A DNA stretch of 64,000 nucleotides from Agrobacterium fabrum str. C58 (GTDB lineage Bacteria; Pseudomonadota; Alphaproteobacteria; Rhizobiales; Rhizobiaceae). Below the pieces are notes generated by a model. That model did not search any database and had not been told where the DNA came from. It saw only the letters and a program-made list of their open reading frames with translations. The translations under genes and the position numbers were made by a program. The DNA is taken from NCBI RefSeq assembly GCF_000092025.1, contig NC_003063.2:620001-684000 (forward strand), in the 5' to 3' direction. Shown piece after piece: positions 1 to 64,000 of this stretch (position 1 is its first letter; each line of letters begins with the position of its first letter).

Positions 1-240
1 ATTTCGTATCTCGAGCCTGCCCGGCGCAGCCTCCTCGAGCCGATCATCCAAAGTGGAAGGTGGCGGCGTCTGGGAAATCGGCTCACTGACAACGTAAAGC
101 CTGTCGTTGCGCGGAAGTGGACGCGACACATCCTCAACGCTCTCCGCATCGGAAAGCGCACTGTCGCCGGAAGCACAGCCCACCGCCACAAGTTGCGGTG
201 ATATCCCCCTGTTACGCACATTACCTCTATTGGGCATCAT
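1..240 (-). CDS. Possible partial protein running off the left edge, unrecognised
   Basis: Read on the minus strand, an ATG-started frame stays open for 80 codons to the first base of the window, so the C-terminal end is not visible. The start of the peptide (MMPNRGNVRNRG) is basic, followed by LVAVGCASGD, which has a Cys in a loosely lipobox-like setting, and then by acidic, proline-rich sequence. No good Shine-Dalgarno site precedes the ATG; an internal GTG at the seventh valine-coding position has AGAGGT just upstream and could be the real start. I recognise no family. It may be a non-coding open frame. Confidence 0.35.
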   Translation of the reverse strand, partial: MMPNRGNVRNRGISPQLVAVGCASGDSALSDAESVEDVSRPLPRNDRLYVVSEPISQTPPPSTLDDRLEEAAPGRLEIRN

Positions 241-390
241 AATGTTCCACACAATAAAAATAAAAAAATTCAGGTGACATCCGGTAATGCCGCGCTTTAC
301 CGGGCATGCTGCGATATGCACGACCCCCGCCGCGTCAATCGCCCCTCTTTCTCCACGCCTTGCGCCCCTTGCGGCAAAGCGTCCCCACGA

Positions 391-882
391 TCATGGAGCC
401 AGCTTTTCCGACAGGCCACGCCCGCCTGCGTAAGGTTTTGCCTCACGCTGGATCAGGAAGACGGACTTTTCCACCGGTAGCGGCTCGAGCGTCCGATAAC
501 GCTGAAACCGCCTGGAATATTCAAACCGGATGAGCCTGTCGTCGAACTTCCCCGCCAGAACGCGATAGCCGTTGACGAATTCATTCAGGATTTCCAGTTC
601 TTCTCCCCACACCCAGCCGCCGTAAGACGTCCCTTCATTCGACCGCAGCACGATCTCGAAAAAATGCCCGCCTGCCACCAGCGGCATGCGAAAGAGAATA
701 TCGAGATTATCCTCGTCTTCCTCGTCGCCTTTTTCCACCGATAGTCTGGCATGGGCGACCTTCGCATGAACAAGCGCCGAAACCGGATAAAAAGGCCGGC
801 CCTTGAACCACATGAATTCACTGACCGCATAACCGACATCGTCGGCACGCTGATAAGGTTCGGTACGCGGCTCAAACGCCAT
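391..882 (-). CDS. Conserved-looking hypothetical protein, 163 aa
   Basis: I do not recognise this protein. It is a soluble, acidic-then-basic polypeptide without signal peptide or membrane segment. An acidic stretch (EKGDEEDEDN) lies near residue 55, and an aromatic, tryptophan-rich segment (GGWVWGEELE) near residue 95 is followed by a basic C-terminal third. Start: an ATG preceded by GGAAG was preferred to a GTG eight codons upstream, which also has a weak GGGAA. It is transcribed divergently from the regulator to its right, with about 200 bp between them, so a shared promoter region is possible. Nothing ties it to the neighbouring YcaO cluster beyond proximity. Confidence 0.7.
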   Translation of the reverse strand: MAFEPRTEPYQRADDVGYAVSEFMWFKGRPFYPVSALVHAKVAHARLSVEKGDEEDEDNLDILFRMPLVAGGHFFEIVLRSNEGTSYGGWVWGEELEILNEFVNGYRVLAGKFDDRLIRFEYSRRFQRYRTLEPLPVEKSVFLIQREAKPYAGGRGLSEKLAP

Positions 883-1078
883 GTAGCTTCCGTTAAACGC
901 GATCACTGTCGAAAATTCCCGATGCCTGCCCGCCGCATATCCGCTGTTTTCCGCCCGTCATTCATTCTTCTGTTTCCGACAATAGACAGGCCGCGTCACA
1001 CCAACGTCAAATGGAACGCTATGATGACTTTCAATTTCCCGAGCACATTGTTAGATGATGTTTCATGAGGGGACGAAC

Positions 1079-3007
1079 GTGGCTGGGAACGCTGAACTGA
1101 TACCGATCCGGCTATTTGGCACCCCGCGCTGTGAAGCGGTGCGGGACGCATTTTTTCCGTCCAAGGGCTTTGCCCTCACCGCTGCCCTCATCCTTGCGCC
1201 GAACCAGTCGCTTTCCCGCCAGTACGCCGCATCGCTGCTGTGGGAAAATGTCGAGCAGAAACGGGCGCTTGGCAATTTGCGGCAGCTCATCCTGCGCCTG
1301 CAGAAACTTCCCAGTGAGGATGATGCCATCCTTCTGACCGAAGGGAACGATCTAAAGGCAGGAGCACTGGCGCAGCGCACCGATCTTGCCATCTTCCTGG
1401 CTGGCGCAAGAGCCGAAGACCCGATGCGGCGGCTCAATGCCCTGCTCGAATTCGGCGGTGATCTGCTGGAGGGGCTGGAGGCCGGACAGGATCATCTCTA
1501 CCTGTGGCTGCTTTCGGAACGCCGCCGCCTCAAGGACCTGTTCTTTTCGAGCTACACCCAGCTTCTGGAAGAATTGACGCGGTTTGGGCGTGCGAGTTCC
1601 AACGACATCGCCAGACTGGCCGAATGCGCCTGCAAGATCGAACCGGAGCGTGAGGAAACTTACCGCGCCGCCATGGCAGCCTATGCACGCGTGGGCAACA
1701 TCAGCGCCTGCGAAGGCATGTATCAGCTTTTGATGGAACAGCTTCGCCAGGAGGACCGCTCGCCTGAAGCGGAAACCGTGGCTCTGAAACGGCGGATACA
1801 GAGCCTCGCCGCGACGATAGCGGGCCCGGTGGAGCCGGAAGAGGGCAGCCGCCGACAAGTACTGGCAAAACCGCGTGTCGCATTCGTTCGCCCGGCCCGG
1901 GTCGACGGGCAGCCGGTCCCAACGGTCATACATGCCTTTGTCGAGGATGTTGCCAACAGCCTCGTCCGATACCGCACCTTCACCGTGCTTTCGCCGCACA
2001 GCACCTTTGCGCTGGCCCATGACCGGGTAGACGACAGTTACGCCATGCTGCGGGCGGATTACCGCATCATCTCCACGGTCTTCGACGACAGCCGCATGTC
2101 CGTTGCGCTGATCGAGGATGCGAGCGGCGAAATCGTCTGGTCGCTGGAGGCGGTGCTGACAGAGCGGCATATCCACGCCGCCTTCCGGCTGCTCTCCAAA
2201 CAGGTGGCGGCAGCACTTGCCCGCGAAATCGAGCGGCTGCAGGTGGAGCCCGACCGTAACCACAGCGGCGAAGCCTACCGGCAATTGCTGGAGGGGCAGC
2301 AGCTTCTGCGCGGCAAATGCGACCTGCCGCTTCTAAGGAGAGCACGCTCCCTGTTCCGCAAGGCGGTCGATCTCGACCACAGCCTGGCGGTCGCCCGCGC
2401 CCGGGTGGCGCAGAGCCTGCAGCTGGAATGGCTGATGCTGGGGGGCAATGACCCCCACCTGCTGCATCGCGCCAAGGCGGAGGCCGATGCCTCCGTCGAG
2501 ATCGATCCGGCACTTGGCGTCGGGCACTGGATGTGCGCCGTCGTGGCGCTTTACCAGCGGGATTTCGACATATCCGCCGAAAAATTCTTCGAGGCGGAGG
2601 CGCTGGCGCCCAACTCCGCCGATCTTCTCCTGCAGCACGCCGATGCGCTCGCCCATTTTGGCGATGCGGAAATTGCCTGGGACAAGTTTCAGCAGGCCAT
2701 CAACCTCAATCCGCTGGCCCCGGACATCTATTGGTGGGCCGGTGCCAGCATCGCCTTCAAACGTCAGGATTACGGCACGGCGGTGGAACTGTGCGGGCGG
2801 ATGGAAAATGACGAACCGGCGCTGCGCGTTCTGACCGCAAGCCACGCCCTGCATGGCGATTTGCTCGCCGCCCGCGAAAGCGGCAGCAGGCTTCAGGAAA
2901 ACTATCCGGGTATGACGGCAAGGGAGATCAGCAGCCTGTCTCCGGACCGAGACCCGATAGCGAATGAACGATTCTATCACGCACTTCGATTAGCCGGGAT
3001 CAAATAG
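1079..3007 (+). CDS. SARP/BTAD-type regulator with TolB-like and TPR regions
   Basis: Probable transcriptional regulator of about 640 aa. The N-terminal 100 residues resemble the winged-helix half of SARP/AfsR proteins (IRLFGTPR, then LLWENVEQKRALGNLRQLILRL). Residues about 105-250 match a bacterial transcriptional activator domain, with helices rich in Leu and Arg. The middle (about 270-400) resembles the TolB-like/CadC C-terminal type sensor region, and the rest is helical TPR-like repeats up to residue 640. No membrane segment is visible. Start: GTG with GAGGGG six bases upstream was chosen; two ATGs eight and seven codons earlier lack a ribosome-binding site. It ends 8 bp before the next gene and is the first gene of the YcaO-TfuA run, so it is inferred to control that cluster or to act with it. 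Confidence 0.75.
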   Translation: MAGNAELIPIRLFGTPRCEAVRDAFFPSKGFALTAALILAPNQSLSRQYAASLLWENVEQKRALGNLRQLILRLQKLPSEDDAILLTEGNDLKAGALAQRTDLAIFLAGARAEDPMRRLNALLEFGGDLLEGLEAGQDHLYLWLLSERRRLKDLFFSSYTQLLEELTRFGRASSNDIARLAECACKIEPEREETYRAAMAAYARVGNISACEGMYQLLMEQLRQEDRSPEAETVALKRRIQSLAATIAGPVEPEEGSRRQVLAKPRVAFVRPARVDGQPVPTVIHAFVEDVANSLVRYRTFTVLSPHSTFALAHDRVDDSYAMLRADYRIISTVFDDSRMSVALIEDASGEIVWSLEAVLTERHIHAAFRLLSKQVAAALAREIERLQVEPDRNHSGEAYRQLLEGQQLLRGKCDLPLLRRARSLFRKAVDLDHSLAVARARVAQSLQLEWLMLGGNDPHLLHRAKAEADASVEIDPALGVGHWMCAVVALYQRDFDISAEKFFEAEALAPNSADLLLQHADALAHFGDAEIAWDKFQQAINLNPLAPDIYWWAGASIAFKRQDYGTAVELCGRMENDEPALRVLTASHALHGDLLAARESGSRLQENYPGMTAREISSLSPDRDPIANERFYHALRLAGIK

Positions 3008-3015
3008 GAGATATT

Positions 3016-3444
3016 ATGTCCTCGCATTTCTTCATTGTCGGAAAAAAGGGTTTTGGCGTTCTTTTCATTCGCACGGCGCCGCTTCGGGTTGCGTCCGTAT
3101 CGCATGAAACGATTGCCGCTTATGAAGCCAGCCATCCAGGCGTGGACGGTTACGCCCGCGTGGCTGCCGCCGCAAAGTCTATGCTCGTTCGCCAGGACGG
3201 CGAGCCGGAAACGGAACTGGATCAGGTGCAGATTCAGGGCATCGAAGCCCTCGTCGCCGGCGGCGCCGTGGTTTCCGAAGCCGATTTCGCCTTCATCGGC
3301 GAAGTGGTCGATGCCGGCTGGGACTTCAACCGCATGGTGCAGGCACCGATCGAAGCGGCTCTGAAGGCTGTCGGCCCGGCGGGTTCCGTCACCGGCGAAC
3401 TATTCGACGCCATCCTTGCCGACGACAGCAACACGGCGCGCTGA
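3016..3444 (+). CDS. Unknown 142-aa protein in YcaO-TfuA cluster, candidate substrate or adaptor
   Basis: I recognise no family. The gene has a strong AGGAGA site six bases before its ATG and starts only 8 bp after the regulator stops. The protein starts MSSHFFIVGKKGFGV, is alanine- and valine-rich and mostly predicted helical, and has no signal peptide, no membrane segment and no cysteine. The lack of Cys means it could not be a thiazole-type substrate, though backbone thioamidation or arginine modification would remain possible. It contains several Arg residues and a Gly-rich GPAGS near residue 120. Its position directly before YcaO and TfuA makes it a candidate modified protein, leader-binding adaptor or helper; the role is inference. 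Confidence 0.7.
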   Translation: MSSHFFIVGKKGFGVLFIRTAPLRVASVSHETIAAYEASHPGVDGYARVAAAAKSMLVRQDGEPETELDQVQIQGIEALVAGGAVVSEADFAFIGEVVDAGWDFNRMVQAPIEAALKAVGPAGSVTGELFDAILADDSNTAR

Positions 3445-3481
3445 TGACGGCCCTCTTGTCTTGACCGGCGCCAATGCTCCA

Positions 3482-4678
3482 ATGTCAGCGACCACGGCAT
3501 CAGGGCAAGCAGACGCCTCATTTTTCGATCCCGGACTGCTTCGGCGGTTCGGGATTACACGCGTCGGCGATGTGACCGGCCTCGATATTATCGGTATCCC
3601 GGTCTGGTTCGCGGCCCGGCCCAATTCGCGCGGTCTCTCCGTCTCGCAGGGCAAGGGGCTTTTTGCCGACCAGGCCCGGCTATCGGCGATCATGGAAGCG
3701 ATCGAAGGCGCGGTTGCCGAAGAAACCCGCAGGCATGTCACCGCTTTCGGCTCCATCGAGGAGATGCGGAACAAAGGCGTTCCGCTCATTCCCTTCGAAA
3801 CCGTTGGCCGGATCGATCCGGACGCTCTCGATCTGCGCAAGGAACGCGCCTGGGTGAAGGGAACCTCCATTCGCCAACAACAGGAGGTCTTTGCCCCTTA
3901 CGAACTCATCGGCATGGACTTCCGTGCGGAGTTCCCATGGGACCGGCAGGCCTTCCGCATGAGCTCGCAAGGGCTCGCTGCCGGGTTCGAGCAGGATCAT
4001 GCGGTTCTCCATGCCCTGCTCGAACTCATTGAAAACGACGCCAGCTTTCTCGTCGATACGTTCGAAACGCGCGCCATAACGCCGCAACCGTTTCTCCTTT
4101 CGGCAGGAATGGACTCGCTCCTCGATGATCTCATTCAACATCTTTCGAATATCGGCCTGCCGCCCTCCTTCTTCGATCTGACAAATGCGCTTGGCGTGCC
4201 GGTGGTGATGGCGAGCCTGCCCCGCTCGCTTCAGGCTGAGGACGGTCCGGCCACCCGCAGCGCCGCGGGTGCGGCCTGCCGCCCGAACACCCACGCCGCC
4301 GCCATGGCCGCGCTGCTGGAGGCGATCCAGTCGCGGCTGACCGATATCAGCGGCGCTAGGGACGACCTCTCCCCGCTGCGCTATCAACGCGACCTGTCAA
4401 CATCGGGCCCCACGGCCTCCCGTGCGCAGCCGTTGCGGCAGATGCCAGCCGATCTCAATTTTCCAGAAAGCGATCTATCTCTGCCGCCATGGCGCCAGCT
4501 GGCGGAGCACCTTTTCGCCCGCGGTATCGAGGATATCCATGTCTTTCCGCTGGAAACGGAGGTCTCTGGCCTGCATGTTGTCAGGATTCTGGCCAGCGGC
4601 CTCGCCCCGGCCGGCGGCGGCCTGCAACACATCTCGCCACGCACGCTCGATCACCTTTTAAATCTTGGAGGTACCTGA
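3482..4678 (+). CDS. YcaO-fold ATP-dependent cyclodehydratase/thioamidase
   Basis: YcaO proteins use ATP to activate peptide amide bonds for azoline, amidine or thioamide formation. This 398-aa protein shows the expected ATP-site layout: LSAIMEAIEGAVAEE around residues 68-81, AVLHALLELIEND about 100 residues later, and AAMAALLEAIQSRL with the Q-S-R typical of the family near residue 280. The proline-rich C-terminus seen in many azoline-forming YcaO proteins is absent; it ends LNLGGT. The next gene encodes TfuA, and YcaO-TfuA pairs are associated with thioamidation. The start is uncertain: an ATG was chosen, but an in-frame TTG 66 bases upstream would overlap the previous gene by 29 bp, and neither has a convincing ribosome site. 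Confidence 0.9.
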   Translation: MSATTASGQADASFFDPGLLRRFGITRVGDVTGLDIIGIPVWFAARPNSRGLSVSQGKGLFADQARLSAIMEAIEGAVAEETRRHVTAFGSIEEMRNKGVPLIPFETVGRIDPDALDLRKERAWVKGTSIRQQQEVFAPYELIGMDFRAEFPWDRQAFRMSSQGLAAGFEQDHAVLHALLELIENDASFLVDTFETRAITPQPFLLSAGMDSLLDDLIQHLSNIGLPPSFFDLTNALGVPVVMASLPRSLQAEDGPATRSAAGAACRPNTHAAAMAALLEAIQSRLTDISGARDDLSPLRYQRDLSTSGPTASRAQPLRQMPADLNFPESDLSLPPWRQLAEHLFARGIEDIHVFPLETEVSGLHVVRILASGLAPAGGGLQHISPRTLDHLLNLGGT

Positions 4679-5391
4679 TGCAGCCGGTGGTTTTTGCAGG
4701 ACCGTCCATCCACGGCATTGCAGATGAACATCTCTCCGGCCTCGATCGTCGCGGACCGGCGGCCTGCGGTGATATTTTCGATGCGGTGCGGCAAGGTGCG
4801 CGGACGATCGGGCTGATCGACGGTCTCTACGGCGATTGCGCCGCCGTATGGCACAAGGAAATCCTGTTTGCATTGTCGAGCGGTATCGCGGTTTTCGGCG
4901 CCGCCAGCATGGGGGCGCTGAGGGCGGCGGAATGTGAAGCCTTCGGCATGATCGGCATAGGCGATATCTTCGAAGCCTATCGCGACAGCCACCGTGTTTC
5001 CGATGCTGACGTGGCGGTGAGCCACGCGCCCGGCGAACTCGGCTATCGCCCGCTGACGATCGCTTTGGTCGATGCCGAGGCCACGCTCGCCGCCTGCGGT
5101 GATGCCATCACCCCCGAAGAATACGACGCGCTCGCCTCTGCCGCGCGCACCCTGCATTTTACCCGCAGGACCTGGCGCGCCGTCGCCGCTGAAGCGGGTC
5201 TCGGCCCCCCAACGGCAAATCTGCTCGCCGCCAACGCGGTATCCACCAAACGAAACGATGCAGCCAGACTTCTGGCGGCGCTCAAGGGGGAGCCGTTGCC
5301 ATCCCCGGTGCCGCAATCGTGGAAACTGCAGAACACCCTGTTTTTCCAGCAATTGGCTGCACGGCGGGTAGCGGGAGAAGAAGCGTCTTGA
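4678..5391 (+). CDS. tfuA: TfuA-like protein
   Basis: TfuA proteins are partners of certain YcaO enzymes, first known from the trifolitoxin cluster and later linked to peptide thioamidation, where they are thought to help deliver sulfur or substrate. This 237-aa protein has the family core: VFAGPSIHG at the N-terminus, IGLIDGLYGDCAAVWHKEIL near residue 45, and GAASMGALRAAEC near residue 75, followed by YRPLTIALVDAEATL. The ATG overlaps the YcaO stop (TGATG) and has GGAGG seven bases upstream, so the two are translationally coupled and probably made in similar amounts. Family assignment is confident; the substrate is unknown. Confidence 0.92.
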   Translation: MQPVVFAGPSIHGIADEHLSGLDRRGPAACGDIFDAVRQGARTIGLIDGLYGDCAAVWHKEILFALSSGIAVFGAASMGALRAAECEAFGMIGIGDIFEAYRDSHRVSDADVAVSHAPGELGYRPLTIALVDAEATLAACGDAITPEEYDALASAARTLHFTRRTWRAVAAEAGLGPPTANLLAANAVSTKRNDAARLLAALKGEPLPSPVPQSWKLQNTLFFQQLAARRVAGEEAS

Positions 5392-6539
5392 CCATCGCCG
5401 GTTCCCCGCCACTGGTGCCCGATTGCGGCGGTTTGATCCGCACGGTCGCGCTGGCATTGCCGGCCGCTTTTTTTGCTAGAAGCGGGGTAGAGGACACCGT
5501 TTCGCCGCTCGTCCCAATCGGTAACCTGCTCTCGGCCCTGCCTTCTGATATCATTGCCATTCTTGTGATCGATAGCGCCTCTCTTGCCTCGGCACGAAAC
5601 TGGCTCTCCAGCCTGCCAATCCGCTGCATCTCCGAACTTGTGCCCCTCTCTGGAAACGACAACGTCATCCCGCATCCGTGGATACAGGACATGTTCCATG
5701 TGCGGGCAAGCGATCGCGGACGGGGAACTGCACCGGAACTTGTCCTGGCGGCGGAAAATGGGGTCGGCCCCGGTCTGGCCGAGCATCTCGGAGCGGCAGT
5801 CACGCATTCGGATGTAACCCTGGCTGGCGGCAACCAGCTTATTGGCGCGGATTTTCGGCTGGTGGGCCATTCCAGCCTTGTTGAAAACAGCGGGATCGGA
5901 AGGACGACGGCCGTCTCCGCATATCGGCGACGGAAAATTGAGGCTCTCGACGGCAGAAGCGTGCACAGTTTCGGATATCGGCCGCAAGACCTCGGCAATG
6001 TCCCTTTCGATCTTCTGGCGATACCGGTCGACCCCGCAGCACTCGAGGGAAAGATGCACCAGTGCGGTTTCCACGTTGATCAGTTCGTTTCCGTTACCGG
6101 TCTCGAATACGGTGGCCGTCCGCTCCTGCTCGTCGCCGATCCTGTCGCGCATGGTGGATGTAATGTCCGTGTTGCAACCGAGCTGAAACGAAAACTGGAC
6201 GCCTCGGCCCTCTCGCTTGCACGGCAGGGTTTTGCGATTGAACGCAACCCCATTCCGGTTGCGCCTGCTATCGATACCAATAAATGCCTGCCCAGACTTT
6301 ACAACAATGTCGTTCTTGAAAATGTCACACGTTCCGGTCAGAAACGGCCATTCGTCTGGATTCCGCATTTCTGCGATACTGAAACGCTTGAGGAGTTCGA
6401 TACGGTGAACCGGAAAATCTGGGACGGGCTGGGCTTTCAGCCTATTGGCGTAGCCGGATGGAGCCACCTTTCAAGCCGCAACGGCGCGTTGCGCTGTGCA
6501 ATAAAGATCGTCGATCGCGATTCAGACACAAGATTATGA
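5388..6539 (+). CDS. Guanidino-modifying superfamily protein (deiminase/amidinotransferase-like)
   Basis: The 383-aa protein looks like a pentein-fold enzyme of the agmatine deiminase, arginine deiminase, peptidylarginine deiminase and amidinotransferase superfamily. Visible landmarks are HPWIQDMF with Asp101, TLAGGNQ at 145-150, FHVD with His229 and Asp231, and NGALRC with Cys370 as the likely nucleophile near the C-terminus. These correspond to the Asp, His-x-Asp and Cys of that superfamily. Start: TTG overlapping the tfuA stop as TTGA, with GGGAG eight bases upstream; there is no ATG in a better place. Overlap with tfuA places it in the same operon, suggesting that arginine residues of the cluster substrate, or a small guanidino compound, are processed. 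The exact reaction cannot be read from sequence. Confidence 0.75.
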   Translation: MTIAGSPPLVPDCGGLIRTVALALPAAFFARSGVEDTVSPLVPIGNLLSALPSDIIAILVIDSASLASARNWLSSLPIRCISELVPLSGNDNVIPHPWIQDMFHVRASDRGRGTAPELVLAAENGVGPGLAEHLGAAVTHSDVTLAGGNQLIGADFRLVGHSSLVENSGIGRTTAVSAYRRRKIEALDGRSVHSFGYRPQDLGNVPFDLLAIPVDPAALEGKMHQCGFHVDQFVSVTGLEYGGRPLLLVADPVAHGGCNVRVATELKRKLDASALSLARQGFAIERNPIPVAPAIDTNKCLPRLYNNVVLENVTRSGQKRPFVWIPHFCDTETLEEFDTVNRKIWDGLGFQPIGVAGWSHLSSRNGALRCAIKIVDRDSDTRL

Positions 6540-6665
6540 ATGGAAAACCCTGGCGCTTTGTCAATAAAGGTTCACAATACCCGTGGAAATTGTATTGAAT
6601 GTATACCTTCAACAATATTAATTGACGATCATCGAATTTAATAACCTCAACAGGAGGATTTTGTA

Positions 6666-7103
6666 ATGCAAGCCAAACTACCCAGCCCGATCGATGTCCA
6701 TGTGGGCACGCAGATCAGAATGCGCCGCAAATCGCTTGGCATGAGCCAGAGTGCGCTGGCCGGGCGATTGGGCATCACTTTCCAGCAGGTCCAGAAGTAT
6801 GAAAAGGGCGCCAACCGCGTCGGCGCGTCCCGTCTGCAGGCCATTGCGTCGATCCTCGGTGTCGAGGTCAGCTCCCTGTTCGCCAATGCCACGCCCGATG
6901 GCGGAGCCGCCAACCCGGCGCTTGGCACGATCAATGCCATGCAGACCTTCGTGGCCTCGAATGAAGGGTTTTCGCTCAATCAGGCCTTTTCGCGCATCAA
7001 GAGTGTGGCCGTGCGCAGAAGCATCGTTGCCCTCGTGACATCGCTCGCCGCAAGCGAAACGGCTGAAAATGCCGGCACGCCGACGGACAAAAGCGACGAT
7101 TGA
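6666..7103 (+). CDS. XRE-family transcriptional regulator
   Basis: A 145-aa DNA-binding protein with a Cro/C1-type helix-turn-helix in residues about 14-70: [20 protein letters not shown] then [19 protein letters not shown]. The C-terminal 70 residues are Ala- and Ser-rich and not recognised. This architecture is common among rhizobial stand-alone XRE regulators. The ATG is preceded by AGGAGG at a good distance, after an AT-rich 126-bp gap that probably carries its own promoter, so it is likely transcribed separately from the YcaO run. Targets are unknown. Confidence 0.88.
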
Positions 7104-7197
7104 CGCAGGTGTGACGCTCGCGTGACGCTCGATGTGGTCGAAAATGAATAACGCGGGATCAACGCGTTTTCATACTGTCGACTGTCGAGAGGGAACC

Positions 7198-7431
7198 ATG
7201 GTGGCGTCTACCACAGCAGTAGTTGAAGAGGACAATGCGGACGAGATTCTGGCGCTCGGGCGGATGGTTTCCTATCTCTGCCAGCGCTCCAAATCTCTGG
7301 AACTGGGCATGTCGACCTATTTTCTGGAAATGGCATTGTTATCGCTGGCCCAGGACATCAATCAGCACGGTTTGCCACAGGCCGGCGCAGAGATGAACGG
7401 CAGCGGTTTCGCACACGCCGAACTACATTAA
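7198..7431 (+). CDS. Small hypothetical protein, 77 aa
   Basis: Unrecognised small acidic protein (MVASTTAVVEEDNADEILAL...), probably all-helical and soluble, with the central segment SKSLELGMSTYFLEMALLSLAQDIN. The ATG with AGAGGG seven bases upstream was chosen over an ATG 22 codons earlier that lacks a ribosome site. It lies 94 bp after the XRE gene in the same direction and is followed by a stem-loop, so it is likely the last gene of that unit. Confidence 0.65.
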   Translation: MVASTTAVVEEDNADEILALGRMVSYLCQRSKSLELGMSTYFLEMALLSLAQDINQHGLPQAGAEMNGSGFAHAELH

Positions 7432-7473
7432 AACGACCGCATTTTAAACGACCGCGTCTGCAATTGCGCAGAG

Positions 7474-7496
7474 CCGCAGACATTTTTCGTCTGCGG
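7474..7496 (+). terminator. Stem-loop after the 77-aa gene
   Basis: Perfect 8-bp inverted repeat (CCGCAGAC / GTCTGCGG) with a 7-base T-rich loop, 42 bases after the stop of the upstream gene. The sequence after it is TTCCGG, so the U-tract is weak; it may be an attenuating or RNA-stabilising hairpin. Confidence 0.45.
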
Positions 7497-7571
7497 TTCC
7501 GGCTGGGCTGAAACACACCGGACGCATATATTTTATAATCAACCCCAAGAACTTTTGTTCCTAGCGTTTGT

Positions 7572-7597
7572 CGAGGCCCGGTTTTTACCGGGCCTCG
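7572..7597 (+). terminator. Strong hairpin in the 77-aa gene/xylG gap
   Basis: Perfect 10-bp stem (CGAGGCCCGG / CCGGGCCTCG) with a TTTTTA loop followed on the plus strand by ATTTATAT. It lies between the convergent 77-aa gene and xylG, 37 bases past the xylG stop as transcribed, so it could end transcripts from either side or end a short RNA starting after the TATAAT-like sequence near 7535. Confidence 0.6.
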
Positions 7598-7633
7598 ATT
7601 TATATCGGAAGTAAAGACTGCCAAATCCCGTCA

Positions 7634-8416
7634 TCAGGAGACGACCGCGCCCGGACCCGCCACCGCGCCTGCCGGTACCTTGCCCAGAATGATCATACCG
7701 AGAACCTCGTCTTTGGTGACATCTTCGGTTCGCGCATGACCGACCACCTTGCCGTTTTTCATGACGAACACCCGGTCGGCAAGATCGAAGACGTCATGGA
7801 TATCGTGGCTGATGAGGAAGATGCCGATGCCCTGCCGTTTCAGTTCCTTGACGAGATCCCCCACCTGCGCCGTTTCCTGCGGCCCGAGCGCTGCCGTCGG
7901 CTCATCCATGATGAGGATACGGGCGTCGAACAGAATAGCGCGGGCAATGGCGACCGACTGGCGCTGACCGCCTGAGAGCGCCTTCACCGGCTCCTTGAAT
8001 CGCCGGAAATTGGGGTTGAGGCGTCCCATCACCTCGCGAGCCGAGGCTTCCATGGCGACATCGTCAAGCGTGCCCCATTTCGTCTTCAGCTCGCGGCCGA
8101 GATAAAGATTGGCCGCCGCATCGACATTATCGGCCACCGCCAGCGTCTGGTAGATGGTTTCGATGCCGTATTTCTTGGCGTCGCGGGGATTGCGGATATC
8201 CGCATCCTCGCCATTGATGAGGATTTCGCCCCCATCGCGCCTATATGCGCCGGACAATATCTTGATGAGCGTCGATTTGCCCGCGCCGTTATGGCCGAGA
8301 AGGGCTACCACCTCGCCGGGGAAAAGATCGACTGAGGCGTTTTCCACCGCATGGATACCGCCGAAGGAAATGGAAATATTGCGCATTTCCACGAGGGGCG
8401 TGACTTGGTCCGTCAT
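7634..8416 (-). CDS. xylG: Xylose-type ABC transporter ATP-binding protein
   Basis: ATPase of a carbohydrate uptake (CUT2) transporter. Walker A GHNGAGKS (residues 41-48), Q-loop region ETIYQTLAV, signature [14 protein letters not shown], Walker [12 protein letters not shown] and the switch His in ISHDIHD are all present. At 260 aa it carries one nucleotide-binding domain, whereas classical XylG/RbsA/AraG proteins have two fused domains of about 500 aa; single-domain versions such as FrcA are known in rhizobia. ATG preceded by GAGGAGAA. It is the third gene of xylF-xylH-xylG and ends the operon. The sugar is judged xylose from the binding protein; fructose/ribose-type transport is the alternative. 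Confidence 0.88.
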
Positions 8417-8434
8417 TGGAGTTCTCCTCGGTTC

Positions 8435-9748
8435 TTACTTGGCGCGGGCGCGGTAGATGGTGTCGAGCCAGACGGCGACGACCAGGACCACACCGACGAC
8501 GATGCGCTGGAAGGGCGTATCGATGCCCACCAGCACCATGCCGGATTGCAGCGATTGCATGACGAGCGCGCCGAGCATCGCGCCCGCTATGGTGCCGACG
8601 CCGCCGGCAAGCGAGGTGCCGCCGATGACCGCGGCCGCGATCGTATAAAGTTCGTCGAGTTCACCCTGGGCATTGGTGGCAGCGTTGAGGCGGGCAGTGG
8701 AAATTGCCGCGGCGATGGCGCACAGAACGCCCATCAGCGTGAATATCTTCACCGTGACCCAGCGGGTCTTGATGCCGGCCAGTTCCGCCGCTTCCGGGTT
8801 GCCGCCGATGGCGAAAACATAACGTCCGAAGCGCAGCCTCGTCGCGATGAAGGTCATGACGGCACCGACTGCGAGCGCCATCAGCACAGGAATGGCAATG
8901 CCGTGCGGAATGAACAGGCCGCCATCCGGCCAGGCTATGCCATTGGCATCGGCATAGTTGCGGGCAATGTTGATCGGCCAGGGATAGCTGTTGACGACAG
9001 CCACGAAACCGACGACGACGAAGCAGCCAAGCGCCACCAGGAAATATTCCGCCCAGACGGGCCGCAGCGGAAAGCCGAAACGGCGGCGCTGGTGACGGGA
9101 ATTGAGGATCGCCGCGACAATAGCGACGCAGGCGACGATCGCTGCGATCCAGCTCCATGTCGCGCCGATCGAGCCGCTGGTGCCGCCGCCCATCAGGCGG
9201 AAGGTGGAATCCATCGGTGCCACGGTGCGGCCGCTGGTGACGAACCAGGTGCCGCCGCGCCAGACGAGCAGGCCACCAAGTGTTACGATGAAGGACGGCA
9301 CGTTGAGGAAGGCGATGATCGAGCCCTGCAGCATGCCGATTGCGCCGCCGACGAGAATACCGACCAGAAGCGTGACGATCCATGTCGCCCAATGTTCGAA
9401 GCCGAGGATTTGCGGCAGGATTTCCGCCTGCATGACACCCATGATCATGCCGGAAAAGCCGAGGATCGACCCGACCGACAGATCGATGTTGCGGGTAACG
9501 ATAACAAGCACCATGCCCGTCGCCATCACCGCGACCGAAGCGGTCTGGACGGAGAGGTTCCAGAGGTTTCTCGGCGTCAGGAACAGTCCACCCGAAAGAA
9601 TATGGAAACCGATCCAGATCAGAAGAAGCGCGCCGACCATGCCAAGCAGCCGCGTATCGAGCTCCGTGGCACTGATGAAACGCGAAATCGAGCCGGTCTT
9701 TTCCGTCTTGGGGGACGTCGTGGAATTGGATTGTGTCATGTCGGCCAT
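8435..9748 (-). CDS. xylH: Xylose-type ABC transporter permease
   Basis: Inner-membrane permease of 437 aa with about ten or more hydrophobic segments. It shows family motifs such as TRNIDLSVGSILGF near the first third and IGGNPEAAELAGIKT with INTARLNAATNAQG-like AISTARLNAATN further on. The length fits XylH (larger than the roughly 330-aa RbsC type) because of an extra central region (residues about 210-300). Start: the ATG giving MADMTQSN was chosen, with AAGGAGG eleven bases upstream; the frame is open another 21 codons. It lies between xylF and xylG, with 80 bp and 18 bp gaps, in one transcription unit. Confidence 0.9.
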   Translation of the reverse strand: MADMTQSNSTTSPKTEKTGSISRFISATELDTRLLGMVGALLLIWIGFHILSGGLFLTPRNLWNLSVQTASVAVMATGMVLVIVTRNIDLSVGSILGFSGMIMGVMQAEILPQILGFEHWATWIVTLLVGILVGGAIGMLQGSIIAFLNVPSFIVTLGGLLVWRGGTWFVTSGRTVAPMDSTFRLMGGGTSGSIGATWSWIAAIVACVAIVAAILNSRHQRRRFGFPLRPVWAEYFLVALGCFVVVGFVAVVNSYPWPINIARNYADANGIAWPDGGLFIPHGIAIPVLMALAVGAVMTFIATRLRFGRYVFAIGGNPEAAELAGIKTRWVTVKIFTLMGVLCAIAAAISTARLNAATNAQGELDELYTIAAAVIGGTSLAGGVGTIAGAMLGALVMQSLQSGMVLVGIDTPFQRIVVGVVLVVAVWLDTIYRARAK

Positions 9749-9828
9749 GGACTGCCGGTCCTCCTTACATCTGAAAGGCGCCGCGCCACCTGTTCGTGAC
9801 GCGGCGCCCAAACATCAACCTAACGGTC

Positions 9829-10869
9829 TCAGTTGCAGGCCTTGACTGATCCGGCCTTCACACCCTGGCAGGCCGTTTCCTTCTTGATCCAGCCGGCGTC
9901 GATGACAGTGCCGAGATTGTCCTTGGTGATGGCGATCGGCTTGAGGAAGACCGACTGCATCGTGACCTTCTTCGGCCCGCCATCAAAGGCGGTGACGCCC
10001 TTGATCTCGGTCATCTTCTTGCCGCCGGCCAATGCAAGCGCGATGCCGGCCGCTTCCTTGCCGAGTTCGCGGCTGTCCTTCCAGACGGATACCGTCTGCG
10101 TGCCGAGCGCAACGCGATTGAGCGCGGCGAAGTCAGCGTCCTGACCGGAGACCGGAACCGAACCCGCCATGCCCTGCGCGGCGAGAGCGGCGATTGCACC
10201 ACCGGCCGTGCCATCGTTCGAGGCGACGACCGCATCGACCTTGTTGTTGTTCTTGGTCAGGAACTGCTCCATGTTCTTCTGGGCATTTTCCGGCTTCCAG
10301 CCATCGGTATAGGCTTCGCCGACATTCTTGATCTTGCCCGACGACATGGCGGCCTTCAGCACTTCCTGCTGGCCGGCAAAAAGAAAGTCCGCATTCGGAT
10401 CGGAAGACGAACCCTTGATGAAGACGTAATTGCCTTCCGGCTTGACCTTGAAGACTTCGGCGGCCTGCAGGCGACCGACTTCCTTGTTGTCGAAGGTGAT
10501 GTAGAAGGCGTTCTTGTTTTCGATCAGGCGGTCATAACCGACAACCGGAATACCCTCGGCAACGGCCTTTTCAACGGCCGGGCCAATCGCATCGCTGTCC
10601 TGCGCCAGGATGATCAGCGCGTTGGCGCCCTGGGAAATCAGTGATTCCACGTCGGTCAGCTGCTTTGCGGCGGACGACTGCGCATCGGCAGAAATATACT
10701 TCGCACCGGCCTTGTCGAGCGCTGCCTTGATGGCCGCCTCATCCGTCTTCCAGCGTTCTTCCTGGAAATTTGACCAGGAAACGCCAACGACGAGATCAGC
10801 CGCGATGGCAGCGGTGTGCAGGGAAACGAGTACAGCCGTACCCGCCAAAAGCTTGGCAAATGAATTCAT
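9829..10869 (-). CDS. xylF: D-xylose-type periplasmic binding protein
   Basis: Periplasmic substrate-binding protein of 346 aa with a cleavable signal peptide (cleavage after about AAIAA, residue 23). The mature protein follows XylF closely: the [20 protein letters not shown] start, [57 protein letters not shown] and [24 protein letters not shown]. These match E. coli XylF better than ribose- or fructose-binding proteins. GGGAGG precedes the ATG. It is promoter-proximal in the operon and divergent from a ROK regulator, with an operator-like palindrome between the two. Confidence 0.92.
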
Positions 10870-10952
10870 GATGTCCTCCCGGTAGGGGCGAAGCCCCGCA
10901 CCTCCATGCAGGGAAAACGCCCGGAAAAAGCTGTCGGTCTCTGTGGTTTCAC

Positions 10953-10977
10953 AATTTTCTCGACAGTCGAGAAAATT
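10953..10977. promoter_or_regulatory. Perfect operator palindrome between xylF and the ROK regulator
   Basis: Two perfect 12-base arms (AATTTTCTCGAC and its complement GTCGAGAAAATT) flank a single central A. The site sits 83 bp upstream of the xylF start and 124 bp upstream of the ROK start. Long, AT-ended palindromes with a short centre are typical of ROK repressor operators. It is inferred to be the binding site for the adjacent regulator, controlling both directions. Confidence 0.8.
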
Positions 10978-11101
10978 AATGTCAGAGATTCCTCATGCTG
11001 TCAACAACGGCTGCGGGCAGCATCCGGGTGCCTTGATCTTGCTCGTGGCATGCGCCATCAGAGGGGATAAGCACGACAGGAAAAAAGGCCGTTCAGGGAG
11101 C

Positions 11102-12346
11102 ATGCCCCAGCCCATGTCCGCCATTGCAAGCACGGAACTGGTGCGCCAGAAAAACAGCCTGTCGGTGATGGCAGCATTGCGCCTTTATGGCAGCCTGTCC
11201 CACACGGACATGTCGTCCTTCACCGGTCTCGCCTCTGCCACCGTCTCCGTCATCACCACCGATCTGGAACGGACTGGCCTCATCCTGCGTAAGGAACAGA
11301 TCGCCGCTGCCGGCCGCGGACGGCCGCGCATCCTCTTTGCACCTAACGGCGCCTTCTGCCACGTCGCGATCATCATCATCTCGTCCGACAGCGTGCAATA
11401 TTCACTGGTCGATTATGCCGGCAAGCTGGTGGACCGTTTCACCGAGCAGAGGATTACGGCTGAAAAAGGCTCGTTCGGCGGCTCGATCCTCTCAGGCCTC
11501 GCAAGGCTTGCAGACCGCTCGCGTATCGACCGGCACGATATTCTTCAGGTGTCGATCAGCAGCAAGGGGCTTGTGGACGCGGCAGCGGCGGTGCTCGTCT
11601 GGTCTCCGGTGCTCGGCACCGAAAAGATAGATTTCCAGCAATTGATTTCGCAGGGCGGTCGCATCCGCGTGACGCTGAACAACGAAACGCTGCTGGCCGC
11701 AAAAGCCATCTGGATGCGAGAGCAGGCAAAAGACGGCCCAAAACCGGAAGCCCTCGTCACCCTGTCGCTCGGCCACAGCATCGGTCTCGGCATTGCCCGC
11801 TCCGGAGCCGGCACAATCGAGGTCAGCGCCCCCAATTTCGGCCATATGCTGCACCTCGCCGATGGCGCTTTGTGCCGTTGCGGCACCAGAGGCTGTATCG
11901 AGGCCTATTCGGGCTTCTACGCCATCCTACGCTCGGCTTTTGAAGCACCGCCGCAGGCGGAGCCGGCAAAATTCGTACCTGTCGCAGAGGTGGACAAGAT
12001 CGCCGCTTCAGCCCGCGCCGGCGCGCGCATGGCCCGCTTCGCCTTCCGCACCGCCGGCCTTGCGCTCGGCAACGGCCTTTCGCGCCTGTTCAGCCTGCAT
12101 GGCCATATGCCGGTCTTCATCACCGGACCCGGCACACGTTATTTCGATCTTCTGGAAAGCGGCCTGCGCGACGGGCTTGCCCAATCGCAGGCCGTCCGTT
12201 TCGGCGGCATGCCCAAAATCACCATCGCCGCCAATGAGCCGGAACTGGTGTTCGAGGGCCATATGGAACACGCGCTTTCCGCCGCTGATGACTATATTCT
12301 GAGCGCCGAGGGCGCTCAGAAGCCCGTGCGGAATTCGGGAGCCTGA
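11102..12346 (+). CDS. xylR: ROK-family transcriptional regulator, probable xylose repressor
   Basis: A 414-aa NagC/XylR-type protein. Residues about 20-70 form a MarR-like winged helix (AALRLYGSLSHTDMSSFTGLASATVSVITTDLERTGLI). The rest is a ROK domain with the zinc motif LCRCGTRGCIEAYSG near residue 262. Start: ATG with GGGAG just upstream was chosen; the frame is open upstream through the operator palindrome, which argues against the longer version. The divergent layout with xylFHG and the palindrome between them point to local repression relieved by xylose. The symbol is by function and position, since the B. subtilis and E. coli XylR proteins are of different families. Confidence 0.87.
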   Translation: MPQPMSAIASTELVRQKNSLSVMAALRLYGSLSHTDMSSFTGLASATVSVITTDLERTGLILRKEQIAAAGRGRPRILFAPNGAFCHVAIIIISSDSVQYSLVDYAGKLVDRFTEQRITAEKGSFGGSILSGLARLADRSRIDRHDILQVSISSKGLVDAAAAVLVWSPVLGTEKIDFQQLISQGGRIRVTLNNETLLAAKAIWMREQAKDGPKPEALVTLSLGHSIGLGIARSGAGTIEVSAPNFGHMLHLADGALCRCGTRGCIEAYSGFYAILRSAFEAPPQAEPAKFVPVAEVDKIAASARAGARMARFAFRTAGLALGNGLSRLFSLHGHMPVFITGPGTRYFDLLESGLRDGLAQSQAVRFGGMPKITIAANEPELVFEGHMEHALSAADDYILSAEGAQKPVRNSGA

Positions 12347-12365
12347 GAGGGCGGGCGGCCGATGT

Positions 12366-13913
12366 TCAGGCCCTCTGCGCCATGGCTTCCGGCTTTTCCC
12401 TGATACCTGTCAGCACAGCCACGAATTCGTCGAGAGCGGCAGCTTCGTCCTTGCTCAAACGCAGGCCCTGTTTCGTGCGGCGCCAGAGAATATCCTCGGC
12501 CGAAAAGGCCCATTCATTCTCCACCAGCCAGCGCACTTCACATTCGTAGACGGTGCCGCCGAAATGCCGGCCGAGGCCGGAAATATCGGTGGCAGCGCCG
12601 AGCAGGTTCGCTGCTTTCGTGCCGTAGTTTTTGACGAGCCGGTAGGCATGGCGTTCGTCCAGGAAGGGATAACGCGAGAGAAGCGTCTTCACCTGCGCGT
12701 CAAATCGTTGAACGCCGAAATCGCCGCCCGGCAGGTGGGAGCCCGCTGTCCATGGCTTGCCTTTTTCGCCGATCGCCGCGCCGATCTTTTCCAGCGCGTG
12801 TTCCGCCAGCCGCCGGTAGGTGGTGAGCTTGCCGCCGAAAATATTGAGGAGCGGCGCTTCGCCTTCGGCTTGCTCCACCTTCAGCACGTAATCGCGGGTT
12901 GCTTCCTGCGCTTTCGAAGCGCCATCGTCAAAGAGCGGCCGCACGCCGGAATAGGTCCAGACGATATCCTCGGGACGCACCGGCTCGCTGAAATAGTCGC
13001 TCGCCGCATTGCAGAGATAGGAGATTTCCTCCTCGGAAATGCGCACCTTGGCCGGATCGCCCTTATAGTCGCGGTCCGTGGTGCCGATCAGCGTAAAATC
13101 CTGCTCATAGGGAATGGCGAAGATGATGCGGTTGTCCGGATTCTGGAAGAAATAGGCGCGCGGATCGGAAAACTTCCTGCGCACGATGATGTGGCTACCC
13201 TGCACGAGGCGGACATTGTGCACGTCATTGCGGCCGAACACACCTGACAGCACATTGTCCACCCACGGGCCGGCGGCATTGACCAGCATGCGGGCCTTGT
13301 GCATGGCCGGCCGGCCGGTTTTTTCGTCCAGCGTCTCGATGAGCCACAGCCTGCCTTCGCGCCGCGCCGAAACAACCCGTGTGCGGTTCATGATCGTCGC
13401 GCCACGATCCGCCGCATCGCGTGCATTGAGAACCACGAAACGGGCATCATCCACCCAGCCGTCGGAATATTCGAAAGCCTTGGCGAAAACAGGCTTCAGC
13501 GGTTTGCCAGCCGGGTCCTTGCGAAGATCGAGCGTCCGCGTCGGCGGCAAGAGCTTGCGGCCGCCGAGATTGTCATAAAGAAACAGGCCGAGCCGGACCA
13601 TCCATGATGGACGCACGCCGCCCTTCTGCACGGGCAGGATGAAACGCATGGGCCAGATGACATGCGGCGCCATGGCCCAGAGGATTTCCCGTTCCATCAG
13701 CGCCTCGCGTACGAGGCGGAATTCATAATGTTCGAGGTAACGCAAGCCGCCATGGATGAGCTTGGTGGCCGCTGACGAGGTGCCAGAGGCAAAATCGCCC
13801 TTTTCCGCAAGCGCCACGGAATACCCCCTGCCCACCGCATCGCGGGCAATGCCGCAGCCATTGATGCCGCCACCGATGACAAAAAGATCGAAAATGTTGT
13901 TTTCGCCGGACAT
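12366..13913 (-). CDS. glpD: Aerobic glycerol-3-phosphate dehydrogenase
   Basis: FAD-dependent, membrane-associated oxidation of glycerol 3-phosphate to dihydroxyacetone phosphate, passing electrons to ubiquinone. The 515-aa length is usual for the family. The FAD-binding Rossmann motif (VIGGGINGCGIARDA) is at residues about 12-26, followed by the GlpD signature GTSSAATKLIHGGLRYLE and the later VNAAGPWVDNVL and IFGGKLTTYRRLAE. Start: ATG with GGAGG upstream; the frame is open 16 codons further. It stands alone, convergent with the ROK regulator (19 bp between stops), with no glp transport genes visible here. Confidence 0.96.
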   Translation of the reverse strand: MSGENNIFDLFVIGGGINGCGIARDAVGRGYSVALAEKGDFASGTSSAATKLIHGGLRYLEHYEFRLVREALMEREILWAMAPHVIWPMRFILPVQKGGVRPSWMVRLGLFLYDNLGGRKLLPPTRTLDLRKDPAGKPLKPVFAKAFEYSDGWVDDARFVVLNARDAADRGATIMNRTRVVSARREGRLWLIETLDEKTGRPAMHKARMLVNAAGPWVDNVLSGVFGRNDVHNVRLVQGSHIIVRRKFSDPRAYFFQNPDNRIIFAIPYEQDFTLIGTTDRDYKGDPAKVRISEEEISYLCNAASDYFSEPVRPEDIVWTYSGVRPLFDDGASKAQEATRDYVLKVEQAEGEAPLLNIFGGKLTTYRRLAEHALEKIGAAIGEKGKPWTAGSHLPGGDFGVQRFDAQVKTLLSRYPFLDERHAYRLVKNYGTKAANLLGAATDISGLGRHFGGTVYECEVRWLVENEWAFSAEDILWRRTKQGLRLSKDEAAALDEFVAVLTGIREKPEAMAQRA

Positions 13914-14080
13914 GAAGCCTCCGCGACAATGCAAGGGAAAAACCCCTTTATGGAAAGACAATTACATAAAAGCGAAAACAAAACGAATGTCAAAAGAAAA
14001 TAAACGAACCAGAAAGGCGCAAGTGAAAGCGCCGCCGTGAGCGGTGCCCCACAGGGTCAGTCTCCTAGGAGATTTATGTT

Positions 14081-14497
14081 TCAGCCGTGTGTCTGCGAAA
14101 CCTGCTCAAGTTCGTAAAGCACGCCGCCCATATCCTTCGGATGCAGGAAAAGGACTGGATTGCCATGCGCACCGATCTTCGGTTCGCCATCGCCCAGAAT
14201 ACGGACGCCTTTTTTGAGGAGATCATCGCGCGCTACCAGAATATCCGGCACCTCGAAGCAGAGATGATGCGTGCCGCCGCCCGGATTCCGCTCGAGAAAA
14301 GCGGCAATCGGCGAATTCTCCCCGAGCGGATGAAGCAGTTCGATCTTGGTATTGTCAGCCGCAATGAACACCACCGTCACGCCGTGTTCCGGCAACGCTT
14401 GCGGCTCGGAAACCTGTGCGCCGAGCGCCCTGTATCGCGAAACGGCGGCATCGAGATCAGGCACGGCAAGGGCGACGTGGTTCAATCTTCCGAACAT
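14081..14497 (-). CDS. mce: Methylmalonyl-CoA epimerase
   Basis: Interconverts the (2S) and (2R) forms of methylmalonyl-CoA, bridging propionyl-CoA carboxylase and the mutase. It is a 138-aa vicinal-oxygen-chelate fold protein. The metal-ligand pattern is visible as LNHVALAVPDLD at residues 4-15, KIELLHPLGE near 65, THHLCFEVPD near 90, and a C-terminal VLYELEQV. The ATG is preceded by GAGGGG. It starts 13 bp after the mutase stops and so is the last gene of the same operon. Confidence 0.93.
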   Translation of the reverse strand: MFGRLNHVALAVPDLDAAVSRYRALGAQVSEPQALPEHGVTVVFIAADNTKIELLHPLGENSPIAAFLERNPGGGTHHLCFEVPDILVARDDLLKKGVRILGDGEPKIGAHGNPVLFLHPKDMGGVLYELEQVSQTHG

Positions 14498-14510
14498 GCT
14501 TGCCAACCCC

Positions 14511-16652
14511 TCACGCATTTCGCCTGATGCCCTCGAGCAGGTCGAGCACCTTGTTGGCCGCGTCCATGACATTGGTGCCGGGGCCGAAAATGGCCGCGAC
14601 ACCGTGGTCGAGCAGGAACTGATAATCCTGACGCGGAATAACGCCACCGACAACGACGATGATATCGTCCGCACCCTTCTGTTTCAGCGCCTCGACCAGC
14701 TGCGGCGCAAGCGTCTTGTGACCCGCCGCGAGCGACGACATGCCGACCACATGCACCTTGTTCTGAACGGCGAGCTCGGCCGCCTCTGCCGGCGTCTGGA
14801 ACAGCGGCCCGGCCAGCACATCGAACCCGATATCGCCGAAGGCGGAGGCAATGACCTTCGCGCCACGATCGTGCCCGTCCTGCCCAAGCTTGGCGACCAT
14901 GATGCGCGGCTTCTTCCCGATCCTTTCCGCTACGCCGGAGAGCCGGGCGGAGAGCGTGGCAAGCTCCGGTTCATCCTTATAGGCCTCGCCATAGATATCG
15001 CTCACCACTTCCGGCACGGCGGCGTGGTCGCCGAAGGCCACACGCAGCGCGTCGGAAATCTCGCCTACAGTGGCGCGGGCACGGGAAGCGACGACGGCGG
15101 CTTCGAGAATATTGCCCTTGCCGCTGCGGGCGATTTCGGAAAGCGCCTCCAAAGCGGCGGTCGCTTCCTTGCCGTCGCGGCGGCGGCGCGTCTCCTCGAT
15201 GCGGCGGATCTGTGCGGCGCGTACGGCGGCATTATCGATATCGAGAACATCGATATCCTCTTCCGTTTCCAACCGGTAACGGTTGACGCCGACGATCACC
15301 TCCTCGCCCTTGTCCACAGCCGCCTGCCGGCGTGTCGCCGCTTCCTCGATCAGCCGTTTCGGCAGGCCGTCCGCCACCGCCTTGGTCATGCCGCCAAGCG
15401 TCTCGACTTCCTCGATCAGCGCCCAGGCCTTTTCAGCCAGCTCATCGGTCAGGCTTTCGACATAATAGGAACCTGCCAAAGGATCGACGACCTTCGTGAC
15501 GCCGGTTTCATGCTGGAGGATCAGCTGGGTATTGCGGGCGATGCGGGCGGAAAACTCCGTTGGCAGGGCAATCGCCTCATCGAAGGAATTGGTGTGCAGC
15601 GACTGCGTGCCGCCAAGCACGGCGGACATAGCCTCGAAGGCGGTACGGACGATGTTGTTATAGGGGTCCTGCTCCTGCAACGAGACGCCGGAGGTCTGAC
15701 AATGGGTGCGCAACATCAGCGACGACGCCTTCTGCGGCTTGAACTCCTCCATGATGCGCGACCACAGCAGGCGCGCGGCGCGCAGCTTCGCCGCCTCCAT
15801 GAAGAAATTCATGCCGATGGCGAAAAAGAACGATAGGCGACCGGCGAAATCATCGACATTCAGCCCCTTGGCGAGGGCCGCCCGCACATATTCCCGGCCA
15901 TCGGCCAGGGTGAAGGCAAGCTCCTGCACCAGCGTCGCGCCGGCTTCCTGCATGTGATAGCCGGAAATAGAAATGGAGTTGAATTTCGGCATCTCTTTTG
16001 CCGTATATTCGATGATGTCGGCGATGATCCGCATCGAGGGTTCGGGCGGATAGATATAGGTGTTGCGGACCATGAACTCTTTCAGGATATCGTTCTGAAT
16101 GGTGCCGGAAAGCGCAGCGCGCGGAACGCCCTGCTCCTCCCCCGCTACGATGAAATTGGCGAGCACTGGAATGACGGCGCCATTCATGGTCATCGATACC
16201 GAGACTTTTTCGAGGGGGATGCCGTCGAACAGGATTTTCATGTCCTCGACGCTGTCGATCGCCACACCCGCCTTGCCGACATCGCCCTCCACGCGCGGAT
16301 GGTCGCTGTCATAACCGCGATGGGTGGCGAGATCGAAGGCGACGGAAACGCCCTGCTGGCCGGCGGCGAGCGCTTTGCGGTAAAAGGCGTTGGAGGCTTC
16401 GGCGGTGGAAAAACCGGCATATTGGCGGATGGTCCAGGGCCGCCCCGCATACATGGTGGCGCGCGGGCCGCGCGTGAAAGGCGCAAAGCCCGGCAGGCTG
16501 TTCAGATGCGAAACGTCTTGCAGATCATCAGCGGTGTAGAGCGGCTTGACCTCGATACCTTCAGGTGTGTGCCAGACGAGCGTTTCCGGTGAACGCTTCA
16601 GCTCCTGTTCGGCAAGCTGCAGCCAGTCCCGCACCGTTTTTTCACCCGACAT
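14511..16652 (-). CDS. scpA: Methylmalonyl-CoA mutase, adenosylcobalamin-dependent
   Basis: Isomerises (R)-methylmalonyl-CoA to succinyl-CoA. This 713-aa single-chain mutase has the N-terminal substrate barrel ([21 protein letters not shown] near residue 75, [24 protein letters not shown] near 325) and a C-terminal cobalamin domain with the DxHxxG motif as DGHDRG, the base-off His at about residue 594, and the later GGVIPRQDY. The ATG has GGGGAGAG upstream; 11 extra in-frame codons were excluded. It lies between pccA and the epimerase. The cofactor-supply gene for cobalamin adenosylation lies about 12 kb away in the same window. Confidence 0.96.
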
Positions 16653-16778
16653 GCATCTCTCCCCTTCTGCATTCCATTTCAGCATTATGGCGGGCGATCA
16701 TGACGAAAATCGAACGATCCACCCACTGCCCGTAAACCGCTGCGGCCCGCATGCGTTCCGAAGAAACGGCGGCCGCCG

Positions 16779-18782
16779 TCACTCGAATTCGAGGATGACC
16801 TCATCCACTGCAAGGCTGTCGCCCGGTTTTGCCGCCACTCTTACAACACGACCACGTTTTTCCGCGCGCAGGATGTTTTCCATCTTCATGGCCTCCACCG
16901 TCGCCAGCGCCTGGCCGGCCTCCACCTCCTCACCCTCACCCACCGAAATGCCGGTAATGACGCCCGGCATCGGGCAGAGCAGCAGTTTCGAGGTATCCGG
17001 CGGCAGTTTTTCCGGCATCAGCAGTGCCAGTTCCGCCACGCGCGGGCTGCGCACCCGGGCAAGAATATCCATGCCGCGCCAGCGCAGGCGAACCGCTGCG
17101 CCGGCAAGATCGACCTTGGCGGCGATGACCTCGCCCGCCACCGTGAAGAGGCCAAGGCTCTGGCCGGGACGCCAGCCGGTATCAATGGTCAAGGCCATTC
17201 CGTCTTCAAAACGGACCGCCGTGCCATCCGCAACGGTTTCAACGCTGATCCCGTGGCGGAATGCGCCAAACGAAACCACCCAGTCATGGCCGACGATGCG
17301 ACGGTGATTGCCGATGGTGCCGGAAATTTCAACCGCGCGGCTCTGCAAGCGTTGATTGACTATGGCGGCAATTGCGGAAAGCTTGCGTGCAGCGGTCTCG
17401 TCCGGCTCGATCCCGGAAAAGCCTTCCGGAAATTCTTCCGCGATAAAGCCTGTCGTCAGCCGGCCGGAGCGAAAACGTTCATGTTGCATGACGGCGGACA
17501 GGAACGGCAAATTGTGGCCAATACCCTCAACCTCGAAACGATCCAGCGCCTCTCCCATGGCATCGATGGCGGTCTCCCGATCCTTGCCCCAGCTGCACAG
17601 CTTGGCGATCATCGGATCGTAATACATCGAGATTTCGCCGCCTTCGAAAACGCCGGTATCATTGCGGATGACGGTGCCACTGTCCTGTGCACCCTCTCCC
17701 GGTGGGCGATAACGCGTCAGCCGGCCAATGGAGGGCAGGAAGTTGCGATAGGGGTCTTCGGCATAAAGCCGGCTTTCGATCGCCCAGCCGTTCAGCTTCA
17801 CATCCCCCTGCGCGAGAGAGAGTTTTTCGCCCGATGCCACACGGATCATCTGCTCGACCAGATCAATGCCGGTGACAAGCTCCGTCACCGGATGTTCCAC
17901 CTGCAGGCGGGTGTTCATTTCGAGGAAATAGAAATTGCGCTCGCCATCAACGATGAATTCCACCGTGCCAGCCGAATGGTAACCAACCGCTCTCGCCAGC
18001 GCCACGGCCTGCTCGCCCATGGCGTGCCGCGTCGCCTCATCCAGAAAGGGCGACGGCGCTTCTTCTATGACCTTCTGGTTGCGGCGCTGGATCGAGCATT
18101 CGCGCTCACCGAGATAAAGAATGGTGCCGTGCTTGTCGCCCAACACCTGAATTTCAATATGGCGCGGCTGGGTGACGAATTTTTCGATGAAGATACGGTC
18201 ATCGCCAAAGGAGGATTTCGCCTCGTTCTTCGAGGACTGGAAGCCTTCCCGCGCCTCGGCTTCGTTGAAGGCGATGCGCATGCCCTTACCGCCGCCGCCG
18301 GCAGAGGCCTTGATCATGACGGGATAACCGATCTGCGACGCGATCTTCACCGCCTCATCCGCATCCTCGATCAGCCCCATATGGCCGGGCACGGTGGAAA
18401 CGCCGGCTTTTGCGGCCAGTTTCTTCGAGGTGATCTTGTCACCCATCGCCTCGATCGCACCAACGGGCGGGCCGATGAATACAACGCCTGCCTTCTCTAG
18501 CGCCTGAGCGAAGGCGGCATTTTCAGACAGGAAACCATAACCGGGATGGACCGCATCCGCCCCGGTCTTCTGAATCGCCTCAAGGATTTTATCGATGACT
18601 ATATAGGACTGCGACGAGGGCGCTGGACCGATATGAACAGCTTCATCCGCCATTTTCACATGCAGCGCATTGGCATCCGCATCCGAATAGACCGCAACGG
18701 TGGCGATGCCCATCTTCTTCGCCGTCTTGATCACCCGGCAGGCGATCTCGCCGCGATTGGCGATGAGGATTTTCTTGATCAT
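16779..18782 (-). CDS. pccA: Propionyl-CoA carboxylase alpha (biotin carboxylase/BCCP) subunit
   Basis: ATP- and bicarbonate-dependent carboxylation of propionyl-CoA, together with PccB. At 667 aa it contains the biotin carboxylase domain (KKILIANRGEIACRV start, ATP-grasp GGGGKGMR near residue 163, FIEKFVTQPRHIEIQ, FLEMNTRLQVEHPVTE). A linker region follows, then a C-terminal biotinyl domain with EAMKME, the biotinylated Lys being about residue 632. GGGAG precedes the ATG. The next upstream gene stops 4 bp before this start, so they are co-transcribed. Its partner pccB lies 2.5 kb upstream, an unusual separation filled with unrelated genes. Confidence 0.95.
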   Translation of the reverse strand: MIKKILIANRGEIACRVIKTAKKMGIATVAVYSDADANALHVKMADEAVHIGPAPSSQSYIVIDKILEAIQKTGADAVHPGYGFLSENAAFAQALEKAGVVFIGPPVGAIEAMGDKITSKKLAAKAGVSTVPGHMGLIEDADEAVKIASQIGYPVMIKASAGGGGKGMRIAFNEAEAREGFQSSKNEAKSSFGDDRIFIEKFVTQPRHIEIQVLGDKHGTILYLGERECSIQRRNQKVIEEAPSPFLDEATRHAMGEQAVALARAVGYHSAGTVEFIVDGERNFYFLEMNTRLQVEHPVTELVTGIDLVEQMIRVASGEKLSLAQGDVKLNGWAIESRLYAEDPYRNFLPSIGRLTRYRPPGEGAQDSGTVIRNDTGVFEGGEISMYYDPMIAKLCSWGKDRETAIDAMGEALDRFEVEGIGHNLPFLSAVMQHERFRSGRLTTGFIAEEFPEGFSGIEPDETAARKLSAIAAIVNQRLQSRAVEISGTIGNHRRIVGHDWVVSFGAFRHGISVETVADGTAVRFEDGMALTIDTGWRPGQSLGLFTVAGEVIAAKVDLAGAAVRLRWRGMDILARVRSPRVAELALLMPEKLPPDTSKLLLCPMPGVITGISVGEGEEVEAGQALATVEAMKMENILRAEKRGRVVRVAAKPGDSLAVDEVILEFE

Positions 18783-18786
18783 GCGG

Positions 18787-19188
18787 TTATTCTCCCCTCG
18801 CATCGTCGTCATCGTCGCGGAACTTCTTCTCATAGGGCATCAGCAAGATCGCCGACGCAGCGGCCGCCGCGCCGAACAGGGACGCGATGGGCACGACGAC
18901 CAGCAGCACGGGCACGAAAGGACTTGCGGCACGGCCGATCCGCGCACCCAAACCGCCAATATCGAGAAATATCAGTGCCGCACCAACGCAGATACCGATC
19001 AAAACACCAACCGCTGCATTGAGCGTCATGAAGCACAGCATCTGTCGATGATCTTGCTGCGCGGCCGCCGGTGTCAGCCTGGGTTTCAGATTACGGTTGC
19101 CGGATGTCTTACCGGAGCCAGGGCCACGCCGGTGCCGCAGCCAGCGATGCAGCCAATCCATATCGATCTGAAATATGCCGACACCCAT
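18787..19188 (-). CDS. Hypothetical inner-membrane protein, 133 aa
   Basis: Unrecognised. Two hydrophobic segments are clear: MTLNAAVGVLIGICVGAALIF and, after a short GGLGARIGRAA turn, FVPVLLVVVPIASLFGAAAAASAIL. A very acidic tail ends KKFRDDDDDARGE, and the N-terminal 60 residues are basic, so N and C termini are probably both cytoplasmic. Start: ATG (MGVGIFQ) with GGGAGGCG upstream was preferred to two upstream ATGs. It sits 4 bp before pccA and 35 bp after kptA, within the propionyl-CoA transcription unit; no role in that pathway can be read. Confidence 0.75.
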   Translation of the reverse strand: MGVGIFQIDMDWLHRWLRHRRGPGSGKTSGNRNLKPRLTPAAAQQDHRQMLCFMTLNAAVGVLIGICVGAALIFLDIGGLGARIGRAASPFVPVLLVVVPIASLFGAAAAASAILLMPYEKKFRDDDDDARGE

Positions 19189-19223
19189 TTCGCCTCCCTC
19201 CCCCATTATCAAACTTCACGCCG

Positions 19224-19784
19224 TCACCTGTCGTTTTCCGCTGAGGAATCCGCAGACACGGTCAGATACGAAAATGGCACGGCATCCGTCAGCCAAACGC
19301 CGTTATCGGCCAGGTAGAAACGGCAACCATCCGCAAACATCTGACCGGCATCGACAATCAGGACCACAGGCTTTCCATGCCGTTGCCCGACAGCAAGCGC
19401 GGTCGTCCGGTCAGCGGAAAGATGAACTTGTTGTCTTTCCCCCGGGCGCAGGCCTTCCCGCAGGATGGGTTCGAGGAAACGGGTCGCCGTACCGTGAAAC
19501 AATTGCGGCGGCGGCTCGACTGGCGGCTGGCCAAGATCGACCTTCACCGAATGCCCCTGCGCGGCCCGGATGCGGCGACCATCTTCCGACAGCGTGAAGC
19601 GCTTCTTGTCACTTTCTGCGACGACTGCACGCAAGCCTGCCTCATCGAGCGGCGTGCCACTCGCATTGGCTTTTGCCAGCAGGTCTGCGACATCCGCCCA
19701 ACCCTGAGAATCCAGGACAAGGCCAATACTTTCAGGCGCATGGCGCAGAACATAACTCAGGAACTTACTGGTCGCCGTCGACAT
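19224..19784 (-). CDS. kptA: RNA 2'-phosphotransferase KptA/Tpt1
   Basis: Removes an internal 2'-phosphate from RNA using NAD, giving ADP-ribose 1'',2''-cyclic phosphate. In eukaryotes this is the last step of tRNA splicing; bacterial roles are unclear. The 186-aa protein has the family pattern: [17 protein letters not shown] at the N-terminus (with the R-H pair), [19 protein letters not shown] near residue 93, [19 protein letters not shown] near 118, and [13 protein letters not shown] at the end. It is placed among propionate catabolism genes, in the same orientation and with short gaps, so likely shares transcription with them. Confidence 0.93.
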
Positions 19785-19818
19785 CGAATTTCATTCCCCG
19801 CTGGTGGATGGCCACCCT

Positions 19819-20196
19819 TCAAATCTCGAAAAAATTCTCGAAGGATTCCGGGAAGTTCTGCCGGGCGACGCGCTCGTCGATGACAAGCATCGCCTGATAG
19901 GAAAGCGGATCGAAATTCTTTTCGGCCGCCACGACCTCACGGCCGAACAGCAGGCTTAAGCGGGCAGCGTCCAGATTGCCGCGCTCGAACGGTTCCGGAC
20001 CGAAATGGTGCCAGAGCGAATGCAGGAAGGCGGCATCGATGCGATGTTCCTTGGAGTCGTCGCGTGCCCTGCGGGGTATCATCTTGACGGGCGTTACCCC
20101 TTTGGGGTTGGCCCGGCGGATGGTGAACTGGATGCCCGTGCTCGGCATGCCGGAGGGAAACCCCTTGTGTTTGGTCATTTCGGGCAGGTTCGCCAT
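19819..20196 (-). CDS. Hypothetical protein, 125 aa
   Basis: Unrecognised soluble protein. The N-terminal 40 residues are basic and proline-rich (PSGMPSTGIQFTIRRANPKG), then a helical part follows (RIDAAFLHSLWHHFGPEPFERGNLDAARLSLLFG) and an acidic aromatic end (SFENFFEI). AAGGA precedes the ATG. It lies 34 bp upstream of kptA in the same direction. A palindromic repeat about 75 bp upstream separates it from the glutathione-transferase gene. Confidence 0.65.
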   Translation of the reverse strand: MANLPEMTKHKGFPSGMPSTGIQFTIRRANPKGVTPVKMIPRRARDDSKEHRIDAAFLHSLWHHFGPEPFERGNLDAARLSLLFGREVVAAEKNFDPLSYQAMLVIDERVARQNFPESFENFFEI

Positions 20197-20271
20197 GTTT
20201 TATCCTTCGAGAAGTATTTCCATTAAAAGCGGCTTCGCCTTTACCTGCGGACAATGCGTCGTTCAAATGAT

Positions 20272-20312
20272 TAGAGCGCTTCCATGGTCCCATTAAAACC
20301 AGAAGCGCTCTA
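20272..20312. repeat. Small palindromic repeat element
   Basis: Perfect 10-bp arms (TAGAGCGCTT / AAGCGCTCTA) enclose a 21-base centre containing CCATGG and TTAAAACC. The layout resembles small dispersed rhizobial palindromes and occupies the gap between the yghU-like gene and the 125-aa gene. It may also act as a terminator or processing hairpin. Confidence 0.55.
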
Positions 20313-20321
20313 GTCTTGTCG

Positions 20322-21218
20322 TTATGCCTTACCGATCTTGTCCTGTGTCTTCGTGTCGAAGTCAGAAGCATCGTGGCGTTCATGCAGTTGTTCGGACGGA
20401 TCGCCCGAGGTTTTGTTGACGATCACGCCACGCTTGACCGCCGGGCGTTCGCCGATTTCAAGCGTCCAGCGCATGAGGTTCTTATAGCCATCTGCTTCCA
20501 GGAAAGCACCGGCATCGCCATAGGCCTGGCCGAGCGCGATCTTGCCATACCACGGCCAGACGGCCATGTCGGCGATCGTATACTGATCACCGGCCAGATA
20601 GCGGTTTTCGGCGAGATGCCGATCCAGCACATCAAGCTGGCGTTTGACTTCCATGGCGTAACGGTCGATCGCATATTTGATCTTGATCGGCGCATAGGCG
20701 TAAAAATGGCCGAAACCGCCACCGAGGAACGGCGCGGAGCCCATCTGCCAGAACAGCCAGTTCAGCGCCTGCGTGCGGGCATTGCCCTCTTTCGGCAGGA
20801 AAGCGCCGAATTTTTCCGCGAGATAAACGAGGATCGAGCCGCTCTCGAAAACCCTCGTCGGCTCAGGCGTCGAGTGATCCATCAGTGCCGGGATTTTGGA
20901 GTTCGGATTGACGCCGACAAAACCGGAGCCGAACTGGTCGCCTTCGCCGATCTTGATCAGCCACGCATCATAGTCTGCGCCCTTGTGGCCGGCGGCCAGC
21001 AATTCTTCCAGCATGATGGAGACCTTCTGGCCATTCGGCGTCGCCAGCGAATAAAGCTGCAGCGGATGTTTGCCAACGGGCAGTTCCTTGTCATGGGTGG
21101 GGCCGGCGATCGGGCGGTTGATATTGGCGAACTGGCCGCCATTGCCCTTGTCCCAGGTCCAGACCTTAGGCGGTTCATATCCGGCGGGGAAATTATCGGC
21201 GGAGGAATTTTCGGCCAT
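20322..21218 (-). CDS. yghU: Glutathione S-transferase family, YghU-like disulfide-bond oxidoreductase
   Basis: Cytosolic glutathione-dependent protein of 298 aa, longer than ordinary GSTs because of an N-terminal extension (NFPAGYEPPKVWTWDKGNGG...), as in YghU/Ure2p-like enzymes. The thioredoxin-like domain (HPLQLYSLATPNGQKVSIMLEEL) begins near residue 55, with VNPNSKIPALMDH and FESGSILVYLAEKFG following. The helical domain is at the C-terminus (YLAGDQYTIADMAVWPWYG). Start ATG (MAENSS) was chosen; only a weak AAGGA lies upstream. It may act in thiol redox homeostasis; its place between pccA and pccB is not explained by function. Confidence 0.9.
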   Translation of the reverse strand: MAENSSADNFPAGYEPPKVWTWDKGNGGQFANINRPIAGPTHDKELPVGKHPLQLYSLATPNGQKVSIMLEELLAAGHKGADYDAWLIKIGEGDQFGSGFVGVNPNSKIPALMDHSTPEPTRVFESGSILVYLAEKFGAFLPKEGNARTQALNWLFWQMGSAPFLGGGFGHFYAYAPIKIKYAIDRYAMEVKRQLDVLDRHLAENRYLAGDQYTIADMAVWPWYGKIALGQAYGDAGAFLEADGYKNLMRWTLEIGERPAVKRGVIVNKTSGDPSEQLHERHDASDFDTKTQDKIGKA

Positions 21219-21321
21219 GAAAATGTGTCCTTGTTCGTTTCGGGAGGACATCCGGACATCCGGGCGCCTGAACATCAATATAGTAAGGTGGCCGAAGCAT
21301 TTTTCCAGCCCCGCAGCGGGA

Positions 21322-22854
21322 TCAGAGCGGAATAGTATCGTGTTTCTTCCAGCGGGTTTCGACACTCTTGTTACGCAGCGACGCGAACGCACGGGCGATG
21401 CGGCGACGCGAGGAATGCGGCATGATCACCTCATCGATGAAACCGCGCTCTGCCGCCACGAAAGGATTGGCGAAACGCTCCTCATATTCTTTTGTACGCG
21501 CAGCAATCTTCTCGGGATCGGCAAGCTCGGAACGATAAAGGATTTCCGCTGCCCCCTTCGCCCCCATGACGGCGATTTCCGCTGTTGGCCAGGCGTAATT
21601 GACATCCGCACCGATATGTTTCGAGGCCATCACGTCATAAGCACCGCCATAGGCCTTGCGGGTAATCAGCGTCACCATCGGCACCGTCGCTTCCGAATAG
21701 GCGAAGAGAAGTTTCGCGCCGTGCTTGATAACGCCGCCATATTCCTGCGCCGTTCCCGGCAGGAAACCCGGCACATCCACCAGCGTCAGCAGCGGAATGT
21801 TGAAGGCATCGCAGAAGCGCACGAAACGGGCGGCCTTGCGCGAACTGTCGATATCAAGGCAGCCAGCCAGCACCATCGGCTGGTTGGCGACAACCCCCAC
21901 CGTCTGGCCCTCGAGACGGATGAAGCCGGTGATGATGTTGCGGGCAAAAGCCTCTTGCAACTCAAAGAAATCACCCTCGTCGGCCAGCGCGTGGATCAGT
22001 TCCTTCATGTCATAGGGCTTGTTGGAACTATCAGGGATCAGCGTGTCGAGCCGCGCTTCCAGCCGCGCCGGATCGTCATGGAACGGCCGGACCGGCGGCT
22101 TTTCGCGATTGTTGAGCGGCAGGAAATCGAACAGCAGCCGCACATGTTCCAGCGTCTCGATGTCGTTTTCATAGGCGCCATCGGCAACCGAGGATTTTTT
22201 CGTGTGGGTGGAGGCTCCGCCCAACTCTTCCGCGGTGACGATTTCGTTGGTGACCGTCTTCACCACATCCGGCCCGGTCACGAACATGTAAGAGGTGTCG
22301 CGCACCATGAAGATGAAATCGGTCATGGCAGGCGAATAGACCGCACCGCCGGCACAAGGCCCCATGATCACCGATATCTGCGGCACGACGCCGGAGGCGA
22401 CAACATTGCGCTTGAAGACATCGGCATAACCGCCGAGCGAGGCGACCCCCTCTTGAATACGCGCGCCGCCGCTGTCATTCAGCCCGATCACCGGCGCGCC
22501 GTTGCGCACCGCCATATCCATGATCTTGCAGATTTTCTGGGCATGGGTTTCAGACAGCGAACCGCCGAGCACGGTGAAATCCTGGGAAAACACATAGACC
22601 TGCCGGCCATTGATGGTACCCCAGCCGGTAACGACACCGTCGCCCGCCACCTTTTGTTCCGCCATGCCGAAATCCACCGCCCGGTGGGTGACGTACATGT
22701 CGTATTCTTCAAAGGAGCCTTCATCCAGGAGCACATCGATGCGCTCGCGCGCCGTCAGCTTACCCTTGGCATGCTGCGCCTCGATACGCTTGACGCCACC
22801 GCCGAGCCGGGCCTCTTGTCGCCGCGTTTCCAATTGCTCCAGAATGCCGGGCAT
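21322..22854 (-). CDS. pccB: Propionyl-CoA carboxylase beta (carboxyltransferase) subunit
   Basis: Transfers CO2 from carboxybiotin to propionyl-CoA, giving (S)-methylmalonyl-CoA. The 510-aa protein has the crotonase-fold carboxyltransferase halves: the N-half contains [24 protein letters not shown] sequence and [24 protein letters not shown] near residue 125, and the C-half contains [19 protein letters not shown] and [25 protein letters not shown] stands before the ATG. It is divergent from the acyl-CoA type regulator upstream, whose target it probably is. Confidence 0.96.
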
Positions 22855-22941
22855 GTTTCCTCCGTGCGTTTCCTCAAAATCAATAGCTTAGAAAACATTC
22901 GCCTAGAAGCCTTGATCGTGTGCGTATGCGTGCCATAAATA

Positions 22942-22972
22942 TTTGCAATATTTAATTTTGCAAAGTTGCAAC
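22942..22972. promoter_or_regulatory. Cluster of TTTGCAA/GTTGCAAC motifs, probable ScfR/RamB-type operator
   Basis: Three closely spaced GCAA motifs occur: TTTGCAA at 22942, the palindrome TTTGCAAA at 22957-22964, and GTTGCAAC at 22965-22972, directly abutting the regulator's ATG. RamB/MccR-type regulators are known to bind TTTGCAAA-like sites. The site lies in the 118-bp region between divergent pccB and the regulator, so repression and autoregulation are inferred. Confidence 0.6.
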
Positions 22973-24391
22973 ATGGCGACGGAAAAACTCTTCATTGGCC
23001 GCAAGGTGCGTGGTCTGCGCGAAAACGCCCGCGCCACGCAGGCGCAATTTGCCGAACGGCTGGGCATCTCGGCGAGCTATCTGAACCAGATCGAAAACAA
23101 CCAGCGCCCGGTTTCGGCCAGCGTTCTGGTGACGCTGGTGGAAAAATTCCAGCTCGACATGGCGGAACTGGCGACCGGCGAAAACGACCGGCTGGTTTCC
23201 GCCGTGCGCGAGGCGCTGAAAGACCCGCTATTCATGAATTATGAGCCGGGGCTTCAGGAATTGAAGCTGATCGCCCAGAACGCGCCGGGTTTTGCCCATG
23301 CGCTGCTGCGCGCTCATCAGGCTTACCGACAAAACAGCGAGCAGCTGGTGCAGCTGGATGACCGTCTGGGCCGCGGAACCGCGCAAGTGGAAAGAACCCC
23401 CTATGAGGAAGTGCGCGATTTCTTCCACTTCGTCGACAACTACGTCGCTGAGATCGATCTTCTGGCCGAGGAGCTGGCGCAGGAACTGGAGATCGAAGGC
23501 GGCGAGACCTACGGCATTCTGGCGGCGCATCTGCGCAGCCTTTACGGCATCCATATCACCCGAACCGAAGCGGCGGGTGGACTGATCCGGCATTTCGATC
23601 CCGCCGGCAAGACGCTCGCTCTCAGTTCCTACATGGCGGCGCCGACCCGCTGTTTTCAGCTTGCGTTGCAGATCGCCCAGCTTCATGCCGGCGCGACGGT
23701 GGACAGGGTGCTTGCCGGCGCCGGGTTCCGCAATGCGGAAGCGGCGGAAATCTGTCGTATCGGGCTGCACAATTATTTCGCCGCCGCCCTCATCCTGCCC
23801 TATGGCCAATTTCATCGGGCGGCTCAGGAACTGCGCCACGATCTCGAACTTCTGGCCGTAAGGTTCGGCGCGAGCCTCGAACAGGTGGCCCACCGGCTGA
23901 GCACGCTGCAACGCCCGGGCATGAAAGGCGTGCCGATCTTTTTCGCCAAGATCGACCGGGCCGGCAACATCACCAAACGCCACAGTGCCACACGGCTGCA
24001 ATTTGCCCGTTTCGGCGCGGCCTGTCCGCTGTGGAATATCCATCAGGCTTTCGAAAGCTCCGACAGGATCGTGCGGCAGCTGGCGGAAACGCCCGACGGC
24101 GTGCGCTATCTTTCCATTGCCACCCAGATCGAGAAAGCCGGCGCCGGTTTCAATACGGAGAGACCGCGTTACGCCATCGCACTTGGCTGCGAAATTTCCC
24201 ACGCGCAGAATTTCGTTTATGCGGATACGCTCGATCTCGGCAATGCCGCATCCTTCAAACCGATCGGCATATCCTGCCGGGTCTGCGAGAGGGTGGACTG
24301 CGTACAGCGCGCCGTGCCGCCGTTGAAACGGAAGCTGCATTTCGATCATCTGTCGCGCGGGGCATTGCCCTACCAGATCGCAGATTTTTAG
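22973..24391 (+). CDS. Short-chain fatty acyl-CoA regulator (RamB/PrpC-associated, XRE + DUF2083)
   Basis: Regulator of 472 aa with an N-terminal XRE helix-turn-helix (residues about 8-62: KVRGLRENARATQAQFAERLGISASYLNQIENNQRP). A central ImmA/IrrE-like region follows, then the C-terminal DUF2083 domain with the Cys pattern SCRVCERVDCVQRAVPPL near residue 440. These proteins control acetate, propionate and methylcitrate genes in actinobacteria and proteobacteria. The start ATG abuts a GTTGCAAC palindrome and has no Shine-Dalgarno, hinting at leaderless or self-repressed translation. Divergence from pccB supports control of propionyl-CoA metabolism. Confidence 0.87.
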   Translation: MATEKLFIGRKVRGLRENARATQAQFAERLGISASYLNQIENNQRPVSASVLVTLVEKFQLDMAELATGENDRLVSAVREALKDPLFMNYEPGLQELKLIAQNAPGFAHALLRAHQAYRQNSEQLVQLDDRLGRGTAQVERTPYEEVRDFFHFVDNYVAEIDLLAEELAQELEIEGGETYGILAAHLRSLYGIHITRTEAAGGLIRHFDPAGKTLALSSYMAAPTRCFQLALQIAQLHAGATVDRVLAGAGFRNAEAAEICRIGLHNYFAAALILPYGQFHRAAQELRHDLELLAVRFGASLEQVAHRLSTLQRPGMKGVPIFFAKIDRAGNITKRHSATRLQFARFGAACPLWNIHQAFESSDRIVRQLAETPDGVRYLSIATQIEKAGAGFNTERPRYAIALGCEISHAQNFVYADTLDLGNAASFKPIGISCRVCERVDCVQRAVPPLKRKLHFDHLSRGALPYQIADF

Positions 24392-24400
24392 GCAGCCCGC

Positions 24401-25057
24401 TCAGGGCAAAGGCACCATGGCGCGCCGCATGATATTGGCATAATAGCCCCAGAAAAGTCGGGCGGCGACGGAACGCCATGGCGACCAGAGCGTCGCCCGC
24501 TCCGCCAGCCATTTCGCGTCCGGCCTCACCTCCAGATCAAGCGCGTGCGCCACCGCCGATCTCAACGCCACATCCCCTACCGGAAAGATATCCGGGTGCC
24601 CGCCGCAGAACATCAGATAGACCTCCGCCGTCCATGGCCCGATACCACGAAGCGCCACCAGCTCGGAAAAGGCAGCACCCGCCTCCTTGCGCACCACGCC
24701 GTCAAGATCGACCTGCCCTTCCGTGACGGCCCGCGCCAGACCTTCCAGCGTCGTGGCCTTGGCACGCGAAAGGCCGAAGGTGGCGCGCAATTCCTCCGAT
24801 ACGGCCAAGTAGTTTTCCGCCGTCACCTTGCCGCCGGTGCCGGCAAGGATACGCGCCCATATGGCATTGGCACTGGCGCGCGATACCATCTGCGACACGA
24901 CGATATGGGCAAGGCCTGCAAAGCCGGGCTCATGAATGCGCAATTCCAGCGGGCCTGCTTTTTCGATGACGGGGCTGAGCGCAGGATCGAGGCGGGCGAG
25001 ATGGTCCAGCCCTTCGCTGATGTCATCCATCCCGGTGATGATTTTCATATCGGTCAT
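24401..25057 (-). CDS. alkA: DNA-3-methyladenine glycosylase II
   Basis: Base-excision glycosylase of 218 aa that removes alkylated purines. The helix-hairpin-helix motif LRGIGPWTAE is at residues 136-145, followed by the GPD loop with catalytic Asp162 in FPVGDVAL. The N-terminal TATA-like domain of E. coli AlkA is absent, as in many short bacterial members. The stop is convergent with and 9 bp from that of the fatty acyl regulator. The start may be the first ATG (MTDMKII) or the fourth codon. Confidence 0.9.
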   Translation of the reverse strand: MTDMKIITGMDDISEGLDHLARLDPALSPVIEKAGPLELRIHEPGFAGLAHIVVSQMVSRASANAIWARILAGTGGKVTAENYLAVSEELRATFGLSRAKATTLEGLARAVTEGQVDLDGVVRKEAGAAFSELVALRGIGPWTAEVYLMFCGGHPDIFPVGDVALRSAVAHALDLEVRPDAKWLAERATLWSPWRSVAARLFWGYYANIMRRAMVPLP

Positions 25058-25096
25058 TCCCTAGGCCGCCAGCCGGCTGGCGGGGCACTTTAAAAC

Positions 25097-25996
25097 ATGG
25101 CAGAAGAAACCATGCCTTCGCCTCTCCGTCAAAAACCGGTTTATCGTTTTGCACCAAGCCCGAATGGCCCGCTGCATCTCGGGCACGCGCTTTCCGCCTT
25201 CCTGAACCATGATATGGCGCAGGACAATGGCGGCCGCTTCCTGCTGCGCATTGAGGATATCGACCAGACCCGCTGCACGCCGGAACTGGAGCAGGCGATC
25301 TATGATGATCTCGACTGGTTGGGTCTCGACTGGGAAAAACCGGTGCGGCGGCAATCGGACCATTTCGACGCCTACCGCGTGTCGCTGGACAGGTTGATCG
25401 ATGCGGGCCTTGCCTATCCGGCTTTTCTCAGCCGGGGTGAAACAAAAACCATCGTCAGGGCCTTCGAGGCCGATGGCGGGCTCTGGCCTCGCGATCCGGA
25501 TGGCGCGCCGCTCTATCCATCCATGGACCGCGAAAGGCCCGACGCGGAACGGGCAGCGCTGCTTGCCTCCGGTCGGCACCACGCATGGCGGCTCGACATG
25601 GAAAAGGCGATCCGCGCCGTTGGCAGCTCCCTGTTCTGGCAGGAGAGCGGCGATGGCGAGACGGGACGCATCGAGGCACTTCCCGGGCTCTGGGGCGACG
25701 TGGTGCTGTCGCGTTCCGACGCGCCTTCGAGCTATCATCTTTCCGTTGTGGTGGATGATGCGCTGCAGGGCATCACCCATGTGGTGCGCGGCATGGATCT
25801 GTTCCACGCAACCGCCATTCACCGGCTGCTTCAGCATCTGCTGGACCTGCCGCAACCGACCTATCACCATCACCGGCTGCTCCTCGGTGCGGACGGCCGC
25901 AAACTTTCGAAAAGCGAAGGAAGCACGGGGCTCTCCACCCTTCGTGCAGAAGGTGCCGGGCCCTCAGATATCCGCAGGCTTGTCGGTCTCATCTAG
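25097..25996 (+). CDS. gluQ: Glutamyl-Q tRNA(Asp) synthetase
   Basis: Attaches glutamate to queuosine at position 34 of tRNA(Asp). It is a 299-aa GluRS catalytic-domain paralogue with HLGH at residues 27-30 and KLSKS at about 269, and without the anticodon-binding domain. The Cys-x-Cys...Cys zinc site of E. coli GluQ is missing: the corresponding stretch reads YPAFLSRGE, and the protein has only one Cys. The last 33 bp overlap the end of the convergent YihY-family gene. A queuosine-precursor transporter elsewhere in the window supports the presence of queuosine in this organism. Confidence 0.95.
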   Translation: MAEETMPSPLRQKPVYRFAPSPNGPLHLGHALSAFLNHDMAQDNGGRFLLRIEDIDQTRCTPELEQAIYDDLDWLGLDWEKPVRRQSDHFDAYRVSLDRLIDAGLAYPAFLSRGETKTIVRAFEADGGLWPRDPDGAPLYPSMDRERPDAERAALLASGRHHAWRLDMEKAIRAVGSSLFWQESGDGETGRIEALPGLWGDVVLSRSDAPSSYHLSVVVDDALQGITHVVRGMDLFHATAIHRLLQHLLDLPQPTYHHHRLLLGADGRKLSKSEGSTGLSTLRAEGAGPSDIRRLVGLI

Positions 25997-26881
25997 CGCC
26001 CGCTCGCGGCGCGGGCCGTTGCTGCCGATATTGCGGCGGATGATCTGGCGGACCTTGTATTTCATCAGCGCCGCGTTCACCTCCGCGCCGAGCATGAAGA
26101 TGACGCCGACCATATAAAGGAAGACCAGAACCACCATGACAGAGGCGAGACCGGCATAGGTGGCGGCATAATTGGCGAAGGTGGAGAGATAATAAGCGAA
26201 GATCGCCGCACCGATGACCCAGAAGATCATCGTCAGCAGGATGCCGGGCCAGACATCCCAGATGCGACGCTTGCCGGCGGGCAGCCACAGATGTGCTGCC
26301 ACCAGCCCCGCCGTCAGCACCACGATCGTGCCATAGAGGCCGAGGCTGGAGACGGTGTTCAGTAAATCCGTCAGCCACGGAAATCGCGCTTCGGCAAAGG
26401 AGGTGGCGACCGGCACAGCGACGAGGACGATGCTGATGCCGGTAAAGACCACCACGGCAATCAGCACGTAAAGCAGGCTGAGCAGGCGGGTAACATACCA
26501 CCAGCGCGTCTCGGTAACACGATAGGCGCGGTTGAGCGAAATGCGCAGCGCTTCGACACCGTTGGAGGCGAAGTAGGCGGCGGCCAGCACCGAAATCGTC
26601 AGCAGCCCGCCGCGCGGAATGGTCAGCACCTGCTGCACCTGCGCCGCTAGCGGCCCGGCAATAGCCTCTGGCCATGTGTCGAAAATCAGATGCACCGCCG
26701 TTTCGGAAAACTGGTCGGCACCCAGAAAACCGGCGAGTGCCGTGCCGAAGATCAGAAACGGAAACAGCGCCAGCAGGATGGACAGCGCCATATGGCTCGC
26801 CATCGCCCAGCCGTCATCCTCGGCGAAATGGGAATAGGCATCGAAGGCAACCTTGCCTGCCAAGCGCACTGCGGCAACCAT
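25964..26881 (-). CDS. YihY/BrkB-family inner-membrane protein
   Basis: Integral membrane protein of about 305 aa with six hydrophobic segments: MALSILLALFPFLIFGTALAG; the SVLAAAYFASNGVEAL region; LLYVLIAVVVFTGISIVLV; YGTIVVLTAGLVAAHLWL; GILLTMIFWVIGAAIFAYYL; and VMVVLVFLYMVGVIFMLGAE. The last segment is followed by NAALMKYK, typical of the YihY/BrkB family, once called ribonuclease BN in error. Function is not established. Start: ATG (MVAAVRLAG) with GGAGGT three bases upstream; an ATG seven codons earlier (MPMNGG) is the alternative. The C-terminal tail is basic. Its stop overlaps gluQ. Confidence 0.87.
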   Translation of the reverse strand: MVAAVRLAGKVAFDAYSHFAEDDGWAMASHMALSILLALFPFLIFGTALAGFLGADQFSETAVHLIFDTWPEAIAGPLAAQVQQVLTIPRGGLLTISVLAAAYFASNGVEALRISLNRAYRVTETRWWYVTRLLSLLYVLIAVVVFTGISIVLVAVPVATSFAEARFPWLTDLLNTVSSLGLYGTIVVLTAGLVAAHLWLPAGKRRIWDVWPGILLTMIFWVIGAAIFAYYLSTFANYAATYAGLASVMVVLVFLYMVGVIFMLGAEVNAALMKYKVRQIIRRNIGSNGPRRERALDETDKPADI

Positions 26882-27057
26882 GTCACCTCCATTCATCGGC
26901 ATTTCATTTGTAACTTCGCCCCGAATATGGGAAGTCAGCTTCGCTTTGTACAGCGCGTAGGCCGGGCTTTCGGTTCCATTGCCGAAAAGGATTTCGCGCA
27001 ATTTAATTTTGTAAACCTGGGCGCGACTTGGCGCAAAGACCATTGGCGGAGCGGAAC

Positions 27058-27891
27058 ATGTCTGAAAAACCGGTCATCATCATCACCGGATGTTCCTCTG
27101 GCATCGGCGCCTATTGCGCCGGCGCGCTTCAGCGGGACGGCTGGCGGGTTTTTGCCACCGTGCGCCGCATCGTCGACATGGCCGCGCTCGAAAATCAGGG
27201 CATCGAAACCCTGATCATGGATTACACCAAGCCGGAAACCATCGCCGCGCTGGTGGACACCGTTGCAGCCCGGACCGGCGGCCGCATCGACGCGCTCTTC
27301 AACAACGGCGCCTATGGCCAGCCGGGCGCGGTGGAAGACCTGCCTGTCGAAGCGCTGAGAGCCCAGTTCGAAACCAATGTCTTCGGTTGGCACGATCTGA
27401 CTCGACGGGTCATTCCCTTCATGCGCAAGCGTGGTTCGGGCCGTATCGTGCATTGCTCCTCCATTCTCGGCCTCGTGCCCTATCGCTATCGCGGCGCCTA
27501 TACCGCCTCGAAATTCGCCATCGAGGGCCTGGGCGTCACGCTGCGCATGGAGCTTCAGGGCAGCGGCATTCATGTGAGCCTGATCGAACCCGGTCCGATT
27601 ACCTCGAAATTCACGGCAACGGCGCTTGCCCACGTCAAGGACAAGATCGATCTGGAAAATTCGGCCCATGCGGCGGAATATAAACGCCAACTGGCGCGCA
27701 TGGATGGGTCAGGCCCCGTCAACCGCCACAAACTCGGCCCCGAGGCCGTTTATGCCGTACTGAAACATGCCCTGACCGCCGCCAGACCGAAACCGCATTA
27801 TCCCGTCACGGTTCCAGCCAAACAGGGGCTGTTACTGAAACGGCTCTTGCCTGCCGGACTGTTCTATCGTCTGCTGCGCAGATTCGATTGA
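27058..27891 (+). CDS. Short-chain dehydrogenase/reductase
   Basis: NAD(P)-dependent oxidoreductase of the classical SDR family, 277 aa. The cofactor motif TGCSSGIG is at residues about 9-16, the NNAG-equivalent is NNGAYG near 83, a serine lies in VHCSSILG near 138, and the catalytic Tyr and Lys are in YTASK near 150. The C-terminal part after EPGPITSKF resembles SDRs that act on larger hydrophobic substrates. Substrate unknown. It begins a run of four closely spaced genes continuing to the rhomboid protease; whether they form one operon is inferred from spacing. Confidence 0.88.
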   Translation: MSEKPVIIITGCSSGIGAYCAGALQRDGWRVFATVRRIVDMAALENQGIETLIMDYTKPETIAALVDTVAARTGGRIDALFNNGAYGQPGAVEDLPVEALRAQFETNVFGWHDLTRRVIPFMRKRGSGRIVHCSSILGLVPYRYRGAYTASKFAIEGLGVTLRMELQGSGIHVSLIEPGPITSKFTATALAHVKDKIDLENSAHAAEYKRQLARMDGSGPVNRHKLGPEAVYAVLKHALTAARPKPHYPVTVPAKQGLLLKRLLPAGLFYRLLRRFD

Positions 27892-27908
27892 GGAGGAGTA
27901 ACCCCTAA

Positions 27909-28106
27909 ATGTCCGGCTTCACCACTGTTCTGGCCCTTATCGCCATGGGCCTTGTCGTCATCGTGCTGATACGCGGCCTCTTCAACATGCTGAAGGGACA
28001 GGACGCCAACCGCTCCAACAAGCTGATGCAGCTGCGTCTGCTGTTGCAGGCCATCGCCATCGTGCTGATCATGCTGACGCTCTGGCTCACCGGCGGTGGC
28101 CGCTGA
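27909..28106 (+). CDS. HIG1-domain twin-transmembrane small protein, 65 aa
   Basis: Small inner-membrane protein with two hydrophobic helices (FTTVLALIAMGLVVIVLIRGL and LLLQAIAIVLIMLTLWL) joined by a polar loop NMLKGQDANRSNKLMQLR. The RSNKLMxxRxxxQ pattern is that of HIG1/RCF-type proteins, which in eukaryotes associate with respiratory complexes. Alphaproteobacterial versions are usually annotated as hypoxia-induced-like or twin-TM proteins with unproven roles. It sits 17 bp after the SDR and 1 bp before the adenosyltransferase, suggesting joint translation. Confidence 0.85.
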   Translation: MSGFTTVLALIAMGLVVIVLIRGLFNMLKGQDANRSNKLMQLRLLLQAIAIVLIMLTLWLTGGGR

Positions 28107-28107
28107 C

Positions 28108-28686
28108 ATGGTGAAGCTGAACAAGATCTACACCCGCACCGGCGACAAAGGCACGACGGCGCTGGTTTCCGGCCCACGCCGCCTGAAGCACGATCTTCGC
28201 GTCGAGGCCTATGGCACGGTCGACGAAACCAATTCGGCCATCGGCATCGCGCGGCTTCATACGAGCGGGCTGGAGACATTGGATGCCATGCTGTTCCGCA
28301 TCCAGAACGATCTTTTCGATCTCGGCGCCGATCTCGCCACGCCTGATAATGGCGAGCCGCTTTCCTATGAGCCGTTGCGCATCGTTGAAAGCCAGGTCAT
28401 GCGGCTGGAAAACGAAATCGACGAACTCAATGCCGCCCTTGAACCGCTTACCTCCTTCGTGCTGCCGGGCGGCAGCGCGGCAGCGGCCAATCTGCACATG
28501 GCGCGCACCGTCTGCCGGCGAGCGGAGAGGTTGATGGTTGAACTTTCCGTTACTGACAACGAGATCGTCAGTCCGGCGGCCCTGAAATATGCCAATCGCC
28601 TGTCCGATTTCCTGTTCGTCGCCGCCCGCTTCACCAATGAGGCAGGTAGGGCCGACATATTGTGGGTTCCCGGCAAGAACCGTTAA
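28108..28686 (+). CDS. pduO: PduO-type ATP:cob(I)alamin adenosyltransferase
   Basis: Transfers the adenosyl group of ATP to cob(I)alamin, giving the cofactor used by methylmalonyl-CoA mutase. It is a 192-aa protein of the MMAB/PduO family: KIYTRTGDKGTTAL at the N-terminus (phosphate-contact TGDxG), VEAYGTVDETNSAIG near residue 38, the helical core FRIQNDLFDLGADLATP, and the signature ARTVCRRAER with YANRLSDFLFVAAR at the end. ATG (MVKLNK) lies 1 bp after the preceding stop. It is unrelated in fold to CobA/BtuR. It supplies the B12-dependent step encoded elsewhere in the window. Confidence 0.94.
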   Translation: MVKLNKIYTRTGDKGTTALVSGPRRLKHDLRVEAYGTVDETNSAIGIARLHTSGLETLDAMLFRIQNDLFDLGADLATPDNGEPLSYEPLRIVESQVMRLENEIDELNAALEPLTSFVLPGGSAAAANLHMARTVCRRAERLMVELSVTDNEIVSPAALKYANRLSDFLFVAARFTNEAGRADILWVPGKNR

Positions 28687-28718
28687 AGCCTGTCCATGGC
28701 GCAAACGAAGGGCGTTCG

Positions 28719-29492
28719 ATGTTCATACCGCTGCACGATGCGAATTTCCTCAAACATATCCGGCTGCAATATGTGACCATCGGCCTGATCGTGATCAATG
28801 TACTGGTCTGGCTGTTTACCGGCGTGCTTGCCAGCGACGTGCAGGCCAATGCCGCAGCGCTCGGCCTCGGTTTCATCCCTGCCGTGGTATTCGATTACGC
28901 CTATCTGGAACCGGCCCTGCAGGTGGTGCCTGATGATCTCACCGTCGTCACCTATGCGTTCCTGCATCTCGATTTCTGGCATCTGGCCGGCAACATGCTG
29001 TTTCTCTGGGTCTTCGGCGACAATGTCGAGGATGCGCTCGGTCACTTCCGGTTCCTGATCTTCTACCTCGTCTGCGCGATTGCCGGCGCCCTGTTTCACG
29101 GCTTTGTCGCCCCCACTTCGGAAGGGCCGCTGATCGGTGCATCGGGTGCGGTTTCCGGTGTGGTTGCGGCCTATTTCCTGCTGCATCCAAGGGTACGTGT
29201 CTGGGTGCTGGTCCTGATGCGCATTCCACTTCCCCTGCCCGCCTTCATTCCGTTGGCGCTGTGGATCGGTCAGCAGTTCCTGATGCTGGCGCTGGGGCTG
29301 GAGCAAAACGTTTCCTGGGGCGCGCATGTGGGTGGCATCCTGGCGGGCGCGATCATGGTGATTTTCATGCGCAGGCCGGATGTTCCCCTGTTTGACCGCA
29401 CCATTGTTGCGCCGAGGGCGGCGCAGTTCAAGAATACGTCGCAAACGGCAGGGTTGTCGCAAATCGAACGGGGCTATGACGGGGGTAGATGA
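28719..29492 (+). CDS. Rhomboid-family intramembrane serine protease
   Basis: Membrane protease of 257 aa with about six hydrophobic segments. The catalytic serine lies in GASG (Ser142), and the partner His is in GAHVGG (His203) on a later helix; the upstream HxxxN-type sequence FWHLAGNM (His88) is also present. AAGGGCG precedes the ATG. It follows the adenosyltransferase by 32 bp. Substrates are unknown; the short extramembrane tails indicate the simple six-helix form. Confidence 0.9.
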   Translation: MFIPLHDANFLKHIRLQYVTIGLIVINVLVWLFTGVLASDVQANAAALGLGFIPAVVFDYAYLEPALQVVPDDLTVVTYAFLHLDFWHLAGNMLFLWVFGDNVEDALGHFRFLIFYLVCAIAGALFHGFVAPTSEGPLIGASGAVSGVVAAYFLLHPRVRVWVLVLMRIPLPLPAFIPLALWIGQQFLMLALGLEQNVSWGAHVGGILAGAIMVIFMRRPDVPLFDRTIVAPRAAQFKNTSQTAGLSQIERGYDGGR

Positions 29493-29515
29493 GACCTCTC
29501 GTCAGAGATACAGTA

Positions 29516-29536
29516 TTTACGTTAACGTCAACGTAA
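29516..29536. promoter_or_regulatory. Palindromic operator candidate upstream of etfBA
   Basis: Between 29517 and 29536 is a near-perfect 20-bp palindrome: TTACGTT and AACGTAA arms around AACGTC, differing from exact symmetry only at the centre. It lies about 140 bp before etfB. The ACGT-rich form resembles sites reported for LiuR-type MerR regulators of branched-chain amino-acid and acyl-CoA degradation, whose regulons often include ETF genes. The regulator itself is not in this window, so the assignment is inference. Confidence 0.55.
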
Positions 29537-29674
29537 TATATGCCTTACGTGCATGTGATAATGAAGATTGCTCCGTTGTATTTGCGGGAAAAATGCTTAT
29601 CCATGTCGCCACCTGTTTTTGGAGGTCCGCGCGGTTTACCCGCCCCGCGGACAGGAGTTTGAGGAAAGCCGCCG

Positions 29675-30421
29675 ATGAAAATCCTTGTCCCCGTTAAACG
29701 AGTCGTCGACTACAACGTGAAAATCCGCGTGAAGTCGGATGGTTCTGGCGTTGAGCTTGCCAATGTGAAGATGTCGATGAACCCGTTCGACGAAATCTCG
29801 GTGGAAGAGGCCCTTCGCCTGAAGGAAGCCGGCAAAGCCGAAGAGGTCGTGGTCGTCTCCATCGGCCCGGCCAAGGCGGAAGAAACGCTGCGCACCGCGC
29901 TTGCCATGGGCGCCGACCGCGCCATCCTGATCGAGACCGACGAAACCGTCGAGCCGCTCGCCGTCGCCAAGCTCCTGAAGGGCGTGGCCGAGGCTGAGCA
30001 GCCCGGTCTCGTCATCGTCGGCAAGCAGGCGATCGATGACGATTCGAACCAGACCGGCCAGATGCTGGCAGCCCTGCTCGGCTGGGGCCAGGGCACGTTT
30101 GCCTCCAAGGTCGTACCGGCTGACGGCAAGGTCGCGGTCACCCGTGAAGTCGATGGCGGCCTGCAGACTGTCGAGCTGAAACTGCCAGCCGTCGTCACCA
30201 CCGATCTTCGTCTGAACGAGCCGCGTTACGCCTCGCTGCCGAACATCATGAAGGCAAAAAAGAAGCCGCTCGACAAAAAGGCTCCGGCCGATTTCGGCGT
30301 CGATGTCTCGCCGCGCCTGAAGGTGCTGAAGACCGAGGAGCCCGCGGGCCGCAAGGCCGGCATCAAGGTCGGCTCGGTTGCCGAACTGGTCGAAAAGCTC
30401 AAAGCCGACGGCGTCCTCTAA
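29675..30421 (+). CDS. etfB: Electron transfer flavoprotein beta subunit
   Basis: ETF carries electrons from acyl-CoA and other flavin dehydrogenases to ETF:ubiquinone oxidoreductase. This 248-aa subunit begins [20 protein letters not shown], with the conserved [19 protein letters not shown] near residue 35, the AMP/adenine-contact region [21 protein letters not shown] near 113, and the ETF-beta signature [25 protein letters not shown]. It is followed after 25 bp by etfA. Upstream is a 180-bp gap holding the operator-like palindrome. Confidence 0.97.
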
Positions 30422-30446
30422 GGTTTCGGAAAAGGGAGATATTCTT

Positions 30447-31376
30447 ATGGCCATTCTTCTTCTGGCAGAACACGACAACGCAACCCTTTCCGACCTGACG
30501 GCAAAGACGCTGACGGCGGCAACGCAGATCGGCGGCGACGTGCATGTGCTGGTCGCGGGTTCTGGCGCGAAAGCTGCCGCCGACGCAGCCGCGAAGCTGA
30601 CGGGCGTCTCCAAGGTGCTGCTCGCCGACGACGCCTCCTATGCCAACGCGCTTGCCGAGCCGCTGGCGGCGCTGGTCGTTTCGCTCAGCCCCGCCTATGA
30701 CGTCATCATCGCCCCCGCGACGGCATCCGCCAAGAACGTGCTGCCGCGTGTGGCAGCGCTTCTCGACGTGGCGCAGGTCTCGGAAATCATCGAGGTCGTA
30801 TCGCCTGACACTTTCAAACGGCCGATCTATGCCGGCAACGCCATCCAGACGGTGCAGGCAAGCGACGCCAAGAAGGTCATCACCGTGCGTCCGACCGCCT
30901 TTGCGGCCGCCGCCGAAGGTGGTTCGGCATCGGTCGAGACAATCGCTACTGCTGAAAATCCCGGTGTCTCCAGCTTCGTTTCCGATGCGCTGGCTTCTTC
31001 CGATCGTCCGGAACTGACCTCTGCGAAGATCATCATCTCCGGTGGCCGCGCGCTTGGCTCGTCGGAAAAGTTCAAGGAAGTCATCCTTCCCGTCGCCGAC
31101 AAGCTTGGTGCCGCCGTTGGTGCCAGCCGCGCGGCCGTCGATGCCGGTTACGCGCCGAACGACTGGCAGGTGGGCCAGACCGGCAAGGTGGTTGCGCCGC
31201 AGCTTTACATCGCTGCCGGTATTTCCGGCGCCATCCAGCATCTGGCCGGCATGAAGGATTCGAAGGTCATCGTCGCCATCAACAAGGATGAAGAAGCGCC
31301 GATTTTCCAGGTTGCCGATTACGGTCTCGTCGCAGACCTGTTCGAGGCACTGCCGGAACTTCAAAAAGCTCTTTGA
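30447..31376 (+). CDS. etfA: Electron transfer flavoprotein alpha subunit
   Basis: FAD-binding partner of EtfB, 309 aa. The C-terminal FAD domain is clear: [13 protein letters not shown] near residue 195, [45 protein letters not shown], and [23 protein letters not shown] at the end. GGGAG precedes the ATG, which replaces an in-frame start 23 codons earlier inside etfB. A strong terminator follows, so etfBA is probably a two-gene unit. Confidence 0.97.
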
Positions 31377-31391
31377 TTTTAAATACATGAT

Positions 31392-31430
31392 GAAGGCGGC
31401 GCGTTTTTTGAACGCGCCGCCTTCTCTTTT
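31392..31430 (+). terminator. Rho-independent terminator of etfBA
   Basis: A 14-bp perfect stem (GAAGGCGGCGCGTT and complement) with a TTTTG loop starts 15 bases after the etfA stop and is followed by a T-rich tract (TCTTTTTC). Its strength suggests that hbdA has its own promoter. Confidence 0.88.
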
Positions 31431-31490
31431 TCGGCGATATGCGTAACATCGCCAGCGAATTTGCAGATGCATCACATGGGAGAACCGCAT

Positions 31491-32372
31491 ATGACCGCCC
31501 CCTTTAAAAACATCGGTGTCATCGGAGCCGGTCAGATGGGATGTGGCATTGCGCATGTTTCCGCCATTGCCGGCTACCGGGTCCATATCTACGATCTTTC
31601 GAAAGAAGGCATCGAGGCCGGCCTTGCCACGATCAACGGCAATCTCGCCCGCCAGGTGACCAACAACAAGCTTTCCGATGATGCCCGCAAGCAGGCGCTG
31701 GCGCTCATCAGTGGATCGACCGACGTCAATGATCTGGCGCCGATGGATATCGTCATCGAGGCAGCCACGGAAAACGAAGAGATCAAGCGCAAGATTTATG
31801 CGCAGGTCTGCCCGGTCCTGAAACCCGAGGCGCTGCTCGCCACCAATACGTCTTCACTTTCCATCACCCGACTTGCTTCCGCCACTGACCGCCCCGAACA
31901 GTTCATGGGCATCCATTTCATGAACCCGGTGCCCGTCATGAAACTGGTCGAGCTGGTGCGCGGCATCGCCACCAACGAAAAAACCTTCGACGCGGCGAAA
32001 GCCTATGTGCGGACGCTTGAAAAGGCGATCACCGTCGCCGAGGATTTCCCGGCCTTCATCGTCAACCGCATCCTGCTGCCGATGATCAACGAGGCGATCT
32101 ACACGCTGTATGAGGGCGTCGGTTCGGTGGAAGCCATCGATACCGCCATGCGGCTCGGCGCGAACCACCCGATGGGTCCGCTGCAACTTGCCGATTTCAT
32201 CGGTCTCGATACCTGTTTGTCGATCATGCAGGTGCTGCATGACGGTCTCTCCGACAGCAAATATCGCCCCTGCCCACTACTGGTCAAATATGTCGAGGCC
32301 GGCTGGCTCGGCCGTAAATCCGGCCGTGGCTTCTACGATTACCGCGGCGAAACGCCAGTTCCGACGCGTTAA
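31491..32372 (+). CDS. hbdA: 3-hydroxybutyryl-CoA dehydrogenase
   Basis: NAD(P)-dependent oxidation or reduction of 3-hydroxybutyryl-CoA, in fatty-acid or acetoacetyl-CoA metabolism. The 293-aa protein has the Rossmann motif GVIGAGQMGCGIAHV at residues 8-22, the catalytic region ATNTSSLSIT and FMGIHFMNPVPVMKLVE near 110-150, and the C-terminal helical domain with NHPMGPLQLADFIGLD and a GxGFYDY end. GGGAG precedes the chosen ATG (MTAPFKN). Its position after etfBA fits beta-oxidation-type electron flow, although the strong terminator between them suggests independent transcription. Confidence 0.95.
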   Translation: MTAPFKNIGVIGAGQMGCGIAHVSAIAGYRVHIYDLSKEGIEAGLATINGNLARQVTNNKLSDDARKQALALISGSTDVNDLAPMDIVIEAATENEEIKRKIYAQVCPVLKPEALLATNTSSLSITRLASATDRPEQFMGIHFMNPVPVMKLVELVRGIATNEKTFDAAKAYVRTLEKAITVAEDFPAFIVNRILLPMINEAIYTLYEGVGSVEAIDTAMRLGANHPMGPLQLADFIGLDTCLSIMQVLHDGLSDSKYRPCPLLVKYVEAGWLGRKSGRGFYDYRGETPVPTR

Positions 32373-32388
32373 AGATCAGCCGCAGCGA

Positions 32389-32408
32389 GGGAGAGAAAAG
32401 TCTCTCCC
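32389..32408. terminator. Hairpin between convergent hbdA and tlpA
   Basis: Perfect 8-bp stem (GGGAGAGA / TCTCTCCC) with an AAAG loop, 16 bases after the hbdA stop and 10 bases past the tlpA stop. Without a U-tract on either side it is a possible shared transcription end rather than a classical terminator. Confidence 0.45.
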
Positions 32409-32418
32409 GAAAGCCGGC

Positions 32419-33087
32419 TTACTTAGCGGTTGCGGCCGTCACCAACGCCTTCGCATCTTCGCTGTCCCAGGCGGCCGGCCCGTTCATGGCGCCCAGCAGG
32501 CAGCCGTTTTCATCCAGCAGCAGGGTGGCCGGCAGGCCGAAAGCGAGGCCTTCCTTTTTCAGGACGTTGAAGACGCCCATGGAACTGTCGCGGTAATGCT
32601 TCAGCGCGTCGATCTTGTATTCATCCATGAAGGCTTTCGGCTTTTCATCCGCGCCGACATCGATATTGACGGCCACAACCTCGAACTTGTCACCGCCCTT
32701 TTCCTTCTCCAGCGCGTTCAGAGCCGGCATTTCTTCCCGGCAGGGTACACACCATGTGGCCCAGAGATTGAGAAGAATCGCCTTGCCCTTGAGATCGGCA
32801 AGCGTCATGTCCTTGGCCTCGGGCCCCTCGAAGGACAGCGGGATGACACGCGGCTTGTCCGCCGCCGACATGGCAGCCACTTGCCCCTTCAGAAACGGCT
32901 TCAGCGAGGCGATGCGGTTTGCAGCACCCTCACATAAACCGCCCTCTGCCACCGCAGCCCCTTGAACCGGGCTCTCAGACCCAATATGCCTGAACCCGAC
33001 CGCGCCAGCACCGGCGAGCACACCGGCAACGGCAGCAATTGCAACCAACTTGGCGGAAGGAAGCCTGAACGGCGTTTTTTCTGTCAT
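32419..33087 (-). CDS. tlpA: Membrane-anchored thioredoxin, TlpA/ResA type
   Basis: Thiol-disulfide oxidoreductase of 222 aa with an uncleaved N-terminal anchor (residues about 13-31) and a periplasmic thioredoxin fold. The active site is WCVPC with Cys113 and Cys116. An extra Cys (residue 52) lies in the linker [13 protein letters not shown], and the cis-Pro region is [12 protein letters not shown]. Proteins of this kind reduce apocytochrome c or the copper site of cytochrome oxidase assembly proteins. Start: ATG (MTEKTP) with GGAG upstream. It is divergent from argH with only 22 bp between starts, so the promoters must overlap the coding ends. Confidence 0.92.
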
Positions 33088-33109
33088 CGAATACTCCAGG
33101 GCACTAAAC

Positions 33110-34510
33110 ATGGCTGACGGCACAGATCAGAAATCCTCCAACCAGATGTGGGGCGGACGTTTTGCTTCCGGGCCATCAGCCATCATGGAAGAGATAAATG
33201 CCTCCATCGGCTTCGACAAGAAGCTTTATGCCCAGGACATCCGCGGCTCTATAGCGCACGCCACCATGCTGGCGGAAAAAGGCATTATTTCGCAGGAAGA
33301 TAAAGAGAAGATCGTTCACGGCCTGAACACGATCCTGTCAGAGATCGAAGCCGGCACCTTCGAATTCTCGCGCAAGCTCGAAGATATTCACATGAACATC
33401 GAGGCGCGCCTTGCAACCCTCATCGGCACGGCGGCCGGCCGCCTGCACACCGCGCGCTCGCGCAACGACCAGGTGGCGCTCGATTTCCGCCTGTGGGTTA
33501 AGGAAGAATTGCAGAAGACCGAGGGCATGTTGACAGCCCTCATCGCCGCCTTCCTCGACCGCGCCGAGGAAAATGCCGATACCGTGATGCCCGGCTTCAC
33601 CCATCTGCAGACGGCGCAGCCCGTCACCTTCGGCCACCATTGCATGGCCTATGTGGAAATGTTCGGCCGTGACCGTGCCCGTGTGCGGCACGCCATCGAG
33701 CATCTGGACGAAAGCCCGATCGGCGCAGCCGCGCTGGCCGGCACCGGCTACCCCATCGACCGCCATATGACAGCCAAGGCGCTCGGTTTCCGCGAGCCGA
33801 CCCGCAACTCTATCGACACCGTCTCCGACCGCGATTTCGCGCTGGAATTCCTGTCGATCGCTTCGATCTGCGCCACGCATCTGTCGCGTCTCGCCGAAGA
33901 AATCGTCATCTGGTCGACGCCGCAATTCGGTTTCATCCGCCTCTCGGATGCCTTTTCCACCGGCTCTTCGATTATGCCGCAGAAAAAGAACCCTGACGCC
34001 GCCGAACTGGTGCGCGCCAAGACTGGTCGCATCAACGGCTCGCTGGTGGCGCTGCTGACTGTCATGAAGGGCCTGCCGCTTGCCTATTCCAAGGACATGC
34101 AGGAAGACAAGGAACAGGTTTTCGACTCCGCCGAAAGCCTGGAATTGGCGATTGCCGCCATGACCGGCATGATACGCGACCTCGAGGTGCGCAAGGACCG
34201 TATGCGTGCGGCCGCCGGTTCGGGTTATTCCACAGCCACCGATCTCGCCGACTGGCTGGTGCGCGAGGCGGGCCTGCCGTTCCGCGATGCCCACCATGTG
34301 ACCGGCAATGCCGTGGCGCTGGCGGAGAAAAAGGGCTGCGATCTGGCCGATCTTTCGCTGGAGGAATTGCAGGCCATCCACCCCGACATCACCAACGGTA
34401 TTTTCGACGTTCTCTCGGTCGAGGCATCGGTCGCCAGCCGCACAAGCTTTGGCGGCACCGCTCCTTCGGAAGTCAGGAAGCAGATCGCCTGGTGGCGTGG
34501 ACGCAACTGA
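33110..34510 (+). CDS. argH: Argininosuccinate lyase
   Basis: Last step of arginine synthesis: cleavage of argininosuccinate to arginine and fumarate. The 466-aa protein has the fumarase/aspartase-superfamily signature [18 protein letters not shown] near residue 285, the conserved [10 protein letters not shown] at the N-terminus, [17 protein letters not shown] near 110, and [16 protein letters not shown] near 160. Start ATG (MADGTDQ) follows AGGG; an in-frame start 20 codons earlier would lie inside the divergent tlpA. Confidence 0.97.
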
Positions 34511-34540
34511 TAAATTCACGTTACGCTGCGATCACAAGAA

Positions 34541-34567
34541 ACAGGGTGCACAAGCGCCCTGTTTTTC
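34541..34567 (+). terminator. Terminator after argH
   Basis: Nine-base-pair stem with one G-T pair (ACAGGGTGC / GCGCCCTGT), an ACAA loop and TTTTTC at the 3' side, 30 bases after the argH stop. It probably ends most argH transcripts, with lptM-lysA continuing from a separate promoter or read-through. Confidence 0.78.
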
Positions 34568-34604
34568 GTTATCAGAGAGGCACATATTTCCTTTGGACAG
34601 GCTC

Positions 34605-34808
34605 ATGCTTTCAAAAACCGCGCGCAAACTCATCGTTCCCATCGGCATGACGCTCGCCGTCAGCCTTGCTCTCAGTGCCTGCGGGCGTAAGGGCGACATC
34701 GACCCGCCGAGCACGCCGGTCGAAATGCGCAACAAACGCGCCGCCGATGGCAGCGAGCCGAAGCCGGCGACAGCGGAACGGCCGTTCATCCTCGACAAGC
34801 TTCTCTGA
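34605..34808 (+). CDS. lptM: LptM-like small outer-membrane lipoprotein, 67 aa
   Basis: Short lipoprotein of the LptM/YifL type, which supports oxidative maturation of the LPS translocon LptD. A basic N-terminus and hydrophobic stretch (VPIGMTLAVSLAL) lead to the lipobox LSAC with Cys26. Directly after is GRKGDIDPPS, the conserved CGxKGPLxxP-type start of the family, then a disordered, basic tail. It lies between argH and lysA, the usual place for this gene in many proteobacteria. Confidence in the family comes from motif and context together. Confidence 0.85.
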   Translation: MLSKTARKLIVPIGMTLAVSLALSACGRKGDIDPPSTPVEMRNKRAADGSEPKPATAERPFILDKLL

Positions 34809-34821
34809 CGGGTAAAAAGCC

Positions 34822-36090
34822 GTGAACCATTTTGGCTATATCGACGGCGTGCTGCACGCCGAAAACGTGCCCGTGCCCGAGATCGCCAAGGCGGTCGGCA
34901 CGCCCTTCTACGTCTATTCCACAGCAACGCTGGAGCGCCACTACAAGGTGTTCTCAGGCGCTTTCGCGGATGTGGACGCCATGGTCTGTTACGCCATGAA
35001 GGCCAATTCCAACCAGGCGGTGCTGAAGACGCTGGCGAAACTCGGTGCCGGCATCGACGTGGTCTCCGGCGGCGAATTGCGCCGTGCACTGGCTGCCGGC
35101 GTGCCCGCAAGCCGCATCATGTTCTCCGGTGTCGGCAAGACCGTGGCGGAAATGGATTACGCGCTGGAAGCCGGCATCTATTGCTTCAACATCGAATCCG
35201 AACCGGAACTGGAAGTCCTCAACCTGCGCGCCGTCAAGGCCGGCAAGCGGGCGCATGTCTCCTTCCGCATCAATCCGGATGTGGATGCGCGCACCCACGC
35301 CAAGATTTCCACCGGAAAAAAAGAAAACAAGTTCGGCATTTCCTATGAGCGGGCGCGTGCGGTCTATGCCCATGCCGCCACCCTGCCCGGCATCGAAGTC
35401 ACCGGCATCGACATGCATATCGGCAGCCAGATCACCGAATTGCAGCCTTTCGAAGATGCCTTCCGGCTGCTGCGCGAACTGGTGGAAGTGCTGCGTACCG
35501 ATGGCCATGCGATCAGCCACGTCGATATTGGCGGCGGCCTCGGCATTCCCTACCGCGACGACAACAATCCGCCGCCGCTGCCGGATGCCTATGCTCATAT
35601 CGTCAAGAACGAGCTGAAGAGCCTCAACTGCAAGATCGTCACCGAGCCCGGCCGCCTGATTGTCGGCAATGCCGGCATTCTGGTGACGGAAGTGATCTAT
35701 GTGAAAGATGGCGGCGACAAAACCTTCGTGATCGTCGATGGCGCCATGAACGACCTTATTCGCCCGACGCTCTACGAAGCCTATCACGGCATCCGCCCGG
35801 TGGTGCAGCCTTCAGAGAACGCGCCGCGCATCAAGGCCGATATCGTTGGTCCGGTCTGCGAAACCGGCGATTATCTGGCGCTCGACCGCGAGATGGCGGC
35901 ACCGCAGCCGGGTGATCTCATCGCCGTCAGTTCAGCCGGCGCCTATGGCGCGGTGCAGGCCGGCACCTATAATTCGCGTCTGCTGGTGCCGGAAGTGCTC
36001 GTCAAGGGCGACAGGTTCCACGTCATCCGCCCGCGCGGTACCTATGAGGAACTGATCGCCCTCGATTCCGTGCCCGCCTGGCTCGATTGA
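34822..36090 (+). CDS. lysA: Diaminopimelate decarboxylase
   Basis: PLP-dependent decarboxylation of meso-diaminopimelate to lysine. The 422-aa protein shows the PLP lysine in CYAMKANSN (Lys60), the FSGVGKT motif near residue 97, GMHIGSQI near 196, the phosphate-binding GGGLGIPY near 236, EPGRLIVGNAG near 274 and the substrate Cys in VGPVCETGD near 345. The start is GTG, 13 bp after the lptM stop, with only a weak upstream site. It ends the argH-lptM-lysA group. Confidence 0.97.
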   Translation: MNHFGYIDGVLHAENVPVPEIAKAVGTPFYVYSTATLERHYKVFSGAFADVDAMVCYAMKANSNQAVLKTLAKLGAGIDVVSGGELRRALAAGVPASRIMFSGVGKTVAEMDYALEAGIYCFNIESEPELEVLNLRAVKAGKRAHVSFRINPDVDARTHAKISTGKKENKFGISYERARAVYAHAATLPGIEVTGIDMHIGSQITELQPFEDAFRLLRELVEVLRTDGHAISHVDIGGGLGIPYRDDNNPPPLPDAYAHIVKNELKSLNCKIVTEPGRLIVGNAGILVTEVIYVKDGGDKTFVIVDGAMNDLIRPTLYEAYHGIRPVVQPSENAPRIKADIVGPVCETGDYLALDREMAAPQPGDLIAVSSAGAYGAVQAGTYNSRLLVPEVLVKGDRFHVIRPRGTYEELIALDSVPAWLD

Positions 36091-36139
36091 CGCTGCGCAA
36101 TCGATCACAATCAAGCGAAGCTGCCTAAAAAATGGGGGT

Positions 36140-36157
36140 GAGGGCCTAGGTGCCCTC
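36140..36157 (+). terminator. Weak hairpin after lysA
   Basis: Six-base-pair stem (GAGGGC / GCCCTC) with a palindromic CTAGGT loop and GTCTTC after it, 49 bases beyond the lysA stop. Its position suits transcription termination; the U-tract is poor. Confidence 0.4.
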
Positions 36158-36256
36158 GTCTTCGCCACAAACAATGTTATCCTTGCCCCTGTGATATGAA
36201 CAGCTCGCCGTTCCGGGAATGGCGTTCGACGTGGCCAGAACCGGGAGAACGGATTG

Positions 36257-38965
36257 ATGACCACAGCCGGTAAGGACAGCACAGGCAGAAAGCGCCCGAC
36301 CGGCGCATTCGCGCAGCGGCCGGACCTTGCCCGTCGGGTTGCGGCCAAGCGCTTCTTCGCGAAAATCGTGCTGCTCTCGGAGAAGATCGCGCCGAAAACG
36401 CTCTGGCCTCTCTCCATCGCCGCCATATTTCTGGCACTGTCATGGTTTGGCCTTTACCGGCATATGCCGGATTTCCTGCGGCTCGGCATCGTTTTCGTTC
36501 TGGTTTTCAGTTTCATCGCCACGCTTTTGCCGATCCTGCGGCTGAAATGGCCGACGGATCATGAAGCCTCGCGTCTTCTTGAAGATCGTAACGGTCTGGC
36601 GCACCAGCCGGTCGGCGTGCAGGACGATGAACCCGCTTTCGACACGCCGTTTTCCCGCGCCCTCTGGAAAGAACACCAGATCCGCATGGCGGAGCGCATT
36701 GCCGCGCTCAATGCCGGCCTGCCGAAACCCGATATCGCCCGTTATGACCGTCTGGCGCTGCGCGCCATTCCGGCACTGCTTCTGGTCACCGCTTTCGGTT
36801 TTTCCTATTCGAACGGCGCGGGCACGGTTGCCGATGCTTTCCGCAGCCGACCGGCCGTTGGTCCGCTCAACCCAGATATCCGTCTCGATGCCTGGGTCAC
36901 CCCGCCCGCCTATACCGGCCGCGCGCCGATTTTCCTGACCGGACGTGATGCGACAAACCGTGACGCGGTTTCCGTGCCGCAATCCTCCAAGCTGACGATC
37001 CGCATGACCGGTGGCAATGGCGGTGAGGAAGTGACTTTTGAACCCGAAATGGCCGGCGCGTTGCAGAAGCTTGCGCCCGAAGCTGCACGCGCGGACAGTG
37101 CAAGCGGCGATATCGCTGTCCAGACGCCGACCCGTTCTGCGGATCAGCCCGTCGCGCCGCGCACCTTCGCCATGGATGTTACCGAAAGCGGCATGATCAC
37201 CGCCAATGGCGAACAATGGCTATTTAACGTCATTCCCGACCAGCCGCCCAGCATCGCCTTCGACAAGATGCCGCGCCGCGCCGTTAACGGCGCGCTGGAA
37301 ATCGGCTTCACTGCCAAGGACGATTACGGCCTGAAGGAAGCGCACGCCATCATCGAGCCCATCGGCGTGGCGGAAGGCGCGACAGCACTTTACCCGCCGC
37401 CGGAATTCAAGCTCGATCTGCCGCGTCAGAACAATCGCGAGATCAAGGGCCTGACCAGCCGTAACCTGACCGAACATCCGATGGCGGGCAAACGTGTACG
37501 CATCACACTTGTCGCAACTGATGGTGCAGGCCAGACCGGCCGCAGCCCCGCGCATGAAATGGTGCTGCCGGGCCGCAACTTCTCCGAACCGCTGGCGGCT
37601 GCGATCGCCGAGCAACGGCAAATCTTCTCGCTCGACACACGCCAGATGCCGAAGGCGATCGCCTATAATGAGGCGGTGGGCCTGCGCCCGGAAGAGACCA
37701 TTCCCAACACCACGCATTATCTCCTGCTGCAATCGGCGCAGACGCGGATGCGTCTCGCTTATAATGATGAGATGCTGAAGAACACGGCCGATTATCTCTG
37801 GGAAATCGCGCTCGGCATTGAAGATGGCGACCTTTCGCAGGCCGAAAGACGCCTTCGCGATGCGCAGACCGCGCTTTCCGAGGCACTGCAGCGCAATGCT
37901 TCTGATGAGGAAGTTGCCAAGCTGATGCAGGAGCTGCGCGAAGCGATGCAGCAGTTCATGAGCGAGCTTGCGCAGCGCATGCAGAACGCGCCCCAAGCCA
38001 ACATGAACAACCAAGCCCAGAACGTGCTGCGCCAGCGCGATCTGGAAAACATGATGAACCAGATCGAGAACCTTGCCCGTTCCGGCAATCGTGACGCGGC
38101 GCAGGAAATGCTCTCGCAGCTACAGCGCATGATGAACAATCTGCAGGCTGGCCGCCCGCAGCGGCAAGGCCAGCAGGGACAGCAACAGAGCAGCAAGATG
38201 CGCCAGCAGATCGACAAGCTGGGCGAAATTCTTCAGCAGCAGCAGAAGTTGATGGACGAGACTTTCAAGCTCGACCAAGCACTTCGAGACCGCATGCAGC
38301 GCGGCGACCCACAGCAGGGCGGCGAAGGCGAAGACGAGCAGCAGATGGGCGAGAATGGCCAGCCGCCACAGGAAGGCCAGCAAGGTCAACCGGGTCAACA
38401 AGGCCAGAATGGTCAGCAGGGCGGACAACAGCCGAGCGACCAGATGACCGCGGAACAATTGCGCGACGCGCTGAAAAACCTGCGGGCACAGCAGGATGCC
38501 CTCGGCAAGCAGCTCGGTGAGTTGCAGCAGGGCCTGCGCGATCTCGGCATGGAACCGGGCGAAAACTTCGGCAAGGCGCAGCAGGAAATGCAGGGCGCCG
38601 GCGAAGCGCTGGGCAAGGGTCAGGGCGAACAGGCGGTTGAAGGCCAGGGCAATGCGCTGAACGCGCTGCGACAGGGCGCACAGGACATGATGGGCCAGAT
38701 CATGCAGGCGATGCGCCAGCAGGGCCAGCAGCCTGGGCAAGGCCAGGAAGGCATGGCCGGTCAGGGCGGACAAAACGGCCGTGACCCACTCGGCCGGCCG
38801 CGCAGTACCACCGGTCCGGATTTCGGCGATCAGGTGAAGGTGCCTGACGAGATCGACGTGCAGCGCGCCCGTGAAATTCTCGAGGCTATCAGGGAAAAGC
38901 TCGGCAACAATCCGCCGGGTGAAGTAGAACGGCGTTATCTGGAACGGTTGCTGGATATACGGTGA
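36257..38965 (+). CDS. Large DUF4175/TIGR02302-family membrane protein with Gln/Gly-rich C-terminus
   Basis: Conserved alphaproteobacterial membrane protein of 902 aa whose function is not established. Two hydrophobic helices lie near residues 55-75 and 80-100, and a third near 180-200 (IPALLLVTAFGFSY). The middle (about 220-450) looks like extracytoplasmic beta-sandwich sequence (NPDIRLDAWVTPPAYTGRAP). The C-terminal half is helical with low-complexity Gln, Gly and Met: repeated QRMQN, GQQGQQ and QPGQQGQ, with coiled-coil potential. It ends in a conserved-looking block REILEAIREKLGNN. The ATG is preceded by GGGAG; a TTG one codon earlier is unlikely. It stands alone between lysA and the repeat region. 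Confidence 0.87.
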   Translation: MTTAGKDSTGRKRPTGAFAQRPDLARRVAAKRFFAKIVLLSEKIAPKTLWPLSIAAIFLALSWFGLYRHMPDFLRLGIVFVLVFSFIATLLPILRLKWPTDHEASRLLEDRNGLAHQPVGVQDDEPAFDTPFSRALWKEHQIRMAERIAALNAGLPKPDIARYDRLALRAIPALLLVTAFGFSYSNGAGTVADAFRSRPAVGPLNPDIRLDAWVTPPAYTGRAPIFLTGRDATNRDAVSVPQSSKLTIRMTGGNGGEEVTFEPEMAGALQKLAPEAARADSASGDIAVQTPTRSADQPVAPRTFAMDVTESGMITANGEQWLFNVIPDQPPSIAFDKMPRRAVNGALEIGFTAKDDYGLKEAHAIIEPIGVAEGATALYPPPEFKLDLPRQNNREIKGLTSRNLTEHPMAGKRVRITLVATDGAGQTGRSPAHEMVLPGRNFSEPLAAAIAEQRQIFSLDTRQMPKAIAYNEAVGLRPEETIPNTTHYLLLQSAQTRMRLAYNDEMLKNTADYLWEIALGIEDGDLSQAERRLRDAQTALSEALQRNASDEEVAKLMQELREAMQQFMSELAQRMQNAPQANMNNQAQNVLRQRDLENMMNQIENLARSGNRDAAQEMLSQLQRMMNNLQAGRPQRQGQQGQQQSSKMRQQIDKLGEILQQQQKLMDETFKLDQALRDRMQRGDPQQGGEGEDEQQMGENGQPPQEGQQGQPGQQGQNGQQGGQQPSDQMTAEQLRDALKNLRAQQDALGKQLGELQQGLRDLGMEPGENFGKAQQEMQGAGEALGKGQGEQAVEGQGNALNALRQGAQDMMGQIMQAMRQQGQQPGQGQEGMAGQGGQNGRDPLGRPRSTTGPDFGDQVKVPDEIDVQRAREILEAIREKLGNNPPGEVERRYLERLLDIR

Positions 38966-39018
38966 GGATTGGAAAGATTTCTACTGAAGGGTAACCATCC
39001 CCTCAGCGTCATCCTCGG

Positions 39019-39335
39019 CCTTGTGCCACTGCTATCCGGTTTAAATTTCCGGGCAGAATGCAGTCCCCTTGAAGTCGGCGATGAAGGGTGAACATTCACT
39101 CAACGTCATCCTCGGCCTTGTGCCGAGGATCTAACCACGTCGAATAAAATCAATACGTTGGCAGATCCTCGGGACAGGCCCGAGGATGACGTCGGCGCAA
39201 TTGGCACGACTTTCCTTCCCATCGGACGACGCCGCTCTTCTTTGGTGTCCGGTTAAGGCGAAAATCCGGAAAGCCCATTAGAATGAGAGTCTTGTGCCTT
39301 GTCCAGAAACTTAAACCGGACAGTGCCCTTGTGCC
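39019..39335. mobile_element. Possible ~300-bp non-autonomous element with imperfect terminal repeats
   Basis: The sequence CCTTGTGCC occurs at 39019-39027 and again at 39327-39335. Between the copies are imperfect inverted ends: ACTGCTATCCGGTTTAAATT on the left and, read on the opposite strand on the right, CACTGTCCGGTTTAAGTTTC. A third related sequence (GTGTCCGGTTAAGG) lies at 39245. No transposase frame is present. The flanking arms belong to a hairpin repeat that would be continuous if the insert were removed, which supports an insertion. It may be a MITE or the remnant of a larger element. Confidence 0.5.
39104..39191. repeat. Double-hairpin CGTCATCCTCGG repeat, full copy
   Basis: Outer arms CGTCATCCTCG and CGAGGATGACG are exact complements. 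Each half also folds by itself: CCTCGGC-CTTGT-GCCGAGG on the left and CCTCGGG-ACAGG-CCCGAGG on the right. Related copies are at 39008-39027 joined to 39327-39400 and at 46471-46553. It lies in the 507-bp gap between the large membrane protein and cpdR; apart from these repeats I see no gene there. Confidence 0.75.
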
Positions 39336-39400
39336 GAGGATCCGCCAACCTCTCATAAATCGACACGTCGCAGATGCTCGGGACAGGCCCGAGCATGACG
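39327..39400. repeat. Double-hairpin repeat, right part of an interrupted copy
   Basis: Continues the left fragment at 39008-39027 if the intervening element is removed. The right hairpin reads GCTCGGG-ACAGG-CCCGAGC, in which the outermost pair is changed on both strands relative to the other copies, so pairing is kept. Confidence 0.6.
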
Positions 39401-39473
39401 GAGGAGCGAGCTGACAACTCCTCAACAAAAAAGCGGCCCGCCGGCCGCCCTTTAATCTCTGCAATCCTATCGC

Positions 39474-39833
39474 TCAGGCCGCCAGCGCCCGCGCCACAGC
39501 CTTGCGAATATCCGGCAGCGCAAAGGGCTTGGAAACCACGTCCACAATCTTCGTCGCCAGATCATCGGCGCGTTCGCGCTGCTCGGCATAACCCGTCATC
39601 AGCAAAATACGCATCGCCGGGAAGCTTTCGGCGGCGCGGTGCGCCAGCTCGATGCCATCCATGACCGGCATGCGGATATCCGAAAGAAGAAGATCGAAAC
39701 TGGTTTGCTGAAGCTTCTCCAGCCCCTGCTCGCCGTCAGCCGCCTCATGGGTCTCGTGACCGTCGAGACGCAGCGCGCGGGCGACGAAAGCCCGCAATGC
39801 ATCCTCGTCTTCGGTAATCAGAATTTTCGCCAT
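39474..39833 (-). CDS. cpdR: Single-domain response regulator CpdR
   Basis: Receiver-only protein of 119 aa. In alphaproteobacteria CpdR, controlled by the CckA-ChpT phosphorelay, primes the ClpXP protease for degrading cell-cycle proteins. The acidic pocket is visible (ITEDED at 6-11), the phospho-acceptor is Asp52 in LLLSDIRMP, Thr/Lys equivalents are in LLMTGYAE and VSKPF, and the C-terminus ends RALAA, a terminal Ala-Ala as expected for a ClpXP substrate. It is a lone gene on the minus strand between hpt and the repeat region; hpt lies upstream in the same direction, 142 bp away with a hairpin between. Confidence 0.92.
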   Translation of the reverse strand: MAKILITEDEDALRAFVARALRLDGHETHEAADGEQGLEKLQQTSFDLLLSDIRMPVMDGIELAHRAAESFPAMRILLMTGYAEQRERADDLATKIVDVVSKPFALPDIRKAVARALAA

Positions 39834-39902
39834 TATTTATTGCTCCTGGGCATCATTTCCAGCCGTGAGCAACATCGCAGGCTCCTCTTTTCAAGAGGTA
39901 AA

Positions 39903-39923
39903 CACCCAGCTTTTGGCTGGGTG
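39903..39923 (-). terminator. Hairpin between hpt and cpdR
   Basis: Eight-base-pair stem (CACCCAGC / GCTGGGTG) with a T-rich loop; on the minus strand it is followed by TTTACCTCTTTT. It lies 53 bases past the hpt stop and probably ends hpt transcripts. Confidence 0.5.
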
Positions 39924-39975
39924 AATGGTTAATGAGGCGTCTCCGCCCTGTGTCGTTCCGGCACGGCAGGTATGC

Positions 39976-40518
39976 TCAGGCGTCGCCGGTCACGACGCCG
40001 ACAAAAGGCAGTTCGCGGAAGGCATAAGCCACATCCATGCCGTAACCGACGACGAAATAGTCAGGACATTCGAAACCGACATAGTCGGCCTCCAGATCTT
40101 CCTTGCGCTTGACCTTCTTGTCGAGCAGCACGGCAATGGTGACGTTGCGCGCGCCGCGCTCGTAAAGCAGTTCCTTGGCGAAACGCAGCGTTCGGCCGGA
40201 TTCGAGAATGTCGTCGATCAGCAGGACATCGCGGTCCTTCACATCGCTGTCGATATCCTTGACGATCCGCACCCCTTGGGAAACCGTGCCGGCGCCGTAA
40301 CTCGAAAGCGTGATGAATTCGACTTCGGGAGCAAGGCCGCTATCATGCAGCGCGCGGATAAGATCGGCCGCGAAAATGAACGATCCCTTGAGTACGGCAA
40401 TGACCAGCAAATCCTTGGTCGGGCCACCGGCAATGTGCTTGGCCATATCGCGATTGCGCTCGGCGATCTGCTCGGCGGTGTAGAGCGGCTCGATGTTTTT
40501 TCCACGGACGACGGGCAT
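39976..40518 (-). CDS. hpt: Hypoxanthine phosphoribosyltransferase
   Basis: Purine salvage: hypoxanthine or guanine plus PRPP to IMP or GMP. The 180-aa protein has the PRPP-binding motif VLLIDDILESGRTL near residue 99, an early flexible loop region SSYGAGT, the AVLKGSFIFAADL segment near 41, and the purine-binding C-terminus DYFVVGYGMDVAYAFRELPFVG. Length and motifs are standard. It is separated from the DUF3426-type gene by 70 bp in the same direction. Confidence 0.96.
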   Translation of the reverse strand: MPVVRGKNIEPLYTAEQIAERNRDMAKHIAGGPTKDLLVIAVLKGSFIFAADLIRALHDSGLAPEVEFITLSSYGAGTVSQGVRIVKDIDSDVKDRDVLLIDDILESGRTLRFAKELLYERGARNVTIAVLLDKKVKRKEDLEADYVGFECPDYFVVGYGMDVAYAFRELPFVGVVTGDA

Positions 40519-40588
40519 TCTTACTCCTGTGCTGCGCCTTGCCGATTTTACCTTTCAGTAAAAATACGAAGACCACGCGTTAGCACAG

Positions 40589-41266
40589 TCAGCGTGCGGA
40601 CGCACCCGCCTCAACAAAGGAAAGCTTGATCTCGGGCGTTTTTCCACCGGGATGGCGCAGTTTTGCTGAAAAACCGTGGCTAAAACCGGGCTGCATCTCC
40701 TTGACCGGCGGCTCGATGACCATGCTTGCCACCAGCTGCCCCTTGGCGGCGAAAAGATCGGCGCGAAGGGCCGGCACCTCTTCCAGGTTGCCGCCATTGT
40801 TTTCCACGATGCCATTGATGAGCAATATATCCATGCCGCCCGCTTCCTGCGGCGTGATGGTGACATGGGAAATGGCGAGCGGGTTGACCGAGGCGGCGAC
40901 CGCCGACGTTTCCGGCACCACGACAGACAGGCCACCGGAGCAGACGAAAACAAAAATCGCAAGCCCCGCCACCAGCGCCGAATAGGCATCGGCAGAAAGG
41001 CGCGACAATCTGCGATCCAGCCAGCCAATGAAGGCGAGGCCAAGCGCACCGATGGTGACGGACGGTTTTACCATTTGCCGACGTGCAGCGCCGCGATTGT
41101 CATTTCCCGGCTGGCGGACACGGTTTTCCTTGATGGTGACAAATTCCGCGTCTACCACATCGCGGTCGGGGTTTGCCGCCCGCGCCGTTCGGCGCGCCGG
41201 TGTTTCCGGCATCAGGAGATCAAAATCGAATGCCGCTTGCCGGCGAGATGAACGGAACATAGCCAT
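40589..41266 (-). CDS. DUF3426-like membrane protein, 225 aa, beside ftsEX
   Basis: A single membrane segment (ALVAGLAIFVFVCSGGLSVVV, about residues 105-125) separates a basic, disordered cytoplasmic N-terminus from a C-terminal beta-rich domain (ILLINGIVENNGGNLEEVPALRADL) that resembles DUF3426. Related alphaproteobacterial proteins next to ftsE begin with an MJ0042 zinc ribbon, which has no equivalent here: there are no CxxC pairs. AAGGA precedes the ATG (MAMFRSSR). It is divergent from ftsE. Function unknown, possibly envelope-related. Confidence 0.72.
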   Translation of the reverse strand: MAMFRSSRRQAAFDFDLLMPETPARRTARAANPDRDVVDAEFVTIKENRVRQPGNDNRGAARRQMVKPSVTIGALGLAFIGWLDRRLSRLSADAYSALVAGLAIFVFVCSGGLSVVVPETSAVAASVNPLAISHVTITPQEAGGMDILLINGIVENNGGNLEEVPALRADLFAAKGQLVASMVIEPPVKEMQPGFSHGFSAKLRHPGGKTPEIKLSFVEAGASAR

Positions 41267-41461
41267 AGAATTCCTTGGGTGAGGTTTTCCGGCCCGCAAA
41301 ACTGGGCATTGCAACGAATCCTGCCAAGTTTTAAATTTAATTGGTTAATGCTTCGCAAAAACGGCTCGCACAGGCCACCGGAACCGGGTTAAACCGCGAC
41401 ATCCGGGCCCCGAGCGCCAGCGGTTTGCGAACCACCACGAAACGAAGAGACTGGAAGTCCG

Positions 41462-42121
41462 TTGATCCATTTCGAAAATGTCGGGTTGCGTTACGGCATG
41501 GGACCCGAGATCCTGAGGGACATGACCTTCGATATCCCCAAGGGTTCGTTCCAGTTTCTGACCGGCCCTTCGGGTGCGGGCAAGACCTCGCTCCTGCGCA
41601 TGCTTTTAATGTCGCTACAGCCCACCCGCGGCCATATCCGCATGTTCAACCGCGATGTATCACGCATTCCGCGCAGCGAGCTGCCGATGCTGCGCCGCCG
41701 TGTCGGCATCGTGTTTCAGGATTTCCGGCTGCTGGATCATCTGACGACCTATGAAAACGTCGCCCTGCCGCTGCGCGTGCGCGGCAAGGAAGAAAGCGCC
41801 TATCGCAACGACGTGATCGAGCTTCTGAAATGGGTTGGGCTTGGCGAGCGCATCAATGTGCTGCCGGCCATTCTTTCCGGCGGCGAAAAGCAGCGCGCCG
41901 CCATTGCCCGCGCCCTGATGGACCAGCCGGAAATCCTGCTGGCCGACGAGCCGACCGGTAACGTCGATCCGCCGATGGCCAAACGCCTTCTCAACCTCTT
42001 CCTTGAACTCAACCGGCTGGGTACGGCTGTCGTCATCGCCACCCATGATTTTGCGCTCATGGACCAGATCGACGCGCGCCGGATGATCCTGACCGAAGGG
42101 CGGCTCGACATATATGAATGA
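41462..42121 (+). CDS. ftsE: Cell-division ABC transporter ATPase FtsE
   Basis: Cytoplasmic ATPase that with FtsX regulates septal peptidoglycan hydrolysis. The 219-aa protein has Walker A GPSGAGKT (residues 35-42), the FtsE-specific FQDFRLLDHLTTYENVALPL, signature LSGGEKQRAAIARA, Walker B ILLADEPTGNVD and the switch His in IATHDFALM. The start is TTG; no ATG or GTG in frame is close enough, and GGAAG lies upstream. The end overlaps ftsX by 8 bp, so the two are coupled. Confidence 0.95.
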   Translation: MIHFENVGLRYGMGPEILRDMTFDIPKGSFQFLTGPSGAGKTSLLRMLLMSLQPTRGHIRMFNRDVSRIPRSELPMLRRRVGIVFQDFRLLDHLTTYENVALPLRVRGKEESAYRNDVIELLKWVGLGERINVLPAILSGGEKQRAAIARALMDQPEILLADEPTGNVDPPMAKRLLNLFLELNRLGTAVVIATHDFALMDQIDARRMILTEGRLDIYE

Positions 42122-43121
42122 GATCACCCGCAAGCCCTTGAAACCCGAAGCGGCCCAGCCGAAACGCCCGCCCATGCGCATCCGCCCCATGGCGCCCATC
42201 CTGCCGCCCTCCAACATTCAGGGCAATGCGCTGATGGTGGTGATCGCGATCATGGCATTTCTCGCCTGCCTGACGCTCGGCGCCGTCTCCATGGTGCGCG
42301 CCACTGCCGCCACATGGCAGAGCCAGATTTCCCGCGAGATCACCATCCAGATCAAGCCCGAGGACGGGCTGAACATGGAAGCGGCGCTGAACAAGGCGCG
42401 CAATCTGGCGCTGACTTTCGTCGGCACCCGCGATGGCACGATCCTCGACGATGCGGCGACATCGCGCCTGCTGGAGCCATGGCTCGGCAGCGGCCTTGAT
42501 CTTTCCGAACTTCCCATACCGCGCCTCGTCGTCATCACCATCGATGAAAGCAACCCGCCCGATTTCCAGGCCATGCGGGACATGCTGAAGACGGAAATCC
42601 CGCAGGCCTTTCTGGACGACCACCGCACCTGGGTCGACAGGCTGGTTTCCATGGCCAGAACCACGGTCATGATCGGCGTCGGCGTGCTCATCCTCGTCTT
42701 CACGGCGATGGTGCTGACGGTGGTCTTCGCCACGCGCGGCGCGCTTTCCGGCAACCGGCATATCGTCGAGGTGCTGCACTTCGTCGGTGCGGAAAGCAGC
42801 TTCGTGGCGCGTGAATTCCAGAAGCACTTCTTGAAGATCAGCCTCAAGGGCGCGGCGGCCGGCAGCGCACTGGCGGCCGCCGTGTTTCTCGTCGCTGGTT
42901 TCTGGCAGTCGAGCACGGTCGCCACGCCGCAGAGCGATCAGGCGAGCGCGCTTTTTGGTTCGTTTTCGGTCGGTCTCGGCGGTTATCTCGGCATTGCCCT
43001 GACGATGATCATAATCGCGCTTCTCACCACCATCACGGCGCGCATGACGGTCATCCGCACCATCGATGATATTGACCGCGTCCGGTCGGATCCGTCGAAA
43101 AGCGACGGCCTCGCATCGTGA
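42114..43121 (+). CDS. ftsX: Cell-division ABC transporter permease FtsX
   Basis: Inner-membrane partner of FtsE, 335 aa. A basic, proline-rich cytoplasmic N-terminus (about 35 residues) is followed by the first membrane helix (ALMVVIAIMAFLACLTLGAVSMV). A periplasmic domain (about 65-180) comes next, then three more helices: TTVMIGVGVLILVFTAMVLTVVF, GSALAAAVFLVAGFW and GIALTMIIIALLTTITA. The four-helix layout is that of FtsX. The cytoplasmic stretch RHIVEVLHFVGAESSFVAREFQKHF is the ATPase-contact region. Confidence 0.93.
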   Translation: MNEITRKPLKPEAAQPKRPPMRIRPMAPILPPSNIQGNALMVVIAIMAFLACLTLGAVSMVRATAATWQSQISREITIQIKPEDGLNMEAALNKARNLALTFVGTRDGTILDDAATSRLLEPWLGSGLDLSELPIPRLVVITIDESNPPDFQAMRDMLKTEIPQAFLDDHRTWVDRLVSMARTTVMIGVGVLILVFTAMVLTVVFATRGALSGNRHIVEVLHFVGAESSFVAREFQKHFLKISLKGAAAGSALAAAVFLVAGFWQSSTVATPQSDQASALFGSFSVGLGGYLGIALTMIIIALLTTITARMTVIRTIDDIDRVRSDPSKSDGLAS

Positions 43122-43240
43122 AATCACGGTCGGATTTTCGCCGGAAAACTGAAACCGTCACACGCCGGATGTAACCTGCGGACGGTGGACAAAAATGCCT
43201 GTTCCTTGCCTTAATCGGCGAGTATTCAGGAGGAATGTTT

Positions 43241-43966
43241 GTGAGTCGGATGGACCAGGATCAGACGACGGCGCGGCCGGCCCGAAAGGGCCTGTTGTCG
43301 CGGCGTGGCCGTCTGCGCCGTTTTATCCGCGGCCTCATCCTGGTTTGCGTCATTGCACTCGGCGCATTTTCCGGCGGTTTTTTGTGGTTTGCCGATTCCG
43401 TTGCCTCCATGCGCCCGCCGGAGGGAGCAAGAGGCGATGCCATCATCGTGCTCACCGGCGGTTATCAGCGCATTGAGCAGGCCGTCGGCCTGCTCAGGGA
43501 CGGCGTGGGCAAGAGGCTTTTGATATCAGGCGTCAACCCGGCCACCACCCGCTCGCAGATCCGCAAGATGACTCAAGGGTCTTCCGACATGTTCACCTGC
43601 TGCGTGGACATGGGCTACAAGGCGATAGACACAATCGGCAACGCCAATGAGGCGGCAAGCTGGATACGTGATCACAACTATTCTTCCATTGTCGTCGTCA
43701 CCAATAATTATCACATGCACCGCAGCCTGCATGAATTGCGCAATGCCAGCCCACAGACGGAATTCATCGCCTATCCCGTCATCAGCGCCGATCTCGTCCG
43801 CACCAACTGGTTCGTGGAGCCGGATGTGGTGCGGACACTGCTTTACGAATATCTGAAGTTCGTGGCGGCAGCCGGACGCGACCTCACCGGCTTCGGCAAG
43901 GGCGACGGTCTGCGCAAGGCCGTCACCGATCACGCCCCGCCGAAAGTTACCGCGGCTTCGTCGTAA
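43241..43966 (+). CDS. DUF218 (YdcF/SanA/ElyC-like) membrane-anchored protein
   Basis: A 241-aa protein with a basic N-terminus, one membrane anchor (GLILVCVIALGAFSGGFLWF, about residues 30-50) and a periplasmic DUF218 domain. The domain motifs are DAIIVLTGGYQRIEQAV near residue 65, KRLLISGV near 90, NANEAASWIRD near 135 and VVTNNYHMHRSLHEL near 150. DUF218 members are implicated in envelope and polysaccharide metabolism, without a settled reaction. Start: GTG with AGGAGGA six bases upstream; an ATG two codons earlier sits too close to that site. It follows ftsX in the same direction. Confidence 0.87.
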   Translation: MSRMDQDQTTARPARKGLLSRRGRLRRFIRGLILVCVIALGAFSGGFLWFADSVASMRPPEGARGDAIIVLTGGYQRIEQAVGLLRDGVGKRLLISGVNPATTRSQIRKMTQGSSDMFTCCVDMGYKAIDTIGNANEAASWIRDHNYSSIVVVTNNYHMHRSLHELRNASPQTEFIAYPVISADLVRTNWFVEPDVVRTLLYEYLKFVAAAGRDLTGFGKGDGLRKAVTDHAPPKVTAASS

Positions 43967-44080
43967 GCGTCCAGAAACACGCTTGCTGCCGCCCCTTGTT
44001 TTCGTGTAGGCGTCTGGCATCGGCATCCGGCACCGAGACGCTTAAAGTTTCGGAACGGCTGCATCCCGGGAAGGCTGTTG

Positions 44081-44878
44081 ATGCTCAAGCTGCGCTCTTT
44101 TCTTTTCAATACGCTGTTTTACCTCAATCTGATCGTTCGCATGATCGTGCTGACGCCGATCTATTTCATTTTGCCCCGTAAGATCGCCTATGAAATCCCG
44201 AAGAACTGGGCCCGGTCCAATCATTGGCTGATGAAGACCATCGTCGGCACCACCTTCGAGATCGAAGGCCTCGAAAACATCCCCGAAACCGGCTGCATCT
44301 TTGCGCCCAAACATCAGTCCTTCTGGGACACCTATGCGCTGCTGCCCAATCTGCCGGACCCCGTCTATATTCTGAAGCGTGAACTCCTGTGGATTCCGCT
44401 GTTCGGCTGGTACGCCATGAAACAGCGCATGATCCCGGTCAACCGCGCCGCGCGTGGCAAGGTCATGCTGAAAGTGATGGAGCGGGCGAAAGAGGAAATG
44501 GCGGCAGGCCGCGAACTCATCATCTATCCCGAAGGCACACGGCGCCCGCCTGGCGCGGAGCCCGAATATCGTTACGGCATCGCAAGGCTTTACCGGGACC
44601 TTCAGGTGCCGGTCATTCCCGTCGCCATGCATCCCGGCCTCTTCTGGCCACGCCGGTCCACCATGCGTTACCCCGGCCATTTCAAGGTGCGTATCCTGCC
44701 GGCCATCGAGCCGGGGCTTGATCCCGACGTGTTTTTCAAGCGTTTGATCGAAGTGACGGAAAAGGCGAGCGACGAACTGCTTCTGGAAACCGCGCGCAAC
44801 AACCCGCATTTGCCGCTGCCACCGACCGCCGTGAAGCGGATTGCCGAACTTCAGGGCAAGGAAACAACGGCCGACTGA
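44081..44878 (+). CDS. plsC: 1-acyl-sn-glycerol-3-phosphate acyltransferase
   Basis: Second acylation in phosphatidic acid synthesis at the inner membrane. The 265-aa protein has an N-terminal hydrophobic region (about 8-32), the catalytic HX4D motif as HQSFWD (His78, Asp83), the second block RMIPVNR and the EGTR phosphate-binding motif at 151-154, followed by VPVIPVAMHPG. Start ATG has GGAAGG upstream; a TTG one codon earlier is less likely. Its last 28 bp overlap the convergent chaC gene. Confidence 0.93.
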   Translation: MLKLRSFLFNTLFYLNLIVRMIVLTPIYFILPRKIAYEIPKNWARSNHWLMKTIVGTTFEIEGLENIPETGCIFAPKHQSFWDTYALLPNLPDPVYILKRELLWIPLFGWYAMKQRMIPVNRAARGKVMLKVMERAKEEMAAGRELIIYPEGTRRPPGAEPEYRYGIARLYRDLQVPVIPVAMHPGLFWPRRSTMRYPGHFKVRILPAIEPGLDPDVFFKRLIEVTEKASDELLLETARNNPHLPLPPTAVKRIAELQGKETTAD

Positions 44879-45402
44879 GCCGAAAGCGTACCAACACTTG
44901 CGGCGATGCTTTCCAGCAGCGAGTCGCGAATGCCCATTTCCTGCAGATGCTGCACGGTGTTGAACAAATAATCCGTGTTCGGCCCGGAGCGACCGGTCGC
45001 GGCCGCGATGATGACAGCTGATTCGGCAACGCCGAGACCGCCGATATATTGCTCATGGGCGGGATCGGCCACATAGGTCACCGCGCTGCCGCGCCGGCCA
45101 TTGGCGAGCGCAATGGAAACCACCCGCTCCTTGTAGACATTCGTCACCAGTTCGCGCTCGCGCAGATAGGCCATGACGGGATCGTGGTCCTTGCCGCGCA
45201 CGCGGAAAGCGACGCCAAGGCAGGAGCCGCCGCGCTCCAGGCCGAGAACGAGGCCGGGTTTCTCCTCCGTGCCTCTATAAAAGTTGGAGCTGATGCAGAG
45301 CGAGCGCCGATAACCGTGCAGCCGGGCCTGCTGCCTCTCCTCGAAAGCGAAGCCGGGGTTCCACATCAACGAACCGTAGCCAAAGACCCAAAAATCGTCC
45401 AT
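44851..45402 (-). CDS. chaC: Glutathione-specific gamma-glutamylcyclotransferase, ChaC family
   Basis: Breaks the gamma-glutamyl bond of glutathione, giving 5-oxoproline and Cys-Gly. The 183-aa protein starts MDDFWVFGYGSLMWNPGF, the family's substrate-cavity motif, and continues RLHGYRRSLCISS and LVLGLERGGSCLGVAFRV; the general-base Glu lies in YLRERELVTNVY (residues 82-84). Start: the ATG directly before the motif was chosen; the frame is open 36 codons further but would run close to the divergent DUF2125 gene. Confidence 0.93.
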   Translation of the reverse strand: MDDFWVFGYGSLMWNPGFAFEERQQARLHGYRRSLCISSNFYRGTEEKPGLVLGLERGGSCLGVAFRVRGKDHDPVMAYLRERELVTNVYKERVVSIALANGRRGSAVTYVADPAHEQYIGGLGVAESAVIIAAATGRSGPNTDYLFNTVQHLQEMGIRDSLLESIAASVGTLSAQSAVVSLP

Positions 45403-45451
45403 ATCCCAAGCCAAATCAAAAATATCTGAAGTCTGTTCATCGGAGATCAAT

Positions 45452-46453
45452 ATGGCAGCGTCAAGCCAATCCGGCACGGCCAAAAAATTCCTCTGGCTCG
45501 CCGTCGCCATCGTGGTGGTTATCGGACTTTACACCGCCGGGTGGTTTTACGCCGCAGAACGGCTGAAACAGACGGTGCTGAACGTCATCTCCCCCTCGCA
45601 GGCCCGCAGCGTCAGCGGCGAATGTGGCGATATCGCCTTCAAGGGTTATCCCTTCCGCATCGGCCTTTTCTGCTCCAAGGTGACGGTGGACGACAGCCAA
45701 AACGGCGTTTCCGCTTCCTTCGGCGAACTTCGCTCGGCGGCGCAGGTCTATAATCCCGGCCACGTCGTCTGGGAACTCGATTCGCCAGCGGAAATCCGAT
45801 CGGCCCACGGCCTGACGATTTCGGCCGCCTGGAAGAACATGCAGTCCAGCATCGTCACCAAGCTGAAGGGCATTGACCGCAGCTCGCTCGTCATCGACGG
45901 GCTGAAGGCGCAGGCGGTTTCTTCCGTCACCGGCCAGACCATCGACTTCGATGCCGTCAAGACGGAAATGCATCTGCGCCAGAACGGCGCCGATCTCGAC
46001 GGCGCTATCACGCTCACCGATTCGGCAACCGTCATCAAGGACTGGCCGCAGGTTCTTCCCCACCTCGACGCCATCTTGGATGTCACGCTCGCGGGCAAAG
46101 CGGGCATGGTGGATGGCAGCGACAAATCCGGCCTTTATGGCACAAGCGGCGAGCTTCGCCGTTTGGTGGCCGATATTGGCGAGGGCCGCACCATGCGCAT
46201 CAGCGGCCCCTTCTCCTTCGATAATGAGGGTTATCTCTCCGGCCAGTTCAAGCTGGAAATCGAAAAGCTCGGCTCCTGGTCGGACAATGCCAAACAGGCG
46301 TTTCCGCAGCTGCAATCCACTATCGATACCGCCCGCAAGCTGCTCGGCGCGCTCGCCGGCGGCGGTGACCGCGCATCCGTCGACCTCGTGGTGGATCGTG
46401 GCCGCGCCACTGTCAGCGGCTTCATCCCGCTCGGCAAGATTCCGCCGATCTGA
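45452..46453 (+). CDS. DUF2125 protein, N-terminally anchored
   Basis: Conserved alphaproteobacterial protein of 333 aa with a single N-terminal membrane anchor (FLWLAVAIVVVIGLYTAGWFY, about 13-33) and a large periplasmic region. The family pattern CGDIAFKGYPFRIGLFCSKVTV near residue 58 contains two Cys that could form a disulfide, and the region is beta-rich throughout. It resembles repeats of lipid-transport AsmA-like proteins only loosely. Function unknown. It is divergent from chaC, with 49 bp between starts. Confidence 0.85.
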   Translation: MAASSQSGTAKKFLWLAVAIVVVIGLYTAGWFYAAERLKQTVLNVISPSQARSVSGECGDIAFKGYPFRIGLFCSKVTVDDSQNGVSASFGELRSAAQVYNPGHVVWELDSPAEIRSAHGLTISAAWKNMQSSIVTKLKGIDRSSLVIDGLKAQAVSSVTGQTIDFDAVKTEMHLRQNGADLDGAITLTDSATVIKDWPQVLPHLDAILDVTLAGKAGMVDGSDKSGLYGTSGELRRLVADIGEGRTMRISGPFSFDNEGYLSGQFKLEIEKLGSWSDNAKQAFPQLQSTIDTARKLLGALAGGGDRASVDLVVDRGRATVSGFIPLGKIPPI

Positions 46454-46470
46454 GGGTTACCCCCTATTCG

Positions 46471-46553
46471 ACGTCATCCTCGGGCTTGTCCCGAGGATCT
46501 GCAACCGATTGTTTGTGTTGATGTGTTTAGATCCTTGGGACAAGCCCAAGGAG
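46471..46553. repeat. Double-hairpin CGTCATCCTCGG repeat, second locus
   Basis: The left half folds CCTCGGG-CTTGT-CCCGAGG and the right half CCTTGGG-ACAAG-CCCAAGG. The C-to-T change in the right arm is matched by G-to-A in its partner. It is related to the copies near 39.0-39.4 kb and fills the gap between the convergent DUF2125 and tyrC genes, where it could end both transcripts. Confidence 0.75.
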
Positions 46554-46624
46554 CAGGGCTTTGACACTTTGCCAGCGGTCTGATGGCCGGATCAAATCCG
46601 GCCAAGACTGTCGCCTGCGGCGAT

Positions 46625-47542
46625 TTACTTCTTCTGATCCAGCGCGTGACGCCCGAAGTCAGGCGTATCGACGTCCTGACCGGCCTCGATGATGGAGCGG
46701 CGGATGGAGCGCGTGCGGGAGAAGAGTTCGAAAAGCTTGTCGCCCTCCCCCCAGCGGATCGCCCTTTGCAGCGAGGCGAGGTCTTCGGAAAACCGCGCCA
46801 GCATCTCAAGGATGGCATCCTTGTTGTGCAGGCAGACGTCGCGCCACATGGTGGGATCTGAAGCAGCCAGACGCGTGAAGTCACGGAAACCGGAAGCGGA
46901 ATATTTGATGACTTCCGATTCGGTCACCGTCTCTAGATCATCCGCGGTGCCGACGATATTGTAGGCGATGATGTGCGGCAGATGCGAAACGATCGCCAGA
47001 ACCTTGTCGTGGTGTTCGGCATCCATTTCATCCACGCGCGACCCAAGCGCCCGCCAGAAATCCTTGAGCCTTTCCAGCGCCGCGGCGTCCGTGCCCGGCA
47101 GCGGCGTGAAGATGCACCAGCGCTCGCGGAAAAGGCCGGCAAAACCGGCATCCGGGCCGGATTTTTCCGTACCTGCCAGCGGATGGCCGGGAATGAAATG
47201 CACGTTTTCAGGCATATGCGGGGCCATCTGCGCGATGACAGAGGCCTTGGTGGAGCCGACATCGGTGACGATGGCACTCGGCTTCAGATATGGCGCAATC
47301 TGTTGCGCTACGCTCTCCGAGGCACCGACCGGCACCGAAACAATGACGAGATCGGCATCCTTCACCGCCTCCGCCGCCGAAACGGTATAATCCGTGCCGA
47401 GCGCCAGTTCTTCCGCCCGTTTCAGCGTATCTTCGCTGCGGGTGGAAATCACGACATGGCGCGCAAGCCCGAGTTCCCTGACATCACGGGCAATCGACGA
47501 GCCGATCAGGCCGATGCCGATCAGCGCGATGCGTTCAAACAT
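46625..47542 (-). CDS. tyrC: Prephenate/arogenate dehydrogenase
   Basis: NAD-dependent oxidative decarboxylation in tyrosine synthesis. The roughly 305-aa protein has the Rossmann start IALIGIGLIGSSIARDVRE at residues 5-23, the TDVGSTKASV motif near 97, and the catalytic His region FIPGHPLAGTEKSGPDAG near 120. These are followed by HDKVLAIVSHLPHIIAYNIV and ASGFRDFTRLAASDPTMW in the helical dimerisation domain. Start: ATG (MFERIAL) chosen; an ATG four codons upstream overlaps the hisC stop as TGATG and is equally possible. It is translated immediately after hisC. Confidence 0.93.
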   Translation of the reverse strand: MFERIALIGIGLIGSSIARDVRELGLARHVVISTRSEDTLKRAEELALGTDYTVSAAEAVKDADLVIVSVPVGASESVAQQIAPYLKPSAIVTDVGSTKASVIAQMAPHMPENVHFIPGHPLAGTEKSGPDAGFAGLFRERWCIFTPLPGTDAAALERLKDFWRALGSRVDEMDAEHHDKVLAIVSHLPHIIAYNIVGTADDLETVTESEVIKYSASGFRDFTRLAASDPTMWRDVCLHNKDAILEMLARFSEDLASLQRAIRWGEGDKLFELFSRTRSIRRSIIEAGQDVDTPDFGRHALDQKK

Positions 47543-47553
47543 GATATCGCCCA

Positions 47554-48660
47554 TCACGCCTGCCCCATGAACTCGGTGAGAGCAGCGATGACGCCGAGAT
47601 TGGCCTCTTCAGAACCGACGGTCATTCTCAATGCATTCGGGAAACCATAACCCCGCACCGCACGCAGAATATAACCACGGCGGCTCAGGAACTCATCCGC
47701 ATCCGTCGCGCGTTTGCCGTCCTGATCCGGGAAATGGATGAGGATGAAGTTGGCAACGGATGGTGTGACGGTGAGGCCGAGACCGGTAAAGGTCGTGACC
47801 AGCTTTTCCATCCACAGGGCATTATGTGCCACAGCCTTTTGAACGAATGCCTGATCGCGGATCGCAGCGGCACCCGCCGCAATGGCCGGCGCGCTCATGT
47901 TGAACGGGCCGCGCACGCGGTTCAGCGCATCGATGATATCCACCGGGGCATACATCCAGCCCACACGCAGTGCCGCCAGACCGTAAACCTTGGAGAAGGT
48001 CCGGGTCATCACCACGTTGCGGTTACCGGAGACCAGTTCCAGTCCGGCTTCGTAATCATTCTTGCGCACATATTCGGCGTAAGCGGCGTCCAGCACCAGC
48101 ACGACATGTTTCGGCAGTCCGGCCTGCAGGCGGCGGATTTCCGCGACGGGAACATAGGTGCCGGTGGGGTTGCCCGGATTGGCGAGAAAAACCATCTTGG
48201 TCTTCGGCGTCACAGCGGCGAGGATCGCATCCACATCGACAACGCAATCCTTTTCCTTCACCGTCACCGGGGTCGCACCCGCACCCATGATCTGGATCTT
48301 GTAGACGAGGAAACCATGTTCGGTGATGATCGCTTCATCACCGGCACCCAGATAGACGTGGCAAAGCAGACCGAGAAGCTCGTCCGAACCGTTGCCGCAC
48401 AGGATGTTTGCGATGTTGAGGCCATGCACGTCGGCAATCGCCTGACGCAATGCGATCGCCTGACCGTCTGGATAGATTTCCAGGTGGCTGGCGGCAGCAC
48501 TGAAAGCCTCTATCGCCTTCGGGCTCGGCCCAAGCGGCGTTTCATTGGAGGAGAGCTTATAGACCTTCGCGACGCCATCCACATGTTCCTTGCCGGGAAC
48601 ATAAGCGGCGATATCCAGAATACCCGGACGCGGAACAGGTTGGTTAAGCTCTGCACTCAT
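47554..48660 (-). CDS. hisC: Histidinol-phosphate aminotransferase
   Basis: PLP enzyme of 368 aa that transaminates histidinol phosphate in histidine synthesis; such enzymes next to tyrC often also serve aromatic amino-acid transamination. Motifs: [15 protein letters not shown] near residue 35, GNGSDELL near 89, [10 protein letters not shown] near 161, and the PLP lysine in [15 protein letters not shown] (Lys224). A Shine-Dalgarno-like AAAGG precedes the ATG. The gene is coupled to tyrC downstream and follows the methyltransferase by about 84 bp in the same direction. Confidence 0.95.
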
Positions 48661-48744
48661 TTGATCGACCTTTGGAAAAACGCCGGAGAACCCGGCAAAA
48701 GCAATGCCGGAGGCATTAGACCGGAATGGCCGCTTTGTCGAGGG

Positions 48745-49506
48745 TCAGCGCGGCTTTCCCTGCCTTGCCGTCGTGCGGGTGGTGGGCACCCCCTGCGGCG
48801 CGAGCACGGGCACGAAAACGCGGCGCGAAGCACGTTGGGTAACGGGCAATCCCTGATAGAGACGCTTCTGGGCTTCCACCACGATGACACCGGAAAACAG
48901 TGGCCAGAGCCTGCGGCCGGTACGTTCGAGATAACGGCGGAATTTCAGCACCGGCCGGCTTGTGGTGGGTGGAAAGAACAGCGCCTCGGCGCTGGCGCCC
49001 GGCGTGAAATTGGTTTCGCGCAGAAGGGCCGTCAGCTGTCCTCGCGAATAGGGCCGGCCGGAACCGAACGGCGTATGTTCCATGCGCGCCCACACACCGC
49101 GGCGGTTGGGCACCACGATCACCAGACGGCCACCGGGCGCCAGCACCCGCCACAGTTCCTTCAAACTCTCACGCGGATTTTCGGCAAATTCCAGCGCATG
49201 CACCATCAACACCCGGTCTATCGACGAATCGGGCAGCGGCAATTCCTCATCGAACACCAGCGCGGTGGAGGAAAGCTCGCCCGCTGGCCAGTTCACGGCA
49301 CCCTGCCCCGCCGGCATGAAGGCGAAGGTGCGCTCGGTATCGTGGCGGAACCGTTCCAGAAACGGCACGGCATAACCGAGGCCGACTAGCCGTTCTTCCG
49401 GCAAGGGCGGCCAAAGCGTCGAAAGCGCCATGGTGATCGCCTGCTCGGCCGAGCGGCCAAGCGGAGAATGATAGAATTCGCGCAGATCGACGATATCGGT
49501 ATTCAT
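48745..49506 (-). CDS. Class I SAM-dependent methyltransferase
   Basis: A 253-aa methyltransferase of unknown substrate. The nucleotide-binding motif I is degenerate (RLVGLGYAVPFLERF near residue 40), while later motifs are clear: ELPLPDSSIDRVLMVHALEFAENP near 85, and the post-motif strand LWRVLAPGGRLVIVVPNRRG near 115. The C-terminal 60 residues are basic and partly disordered. Start ATG (MNTDIVD) was chosen from a frame open 35 codons further. It lies between the divergent gloB and the downstream hisC-tyrC pair, and is often found in this position in rhizobial genomes. Confidence 0.85.
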   Translation of the reverse strand: MNTDIVDLREFYHSPLGRSAEQAITMALSTLWPPLPEERLVGLGYAVPFLERFRHDTERTFAFMPAGQGAVNWPAGELSSTALVFDEELPLPDSSIDRVLMVHALEFAENPRESLKELWRVLAPGGRLVIVVPNRRGVWARMEHTPFGSGRPYSRGQLTALLRETNFTPGASAEALFFPPTTSRPVLKFRRYLERTGRRLWPLFSGVIVVEAQKRLYQGLPVTQRASRRVFVPVLAPQGVPTTRTTARQGKPR

Positions 49507-49625
49507 GGGCGAGAATGTAGCATCAGGCGGTTGGACTTCAAGGCGTCTGCCCTTACATTGAAAGCCAGTTGGGAAAGTCAGGCAGGCGAATGCGCCGGTT
49601 TTGGCCGGCAAATGGAGAGGATACG

Positions 49626-50396
49626 ATGAAACCTTTGGAAATAGACGTCTTTCTTTGCCGCAGCGACAATTTCGGGGTTTTGTTGCACGATCCCGAAAGC
49701 GGGGCGACGGCCGCCATAGACGCGCCGGAAGAAGGCCCTATCCTGCGCGCCCTTGATGGCCATGGCTGGAAGCTCACACATATCTTCACCACCCACCACC
49801 ATCAGGACCATGTGGAAGCCAATCTGGTGCTGAAGGACAAGTTCCGTTGCGAGGTGCACGGCCCCTACGACGAGGCGATTGCGATACCGGGCCTCGACCG
49901 TTCGCAGGCCGATGGCGACGAATTCGAATTTGCCGGCCGCCGCGTGCAGGTGATTGCCACACCCGGCCATACGGCAGGGCATATCTGTTATTACCTGCCG
50001 GATGACGGGCTGCTGTTTGCCGCCGATACGCTGTTTGCCATGGGCTGCGGTCGGCTGTTCGAACGGCCGGCGGCGGATATGTGGCACTCCTTCCAGAAGC
50101 TGATGGCCCTGCCGGATGACACGCGGGTCTATTTCGGCCACGAATACACGCTTTCGAATGCCCGTTTTGCGCTGACCGTCGATCCAGACAATGCTGTGCT
50201 GCGCGAGCGCGCGGCACGTGTCGAGACCGCGCGGCAGGCCAATGAATTCACCATTCCCACCACCATCGGGCTCGAAAAACAGACCAATCCCTATATGCGG
50301 GTGGCGGATGCCGGTATCCGCAGACATCTCGGCCTTGAAGGCGCTGCCGATGCCGATGTCTTCGCGGAAATCCGCACGCGCAAGGATAATTTCTGA
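49626..50396 (+). CDS. gloB: Hydroxyacylglutathione hydrolase (glyoxalase II)
   Basis: Hydrolyses S-D-lactoylglutathione to lactate and glutathione, the second step of methylglyoxal detoxification. The metallo-beta-lactamase fold is shown by THHHQDH (His57, His59, Asp61, His62), [12 protein letters not shown] near 115, the metal-bridging Asp in [13 protein letters not shown] near 140, and the substrate-binding [12 protein letters not shown] near 175. At 256 aa the length is standard. GGAGAGG precedes the ATG. Its stop overlaps the following cupin gene start. Confidence 0.95.
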
Positions 50397-50836
50397 TGGG
50401 AACGGATATGTCGGCGCAGGCGATCATTCGCGAGCTTGGGCTGGAGCCGCATCCAGAGGGCGGGTTCTACCACCAGACGTTCCGCGACAAGGCCGGCGGC
50501 GAACGTGGGCATTCGACGGCGATTTATTATCTGCTGGAAAAGGGCGTGCGCTCGCACTGGCACCGGGTCACCGATGCGGTGGAGGTCTGGCACTATTATG
50601 CCGGTGCGCCGATCGCGCTGCATCTTTCGCAGGACGGCCGAGAGGTGCAGACCTTTACGCTTGGCCCCGCGATTCTGGAGGGCGAGCGCCCACAGGTGAT
50701 CGTGCCGGCCAATTGCTGGCAATCGGCGGAAAGCCTCGGCGATTTCACGCTCGTCGGCTGCACCGTCTCGCCGGGCTTTGCCTTTTCGAGCTTCGTGATG
50801 GCGGAACCCGGCTGGTCGCCGGGGGATGCGCCCTGA
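50396..50836 (+). CDS. Cupin family DUF985 protein
   Basis: A 146-aa single-domain cupin of the DUF985 type. Typical motifs are EPHPEGGFYHQTFR near residue 18, STAIYYLLEKGVRSHWHRVTDAVEVWHYYAG near 40-70 (possible metal or ligand His and Glu), and IVPANCWQSAE near 100. Some family members are described as epimerase- or lyase-like, but no function can be assigned here. The ATG overlaps the gloB stop (TGATG), with another in-frame ATG four codons later. Confidence 0.88.
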   Translation: MGTDMSAQAIIRELGLEPHPEGGFYHQTFRDKAGGERGHSTAIYYLLEKGVRSHWHRVTDAVEVWHYYAGAPIALHLSQDGREVQTFTLGPAILEGERPQVIVPANCWQSAESLGDFTLVGCTVSPGFAFSSFVMAEPGWSPGDAP

Positions 50837-50871
50837 ACCTCAGAGCCGGTGAAGCGAGCGTGTGCCCCTTG

Positions 50872-50899
50872 TTTCTTCTCCCCAGTCGGGGAGAAGAAA
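50872..50899. terminator. Long perfect hairpin between convergent genes
   Basis: Twelve-base-pair perfect stem (TTTCTTCTCCCC and complement) with an AGTC loop, in the 108-bp gap between the cupin gene and the convergent DUF3108 gene. No U-tract follows on either strand; it may be a shared transcription stop or a dispersed repeat. Confidence 0.5.
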
Positions 50900-50944
50900 T
50901 ATGCTACGCCGCCGGGCGTCACTCACCCAGCAAATAAGCCTTCG

Positions 50945-51718
50945 TCAGCCGCCGTATTTCGTAGCGGTAATGTAAACCTGCCCCACCCGCGTCGGAATGA
51001 TCGCATAAACGGGCGCATAGACGTCCATATTGTTCGACTTGGCGAACCAGATCTCCATCGAGATCGATTTGAGATATTCGATATCCTTTCGTCCCTGCCT
51101 GTAACCCGACTTCGGAACGTAACGCGCCTTGCAGACGATGGCGTCACCACTGAAGCCGTTCGTCTTGAAAGGCTTCGTACCGCTAGGGCTCAGAACGAGG
51201 TCGAGTCGCGACTCACCATCATAAATCGGCAGGCGAGTCGGGCAGATGCGTCCGCCTGCGGGAATGATGAGGCCGGAAATCGGGTCGAGAACCGAGCGCA
51301 GGTCGCGGTCTTTCACATCAACCCAGTTGTCCGGCCGGGCCTTGGGTTCGGGTTTTACCGTCGTCGATGTGACATTGCCGTTGCGATAAACGACATCATA
51401 GGTGCGCACCCGCTTGCCGTCCTTGTAGATCAGCGAGTATTCGTTGGCCTGCAGCCGGTGGCCGCGCTTGGCGCCGGAGACCGTGGTCTTGCCGGAAATG
51501 TCCTTTAGAATGCTGGCAAGGCCGGCGGCGCTGAAGGAGCCGGAGATCGAATAATTCGGTCCGTCCATGCGAGTCGAAAAACTTGCCCGCGCAATCGGCA
51601 AAATGCCGAGATTGATGCTGTATTCGCTTGTGTGGCGTGCTTCGGCGGCGAGCGAGGGGGAAACGCCCGCAAACGCCATAGTAGCGGCCATGAAAATGCT
51701 TTTTCCTCTGGCAATCAT
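50945..51718 (-). CDS. DUF3108 exported protein
   Basis: Exported beta-rich protein of 257 aa with a signal peptide (ARGKSIFMAATMAFAGVSPSLAAEA, cleavage near residue 25). The mature part has the DUF3108 pattern: HTSEYSINLGILPIARASFS at the start, SLIYKDGKRVRTYDVVYRNGN near 95, and RDLRSVLDPISGLIIPAG near 140. The two Cys are near 160 and 196. It is probably periplasmic, with unknown function. It is divergent from rpmB; the 252-bp gap between them contains the rpmB promoter region and no gene I can see. Confidence 0.85.
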   Translation of the reverse strand: MIARGKSIFMAATMAFAGVSPSLAAEARHTSEYSINLGILPIARASFSTRMDGPNYSISGSFSAAGLASILKDISGKTTVSGAKRGHRLQANEYSLIYKDGKRVRTYDVVYRNGNVTSTTVKPEPKARPDNWVDVKDRDLRSVLDPISGLIIPAGGRICPTRLPIYDGESRLDLVLSPSGTKPFKTNGFSGDAIVCKARYVPKSGYRQGRKDIEYLKSISMEIWFAKSNNMDVYAPVYAIIPTRVGQVYITATKYGG

Positions 51719-51970
51719 TTCGATATCACCTTAAAAGAGGCGCGGAAGCGGCCTTATCGGGCGATCATATACGCTGACTTGTGGCAATAAAAAAGCGGAC
51801 GACGGTTGAAAACGCCGGAATTTCCTTTGATTTGATCGCGAGCGGCTTGACTGTTAAGTCCCGTCTGACTATAGAACCGCAACTTTCCAATCATGGCCAG
51901 TTGGATTGCCACCCCGGTTTTGCCGGTGGCGAGCCAGTGGTGAAACAGACGAAACGAAATAGGTGTACCC

Positions 51971-52261
51971 ATGTCCCGTGTATGCGAATTGACCGGCAAG
52001 GGCGTCCAGACGGGCAACAACGTCAGCCACGCCAACAACAAGACCAAGCGCCGGTTCCTTCCGAATCTCTGCCAGGTCACGTTGATCTCCGATGCTCTCG
52101 GCCAGCGTTTCCGCCTGCGTGTTTCCGCAGCCGCTCTGCGCTCCGTTGAACACCGTGGTGGCCTCGATGCCTTCCTTCTGAAGTCCGGCGAAAACGAACT
52201 GAGCATGCGCGCTCGTCTCCTGCGCCGCCAGATCGCCAAGAAGACTGCTGAAGCTGCTTAA
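51971..52261 (+). CDS. rpmB: 50S ribosomal protein L28
   Basis: Large-subunit protein of 96 aa. The N-terminus [29 protein letters not shown] carries the L28 signature, followed by [23 protein letters not shown] and [17 protein letters not shown]. The length fits the alphaproteobacterial form. Unusually for the family it keeps Cys5 and Cys33 but not a full four-Cys zinc site. A terminator follows, so it is probably a single-gene transcript. Confidence 0.97.
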
Positions 52262-52290
52262 TAGCGGCTTTGACATCATCTGATATTCAG

Positions 52291-52328
52291 AAGGCTTGAA
52301 TGGCTTTTCGCCGCTCAAGCCTTTTGTT
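52291..52328 (+). terminator. Terminator after rpmB
   Basis: Nine-base-pair stem (AAGGCTTGA / TCAAGCCTT) with a loop that itself contains ATGGC/GCCGC, followed by TTGTTTG, 29 bases after the rpmB stop. Confidence 0.75.
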
Positions 52329-52389
52329 TGTTTCAGATTTTAATTGCATCGGGTTTTGCGGAAATCGTGTCAGACGTTTCGCTCCGATG

Positions 52390-52431
52390 TTTGGCTCCAA
52401 CTGGTGGCATCACCCAGGATAAAAAAATGCC
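52390..52431 (+). promoter_or_regulatory. preQ1-I-like riboswitch overlapping the start of the queuosine-precursor transporter
   Basis: The leader shows the order expected of a preQ1-I H-type pseudoknot. There is a short stem (TTTGG with CCAGG), a loop ending in CAC before CC, an A-rich linker ATAAAAAA directly after the stem, and a downstream segment ATGCC that can pair with GGCAT inside the loop. The paired ATGCC includes the start codon and the linker follows the AGGA ribosome site, so ligand binding would hide the start. The stem has two G-T pairs and the loop is longer than in the Bacillus example; this is a pattern match by eye, not a model hit. Confidence 0.5.
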
Positions 52432-53065
52432 CTATCTGCGCTTTACGATTATCTACGTCCTGCTGATGACACTCGTCGTCGTCGCCTCCAATATTCTGGT
52501 GCAATATCCGCTGTCGGGCTCACTGTTTGGTATCAACCTCGGTGATCTTCTGACCTGGGGCGCCTTCACCTATCCTGTCGCCTTCCTCGTCACCGACCTG
52601 ACGAATCGCCAGTTCGGCCCCTCGGTCGCGCGCCGCGTGGTGCTTGCCGGCTTCATCGTCGGCGTCACGTTGTCCTTCTGGACATCTATCCCCCGCATCG
52701 CCGTCGCCTCCGGCACCGCCTATCTGATCGGCCAGCTGCTCGATATTTCGGTGTTCAACCGCCTGCGCCGCCAGCGCTGGTGGCATGCGCCGCTTGCCGG
52801 CTCCATGCTGGGTTCGGTGCTGGATACGGCGCTGTTCTTCTCCATCGCCTTTGCCGCGAGCTTCTCCTTTGTCGGCCCCAATGATGCCTTCGCCATCGAA
52901 AGCGCGCCGCTGCTCGGCGTATTCGCTCTGGAAGCCCCCCGGTGGATTTCCTGGGCGCTGGGTGATCTCTCAGTGAAGGTCCTCGTCGGCCTCGTCATGC
53001 TGCTGCCTTACGGCGCTCTGATGAACACGCTGAAGCCGATGCCAGGCACCGTCAAACCGAGCTGA
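52427..53065 (+). CDS. yhhQ: Queuosine precursor transporter (VUT/ECF-like, YhhQ family)
   Basis: Inner-membrane transporter of 212 aa with about six hydrophobic segments, expected to import 7-cyano- or 7-aminomethyl-7-deazaguanine for queuosine synthesis. Family landmarks are ASNILVQYPL in the first helix, WGAFTYPVAFLVTDLTNRQFG near residue 43, IPRIAVASGTAYLIGQLLDISVFNRLRR near 90, and the central SMLGSVLDTALFF. AGGA precedes the ATG. Start: an upstream frame is open but would lie inside the structured leader. gluQ elsewhere in the window uses the queuosine product. Confidence 0.92.
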   Translation: MPYLRFTIIYVLLMTLVVVASNILVQYPLSGSLFGINLGDLLTWGAFTYPVAFLVTDLTNRQFGPSVARRVVLAGFIVGVTLSFWTSIPRIAVASGTAYLIGQLLDISVFNRLRRQRWWHAPLAGSMLGSVLDTALFFSIAFAASFSFVGPNDAFAIESAPLLGVFALEAPRWISWALGDLSVKVLVGLVMLLPYGALMNTLKPMPGTVKPS

Positions 53066-53176
53066 CATTTTCAGGCAACCGGATTTGACGCCGGGACGCG
53101 TGATCAAATCGCGCTTGCAAACCCACAGTCGGCATTGCAGTCTGCCGCCTGTGTAACAGCGCGGAGGCAGACCAAC

Positions 53177-53512
53177 ATGCAGATCAAGGACGTTATCGAC
53201 ATTGTGGATGCGACGAGCTCCACGCTTTCGGGCTCCAGCTTCGATAACGTCAATCTGTCGGGGACGGACTTCAACAATGTCAATCTGGCCGGCACACGCT
53301 TCAGCAATATCAACTTTTCCGGTGCGTCGTTTACGGACAGCAACATGTCCGGCTGGTCAATCGATGACGTCAATTTTACCGGACTGAAGCTGAGCAATTC
53401 AAACCTGTCCGGCGCGCAAATAACAGCGTGCCGAATGGCCGGCATGAAGATCGACAGCATTCCGGTCGAGGATCTGCTGGCTGCCTACAAGGCGGCACAG
53501 GAGCAGGCCTGA
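53177..53512 (+). CDS. Pentapeptide-repeat protein, 111 aa
   Basis: Residues about 20-85 are tandem five-residue repeats of the A(D/N)LxX type: SFDNVNLSGTDFNNVNLAGT, then RFSNINFSGASFTDSNMSG and further turns. These form a short right-handed beta-helix of roughly three coils. Short flanking helices, no signal peptide. Function unknown: some such proteins mimic DNA and protect gyrase, but nothing here shows that. GGAGG lies ten bases before the ATG. Confidence 0.88.
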   Translation: MQIKDVIDIVDATSSTLSGSSFDNVNLSGTDFNNVNLAGTRFSNINFSGASFTDSNMSGWSIDDVNFTGLKLSNSNLSGAQITACRMAGMKIDSIPVEDLLAAYKAAQEQA

Positions 53513-53515
53513 TAT

Positions 53516-54541
53516 TCACTCCACCAGCTTGAATTCCAGCATCAGATTGCGCTGGAGAAATGAGTGGTTGTCATCAGAAACGATGATGAGGCGCGTCGAG
53601 CCATCCGGCCCTTTCACCACATCCATCCCTTCCATATTGTCGATCTGGTAGGCCATGCCCGCTTCCATGAGGATTTCACCATCCACCACGGCACCCGGCT
53701 TGATGTCGCCCCCATGGATGCGGCGAATGCGCATGCCAACACCTTCGGCGAAGTTGAAGCGCCGCTCGAGAAGCAGCAGATCGCCGTTCGGCAGGAAAGC
53801 ACCGTCAGTCACATCGAATGATGGATGATGGGTAACGGCGAATGTGCCCTTCAGCGGGCCTTCCAATATTGCCGCGAGAAGATTGCCGTCCGCATCGATG
53901 CTCTTTTCAGCCACCACGACCAGAGCGCCGGCGAGCGGCGAATCGGCTGGCGAAACCGCCAGGGCCTCCATGCCGCCATTATGGCGCAGCTCGTTACTGG
54001 GTATGAGATACGGCAGGCGATCGAGAGGCTTTGAGGTGGCGAAGCCCGGATCGGGATAGATGTCGATCCTGTGGCGTTGCTCGTAACTGACGAACACCTT
54101 GCCGTCGCGCAGCGCCAGCCCTTCCGCATCCATTTCCATTTTGCGGGGCGGTTCACGACCGCTCATATCAAGCATGGCGGTGATGCGGCCATCGGCAAGC
54201 CCGGACAGCGCGCCAACCGCATCACGCGTGATCCTGCCCGTCAGCCAGTGGCCGGTATCCAGCACCGCGATAAATTCCTCTCCATCGGGGCGGAAACGGA
54301 TGGAGGATATCGCCCCGAACAGCTTTTCAGGCGCGCTCATCACCATGCCGCCAACAAATTCCAGTTTGCCGAAACGTTTTGCGCTGGTGCCGACCTCGAA
54401 GCTCGACAGCAGACGAACACTGACCGGCACATCGATGGTCGATGCGCCAATGGGAACGGGAAACAGCGAAGCCGCCGCAAGAACGGCGGCCAGCGCAAAA
54501 GACTTGCAGGCGGAGGAAGCCCGACCCCGCTTATCCGGCAC
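53516..54541 (-). CDS. Exported phytase-like esterase-domain protein
   Basis: A 341-aa protein with a signal peptide ([20 protein letters not shown], cleavage near residue 33). It has the esterase-like activity of phytase domain, a beta-propeller-like repeat fold: [26 protein letters not shown] near 60, [29 protein letters not shown] near 130, [13 protein letters not shown] near 185 and [11 protein letters not shown] near 300. Substrate unknown. It overlaps the end of cobT by 11 bp, so the two are co-transcribed, although no cobalamin role is evident. Confidence 0.88.
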
Positions 54542-56435
54542 GGCGGATCCTGCGGGACGAACCGGAAGTACCGCTCGTATCCTCGAAGAGGGCAGCGAGC
54601 TGCTCGGTCATCGCGCCGGCCAGCTCGTCCGCATCGACGATGGTGACAGCACGGCGATAATACCGCGTCACGTCATGGCCGATACCGATTGCCAGCAGTT
54701 CCACCGGTGAGCGCGTCTCGATCTGCTCGATGACCGCGCGCAGATGCCGTTCCAGATAGTTGCCGGGATTGACCGACAGGGTCGAATCATCGACCGGCGC
54801 TCCGTCGGAGATCATCATCATGATCTTGCGCTGCTCCGGGCGGCCGATCAGGCGGTTATGCGCCCACATCAGTGCTTCGCCGTCGATGTTTTCCTTGAGC
54901 AGCCCCTCACGCATCATCAGGCCGAGATTGCGCCGCGCGCGCCGCCACGGCGCATCCGCCGACTTGTAGATGATATGGCGAAGATCATTGAGACGACCCG
55001 GCGAAGCGGGCTTGCCATTCGCCAGCCACTGTTCGCGAGACTGCCCGCCTTTCCACGCCTTGGTGGTGAAGCCGAGGATTTCCACCTTAACGCCCGACCG
55101 CTCCAGCGTGCGCGCCAGAATATCGGCACAGGTGGCCGCAACGGTGATCGGACGGCCGCGCATCGAACCGGAATTGTCGATGACCAGAGAAACGACGGTA
55201 TCGCGGAACTTGGTGTCGCGTTCTTTCTTGAAGGAGAGCGGCTGCATCGGGTCGATGATGAGCCTGACGAGACGGGCCGGATCGAGATAACCCTCTTCCA
55301 GATCGAAATCCCAGGAGCGGTTCTGCTGCGCCATCAGGCGGCGCTGCAGCCGGTTCGCCAGCCGCCCGACGGCACCCTGAAGATGCGCGAGCTGCTTGTC
55401 GAGGAAGGCGCGCAGCCGGTCAAGCTCGGCCTCGTCACACAGTTCCTCGGCGCGGATTTCCTCGTCGAATTCCTCGGTAAAGATGCGGTAGTCGACCTTT
55501 TCGTTGAAATCGTCGAAGGGGCTGTTGGGGCGACGGGTTTCGCCGGGCGTTTCGGAATCCTCGTCGAGATCGTCGGACATTTCCTCGTCCGACATCTCGG
55601 CGCCGTCCATCTCGCCTTCTTCCATTTCCTCCTGCGAGGCTTCGTTTTCATCGGCGGGCGTCGCGTCGGAGCCGGCCTCTTCCTCGACCTGCTCTTCTTC
55701 GGTCTCGTTGGTGCGCGGCTGGTCCTCGTTGGACTCCGCTTCCTGACTGTCCGGCTCGTTATCCTCGTCGCCGAAATCTTCCGCCATCTGCATGGAGGTC
55801 AGCATCTTGCGCACCAGCCGCGAAAACGCCTTCTGGTCCGTGATAACGCGCGAGAGATCGTTGAGGTCGCCTGCGGCCTTCTCTTCGATGAAGTCGCGCC
55901 AGAGGTCGAGAACCTTGCCAGCGCTCGCCGGTGGTTTTTCGCCGGTCAGTTTCTCGCGCACCAGAAGCGCCACAGCCTCGGCGAGCGGTGCGTCATCCTT
56001 ATTGTTGATACCGGAGAAATTCGCCTTGGCATATTTCTCCGTGTTCATGGCCTGAATGTTGGACGCCATGCCCGGCATGCGCAGCGCGCCGATTGATTCC
56101 ACCCGCGCCTGTTCGACGGCATCGAAAACCAGCTGCGCCTCGGCGCCGTGCGGCGACATCACCGCATGGGTATCCGCATCATGGCAGGCAAGACGCAGCG
56201 CCATGGAATCGCCGAGGCCGCGCGTAATGGCGATCTCCTGTGCGGTGGGTTTCTTGGAGATTTCCGGCAGGCGCATGCGCTCGCCGGCAAGGCCCGGCCG
56301 CTCATTGGCGAAAACGACCTCGACCTCGGCATCGCCGGCAACGGATCGCACGCAGCCGGCAATCGCCTGACGCAACGGTTCCGTATCGACCGCCGTACCC
56401 GGTTTCGCTCTGGAATTGTCGCCGCGCCCTGCCAT
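54531..56435 (-). CDS. cobT: Aerobic cobaltochelatase subunit CobT
   Basis: With CobS and CobN, inserts cobalt into hydrogenobyrinic acid a,c-diamide in the aerobic cobalamin pathway. The 634-aa protein has the N-terminal CobT domain ([19 protein letters not shown]) and a central, very acidic low-complexity segment (about 220-310, rich in Glu, Asp and Met). The C-terminal von Willebrand A domain has its MIDAS as DNSGSM at about residue 420 and ISDGAPVDD later. Start ATG (MAGRGDN) has AGGAAAG upstream; an in-frame ATG five codons earlier is possible. cobS follows upstream in the same direction. Confidence 0.96.
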
Positions 56436-56546
56436 AGTCTTTCCTGTCATTTGTCGGCGCCTGCGGCACGCCCATCCTCTTCAGGATGCGCGGCCGGCCG
56501 GCGTCTTCAAGTCATCGGTGATCTTCTCCGGACAAACCGGGGATGA

Positions 56547-57536
56547 TCAGGCGCTGAGAACGATGTTCGCAGCGCTTTCCTTCAGCTCGACACCGAAGGC
56601 CCGCTGATATTGCTCGGCCACCAGCGTGCGCTCAAGCTCATCACACTTGTTGAGGAAGGTCACACGGAAGGCAAAAGCGAGATCGCCGAAGATTTCCGCA
56701 TTTTCCGCCCAGGTGATGACGGTACGCGGGCTCATGACGGTGGAAAGATCGCCATTGATGAAGGCCGAACGGGTGAGATCGGCCACGCGCACCATCTTGG
56801 AGACGGTTTCGCGACCCTTCGGATTGTCGAAGCTCTTCACCTTGGCGGCAATGATGTTCACTTCCTGCTCATGCGGCAGATAGTTCAGCGTGGTGACGAT
56901 GGACCAGCGGTCCATCTGCGCCTGGTTGATCTGCTGCGTGCCGTGGTAAAGGCCCGTCGTATCGCCGAGGCCGACCGTGTTGGCGGTCGCAAAGATGCGG
57001 AAAGCGGGGTGAGGACGGATGACGCGGCTCTGGTCGAGCAGCGTCAGGCGGCCGGAGGATTCCAGCACGCGCTGGATGACGAACATCACGTCCGGGCGGC
57101 CGGCATCATATTCGTCGAAAACGAGCGCGACATTATGCTGGTAGGCCCAGGGTAGGATGCCGTCCTTGAATTCGGTGACCTGCTTGCCGTCCTTCAGAAC
57201 GATGGCGTCCTTGCCGACGAGGTCGATACGGCTGACATGGCTGTCGAGGTTGACGCGCACGCAGGGCCAGTTGAGGCGGGCGGCGACCTGCTCGATATGG
57301 GTGGATTTACCCGTACCGTGGAAACCGGAAACCATGACGCGTCGGTTGTGAGCAAAACCGGCAAGGATCGCAAGCGTCGTATCGCGGTCAAAAAGATAGT
57401 CGGGATCGAGGTCCGGCACATAGGCGTCGCCCTGGGAATAGGCGGGAACCCGCAGATCCGTATCAATGCCGAAAACCTCCCGCACGGACACTGTCGTGTC
57501 GGGCAGGTTGGAAATATCAAGGTCGATTTTGCTCAT
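56547..57536 (-). CDS. cobS: Aerobic cobaltochelatase AAA+ subunit CobS
   Basis: AAA+ ATPase that drives cobalt insertion with CobT. The 329-aa protein has Walker A GFHGTGKS at residues 71-78, Walker B in [11 protein letters not shown] near 145, sensor and arginine-finger regions [33 protein letters not shown] near 185-215, and the standard C-terminus ending ANIVLSA. Start ATG (MSKIDLD) has GGAG upstream. It lies 111 bp before cobT and after a J-domain gene in the same direction. CobN is not in this window. Confidence 0.97.
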
Positions 57537-57604
57537 CACGTCTCCAAGGCGGGCGGCAGCCACCCGGCCACATCATCAATCAGGCGGTAAACACGTAAGT
57601 TGGC

Positions 57605-58240
57605 TTAGCAGAAACCTGACTGCTTTAACAATTGATATGCTTGAACAACAGCCCGAAAACGCTCTTCCGAACCACGATCGCCACCATTAGCATCAGGATG
57701 GTGCTTTTTGACAAGCTCCTTATAGCGCCTTTTTATCTCTTCCTGCTTTGCGCTGGACGAAAGGCCGAGCGTATCGAACGCTTTTGCCTCGAGCGTCTTC
57801 AGTTTGCGGTCTCGCTGCATGCGCTGTCCACCAGCCCTTGCGCCATCAGCAAAACCACCGGTGAAACCGAAAGGATCGCGGATACGGGCATTTGCGCTGG
57901 CGGTGCCCGAACGCAGCGTGGAATGCAGCGGGGCGTCACGCGCCGTCTTGTTGACACCCACTGTCCAGGTGGGGCGATGGCCGGTGATCGCCTCTTTCTG
58001 GTAACGGGCGATCTCGCTGTCGGAGAGGCCGGAAAAGTAATTATAGCCCTTGTTGTATTCCTTCACATGCTCAAAACAGAACAGGAAGAATTGCCCCTCG
58101 GCATTGCGGCCGACGGGTGCCCGGTGAATACCCGGCTTGTCGCATCCGTCCCACTGGCAGGTCGGGGCCTGAACCTCAGGTTCCCGCTCCCTTTTCCGGC
58201 GCGTGCGGATACGATCGAAATATTTCGAATCCAATTTCAT
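57605..58240 (-). CDS. J-domain protein with C-terminal DnaJ domain
   Basis: A 211-aa co-chaperone-like protein in which the J domain is at the C-terminus (about residues 148-211): AFDTLGLSSSAKQEEIKRRYKELVKKHHPDANGG, with the HPD motif in helix order. The N-terminal region contains CQWDGCDKPGIHRAPVG and FLFCFEHVKEYNKGYNYF, whose Cys and His residues suggest a small zinc-binding or conserved family module. This architecture recurs next to cobS in rhizobia. The partner DnaK step is inferred. ATG (MKLDSK) was chosen from a frame open 16 codons further. Confidence 0.88.
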   Translation of the reverse strand: MKLDSKYFDRIRTRRKREREPEVQAPTCQWDGCDKPGIHRAPVGRNAEGQFFLFCFEHVKEYNKGYNYFSGLSDSEIARYQKEAITGHRPTWTVGVNKTARDAPLHSTLRSGTASANARIRDPFGFTGGFADGARAGGQRMQRDRKLKTLEAKAFDTLGLSSSAKQEEIKRRYKELVKKHHPDANGGDRGSEERFRAVVQAYQLLKQSGFC

Positions 58241-58354
58241 GATGCCCTGATTATGGGGTGCGAAAAGCCGCACAACAAGAATTGACAAAGCGGAATGTTA
58301 CAGGCTTTTAGGTAGCCCCTTTTAAAGACCGAAAACAGAAATGGAGCCCTCTGC

Positions 58355-58636
58355 ATGTCCCTGCGAGAACGCATAGAAACAAAGCTTCGGCAGAGCTTTT
58401 CGCCGGAACGCCTGAGGGTTGTCGATGAAAGCCGGATGCATGCTGGCCACCAGCCGGATATGACAGGCACGGGCGAGACGCATATGCGTGTTCAGATAGT
58501 GTCTGAAAGCTTTTCCGGCAAGTCTCGCATCGAGCGTCACCGGGCCATCAACGCGCTTTTGAAGCCGGAATTAGACGCTGGGCTGCATGCGCTGGCGATC
58601 GAGGCGGCAGCACCGGGGGAGCCGACGCGGTTCTAG
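58355..58636 (+). CDS. bolA: BolA-family protein
   Basis: A 93-aa BolA protein, a partner of monothiol glutaredoxins in iron-sulfur sensing and trafficking. Family pattern: SLRERIETKLRQSF at the N-terminus, LRVVDESRMHAGHQP, then VQIVSESFSGKSRIERHRAINALL with the conserved His in the FxGxxxxxRHRxxxxLL segment, and an ALAIEAAAPGEP end. GGAG precedes the ATG. It is divergent from the J-domain gene, with 114 bp between, and convergent with aroB. Confidence 0.95.
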   Translation: MSLRERIETKLRQSFSPERLRVVDESRMHAGHQPDMTGTGETHMRVQIVSESFSGKSRIERHRAINALLKPELDAGLHALAIEAAAPGEPTRF

Positions 58637-58655
58637 GCAACGCGCGCCCTAAGCC

Positions 58656-59789
58656 TTAGCCAGGATGCTTCTCCGACAGGAAGGACTGCACCTCCGACGA
58701 CGCCACATCGTCGGCCACGAAGGACTGGCCGATGCCGTGGGTAAGGATGAAGGTGAGCTTGCCACCCTTGACCTTCTTGTCCTGCGCAATCGCCGCCATC
58801 AAGGTTTCGACCGGCGGCAATTCGCCGGGAATATCCTTCATCGTGGTCGGCAGACCGACGGCCTTCAGATGCGCCTCGACACGCGCGGCATCATCGGGGC
58901 TGGCGAGGTTGAGGCGGGCGGAGAACTGGTGCGCCAGCACCATGCCGATGGCGACACCTTCGCCGTGCACCAGCCGCTTGCTGTCGTAATTCGTCGCCGC
59001 CTCCAGCGCGTGACCGAAGGTGTGGCCGAGGTTCAGAAGGGCGCGCACGCCGTTTTCCTTCTCGTCGGCCACCACCACATCGGCCTTGGCCTGGCAGCTC
59101 GTGGCGATCGCCTCGATGCGGGCCGGGCCGCCAGTGCGGATGTCATCCCAGTTCTTTTCCAGCCAGAAGAAGAAATCCGGCTTGTCGATCAAACCGTATT
59201 TGACCACTTCAGCATAACCGGCGCGGAATTCCCGCGGGCTCAGCGTATCGAGCACCGCCGTATCCGCCAACACCAGATCAGGCTGATGGAAAACGCCGAC
59301 AAGGTTCTTGCCGTGGCGGGTGTTGATGCCGGTCTTGCCGCCGACGGAGGAGTCGACCTGGGACAGAAGCGAGGTCGGTATCTGCACGAAGCGCACGCCG
59401 CGGCGCACGATGCCTGCGGCGAAACCGGCGAGATCGCCGATGACGCCACCGCCGAGTGCGATCACCGCATCGTTGCGCTCCACCCGTGCGGAGAGAACCG
59501 CATCGCAGACGGTGACGAGATGCTCGAAGCTCTTGGTCTTCTCTCCGGCCGGCAGCGTCAGAGAAACGGCCTCAATGCCATCCGTCTGCAAACCGTCCAT
59601 CAGGCCTTCGAGGTAAAGCGGCGCGACATGCTCGTCGGTGATGATCGCCGCGCGTCTGCCCTTCAGCCGCGCCGAGATTTCGCCGCCCGCCCTGCCGATC
59701 AGTCCCGGCCCGATCAGAATGTCATAGGCGCGCTCGCCGAGCGGCACATGGACAAGACGTTCATCGGCGTGGATTTCGGAAGGCGTCAT
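58656..59789 (-). CDS. aroB: 3-dehydroquinate synthase
   Basis: Second step of the shikimate pathway: DAHP to 3-dehydroquinate, NAD- and metal-dependent. The 377-aa protein has the NAD-binding ALGGGVIGDLAGFAAGIVRRGVRFVQIPTSLLSQVDSSVGGKTGIN run near residues 110-150. Metal ligands lie in the AEVVKYGLI region (Glu near 200) and NLGHTFGHALE (His near 265). The gene starts 5 bp after the aroK stop, making an aroK-aroB operon. Confidence 0.97.
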   Translation of the reverse strand: MTPSEIHADERLVHVPLGERAYDILIGPGLIGRAGGEISARLKGRRAAIITDEHVAPLYLEGLMDGLQTDGIEAVSLTLPAGEKTKSFEHLVTVCDAVLSARVERNDAVIALGGGVIGDLAGFAAGIVRRGVRFVQIPTSLLSQVDSSVGGKTGINTRHGKNLVGVFHQPDLVLADTAVLDTLSPREFRAGYAEVVKYGLIDKPDFFFWLEKNWDDIRTGGPARIEAIATSCQAKADVVVADEKENGVRALLNLGHTFGHALEAATNYDSKRLVHGEGVAIGMVLAHQFSARLNLASPDDAARVEAHLKAVGLPTTMKDIPGELPPVETLMAAIAQDKKVKGGKLTFILTHGIGQSFVADDVASSEVQSFLSEKHPG

Positions 59790-59794
59790 GGTGG

Positions 59795-60376
59795 TCAGTC
59801 TTTCTGTTTAAGGCCGGCTAAAGCCGTCAGCACTTCGGTCGCGATGATCTCCTTGCGGACATCACGGGATTCGATGGTGACGTCCGCCTCCGCATAGATC
59901 GGATAACGTTTCTCCATCAGGGCAGCGAGCGTTGCCTTGGGGTTTTCAGTCTTGAGAAGCGGGCGGTGGTCGCGCTTGTTGACCCTCTCCCACAGAACCT
60001 CGAGATCGGCCTTCAGCCACAGCGAAATGCCGCCGCGCCTGATATGGCCTCGGGTAGTGTCGTTGATAAATGCGCCGCCGCCCGTGGAGACGACCTTGGG
60101 ACCGCCGCGCATCAACCGCTTGATGACCCGCGTTTCCAGCGCCCGGAATTCCTCCTCGCCATAGGTGGCGAAAAGCTCCGATATCGTCATGCGCGATACG
60201 CGCTCGATTTCGACATCCGTATCAATGAAAGGCACCTTGAGCTGCTGGGCGACCATGCGGCCCACCGCCGACTTTCCAGCCCCCATCAGCCCCACGAAGA
60301 CGATGTTGCGCCGTCCGAGCTTTGCCCGTGCTTGCTCCCCGAGTGTGGCCGGGACGGATAAATTCGTTTCATTCAT
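59795..60376 (-). CDS. aroK: Shikimate kinase
   Basis: Phosphorylates shikimate with ATP. The 193-aa protein has Walker A GLMGAGKSAVGR (Lys35), the shikimate-binding DTDVEIER near residue 53, the EEFRALETRVIKRL lid-preceding helix and STGGGAF near 98. It is the first gene of the aroK-aroB pair. Divergent from the small membrane protein and xerD, with 187 bp between starts. Confidence 0.96.
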   Translation of the reverse strand: MNETNLSVPATLGEQARAKLGRRNIVFVGLMGAGKSAVGRMVAQQLKVPFIDTDVEIERVSRMTISELFATYGEEEFRALETRVIKRLMRGGPKVVSTGGGAFINDTTRGHIRRGGISLWLKADLEVLWERVNKRDHRPLLKTENPKATLAALMEKRYPIYAEADVTIESRDVRKEIIATEVLTALAGLKQKD

Positions 60377-60563
60377 AGATTTGAAAGCCCGTTTGGCATG
60401 GATATCTGCAAATGTTTACGAAGCGTCAAGCCAAATTGCTGACTGAATGGTGGTGAATCACAATCAACGCCGCATGCAGCGCGGGGTGGAGCGGGCATTT
60501 TGATCTTGTCGCCGCTTTCGCCGCACCGCATATAGATTTCGACTGCCACCCCACGGAGCCGCC

Positions 60564-60737
60564 ATGCCAACCCTCTTCCGCTTCACGATGATACTGGCGA
60601 CCATCGCGGGGCTGATCTATGGCGGCATGGTGCTGCTCGTCATGTTCGTGCAGCCACGCGACCGCGAAGTGACCGTGCGCATCCCCTCGGAGCGGCTGAA
60701 CCCGCCCGCCACCGAACCGGCAAGGCGCACCCCATGA
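60564..60737 (+). CDS. Small membrane protein, 57 aa, overlapping xerD
   Basis: Short frame with one strong hydrophobic helix ([22 protein letters not shown], with basic residues before it) and a polar, proline-rich tail [18 protein letters not shown]. Its stop overlaps the xerD start as ATGA, which supports real translation and coupling. The nucleotide sequence upstream holds GGAG at a usable distance. I do not know a named family; single-helix proteins of this size are found before xerD in related genomes as far as I recall. Confidence 0.68.
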
Positions 60738-61729
60738 GCGGACAACCGATGGCAGGGCGCGACGGCGCGCGGCTTGAAAGTTTTCTGGAAATGATGAGCG
60801 CCGAGCGGGGTGCTGCCGCCAACACGCTCTCTTCTTATGAGCACGACCTTGCCGACCTGCGCGAATTTCTCGGCCGTCGCGGCCAGTCCCTGACGGAGGC
60901 GCAAACGCCTGACCTTTCCGCTTATCTGACCCACCTTGCCGCTCAGGGCTTCGCCGCCACCTCGCAGGCGCGGCGTCTCTCCTCCATGCGGCAGTTTTAC
61001 CGCTTTCTTTATTCGGAAGGGCTGCGCGGCGACGACCCGACCGGCATCATCGATGCACCCAGGAAAGGCCTTGCCCTGCCGAAAACCATGAGCGTTGCCG
61101 ATGTGAACCGGCTTCTTGGTCTCGCGGCGCAGGAAGCGGCAACCGAAGGCCCGGGCCAGCTTGCCCGCATCCGCATGCATCTGCTGCTCGAACTGCTTTA
61201 TGCCACCGGCATGCGCGTCAGCGAACTCGTCTCGCTGCCCGTCAAGGTGCTGCGCCAGGAAGGCCGCTTCCTAATGATCCGCGGCAAGGGCAACAAGGAC
61301 CGTATGGTGCTTCTTTCACGCGCCGCGATTGAGGCGATGGAAAAATACGAGGCCGGCCGAAAGGCGCTCTCGCAGGAAAAAAGCAAGGCCGCTGCTTCCC
61401 AGAAAAAAACGGACACAGCTGAGAGCCCGTGGCTGTTTCCCTCGAACAGTAAGGAAGGTCACCTGCCCCGCCAGGTCTTCGCCCGCGACCTGAAGGATAT
61501 TGCCATCCGCGCAGGCCTGACAGCGTCGGCGGTGTCGCCGCACGTCCTGCGCCACGCCTTTGCCAGCCACCTCTTGCAGAACGGTGCGGATCTGCGCGCG
61601 GTCCAGGAACTGCTCGGCCATTCCGACATTTCCACGACACAAATCTATACACATGTGCTGGAAGAACGCTTGCAAGAGCTGGTACAAACACATCACCCCC
61701 TTGCCAAACAGGGCAAAAACCTTGATTAG
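60734..61729 (+). CDS. xerD: Tyrosine recombinase XerD
   Basis: Resolves chromosome dimers at dif with XerC. The 331-aa protein has the N-terminal core-binding domain (residues about 15-105) and the catalytic residues Arg161 (GMRVSEL), Lys in RGKGNKDR (185 or 187), His270 and Arg273 ([12 protein letters not shown]), His296 (LLGHSDIS) and Tyr305 (QIYTHV). A basic, Lys-rich insert (about 208-230) is longer than in E. coli. Its start overlaps the small membrane protein gene. Confidence 0.95.
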
Positions 61730-61792
61730 AGCGACCGGAACCGCCGGATAATCCGGCTCAAACCTTGCGCAAAACGATCGGAAACGGATCTC

Positions 61793-62746
61793 ATGCACAA
61801 TTATCTCGACTTCGAAAAACCTATCTCGGACCTTGAAGGCAAGATCATCGAGCTGAAGAAGCTTGCCGATGAAGACGAGAGCATAGACACCTCGGAGGAG
61901 ATCAACCGCCTGGAATCGCGCGTCAACGATGCGATGCAGGATATCTATTCCAAGCTGAATGCTTGGCAGAAAACGCAGGTTGCGCGTCATCCGCAGCGCC
62001 CGCATTTCGTCGATTATGCCAAGTCCCTGTTCACGGATTTCACACCGCTGGCCGGCGACCGCAAATTTTCCGAAGACGCCGCCATTCAGGCCGGCCTTGC
62101 CCGCTTCAACGGCCAGCCCGTCGCCATCATCGGCCAGGAAAAGGGTAACGACACCAAAAGCCGCCTGAAGCACAATTTCGGCAGTGCGCGTCCGGAAGGT
62201 TACCGCAAGGCGATCCGCGTGCTCGAACTGGCCGATCGTTTCTCGCTGCCGGTCGTCACCCTCATCGATACCGCCGGCGCTTATCCCGGCGTTGGCGCGG
62301 AAGAGCGCGGCCAGGCCGAAGCCATCGCCCGCTCGACGGAAATGTGCCTCAACGTCAAGGTGCCGATCGTCTCCGTCGTCATCGGCGAAGGCGGCTCGGG
62401 CGGCGCGATCGCCATTGCCACCGGCAACCGCGTTTATATGCTCGAACATTCGGTCTATTCGGTGATTTCGCCGGAAGGTGCCGCATCCATTCTCTGGCGC
62501 GATTCGACCCGTGCCAAGGAAGCCGCGACCAACATGAAGATCACCTCGGAAGATCTGAAATCGCTCGGTGTCATCGATGGCATCATTCCGGAACCCATCG
62601 GCGGCGCGCACCGCGCACCGGAAACCGTTATCAGCGCGACCGGCGATGTTATCGCCAAGGCTCTGGCCGATCTTTCCCAGCGTTCCGGCACACAGCTGCG
62701 CGCTGAACGCCGCCAGAAGTTCCTGGATATCGGCCGGAACCTCTAG
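61793..62746 (+). CDS. accA: Acetyl-CoA carboxylase carboxyltransferase alpha subunit
   Basis: With AccD transfers CO2 from carboxybiotin to acetyl-CoA, the committing step of fatty-acid synthesis. The 317-aa protein has the AccA N-terminus ([19 protein letters not shown]), [30 protein letters not shown] near 110, the oxyanion-hole region [24 protein letters not shown] near 155 and [21 protein letters not shown] near 200. It lies 63 bp after xerD; a RIME-like repeat follows directly. Confidence 0.97.
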
Positions 62747-62801
62747 AGCATTTCCAGTAAAAGTGCGTCGCGGTTTTACGTCCGGAAAATGCGTTCAAAG
62801 A
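62746..62801. repeat. RIME-like palindromic repeat
   Basis: Begins AGAGCATTTCCAGTAAAAG and closes with TTTTACGTCCGGAAAATGCG, giving complementary outer (GCATTTCC / GGAAAATGC) and inner (AGTAAAA / TTTTACG) arms. The AGAGCATTTCC... start and TCCGGAAAATGCG end are characteristic of a short dispersed repeat of rhizobial genomes. It starts at the last bases of accA and lies at the left of a 293-bp gap. Confidence 0.65.
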
Positions 62802-62808
62802 AAAAGTT

Positions 62809-62845
62809 ATATCACTTGGCGGTCCGAAGAACGGCCAGGTGATAT
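62809..62845. terminator. Hairpin downstream of accA
   Basis: Twelve-base-pair stem with one G-T pair (ATATCACTTGGC / GCCAGGTGATAT) and a 13-base loop. It lies just after the RIME-like repeat, so it may be a second module of that repeat or an accA transcript end; no U-tract follows. The rest of the gap up to the next gene shows only an AT-rich stretch near 62950-62990, a plausible promoter. Confidence 0.5.
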
Positions 62846-63039
62846 GAGTTCGGCCTTAATTTCCGGCAAGATCGCCCCAACTCGGCCATAGTCCGGTCAC
62901 ATCAACAGATGTATCGGCGGCCGCGGGGGCGGATCCGATTTGAGTTAAGAAGATGTAAACGGTTAATACCGTATTTAAATTGCACGCGGAACGGTATAGA
63001 ACTGCCACCGTTTCGTGCCATCGTCTTTCGGATCAGATC

Positions 63040-64000
63040 ATGCGTTTGACACATTTTGCCCTTCTCGCCTGCACCGCGCTTATTCTCACCGGCTGCAACG
63101 ATACGCTTGAAACCGTCGAACGCGACGTTTCTCACGTCAAGAACAAGGTCGATTACCCCTTGTCTCCGTCCATTCTGGCCGAGATCGACAAGAAGGGCAT
63201 GGATCGCAACTCGCCGATCATGATCCGCATCTTCAAGGAAGAAGGTGCTCTGGAGATCTGGAAGGCAAGGCGCGACAATCGCTTCGAAAAGATCGCCGGA
63301 TACGAGATTTGCGCATGGTCTGGCAAACTCGGCCCCAAGGTGAAGGAAGGCGACCGGCAGGCGCCGGAAGGTTTCTACAACCTGACGCCCGCGCACCTGA
63401 ACCCGAATTCCAAATATTATCTCGCCATCAATACCGGTTTTCCGAACCGTTATGATGCCGCCAATGGTCGCAACGGCACCAATCTGATGATCCATGGCGC
63501 CTGCTCGTCGTCAGGCTGCTATTCGATGACGGATGCGCAGATTCTTGAAATTTATGGTTTTGCACGGGACGCCTTCAAGGGCGGTCAGAAAACCGTGCAG
63601 CTGCAGGCCTTCCCCTTCCGCATGACGGCGGAAAACATGGCCCGCCACCGCAAGAGCGAGCATCTCGAATTCTGGAAGATGCTGAAGGTGGGCTACGATA
63701 ATTTCGAAGTCACCAAACGCCCGCCGGACGTGAATGTCTGCGAGAAGAAATATGTCTTCAACCAGCAGACGGAAGGCGGCAGCTTCAATGGCTCCGGCCA
63801 ATGCCCGGCGATGAGCACGCCGCCGGCACTGGCAAGCGCGCTTTCGAGCTACGAAAAGACCTACGATCTCGCTTATGCAACGGCGATGAAGAAATATGAC
63901 GGCATGGCCTGGTACGACCCGAGCGAGGCCGAGCGCAAGGCGCTGGTTGCCGAAAAGCGCAAGGGCCGCGAACCCGCCTATGCACCGACCGGCTCGGCGC
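63040..64000 (+). CDS. L,D-transpeptidase-family lipoprotein (YafK-like), truncated by the window edge
   Basis: Open to the last base, so the C-terminus is not seen; 320 codons are visible. A lipoprotein signal (FALLACTALILTGC, lipid-acceptor Cys at residue 19) is followed by the YkuD-fold catalytic region as in YafK proteins. It contains SPIMIRIFKEEGALEIWKAR near residue 60, WSGKLGPKVKEGDRQAPEGFY near 95, and MIHGACSSSGCYSMTD near 153 with the nucleophile Cys in SSGCY. Members cross-link or trim peptidoglycan, or act on lipoprotein attachment. The long region after residue 200 is family-specific. No ribosome site is strong; the ATG directly follows GGATCAG. Confidence 0.88.
   Translation, partial: MRLTHFALLACTALILTGCNDTLETVERDVSHVKNKVDYPLSPSILAEIDKKGMDRNSPIMIRIFKEEGALEIWKARRDNRFEKIAGYEICAWSGKLGPKVKEGDRQAPEGFYNLTPAHLNPNSKYYLAINTGFPNRYDAANGRNGTNLMIHGACSSSGCYSMTDAQILEIYGFARDAFKGGQKTVQLQAFPFRMTAENMARHRKSEHLEFWKMLKVGYDNFEVTKRPPDVNVCEKKYVFNQQTEGGSFNGSGQCPAMSTPPALASALSSYEKTYDLAYATAMKKYDGMAWYDPSEAERKALVAEKRKGREPAYAPTGSA

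Follow-up and report, generated by a model that had tools for sequence, protein, structure and literature searches.

Gene organisation of the cluster

The window analysed here is a stretch of 64,000 nucleotides of Agrobacterium fabrum str. C58. Near its beginning, five co-directional genes on the plus strand extend from 1055 (or 1079, depending on the start of the first gene) to 6539. All five frames were found open where an earlier note on this DNA had put them. The features of the cluster and its surroundings are as follows:

391-906 (-): protein of 171 aa, family not assigned; possible accessory gene, kept in 14/20 deiminase loci
1055-3007 (+): SARP-type regulator, 650 aa, BTAD and TPR-like C-terminal part; PF03704 E 6.9e-21; alternative start GTG 1079
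3016-3444 (+): predicted RiPP precursor, 142 aa, one core unit; lies in the precursor slot, with relatives carrying 2-5 tandem core units
3280-3378 (+): segment A89-P121, counterpart of the unit repeated in multi-core relatives (repeats of P0140 and P0146-P0148)
3319-3333 (+): core motif W102-D-F-N-R106, with deimination predicted at R106 and the thioamide placed, by analogy, preferably at N105-R106
3482-4678 (+): YcaO; PF02624 E 9e-51; start ATG 3482 or TTG 3461
4678-5391 (+): TfuA, 237 aa; PF07812 E 4.5e-40
5388-6539 (+): predicted peptidyl-arginine deiminase, 383 aa; D101, H229, D231, N306/N307, C370
6666-7103 (+): XRE-type regulator accompanying the module; HTH_3 E 2.3e-13
7132-7431 (+): protein of 99 aa, family not assigned; possible accessory gene, kept in the same 14/20 deiminase loci; alternative start ATG 7198

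The tight packing described in the earlier note was also confirmed when the junctions were re-read from the letters. Firstly, a gap of 8 bp separates the SARP gene (stop 3005-3007) from the 142-aa gene (ATG 3016). Secondly, YcaO and TfuA overlap in TGATG (TGA 4676-4678, ATG 4678), and TfuA and the deiminase-like gene in TTGA (TTG 5388, TGA 5389-5391). The junction between the 142-aa gene and YcaO is less certain because of the two possible YcaO starts, TTG 3461 or ATG 3482.

The ycaO and tfuA genes are thus adjacent, which is the first hallmark of a YcaO-TfuA RiPP cluster, and the identification of this pair stands, as both members are clear by Pfam. The second hallmark, a gene for a leader-core precursor close by, can be recognised at the sequence level from the position of the 142-aa gene and its core repeats. 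In the case of the regulator, the BTAD match assigns it by sequence to the SARP type; its TPR hits were below the cut-off, and Pfam gave no match to an OmpR-type DNA-binding domain at E up to 1.

The 142-aa protein as a predicted precursor

No Pfam family was found for the 142-aa protein at E up to 1, and its single NCBIfam match (E 0.093) was far below the cut-off. The earlier note had seen no obvious precursor in the cluster and had suggested that the product may be a modified protein. Neither view held up: the 142-aa gene occupies the precursor slot between SARP and YcaO, its core is multiplied in relatives, and these repeat-core relatives point to a RiPP precursor.

The GWDxNR unit is present in five copies in P0146 (301 aa), in four copies each in P0147 and P0148 (both 264 aa) and in two copies in P0140 (180 aa). 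The first three sequences were found by a profile search with a wider alignment and P0140 earlier, and all four retain the N-terminal part of the 142-aa family. Each unit contains GWDxNR and a proline five residues past the Arg. The repeat period is 37 residues, except that in three of the four proteins the first copy is followed by a spacing of 47. The Arg is present in 15/15 repeat copies; the anchor used for this count did not presuppose R. Likewise, R106 and P111 are invariant in 90/90 single-copy sequences covering the site (P0143, in which the site is not covered, is left out of this count); position 102 is W in 85 and position 105 is N in 64 of them. Altogether, the precursor slot and the tandem GWDxNR units with their invariant Arg argue for a RiPP cluster with a modular precursor and not for a machine acting on housekeeping proteins.

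Closer to the view of the earlier note, the 142-aa protein could be a folded partner or recognition protein, the true substrate being a cellular protein. Its 142 residues, conserved end to end within Agrobacterium, would suit such a role, as would the best NCBIfam matches of YcaO and TfuA, which are the McrA thioamidation pair (below cut-off). The tandem core copies in relatives, two 142-aa-family genes in tandem in one genome (G147) and a slot shared with repeat-core peptides all speak against it, and we consider this explanation very unlikely.

Several observations concern relatives of the precursor. The four-copy precursor P0148 and the deiminase homologue P0064 both carry the name Rhizobium sp. 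CSW-27 and an equal longest contig (323,865 bases), which suggests a multi-copy precursor beside a deiminase in this strain. The four-copy P0147 and the single-copy P0174 likewise share a longest contig of 6,885 bases and are possibly two precursors of one cluster. In P0108 and P0109, two relatives of 149 aa, the core is intact and the C-terminal sequence differs, as if the reading frame had shifted downstream of the core.

YcaO, TfuA and the related loci

By sequence, the closest solved chains are MJ1094 (6pe3, E 5.2e-18) for YcaO and a TfuA chain (6xp8, E 5.7e-29) for TfuA. A YcaO family search found one YcaO in the genome of the window. TfuA is present in 97 of 327 Rhizobiaceae genomes, by our own count at 122 places, all of which were examined (119, two further ones and the window). 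A YcaO tree was built for 125 loci, namely the 119 survey loci plus the 11 loci retrieved with the deiminase, minus five without YcaO. In this tree, obtained by a quick method and without bootstrap, one branch (support 100) separates 73 of the 125 loci from the rest, and among these 73 another branch (support 100) sets the 14 deiminase loci apart.

The other 59 loci are related to the cluster and have no deiminase. In 49 of them, a leader profile of about 70 residues identified the slot between SARP and YcaO as holding a leader-core precursor, and in one more (L110) such a precursor could be recognised by eye. Seven others (L109, L112, L115, L121, L125, L129 and L130) have a different peptide of 42-65 residues in the slot, ending in KFR or RFR in 7/7 cases; this family in SARP-type YcaO-TfuA loci is not matched by the leader profile. 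The remaining two (L036, L090) were left unsorted. The profile found 55 genes in the 49 loci. By coordinates, 54 of these lie between SARP and YcaO, and the 55th (L102) is overlapped solely by the longest YcaO frame. Repeated cores were detected in 8/49 leader-type loci: four FSGKL units in L034, three GGYMD units in L066, L075 and L091, three GLHE units in L088, and RAFSFDGRSD-type units in L030, L099 and L105. Because of these repeats, the slot genes of the leader-type loci are regarded as probable RiPP precursors. A bridge to the 142-aa family is found at L155, where the slot protein of a deiminase cluster matches the small-leader profile (E 6e-7). Direct homology of the 142-aa family with the small precursors is modestly supported at the sequence level.

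Regarding the core Arg, the leader end could be placed in 49 of the small precursors, and 8 of these 49 cores contain Arg, although in L055 it falls within the end of the leader. The other six of the 55 small precursors could not be parsed, and all six carry Arg near the end. Counted by locus, 43 have a single precursor, and Arg is present in four of these (L055, L056, L108, L111); of the six two-precursor loci, five have it. A core Arg is thus rare where there is one small precursor and fixed in those deiminase loci that have a 142-aa type precursor, but the two-precursor loci have Arg-rich cores and no deiminase. As a separate observation, L030, L093, L096, L099 and L105 each carry a tandem pair of precursors; in three of these loci, one member of the pair has Arg-rich repeats of the RAFSFDGRSD type. 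Neither a deiminase nor an XRE homologue was found at these five loci within the stretch examined.

The deiminase-like enzyme

The 383-aa protein encoded at the end of the cluster gave no Pfam or NCBIfam match at E up to 1, and thus did not reach the cut-off of either PAD_porph (PF04371) or PAD (PF03068). Among 32 aligned relatives, PF04371 matched two (best E 0.0084) and PF03068 one (E 0.18). Its best match is an Agrobacterium fabrum protein with 97% identity. The predicted structure shows the pentein fold of the GME superfamily (deiminase branch), and the top fold matches are hydrolases: AgDI, PPAD and PAD4. The predicted fold is similar to agmatine deiminases and Porphyromonas PPAD (PDB 6nib, 1xkn, 6i0x) at a sequence identity of 13-17%.

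A complete D..HxD..NN..C set (Asp, His-x-Asp, Asn, Cys) is invariant in 32/32 aligned relatives. H229, D231, N307 and C370 align with an agmatine deiminase and D101 falls outside this alignment; these five we take to be the catalytic residues. Together, the predicted fold and active-site residues fit the guanidino-modifying enzyme that the earlier note had predicted. Unlike agmatine deiminases and PPAD, the protein has Arg in place of His before the catalytic Cys (31/32 aligned sequences). The His is kept in a full-length homologue at 7590-9095 (-) of L153, in a genome without a TfuA match; this enzyme may resemble an ancestral stand-alone form.

Between the two reactions that had been considered, deimination is favoured over amidino transfer by the hydrolase folds and the full D..HxD..NN..C set. 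A RiPP cluster in which the enzyme is no peptidyl deiminase, and instead performs amidino transfer or acts on a free guanidine compound that becomes attached to the peptide, would run against this evidence; moreover, the invariant Arg of the precursor would be the natural substrate of a deiminase. We therefore regard such a cluster as unlikely, and peptidyl-arginine deimination as the preferred reading.

Linkage of the deiminase to the module

A search of 327 Rhizobiaceae genomes with a deiminase profile matched seven, six at full length and one (G287) with a weak fragment. The 142-aa profile matches the same six genomes, and in all six TfuA lies between YcaO and the deiminase. Since TfuA is found in 97 of these genomes and a full-length deiminase in six, the enzyme marks a minority of the Rhizobiaceae TfuA loci. 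Two wider samples were searched, the genome of the window left out of both. Among 297 genomes of the order, G580 and G351 have full-length homologues in the same kind of cluster, G503 has a full-length homologue alone in a genome without TfuA, and the other matches are one cut by a contig end (G366) and one weak fragment. The 289 genomes of the class contributed two complete clusters, in G664 and G888, besides two weak fragments.

If the association were accidental, deiminase homologues should mostly sit far from YcaO and TfuA. This was not so: a full-length homologue is present in 11 of the sampled genomes, that of the window among them, and in 10 of these the gene directly follows TfuA. The order SARP, 142-aa gene, YcaO, TfuA, deiminase was conserved in 11/11 loci retrieved with the window's deiminase, and is thus not a matter of chance. 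The same five-gene order was seen in G066, G097, G113, G147, G580, G664 and G888. G147 has three TfuA loci, and a deiminase cluster of this genome (L027) contains two tandem genes of the 142-aa family at 8243-9440 (-).

The sequence does not fix that both enzymes act on one molecule. YcaO-TfuA and the deiminase could thus modify different precursor copies or states, with no product carrying both changes. The overlapping genes and close linkage argue against this separation, and it is the explanation to which we give the least credence; both changes on one precursor are preferred.

Regulators and neighbouring genes

A SARP homologue is present in the 11 loci retrieved with the deiminase and in L027, L028, L139, L154, L155 and L157-L160. 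The XRE gene (6666-7103), overlooked in the earlier note, has homologues in 12/14 deiminase loci, in 52/59 related loci and in 0/52 other YcaO-TfuA loci; in 44 of those 52 related loci the SARP gene is the one nearest to it. An XRE homologue also lies next to 4/5 TfuA genes without YcaO. In these loci (L035, L052, L058, L060) TfuA adjoins the XRE regulator, with no YcaO gene within the stretch examined.

The 171-aa and 99-aa neighbours were found in deiminase loci only, in 14 of the 20 compared, one of which (L160) repeats another (L009). Two of the 14 loci keeping the 171-aa protein belong to other genera (52-56% identity). Among the window genes up to 16000, the XRE, 171-aa and 99-aa genes are the only flanking genes kept in other genera, and no protease or exporter was found among the genes kept with the cluster there. 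Further downstream, at 7634-12346, lie genes assigned by eye to the ATPase, permease and binding protein of a sugar-type ABC transporter and to a ROK-like regulator. Where they are present in deiminase loci of the Agrobacterium type, these genes are 86-99% conserved; outside that group of deiminase loci, the ABC ATPase alone has matches, which are generic at about 30%.

Proposed product and mechanism

We consider it fairly probable that this is a RiPP cluster in which the 142-aa protein is the precursor, YcaO-TfuA introduces a thioamide and the PAD-like enzyme converts R106 to citrulline. What was computed comprises the cluster, the slot, the core repeats, the invariant Arg, the active-site residues, the predicted fold and the linkage.

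Both reactions, their sites and order, as well as regulation and release, we infer as follows. The N-terminal part of the 142-aa protein would serve as leader and the segment around GWDFNR as core. YcaO and TfuA would thioamidate the core backbone, with the residue preceding R106 as the most likely site, and the PAD-like enzyme would convert the invariant R106 to citrulline; the placement on residues 105 and 106 follows the analogy with thiovarsolins and the std product. Expression would be controlled by the SARP and XRE proteins. Release would probably depend on housekeeping proteases, as neither a protease nor an exporter was found among the genes kept in other genera.

More tentatively, the cluster could represent a new RiPP class of Alphaproteobacteria, having a W-x3-R core in 1-5 copies and a thioamide before an Arg that an in-cluster deiminase converts to citrulline. 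This wider proposal we hold to be quite possible rather than probable. If true, thioamidated RiPPs would gain a second modification, one that removes charge from the residue adjoining the thioamide, and the deiminase responsible would be a product of the cluster itself and not of a distant gene in the genome. In addition, a sizeable SARP/XRE-associated YcaO-TfuA family in Rhizobiaceae encodes precursors that can be read from the sequence, and some of these have repeated cores; the family is therefore open to direct testing by mass spectrometry.

Comparison with known systems

The combination of genes was unfamiliar to the earlier note, and no description of it was found in the literature searched either: among titles and beginnings of abstracts, with subscription literature mostly outside the scope, none described a deiminase in a YcaO-TfuA cluster. 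The sole match joining YcaO, TfuA and deiminase was the std paper (PMC13174530), which, in the part covered, states that none is encoded. Rhizobium and Agrobacterium TfuA cluster families are presented in PMC8120280. Our guess is that these likely include loci related to the window cluster, and some deiminase-related loci may be listed in the supplements; the words deiminase and SARP are absent from the main text as covered here.

Citrulassins (PMC12971885) resemble the predicted product in the peptidyl-arginine deimination of a RiPP. They differ in being lasso peptides whose PAD gene lies outside the cluster, and a thioamide is unmentioned in the text covered.

In the thiovarsolins (var cluster, Streptomyces varsoviensis; PMC6511847), according to the portion of the text covered, a thioamide joins Pro to Arg at the core end. 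As in the window, there are YcaO-TfuA, a repeated core in the precursor and no specific protease in the cluster. Unlike the window, the system is actinobacterial, and a deiminase is not mentioned in this portion; desaturation of the Arg is ascribed tentatively to a heme-oxygenase-like protein, and the amidinotransferase VarS was dispensable. No VarO-like heme oxygenase was found among the eight proteins scanned at 391-7431.

In the std cluster of Streptomyces thermodiastaticus (PMC13174530), the Lys is, in contrast to the window, carbamoylated by a NodU-like enzyme, and the part of the paper covered reports no peptidylarginine deiminase. There, YcaO-TfuA thioamidates an Asn directly before a basic residue, so that in the std product the thioamide joins Asn to the Lys that becomes homocitrulline, a ureido residue.
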